A stretch of DNA of 10,396 nucleotides from Candidatus Eiseniibacteriota bacterium (GTDB lineage: Bacteria > JAFGKV01). Both the position numbers and the translations under genes were made by a program. The DNA is taken from NCBI GenBank assembly GCA_025453925.1, contig JALOPK010000089.1, positions 1 through 10,396 of the forward strand. The letters run 5' to 3'. This document shows, piece by piece, positions 1-10,396 of this stretch. How positions within the stretch are numbered: the stretch's first letter is position 1; every line of letters starts with the position of its first letter. The notes beneath the pieces were generated by a model. It saw only the letters and a list, made by a program, of their open reading frames with translations, ran no database searches and was not told the origin of the DNA.

Positions 1-800
1 GCTCTCCCGAGCCCGTCGTCGAGGAGATGGAGTATCTTGTGAAGCGGTTCGGAGTGAGAGAGATCCGGTTTTGGGACGACACGTTCGCAGCCGACAAGGC
101 GCGGGTGCTCCAGATGGCGGAGTTGGTGGCGAAGCGCGGCGTCAAAGTCGATGTGAGTATCGGAACTCGCGCGGACACGCTCGACCAAGAAGTGGTGGCT
201 GCCTTGAAGCAAATCGGCGTATACAACATCATCATCGGTGTCGAGAGCGGTGTGCCAAAGAACCTCGAGACACTCCAGAAGGGTCAGACGCGCGAGCAGG
301 TACGCGAAGCAGTACACCTGGTCCACAAGGCGGGAATCCGGACCTTCCTCACCTCGATCTTCGGCATCCCGGGAGAGACCTACGAGGACGGGCTCGAGAC
401 GATACGGTTCGTGCGCAGTATGAAGCCAGACGCCGCGCACTTCTTCACGCTGTGCCCCTTCCCCGGCACGGAGCTCTACCGCGACCTCCCCAAGTACGGC
501 AAGGTGGTCGAAGGCGACTATTCCTCCCTCGGCATGCACACGCTGCCGTTCGAGCCGTACACAATGACTCGAGACGAGATCGAGAAACTCCGCAGGAAGG
601 CATTCATCACGACTACCCTCTATCCCGAGTTCATCGTGAAGAGGTTGTTGAAGCTCCGATCGCTGGAGGAAGCCAAGATCTTGCTCCGAGGGGGTTCGAC
701 CGTTGCACTGATGACGATGCCTTCATTGATGCAGCGGCTTCGACACGGCAGAACGCGGGCGGTCCAGACCGGCGGGAATGCCGACTGCGGTTCCTGCTGA
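1..800 (+). CDS. B12-binding-type radical SAM protein, C-terminal part (5' end outside window)
   Basis: The reading frame is open from the first bases of the window to TGA at 798-800, so the gene starts upstream; the ATG at 27 is internal. What is visible is the second half of a radical SAM TIM-barrel plus the C-terminal tail. Landmarks are REIRFWDDTF (about 57-86), the GVESG segment (about 237-251), FGIPGETYEDGLETIRF (about 360-410) and PFPGTELY (about 457-480). The same landmarks occur in order in the complete enzyme at 5769-7190, which carries the CxxxCxxC iron-sulfur motif and a B12-binding-like N-terminus. By homology this copy should have had both, but neither is in the window. Known family role: cobalamin/SAM radical chemistry, often methylation or rearrangement of lipids and sugars; the substrate cannot be read here. 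The C-terminus ends in an unusual Cys pair (NADCGSC). The GT-C gene follows after 29 bp, suggesting co-transcription. Confidence 0.93.
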   Translation, partial: SPEPVVEEMEYLVKRFGVREIRFWDDTFAADKARVLQMAELVAKRGVKVDVSIGTRADTLDQEVVAALKQIGVYNIIIGVESGVPKNLETLQKGQTREQVREAVHLVHKAGIRTFLTSIFGIPGETYEDGLETIRFVRSMKPDAAHFFTLCPFPGTELYRDLPKYGKVVEGDYSSLGMHTLPFEPYTMTRDEIEKLRRKAFITTTLYPEFIVKRLLKLRSLEEAKILLRGGSTVALMTMPSLMQRLRHGRTRAVQTGGNADCGSC

Positions 801-829
801 CCTGGCGCCGAGTGACTGACGGCGGGGTG

Positions 830-2857
830 ATGGGCTCGGAGGACACCGAAGCGCTCGGCCCTGCTGCAGGTGGCCAGATGCCGCCGGCTATTTCCCGGGG
901 CCATGTTGGTGCTACCCTGTGGCTGAAGGCCCTATGGCCTCTCGGCGCTATCCTGGCGTACTTCGGGATCGTTATCCTCTTCTGTAACCCTCTGTACGAC
1001 ACGCCGCTCTACGACGATTGGGCCTATGCGGACAATGTACGGCGTTTTCTCGATCGCGGGGAGCTTCGATTCATCTGGACCCAGGTGCCCTTCTTCGGTC
1101 AGTTGCTTGGCGGCGCCCTTTTCGCGAAGCTCTTCGGGTTCTCCTTCGCCACGCTTCATTTGTGGGGGTTGTTCACCGGAGTTGTTGGCGCATTCTCGAT
1201 CTATGCCCTCGGCCGCGCGTACGGACGGTCAAGGAGCACCAGCCTGCTGGTGGCCCTGGCGGTGGTCAGCTCGCCTGCCTACCTCCACTTCTGCTTCACA
1301 TTCATGACCGATGTGCCCGCCACGGCGTTTTTCTTGCTGGCCCTCGTCATCTTTGCCCATGGTGAGCGCGCCGCTGCTAGCACTCCGCGTCGATCCGCCC
1401 TCTGGTACCTGCTCGCCGGCGTGTTGTTGGCCTTCTCCGTGACGGTGCGAGACTTCACGGCGTTCTTCCTGCTTCCGCTGGCGTTTGAGGTCTGGCATGA
1501 TCGGCGCAGCCACCCACGGCGCTTCGCCTTCGCGGCCGCCGTCCTCCTCTCGATCATGAGCTACGGGATCATGATAGGGTTTGTCGAGATGCCGTATCGG
1601 GCGGCGAAACTGTCGCGCAACGTCGTTGGCCATGAGTCACTGCGGTTCTCATACGTCATCATAAGCTATGTCGGGTTGCTGCTCCTTCCTGTCCTCGCCG
1701 CATTCCTACCCGATTTCTTCCGGAAGGAGCTGAAGGGCCGTCCGCGGAGAGCACTTGCCTGGTGGGGCTGCCTGATTCTCATGGTCGGGCTCGCCATCTA
1801 CCAATACTGCTGGACTGTCAAGCACGACCCCACCAGCAAAGATGAGCTCATGCCGTATCCGCCGGGCTTCATCTCAATCCACGGGCCGTACCAAGCCTGC
1901 CCGATCCCAGGGTTCCGCGCGGTCGTCATCCAGTACCCGATGCGAATCGTGCTCACAGCCCTCGGGGCCGGGGGAGGTGCGATTCTCCTCTACACGGCTC
2001 TCGTGCTCGCCCGACAGACCGTGGTGCTGGGGAGGCGAGAGCGGCGGGTACGGCGCATTGCATGGGGCTCGGGCATGCTGCTCGCGGCCGCCGGAGCGGC
2101 GGCGTGGATAGTGCCCCCGCGGCTGAGTCTCAGGCCCTGGCTGGTCGACCAGATCCGCAGTCTGGGGCACGTGCTGCTCATCATCGCCCTCGTCGCCGCA
2201 GCCCTCGTCATCCTGATGCGGCGCAGGCGCCCGGCATCCCCGCAGTACCGCGACATCGGACTTCCTCTTCTCACGGCAGGAAGCATCGCGGTGGGGGTGG
2301 CCGCCTTTGTCTACTACGCCTTCAGCGCCAAGTTCTACATCCGCTACGCTCTTGCCATTGTGCCGGGCGCCCTCTGCGCGACCCTCGCGGTTTTCAGGAG
2401 ATTGCGCCTCAATCGCGCCGTGCTCGTCGCGGTAACGATCGTCTCCACAGTGTTCAGTGTGATCGTGACTCGCGATCAAATCGAGTTCAGCGACGCCCGT
2501 TGGAGGGCGGGACGCTGGCTTCTCTCCGAGGGGGTTCTGCCTGACCAGATCGTGGGTGGCATGGAGTTCGACTACTGGTTCAACCAGTTCAGAGGCCCGC
2601 AGCCGTCGCCGCGGCACGTTCTCATAGGCGATGCCTGGCTGGAGCCTCTCTACCTCTTGACCCTTGACACCTTCCGGGATTCGTGCCGGCCAGTGCGGGG
2701 GCCCGGCAAAGGGGTGCTGTACTGGGGGTGCGAGTATCGAAAAGTCGCCGGTCCGAAGGTCCCGCTCTTCCCCTATCGTTCACTCCTCGGAGGCAGACAG
2801 CGAAGAGTCGAGATATGGCGCCGCCTGGATGCTCCCGTCCCGGGCAGAATCGGGTAA
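830..2857 (+). CDS. Polytopic GT-C (GT39/PMT-like) glycosyltransferase
   Basis: A 675-residue integral membrane protein with roughly 12-14 hydrophobic segments (first near residues 34-52) and a soluble C-terminal part of about 120 residues. GT-C enzymes use polyprenyl-phosphate-linked sugars on the outer face of the membrane. Supporting signs are the acidic motif PLYDDWAY (residues 59-66) in the first external loop just after TM1, and FMTDVPATAFF (D161) at a later loop/TM boundary, both typical of ArnT/PMT-like proteins. The frame is open far upstream, but it overlaps the radical SAM gene there and only becomes protein-like here. ATG 830 has a weak GGCGGGG upstream. ATG 878, preceded by AGGTGG at 868-873, is a good alternative and would drop 16 polar residues. 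The GT2 gene follows after 9 bp. The acceptor and sugar are unknown: it could glycosylate lipid A, a protein, or a growing glycan. Confidence 0.9.
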   Translation: MGSEDTEALGPAAGGQMPPAISRGHVGATLWLKALWPLGAILAYFGIVILFCNPLYDTPLYDDWAYADNVRRFLDRGELRFIWTQVPFFGQLLGGALFAKLFGFSFATLHLWGLFTGVVGAFSIYALGRAYGRSRSTSLLVALAVVSSPAYLHFCFTFMTDVPATAFFLLALVIFAHGERAAASTPRRSALWYLLAGVLLAFSVTVRDFTAFFLLPLAFEVWHDRRSHPRRFAFAAAVLLSIMSYGIMIGFVEMPYRAAKLSRNVVGHESLRFSYVIISYVGLLLLPVLAAFLPDFFRKELKGRPRRALAWWGCLILMVGLAIYQYCWTVKHDPTSKDELMPYPPGFISIHGPYQACPIPGFRAVVIQYPMRIVLTALGAGGGAILLYTALVLARQTVVLGRRERRVRRIAWGSGMLLAAAGAAAWIVPPRLSLRPWLVDQIRSLGHVLLIIALVAAALVILMRRRRPASPQYRDIGLPLLTAGSIAVGVAAFVYYAFSAKFYIRYALAIVPGALCATLAVFRRLRLNRAVLVAVTIVSTVFSVIVTRDQIEFSDARWRAGRWLLSEGVLPDQIVGGMEFDYWFNQFRGPQPSPRHVLIGDAWLEPLYLLTLDTFRDSCRPVRGPGKGVLYWGCEYRKVAGPKVPLFPYRSLLGGRQRRVEIWRRLDAPVPGRIG

Positions 2858-2863
2858 GGGAGG
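2856..2863 (+). promoter_or_regulatory. Ribosome binding site of the GT2 gene
   Basis: The sequence AAGGGAGG overlaps the TAA stop of the GT-C gene (2855-2857) and ends 3 bases before GTG 2867. It fixes the GTG as the start, because the next in-frame ATG (2897) would delete the first beta-strand of the glycosyltransferase fold. The arrangement implies translational coupling between the two genes. Confidence 0.7.
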
Positions 2864-2866
2864 CAC

Positions 2867-3919
2867 GTGCGCTCGTCGGTGACGGCCGTCGTCGCCATGC
2901 GGAACGCCTCGAGAACGATTGCCGCGACGCTCCATTCTTTGCTTGAAGCGCGGCCCGCGATCGAGGAGATCATCTGCGTCGACGACGCCAGTTCCGACTC
3001 ATCCGTCGAGGAAGCAACCCGGCTCATGCGGGAGCGCGGCGCAGCCGTCAGGATTATCCCGTTTGCGTCTCGGCGTGGGCCGGCTGTTGCGCGCAACCGT
3101 GGAGCCGAGGCCGCGCATACTCCTCTGGTGCTTTTCGTAGACAGTGATGTCACGCTTCTGCCGGACACCTTTGCCGTCCTTGCTGAACGGTACGCCGCCC
3201 AAGGGCGCGGCGCCGTAGTCTCCCTCTACTGCGAGAGGAACGCAGCGGGCGGGATACTCTCCGACTTCACGACGTTCTACTCGGCGTTCACTTATCATTC
3301 CGGGCGGGTCGATTCATCCTCTCATCTCAGCAGTCAATGCGTCTTGGTCAACCGCGATGAGTTCCTTCAGGCGGGAGGATTCGATGAACGTTTCCGTCTG
3401 CCCACGGTGGAAGACATCGAGCTAGGGTTGCGGCTTCGCGACCAAGGCATTCCGGTGACGAGAGCCCCTGCCGCCCGGGTAGTCCACAACAGCCGTTACT
3501 CGATCGCGAAGTTCATCCGCAACTACATGCGAAAGGGGTTTGACTTCGGTTGGGTCATGCGGCAGAGGCGCGGCGCCGGGCTGGGGGGCATGGGATACGG
3601 AAGCCTCAATGATATCGCCAGCATCTTGCTGCTGGGCGCGTTGGGGGTTGCGCTGACGCTCCCGGGGAGGCTGCCCGACGGGACATGGATGGTCGCGCTT
3701 ATCGTGCTTCTGTCGTGCTGGTACCGATTCATCCGCACGGCGGCCCGCATGGGGTGGTGCCGGGCCCCGCTCTTCATCGCCTTGCGGGCGAGCGTTCTCA
3801 CGCTCTCCTCAGGCGCGGCCTGTGCCGGGTTTCTCCGAGGGTCCGAGAGCCCCGGGCCCTGGCACGCGTATCGACCCCAGGTTGGGAGCGGCTCCGGTCA
3901 GGAGAGCCCCGCCCCCTAG
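2867..3919 (+). CDS. Family 2 glycosyltransferase (GT-A fold) with C-terminal membrane segments
   Basis: A 350-residue protein starting at GTG behind a good ribosome binding site. The N-terminal GT-A domain (about residues 3-225) shows the nucleotide-binding CVDDASSD (D39, D40), the metal-binding DSD (residues 92-94) within LFVDSDVTLLPD, a GGFDERF acceptor-loop motif, and TVEDIELGLRLRDQG with the catalytic-base-type Glu-Asp at 182-183. A VVHNSRYS segment follows. The QxxRW signature of processive synthases is not visible. About residues 245-325 contain two or three hydrophobic stretches, so the enzyme is probably anchored with its catalytic domain in the cytoplasm. The tail is rich in Pro, Ser and Gly. 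It may transfer a sugar from a nucleotide donor to a polyprenyl phosphate or lipid-linked glycan, feeding the GT-C enzyme encoded just upstream (inference from adjacency). Donor and acceptor are not predictable. Confidence 0.93.
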   Translation: MRSSVTAVVAMRNASRTIAATLHSLLEARPAIEEIICVDDASSDSSVEEATRLMRERGAAVRIIPFASRRGPAVARNRGAEAAHTPLVLFVDSDVTLLPDTFAVLAERYAAQGRGAVVSLYCERNAAGGILSDFTTFYSAFTYHSGRVDSSSHLSSQCVLVNRDEFLQAGGFDERFRLPTVEDIELGLRLRDQGIPVTRAPAARVVHNSRYSIAKFIRNYMRKGFDFGWVMRQRRGAGLGGMGYGSLNDIASILLLGALGVALTLPGRLPDGTWMVALIVLLSCWYRFIRTAARMGWCRAPLFIALRASVLTLSSGAACAGFLRGSESPGPWHAYRPQVGSGSGQESPAP

Positions 3920-3972
3920 TCGCACCAGCTCGCCCCGGTGGAGCGGCTCGTGGCACGGCCCTGCCGGATGCG

Positions 3973-4003
3973 GGATCAGCCGCGATCCATGCAGCACCGC
4001 GGC
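3973..4003. other. Overlapping inverted repeats in the convergent gap
   Basis: The 137-bp gap between the convergent GT2 and FAD-oxidoreductase genes (3920-4056) holds two mutually exclusive perfect stems: GGATC (3973-3977) with GATCC (3984-3988), loop 6, and GCCGCG (3979-3984) with CGCGGC (3998-4003), loop 13. Neither is followed by a T-run on either strand, so they are at best weak, bidirectional transcription-end structures. Nothing else is recognisable in this gap. Confidence 0.3.
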
Positions 4004-4056
4004 CGTATTGCTCGATCTCGGATGGCCCGGCGAGCAGCCCTCCGTGTCGCTTGGGG

Positions 4057-5451
4057 TCATCGGGGGCCGCGACAGCCTTGCCCGCCGAAGAATTCTGTTG
4101 TCTCAAGACGAGTGAGGAGGCTCCGGGCGAGGCCGATGCACCCCGCGATGGTGCGGTCATCCGGCAACAGCATCGTATGATCGAGCGCCCAGAGGCCCTT
4201 CACCCCCGTGTCGAATCCTGGGGTGGATGAAGTGAATCCCACGGGGCAGACCGGTTGTGCGTATTGTTCAGCGAAGAGAGCCTTCCCTGTGATCCATTCT
4301 GGCCGGAAGCGGCTGTTCAGGCGAGCGAAGTGGGGCAGCGCCGCACGAACAATCCCATCGAGATCAAGGGTCGCCAGTTCAGCATCATCCAGGACGCGGT
4401 AATGCGGCAGGTACACCACCGACCTACCCATCGGGTGGTAGTCGGGCGCCAGTGCCGTGAACTCAACGAGGCCGGTCTGCGGGGTGTCTGGGTCCACGAT
4501 GTTGGTCCAGAACCGGCCCGTGAGCGGATGCAGCAGCTCCAACACCACACACACCAGCCCGATGCTTTCCAGGCGTTGCAGCCGTGAGACGTAGTCTCGC
4601 GGAACAGGCCCGTGCAGCAATGAGGGTAGTCTGATGAGGGTGCCTGCGTAGATCACGCGAGACGCGGGGATCTTCTCTCCGCCCGCCACGATGCCCTCCA
4701 CAGCTCCTTCCGGATCGACGTCAACCCGTTCAACGCCTAGGCCGCACCGGATGGTGACACCGGAGGAACTGAGGCGGCGCACCAGCTCGTCAAGGAACAC
4801 CCCGGTCCCTCCGCGGACATACCCGAGCCAATCGTAGAGCAGGAAGCGCCTCGACTGAGCGTTTCTCCTGATCCGCGCCCAGATCCATGCAGCGCAGACG
4901 CGGTCAGAATGAGGACCGAACTTCCGCCGAATCAACTCGGCCCAGAACGCTTCGTAGCCTCTCCGGCCAAGCCACCCATGGAGCCACTGCCGTGCCGTGA
5001 TGTGTTCGAGGTGTCTCCAGTCCCTCATCGCTCGTACGGCAGCGACCAATGCCGCATAGCGAACCTTGCTCAGTAGGTCAACGCCGGGGTAGCGGAGGAG
5101 GTCCACGCCACCGGAGAACCGGATCAGGCGCCCCCGATCGAAGAAGGCCATGTCCGATCGTCGCCACCGCAGCCGGTCGCTCAGGTTGAGGTCACTGAGG
5201 AACGCCACATACTCCCGGTCCGGGGCGCAAAGGAAGTGGTAGAAACGGTCAAGCCTGACCCCGTTCATGGAGAAGGTCCCCGCCATGCCGCCCGGGGTCT
5301 GCTGGGCCTCGTACACGGCAATCTCCCCTCCGGGAATGCCCCGCTGCACCAGTCCGTGGGCGATGGTCAGGCCCGTGACTCCTGCTCCAATGATGGCGAT
5401 GGAGGGAGGATTCCCTCCTCCTCCCGTCAGACCAACGGTGCCGTCGACCAC
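4057..5451 (-). CDS. FAD-dependent amine-oxidase-fold oxidoreductase (protoporphyrinogen oxidase/UGM-like superfamily)
   Basis: A protein of about 464 residues with an N-terminal Rossmann FAD site: IAIIGAGVTGL (GxGxxG at residues 22-27), the acidic residue ending strand beta2 (E48 in VYEAQQTPGG), and the GGMAGTF loop that follows. DRFYHFL, shortly after, resembles the Tyr-His segment of polysaccharide-cluster FAD oxidoreductases. Near the C-terminus GLWALDHTMLLPDDRTIAG resembles the usual PEDRG-type second FAD contact, though divergent. There is no signal peptide or membrane helix, so it is cytoplasmic. The longest frame begins at GTG 5511 directly after a stop and without a ribosome binding site. 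I prefer GTG 5451 because AAAGG/AGGAG precedes it. The gene stands alone on this strand, convergent with the glycosyltransferase operon and divergent from the second radical SAM gene. Family relatives oxidise or isomerise lipids, carotenoids or nucleotide sugars; the substrate here is unknown. Hopanoid HpnE-like function is possible but not shown. Confidence 0.9.
   Translation of the reverse strand: MVDGTVGLTGGGGNPPSIAIIGAGVTGLTIAHGLVQRGIPGGEIAVYEAQQTPGGMAGTFSMNGVRLDRFYHFLCAPDREYVAFLSDLNLSDRLRWRRSDMAFFDRGRLIRFSGGVDLLRYPGVDLLSKVRYAALVAAVRAMRDWRHLEHITARQWLHGWLGRRGYEAFWAELIRRKFGPHSDRVCAAWIWARIRRNAQSRRFLLYDWLGYVRGGTGVFLDELVRRLSSSGVTIRCGLGVERVDVDPEGAVEGIVAGGEKIPASRVIYAGTLIRLPSLLHGPVPRDYVSRLQRLESIGLVCVVLELLHPLTGRFWTNIVDPDTPQTGLVEFTALAPDYHPMGRSVVYLPHYRVLDDAELATLDLDGIVRAALPHFARLNSRFRPEWITGKALFAEQYAQPVCPVGFTSSTPGFDTGVKGLWALDHTMLLPDDRTIAGCIGLARSLLTRLETTEFFGGQGCRGPR
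5401..5418 (-). other. Hairpin and SD-like purine tract at the 5' end of the FAD oxidoreductase gene
   Basis: On the plus strand GGAGGGA (5401-5407) and TCCCTCC (5412-5418) form a perfect 7-bp stem with a 4-base loop. In the minus-strand mRNA this falls around codons 11-17, within a Gly-rich stretch just before the FAD-binding strand, and includes a strong Shine-Dalgarno-like GGAGGAGGAGGG with no ATG, GTG or TTG at a useful distance. It may influence translation of the gene or simply be a by-product of GGA/CCC codons. Confidence 0.35.
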
Positions 5452-5519
5452 CTGCTCCTGCCTTTCCTTGCCTGGCGAGTCACGCCTTGCCGGGGAGATA
5501 CCCGCGAGCACTGTACTTC

Positions 5520-5532
5520 ACGACTGAGTCGT
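5520..5532. promoter_or_regulatory. Perfect 13-bp palindrome, candidate operator
   Basis: ACGACTGAGTCGT is an exact palindrome around a central G (6-bp arms). It lies in the divergent intergenic region, 69 bp upstream of the preferred FAD-oxidoreductase start and about 240 bp upstream of the radical SAM start. The size fits a dimeric repressor or activator half-site pair. No clear sigma70-type promoter could be placed nearby, so the regulatory role is inference only. Confidence 0.35.
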
Positions 5533-5647
5533 CGGCTGCCACGCGGTGCCAACAAGAACCTGACCGGCGACCAACGTTCAAGTGGGCCCCGGCGAGCAGT
5601 GTGAGCATAGGGTGCCGCCATCTCTCGTCAAGGAGTCGAGGGGCAAT

Positions 5648-5683
5648 ACCTGTGGACACGGGAGCACAGGTCTGGCCACAGGT
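5648..5683 (+). promoter_or_regulatory. Nested inverted repeats upstream of the radical SAM gene
   Basis: One left arm, ACCTGTGG (5648-5655), can pair with two different right arms: CACAGGT (5665-5671; 7 bp, loop 10) or CCACAGGT (5676-5683; 8 bp, loop 20). The unit ends about 85 bp before the radical SAM start at 5769, inside what would be its 5' leader. It could be an operator with three half-sites or a small alternative-hairpin leader. No T-run, riboswitch consensus or leader peptide was recognised. The rest of 5452-5768 shows no gene. Confidence 0.35.
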
Positions 5684-5755
5684 GCGGCGAGACCCGCTCC
5701 CGCGTAACATGCACGGCCCGATCATCAACCCCCCCGCCCGGCCGCCAGTGGATGC

Positions 5756-5763
5756 AGAGGGAG
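5756..5763 (+). promoter_or_regulatory. Ribosome binding site of the complete radical SAM gene
   Basis: AGAGGGAG lies 5 bases before ATG 5769. It decides between that ATG and the longer open frame reaching back to 5487, whose translation before 5769 shows no family similarity. Confidence 0.75.
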
Positions 5764-5768
5764 CTCTC

Positions 5769-7190
5769 ATGAAATGCTTGCTCGTCACTCCCTCCTGGAA
5801 GCATGAAGACATCCGTTCGGCCTCCACGCGCGCCGTGTCGGGTGTCTGGCCGATGCCGGGCGTGCTGGCCGTAGGCGCGGCACTCCGCCGCGCAGGACAC
5901 GACGTACGGATCCTCGACGGCCACTTCCACGCGCCCGAGCAGCAGCAGCGGGAGATCGCGGCATGGAAGCCGGATCTCCTGGGCGTGTACAGCGTCACGC
6001 TCATGTGGCATAGGGCCGAAGAGCTGTTCCGCCAGGCGAAGCGTGCGCATCCTGAAGTCTTCACCGTGGCCGGAGGTCCTGCCCCTACCGGCTTCATGTC
6101 GCGCTGCCTCGACGAGCCCGCGCTGGATGCGGTGGTATACGGAGAAGGCGACCTCACGGCTGTCGAGCTGGCAGAACGGGTGGCGTCCGGGACGAGCCTT
6201 ACTGGCGTGCATGGCTGCATCTGGCGTGATGGCGATCGCGTGATCGAGAACCCTCCGCGGGCACCCATCACCGACCTCGACGATCTTCCCTTTCCGGCCC
6301 ACGATCTCGTGGCCCACTACCCCTACCGGCCCTCCTACGGGCAAGTATTACGGCTTCCTGCTCTGCAGATCGTGAGTTCGCGCGGCTGCGGCAACGGCTG
6401 CATCTTCTGCTTCCAGACCATGACCACACGGACCCGTTTTCGGTCCCCCATGAATGTGGTGGATGAGATTGAGCTCTACATGACGCGGTACGGTGCCCGG
6501 GAGATCAAGTTCTGGGATGAGCAGTTCATGCTCGATCGCGGGCGCGTACTGGGCATCTGTGAGGAAATCCTGCGGCGCGACCTCAAAATCGTCTTCTGGT
6601 GCGCGGGCCGCGTGGATACGGTGGACGATGAGCTGCTGCGTATGATGAGACGCGCGGGGTGCTGGTGCATCAGCTACGGGCTGGAAAGCGGTGTTGAGAA
6701 GAACCTCAAGACCCTGCGCAAGAATGCCTCGGTGGAGCAAGGCCGCGAGGCCGTGCTCCGAACCCACCAGGCAGGCATCGAGAGCATGGGCAACTACGTG
6801 TTCGGGATCCCCGGCGAGACCTACGAGGAGGGGCTGGAGACCATCAGGTTCGCATGCAGCATGAACCACTTCTATGTTGAGTTCTTCCCGCTGACGCCCT
6901 TCCCCGGCACGGAGCTGTACGACAACGTGGCGCGGTACGGGAGAATCAACGCACCCCAGGAGCGTCTCGGCATGCTCTTCAAGGCGGCGCCCTTCGTCCC
7001 ACACACCATGAGAGGCGAACAGATAGTCGACCTAGCAGAACGGGGGTACGCTCGCTACTATGCCCGCCCCTCCTTCGTCCTGCGCAGGATCGCGCGGATC
7101 CGGCGCTGGTACGACGTGCAGGTCATGTTCTACGGGGCCCTGTCGATTGCCACCATGGCGTTCTCCCGGCTCCGCCGGGCCGGCAGATAA
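5769..7190 (+). CDS. Cobalamin-binding-domain radical SAM enzyme
   Basis: A complete 473-residue enzyme. Residues 1 to about 140 form a B12-binding-like Rossmann domain: MKCLLVTPSW, then MPGVLAVGAALRRAGHDV, LLGVYSVT and the VAGGPAP turn followed by VVYGEGD, all typical of class B radical SAM methylase-type proteins. The radical SAM core follows, with C207, C211 and C214 in RGCGNGCIFCF (CxxxCxxC), which bind the 4Fe-4S cluster that cleaves SAM. Further core landmarks are REIKFWDEQF, YGLESG, FGIPGETYEEGLETIRF and PFPGTELY. The length matches the family. The C-terminus includes a basic and then mildly hydrophobic segment, shared with the paralogue at 1-800. The start is set by the ribosome binding site at 5756-5763. 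It is transcribed alone, divergent from the FAD oxidoreductase. The architecture resembles hopanoid HpnJ and many enzymes of lipid or natural-product loci, but the reaction cannot be assigned. Confidence 0.94.
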   Translation: MKCLLVTPSWKHEDIRSASTRAVSGVWPMPGVLAVGAALRRAGHDVRILDGHFHAPEQQQREIAAWKPDLLGVYSVTLMWHRAEELFRQAKRAHPEVFTVAGGPAPTGFMSRCLDEPALDAVVYGEGDLTAVELAERVASGTSLTGVHGCIWRDGDRVIENPPRAPITDLDDLPFPAHDLVAHYPYRPSYGQVLRLPALQIVSSRGCGNGCIFCFQTMTTRTRFRSPMNVVDEIELYMTRYGAREIKFWDEQFMLDRGRVLGICEEILRRDLKIVFWCAGRVDTVDDELLRMMRRAGCWCISYGLESGVEKNLKTLRKNASVEQGREAVLRTHQAGIESMGNYVFGIPGETYEEGLETIRFACSMNHFYVEFFPLTPFPGTELYDNVARYGRINAPQERLGMLFKAAPFVPHTMRGEQIVDLAERGYARYYARPSFVLRRIARIRRWYDVQVMFYGALSIATMAFSRLRRAGR

Positions 7191-7215
7191 CGCCCTTCGC
7201 TCCCTGGCCTTCCGC

Positions 7216-7270
7216 CGTTCACCGTCGGGTGAATGTTCACGAAGGATCGGCACTTTCCGTCGATGTGAAC
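7216..7270. terminator. Weak bidirectional terminator-like hairpins between convergent genes
   Basis: The 95-bp gap between the radical SAM gene and the deacetylase gene holds TTCACC-GTCG-GGTGAA (7218-7233), a perfect 6-bp stem with a tetraloop, extendable by a G-T and a C-G pair to 7216-7235. A second pair, GTTCAC (7235-7240) and GTGAAC (7265-7270), spans a 24-base loop. There is no T-run on either side, so intrinsic termination is uncertain. Confidence 0.4.
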
Positions 7271-7285
7271 GACGCGAAGACGTGG

Positions 7286-8977
7286 CTATCGCACGCTCGC
7301 CGCCAGCACCCGGAGGGTGTGGTCCAGCAGGTCCTGCGTGAAACGGTTGCCGTGGCCGGGCACGACGTGGACGGCCGGAAGTTCACGCAGCCGCTCGACC
7401 GCTGCAGGCCAGGCTGCCAGGTCGGCATCGGCGGTGTTGCCCACCCGGTCACCACAGAGGAGCATGCACCCGCCGAACAGCACACGCCGCCGGGGAAGGT
7501 AGACCACGGAGTTGTCCAACGAATGGGCGGGACCCGGGTGGATCACTTTCACCGTATCCCCATGCACCAGAGTGAGCCCCTGGTCTACCGGAAAGACATG
7601 GTCGGGGGGGACAAGTCGCAGGCTCTCAAACCAGTCTTTCTCGGGCCGCTGTCCCAGCCAGCCCACCACCTGGGTCCGCATGGCGTCTTCGCGCTCGGCC
7701 AGCATGCGGACGGAGAGATCCGAACCATAGATGGGGACGCCGGCCTCCTGAAGCGCCTCGTTGCCGCCCATGGCGTCGTAGTGGAAGTGAGTATTCACCG
7801 CGATCATCGGGCGGCGCCCGAAGCGAGCCGTGAGCCATTGCAGCATCGAGCGGGTCGCGGCCGGGGTGTAGGGAGTGTCGACAAGAAGCAGGGTCGAGTC
7901 GGCTAGTTCGGCCACCAGGGAGTTGGCCGGCCAGGGCTTTTCGTGGGTGACGACCCAGATGCCTTCAGACAGCGTGCGAACTCGCATGTCGTGATCTATC
8001 CAGCAGGAGTCCGGATCGGGCCGGCTGCCGAATCGCTGACCGAAGGCGTCGACCTGGGCATTGTCCCATGACCATGCGCCCTCCAGGAACGGGGCGACGC
8101 GGTAGAGCCACGAAAGGCCGATGAGGCCGGCATAGCCGTCCGGAAGCGCGTACACCGAGTCCGACAGGGCATCCGCCAGAGGAACGAATGTGACGCCCCG
8201 GCCTTCCAGGGCCGTCAGGAGGGTGTCAAGGTAGTCTGCGGCCAGGGCATTGGCGTGGAGCAGGAGCACATGCGGGATATCGCGCCCGAACCGGGCCCGG
8301 GCGACCTCGCGGTAGTGTTCGACGGCACCCAGGAGGTGGTCGACGTAGGCATCACCGACTATGCGAGCCCCCGCGGCGTCACCCGCGCGCCACGCGTCCA
8401 CGTACGGCTTCACCAGCGCCCATTCGCCGGTATCCACGGACACCTGCGCGACCGAATGACCGCACGATCGCACGATGGCTACGGCGGAGTCCCGCAGCCC
8501 GACCGTTGCGCCCATCTGGAGGAAGGGGTAGCGGAACCACCGGGGGCGCGTTCCGGTGAACCGGGTCAGCGTCTCGGTGCACTCGAGCACCTCCTCCGCC
8601 CAGTCGCCAAGCGGCATCTCATCGAGGTGGGGATGCGTACAGGAGTGGTTCCCCAGCTCCATCCCAGCCTCCATCCACTGGCGCAGGATGGCCTCTTGCC
8701 CCGGTATCCGGTCGCACACCACGAACCCCGTTGCCGGCACATGGTGCTTCTCCAGCGCGGCGAGGATGCGCCCCGTCGCCTCCATCCGGGAATCACCTGG
8801 CCGCACTGCGTTGACGAAGGGGAGATCATCAATGGTGACGGCGATCTGAGGGCCAACGCTCGCAGCAGAGGCTCGCGCCAGCGCCAGGCCCACGCTGAAC
8901 GCGCTCCACAGGAGTCTCCACGAGTCACGGGCATGCACACGATGCGACTGAACGGTCGTCAGTGTCGAGAGGAGCAT
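7286..8977 (-). CDS. Exported polysaccharide deacetylase (NodB) fused to a subclass B1-like metallo-beta-lactamase-fold domain
   Basis: A 563-residue protein from ATG 8977, with GAGG at a 9-base spacing. Residues 1-38 look like a signal peptide (hydrophobic core LLWSAFSVGLALA, cleavage near ASA-A), so it is probably periplasmic. Residues 44-290 are a NodB deacetylase: TIDDLPF (D50, D51), the zinc motif NHSCTHPHL (H111, H115), RYPF (149-152), DTGEW (182-186) and LLLH (H241). Residues 331-563 are a metallo-beta-lactamase fold with all six B1-type ligands: THFHYD (H397, H399, D401), AHSLDN (H485), LFGGC (C504) and VPGHG (H542); GNTADADLAAWP also matches B1 enzymes. The usual Lys of GGCxxK is Leu (L507), while R511 sits where VIM enzymes have Arg228. 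Alternative starts are ATG 8986 and ATG 9037, the latter overlapping the upstream stop. Deacetylation of wall glycan plus hydrolysis of a second substrate is inferred; beta-lactamase activity is unproven. Confidence 0.93.
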   Translation of the reverse strand: MLLSTLTTVQSHRVHARDSWRLLWSAFSVGLALARASAASVGPQIAVTIDDLPFVNAVRPGDSRMEATGRILAALEKHHVPATGFVVCDRIPGQEAILRQWMEAGMELGNHSCTHPHLDEMPLGDWAEEVLECTETLTRFTGTRPRWFRYPFLQMGATVGLRDSAVAIVRSCGHSVAQVSVDTGEWALVKPYVDAWRAGDAAGARIVGDAYVDHLLGAVEHYREVARARFGRDIPHVLLLHANALAADYLDTLLTALEGRGVTFVPLADALSDSVYALPDGYAGLIGLSWLYRVAPFLEGAWSWDNAQVDAFGQRFGSRPDPDSCWIDHDMRVRTLSEGIWVVTHEKPWPANSLVAELADSTLLLVDTPYTPAATRSMLQWLTARFGRRPMIAVNTHFHYDAMGGNEALQEAGVPIYGSDLSVRMLAEREDAMRTQVVGWLGQRPEKDWFESLRLVPPDHVFPVDQGLTLVHGDTVKVIHPGPAHSLDNSVVYLPRRRVLFGGCMLLCGDRVGNTADADLAAWPAAVERLRELPAVHVVPGHGNRFTQDLLDHTLRVLAASVR

Positions 8978-9036
8978 ATGGATCATCCTCGCGGCTGGGG
9001 GTCTCACTAGCGAGAAGCACCGGCTGCAACGCGCCA

Positions 9037-10396
9037 TCAATGAGGTTCGGTCGGCATTTCCACCACTACTCTATTGCGGCCCGCGTTCTTTGCCTGGTAC
9101 ATGGCCTCGTCGGCTCTCGTCAGAAGCTGTTCCAAGTCATCCGCTGTCTCCCGCAGGGAGGCTACTCCGACGCTCACGGTGAACGCGGCCGGTCGTGGGC
9201 TGCCCTCGATGGCAATGCGGGTGAGCTCTGATCGAATGCGTTCGGCCACCTGTGCGGCCCGCGGCAAGTCAGCACCGGGGAGCAGCACCGCGAATTCATC
9301 CCCGCCCAGACGCCCGATCAGATCGTTGCACCGAATCAACTGGCGGAGGCTGGCAACCATCGCCTTCAGGGTAGCGTCACCCACCGGGTGGCCATACGTG
9401 TCATTGATGTGCTTGAAATGATCGATGTCCACCATGAGCATGCACAGCGGAACGCCTTCCTTGCGGAACCTGGCGACCTCCTGTGCCGCTGCCTCCATGA
9501 AGTGGCGCCGGTTGGCGACACCAGTGAGCGAGTCCGTGGACGCCAGCACGGCCAGCTCCCGCGTCCGCATATCCACCTCACGCCTGAGCTGGTCTCGCTG
9601 CTTCCTGATGGTGCGAATCCGCAGGTAGGACAATCCCAGCATGCCGCCCACGCCAACCGCGCTCACCAGGACCCTGAACCACCATCGCTCAAGGAGCGTC
9701 GGACTGATGTCAAACCCAAGCCGCGCTTCGTGGTTGCCCTCGTGACGAGAGCCACGGCAGCGAACCCTGAGCGTGAAATGGCCCGAGGGTAGCCGTGTAT
9801 ATGAGGCCGCCGGCACGGTGCCGGTGTCCCGCCATCTGCGATCGTAGCCCTCCAGCAGAGTGGAATAGCGCACCTGTGATGGGTTTCGATAGTCAATACC
9901 CACGAAACCGAAGGTCACGTCTCTGGATTCCGCGTCCAGATGAACTGTCTCGCCGCTGGGCCACCCTGCCGGTGCCCAGATGCGCGCGGCATCGGAGGAA
10001 ACGGTCGTGATCAGTATGGGGATATCATCGTCCGGGCGCCCGACCGCATCGGGGTGAAACATCGCCACGCCATTCATGGTGCCGAAGAACAGGCGACCGT
10101 CCCGAGCGGACGTGCCCGCCCCCTGGTTGAACTCCCGGCTGGGAAGGCCGTCACCCACCCCGTAGACGGTCATATGGTGGGAGGACGGATCGAAGCGAAC
10201 CAGACCATCTGTGGTGCCCAGCCAAAGGATCCCGTGATCGTCTTCAAGGCACGAGAAGACCGTCGGACTGGGGAGGCCATCGGCAACGGTGAAGGCGCGG
10301 AAACGATCGGTCTGCGCATCGAAGTGTGCCAGACCGCCGCTCGTGCCGACCCAGAGACCGGATCGCTCGCAGCGGAGGAGACACAAGATCTCTGGA
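9037..10396 (-). CDS. Beta-propeller sensor diguanylate cyclase (Reg_prop / Y_Y_Y / TM / GGDEF), N-terminus outside window
   Basis: The frame is open to the right edge, so the start is missing; 452 residues are visible. The N-terminal part carries two-component-regulator propeller repeats (LWVGTSGGLAHFD, LWLGTTDGLVRFD, LFFGTMNGVAMF), then a Y_Y_Y-type domain (YSTLLEGYDRRWRDTG, YTRLPSGHFTLRVR). One membrane helix (WWFRVLVSAVGVGGMLGLSYL) and a short coiled coil (RKQRDQLRREVDMRTREL) follow, then a GGDEF domain starting DSLTGVANRRHF. DIDHFKHINDTYGH and RLGGDEF (codons 9292-9306) are intact, so it should make c-di-GMP. RCND (9322-9333), five residues before GGDEF, fits the RxxD inhibitory site, implying product inhibition. 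The sensor part is periplasmic and the cyclase cytoplasmic. Its TGA overlaps by one base an ATG (9037) in frame with the deacetylase gene, so the two genes are probably an operon. The ligand is unknown. Confidence 0.94.
   Translation of the reverse strand, partial: PEILCLLRCERSGLWVGTSGGLAHFDAQTDRFRAFTVADGLPSPTVFSCLEDDHGILWLGTTDGLVRFDPSSHHMTVYGVGDGLPSREFNQGAGTSARDGRLFFGTMNGVAMFHPDAVGRPDDDIPILITTVSSDAARIWAPAGWPSGETVHLDAESRDVTFGFVGIDYRNPSQVRYSTLLEGYDRRWRDTGTVPAASYTRLPSGHFTLRVRCRGSRHEGNHEARLGFDISPTLLERWWFRVLVSAVGVGGMLGLSYLRIRTIRKQRDQLRREVDMRTRELAVLASTDSLTGVANRRHFMEAAAQEVARFRKEGVPLCMLMVDIDHFKHINDTYGHPVGDATLKAMVASLRQLIRCNDLIGRLGGDEFAVLLPGADLPRAAQVAERIRSELTRIAIEGSPRPAAFTVSVGVASLRETADDLEQLLTRADEAMYQAKNAGRNRVVVEMPTEPH

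Follow-up and report, generated by a model that had tools for sequence, protein, structure and literature searches.

Among the subclass B1 metallo-beta-lactamases (MBLs), SPM-1 and SPS-1 belong to a set named B1-5 by Berglund and co-workers, which at four families is the smallest of the groups (PMC5637372). Upon expression in E. coli, SPS-1 was confirmed to hydrolyse imipenem, although its His116 is replaced by glycine (PMC5637372), and PAN-1 and SPM-1, members of the same insert-bearing group, are equally beta-lactamases, with an extended alpha3 insert being the peculiarity shared by SPM-1, PAN-1 and SPS-1 (PMC6663966). Environmental fusions that include a beta-lactamase domain are represented by the LRA-13-type class C-class D bifunctional enzymes, both domains of which are serine beta-lactamases (PMC5967600). 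With respect to NodB deacetylases, L. pneumophila PdaA is reported to belong to a large, uncharacterised branch of CE4 (PMC12239567).

The window analysed here, which is the whole 10,396-nucleotide stretch of contig JALOPK010000089.1 from a Candidatus Eiseniibacteriota bacterium, carries a gene in which a NodB domain with a signal peptide is followed by a B1-type MBL domain (Table 1), a conserved pairing of known families that is apparently undescribed; a partial literature search found no published description of deacetylase/MBL fusions. Unlike this protein, the LRA-13-type enzymes contain neither a deacetylase nor an MBL. The reading that we favour, at a rough probability of 0.55 as judged from the sequence, is an exported bifunctional enzyme which combines a B1-type beta-lactamase of the SPS-1/SPM-1 group with an envelope-glycan deacetylase in one chain. 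The protein would be secreted across the inner membrane, the C-terminal di-zinc domain would open beta-lactam rings outside the cytoplasm and the metal-dependent N-terminal NodB domain would deacetylate an envelope glycan, be it peptidoglycan or a surface polysaccharide. One polypeptide would then bring beta-lactam destruction to the wall and edit the wall glycan, and the two domains may cooperate.

Table 1. Coordinates of the fusion gene, its parts and its neighbours in the window, and of the BlaI-associated loci in other genomes
Feature	Position	Strand	Remarks
NodB-MBL fusion gene	7286..8977	minus	563 aa; stop TAG 7288-7286; counterpart in sister locus L034
Sec-type signal peptide	8864..8977	minus	h-region LLWSAFSVGLAL, AxA-type site ASA/A; hydropathy peak; equivalent leader in sister
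Complete NodB/CE4 domain with subfamily C-terminal tail	8003..8851	minus	TIDD, HSCTH, RYPFLQMG, VDTGEW, LLLHAN intact
B1-type MBL domain, SPS-1/SPM-1-like, with alpha3 insert	7289..8002	minus	HFHYD, AHSLDN, FGGC, GN, PGHG
Reg_prop/Y_Y_Y sensor with GGDEF diguanylate cyclase	9037..10395	minus	upstream, co-directional; open at window edge
B12-binding radical SAM gene	5769..7190	plus	convergent, downstream; conserved neighbour in sister
GT2 glycosyltransferase	2867..3919	plus	in glycan-type block; PMT-like gene before it
BlaI + M56-NodB locus L157	5034-8469	minus	NodB domain with all key motifs lost
BlaI + M56-NodB locus L156	3301-5717	plus	NodB domain with all key motifs lost

The minus-strand frame from 9040 to 7286 has no internal stop, and ATG 8977, with a GAGG ribosome-binding site upstream at a spacer of 9 nt, is the likely start, giving the 563-residue protein. 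The sequence comes from a 3.9-Mb MAG split into 502 contigs, which made an independent copy of the fusion important. Such a copy is present in 'Candidatus Fermentibacteria bacterium isolate Zod_Metabat.355' (G001), a sister genome of the same genus, where the start of contig JAFGKV010000108 encodes fusion residues 142-582 (584-residue numbering) in one frame at 80% identity, while an N-terminal piece, residues 28-136 at 64% identity and with a leader ending in AVA/G, ends a separate contig. The NodB/MBL junction falls within the uninterrupted piece, and the same one-frame join in a second genome rules out the assembly artefact that the preliminary description had allowed for. Between the two species, dN/dS amounts to 0.13/0.84 for NodB, 0.16/0.88 for the MBL and 0.08/2.2 for the linker of only 41 codons; although dS near and above 1 gives rough values, NodB, MBL and the join between them are all under purifying selection.

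The fusion appears to be narrowly distributed within the collections searched. In a comparison of the fusion protein with about 1,290 genomes, only the sister genome joins NodB and MBL in one protein, and a scan of an 84,980-species genome set, which reaches close relatives only, returned the sister alone. A third genome of the phylum, from another genus, gave no match to the fusion protein. The fusion was found neither in plasmids, with the fusion protein as query, nor in phages, with the NodB part as query, nor in IMG/VR by single-protein and profile-guided scans. Long frames in G650 and G731 that looked like MBL 'fusions' (L161, L162) were discarded as high G+C artefacts, the match beginning at the MBL's own N-terminus behind a domain-free upstream frame, and NodB frames of 450-512 residues in the phylum of G298 were judged to be spurious N-terminal extensions.

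Both domains lie above the Pfam gathering cut-offs (PF01522, E=1.6e-20, 73.8 bits vs a cut-off of 23.1; PF00753, E=3.4e-15). In the NodB domain the catalytic Asp, the Asp-His-His metal triad, the RxP motif and the late His motif are all kept, and residues D50, D51, H111, H115, R149, D182 and H241 are invariant or nearly so in the subfamily. The subfamily's C-terminal tail is retained as well (residues about 285-325), and the MBL starts directly after it and lacks a separate leader; the protein thus has the look of a full-length deacetylase to which a mature MBL was joined, and its origin would be an end-to-end fusion of an exported deacetylase with an MBL shorn of its own signal peptide. The uncharacterised gram-negative CE4 branch that includes Legionella plasmid NodB proteins shares all NodB motifs and secretion, at 30-41% identity to the branch members found. 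L. pneumophila PdaA, likened here by description and not by sequence, differs from the fusion in having no MBL domain (PMC12239567).

Alignment with VIM-2, NDM-1, IMP-6, SPM-1 and SPS-1 assigns H397, H399, D401, H485, C504 and H542 of the MBL domain (563-residue numbering) to the six B1 zinc ligands His116, His118, Asp120, His196, Cys221 and His263. A signal peptide, a NodB domain with every catalytic motif and a B1-type MBL domain with all six ligands in one exported chain, as the preliminary description had put it, are hence real and conserved according to Pfam, motifs, the five aligned B1 enzymes and the sister genome. Among class B profiles, against which the description proposed to place the domain, B1 fits best: the NCBIfam B1 model NF033088 matches at E=1e-45 and 156 bits over 213 of 217 positions (159.5 bits for the MBL domain alone), the B2 profile reaches only 76 bits, and no B3 model is among the best 25 NCBIfam profile matches of the fusion. 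The B1 score stays below the curated cut-off of 200 bits, which is a naming threshold, not a biochemical definition. The best PDB match is SPS-1 (6cqs, E=8.9e-61), and the matches to the B1 model and to SPS-1 are far beyond chance. The alignment further shows an extended alpha3 insert of roughly 21 residues and a retained Asn233, and Lys224 is replaced by Leu. Position 224 varies, being Tyr in VIM-2, Arg in SPS-1 and Lys in SPM-1; with Leu, carboxylate binding would need another residue. A structure prediction of the full protein from two sequences gave a mean pLDDT of 35, and no evidence was drawn from the model.

The MBL domain is 41% identical to SPS-1, 40% to a standalone enzyme of G268, 35% to VIM-2, 33% to SPM-1 and 26% each to NDM-1 and a BcII-like enzyme; with its identity to SPS-1 and SPM-1 and the alpha3 insert in common, it appears to belong with these two. 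SPS-1 of Sediminispirochaeta smaragdinae also has the short Cys221-Asn233 loop, but is a standalone protein of 263 residues with Gly at position 116 and Arg at position 224, whereas the fusion keeps His116, has Leu224 and is preceded by NodB. SPM-1 and PAN-1 carry the insert and all six ligands as in the fusion, but are standalone. The tree, which holds no B2 or B3 rows, supports at 99/98 a set made up of four environmental enzymes together with VIM-2, NDM-1, IMP-6 and the BcII-like row. This set includes a second, standalone B1-type MBL of the window's own genome (L095, contig C244, 2595-3479, minus strand, 292 residues) and is joined by the G268 enzyme at 87/88. Outside this set, the fusion's MBL stands together with SPS-1, SPM-1, L091 and L109, the last a long-branch row; a 96/98 branch puts them on the B1 side, apart from generic MBL-fold rows, the deep forks not being settled. 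A constraint that places the fusion MBL, its sister, SPS-1, SPM-1 and L090 in one clade is not rejected (p-AU 0.113), nor does the analysis demonstrate such a clade. Of the earlier proposals, the B1-type assignment consequently stands on profiles and ligands, and the affinity to acquired VIM-type enzymes does not. The GNTADADLAAWP stretch, taken as typical of acquired B1 enzymes such as VIM, occurs across B1 and is no sign of a VIM-like domain. An environmental B1 lineage is likewise upheld, but with the tree's backbone not settled there is no basis for the label 'ancestor-like'.

The NodB subfamily itself is widespread and promiscuous. The fusion query matched 80 of the 132 genomes in the phylum of G298 and 85 of the 297 in that of G085, nearly always through the NodB part, and the subfamily is found fused to SnoaL/DUF4440, GT2, alpha/beta hydrolase and M56 partners. 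A C-terminal SnoaL/DUF4440-like domain is present in L148, L151, L153, L154, L158, L160, L184 and L101, which form one supported clade where they are in the tree. In two GT2-NodB proteins (L198, 2149-5157; L199, 35-3046) a membrane GT2-like glycosyltransferase, assigned from sequence reading and not by profile search, precedes a C-terminal NodB of the same subfamily, which puts synthase and deacetylase in one chain.

A number of subfamily members adjoin beta-lactam resistance genes. On Legionella plasmids (L035, 771-6481; L080, 2707-8406) the order is BlaI, M56/BlaR1, a class D beta-lactamase (OXA-29 or another), a NodB-alpha/beta hydrolase gene a few bases after it, and an alpha/beta hydrolase. 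The Legionella protein thus has the same NodB subfamily with a C-terminal hydrolase next to a beta-lactamase, but there the beta-lactamase, of class D, has its own gene and the fused hydrolase has an alpha/beta fold. On Klebsiella plasmids (L081, 5109-6855; L087, L088) a NodB gene follows blaOXA-926 by about 14 nt and is annotated as overlapping in one record; the text of the OXA-926 paper does not mention a deacetylase. In the BlaZ-BlaI-BlaR1 system the sensor of BlaR1 resembles a class D beta-lactamase. In G563 and G575, the BlaI gene overlaps with that of a BlaR1-like M56 protein which carries a C-terminal NodB domain in place of BlaR1's beta-lactam sensor, with the NodB motifs destroyed (GFVALP, SYSH, SYP, LLT), and in G563 (L157) an intact NodB gene adjoins the pair. 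By analogy, the dead NodB domain is a putative sensor, and the locus resembles a circuit of the BlaZ-BlaI-BlaR1 type in which a deacetylase has taken the central place. No beta-lactamase neighbour was seen at about 70 other NodB loci examined with the seeds used, and as separate lineages have one, the link is a repeated but minority pattern.

Several alternatives to the bifunctional enzyme have to be weighed. The MBL domain may retain the B1 fold and zinc site but, instead of a beta-lactam, hydrolyse an ester, lactone or amide derived from the wall or a glycan, in sequence with NodB. The replacement of Lys224 and the profile score below threshold leave room for such a substrate, as do the fusion to a glycan deacetylase and the adjoining glycan-type genes. 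On the other hand, position 224 differs among active B1 enzymes too, the domain retains the alpha3 insert, Asn233 and every one of the six ligands, and its nearest relatives (SPS-1, SPM-1, PAN-1) are all beta-lactamases (PMC5637372, PMC6663966); we consider this substrate change unlikely. A true beta-lactamase is favoured because SPS-1, the nearest characterised relative, hydrolysed imipenem (PMC5637372), and as it does so without His116 while the fusion keeps every ligand, the domain is probably an environmental beta-lactamase and predicted to be active. Two unrelated exported hydrolases might also have no more in common than the leader and not cooperate in function, for which the many partners of the NodB subfamily would speak; this reading is very unlikely, since the linker, albeit only 41 codons long, is the most constrained segment and the fusion is kept in two species at a dS of about 0.85.

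The NodB subfamily could, alternatively, act in the response to beta-lactams or wall damage, processing muropeptides or glycan strands which accumulate under beta-lactams or deacylating beta-lactams or their products, with the fusion as the most compact module. The adjacency to OXA-29 and OXA-926 in separate lineages and the BlaR1-like receptor with a dead NodB beside BlaI and an intact NodB are consistent with such a role. Yet OXA-linked NodBs were sought in trees as sisters of the window NodB and not found; the beta-lactam-linked lineages do not group with it in one clade, most homologues have no such neighbours, and BlaI/M56 pairs also occur in non-beta-lactam settings, so that this role is decidedly unlikely. 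In a more general form, the NodB branch would be a recurrent partner of beta-lactam resistance, following OXA genes, serving on a BlaR1-like sensor and fused to a B1 enzyme in Fermentibacterota. It would process the wall fragments, or the drug, present under beta-lactam attack, so that the same exported protein destroys the drug and deals with the signal of damage; this proposal is rather unlikely. In favour of the bifunctional enzyme stand, besides motifs, profile scores and purifying selection, the beta-lactamase links of the NodB subfamily in other lineages and the glycan context, with GT2, PMT-like and B12-radical-SAM neighbours here and GT2-NodB proteins elsewhere. The occurrence of NodB and MBL in one exported protein of two species suggests that a single package can hold both the editing of the wall and the destruction of beta-lactams.

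Should both domains prove active, the protein would unite in a single chain a carbapenemase-type domain and a deacetylase for the wall or a glycan. Its MBL widens the sparse SPM/SPS branch of B1, the source branch of acquired SPM-1. The main interest of the fusion is its fit with a wider, putative tie between the NodB branch and beta-lactam systems: it makes testable whether an uncharacterised NodB branch acts in beta-lactam responses, as the OXA and BlaI/BlaR1 links suggest.

No BlaI/BlaR1 (M56) genes are located beside the fusion gene within the window. The upstream neighbour is not conserved, being the GGDEF gene in the window and leuCD in the sister. The block at 27-7190 of the window comprises radical-SAM, PMT-like, GT2 glycosyltransferase and amine-oxidase-fold genes, with similar genes next to the sister fusion, and its gene content hints at a locus for a surface glycan or a lipid. 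Elsewhere in the window's own genome, contig C283 carries a degraded fragment (L003, 1243-1692, minus strand) that resembles the window MBL at 71% over 35 residues and lies by a transposase-like frame.
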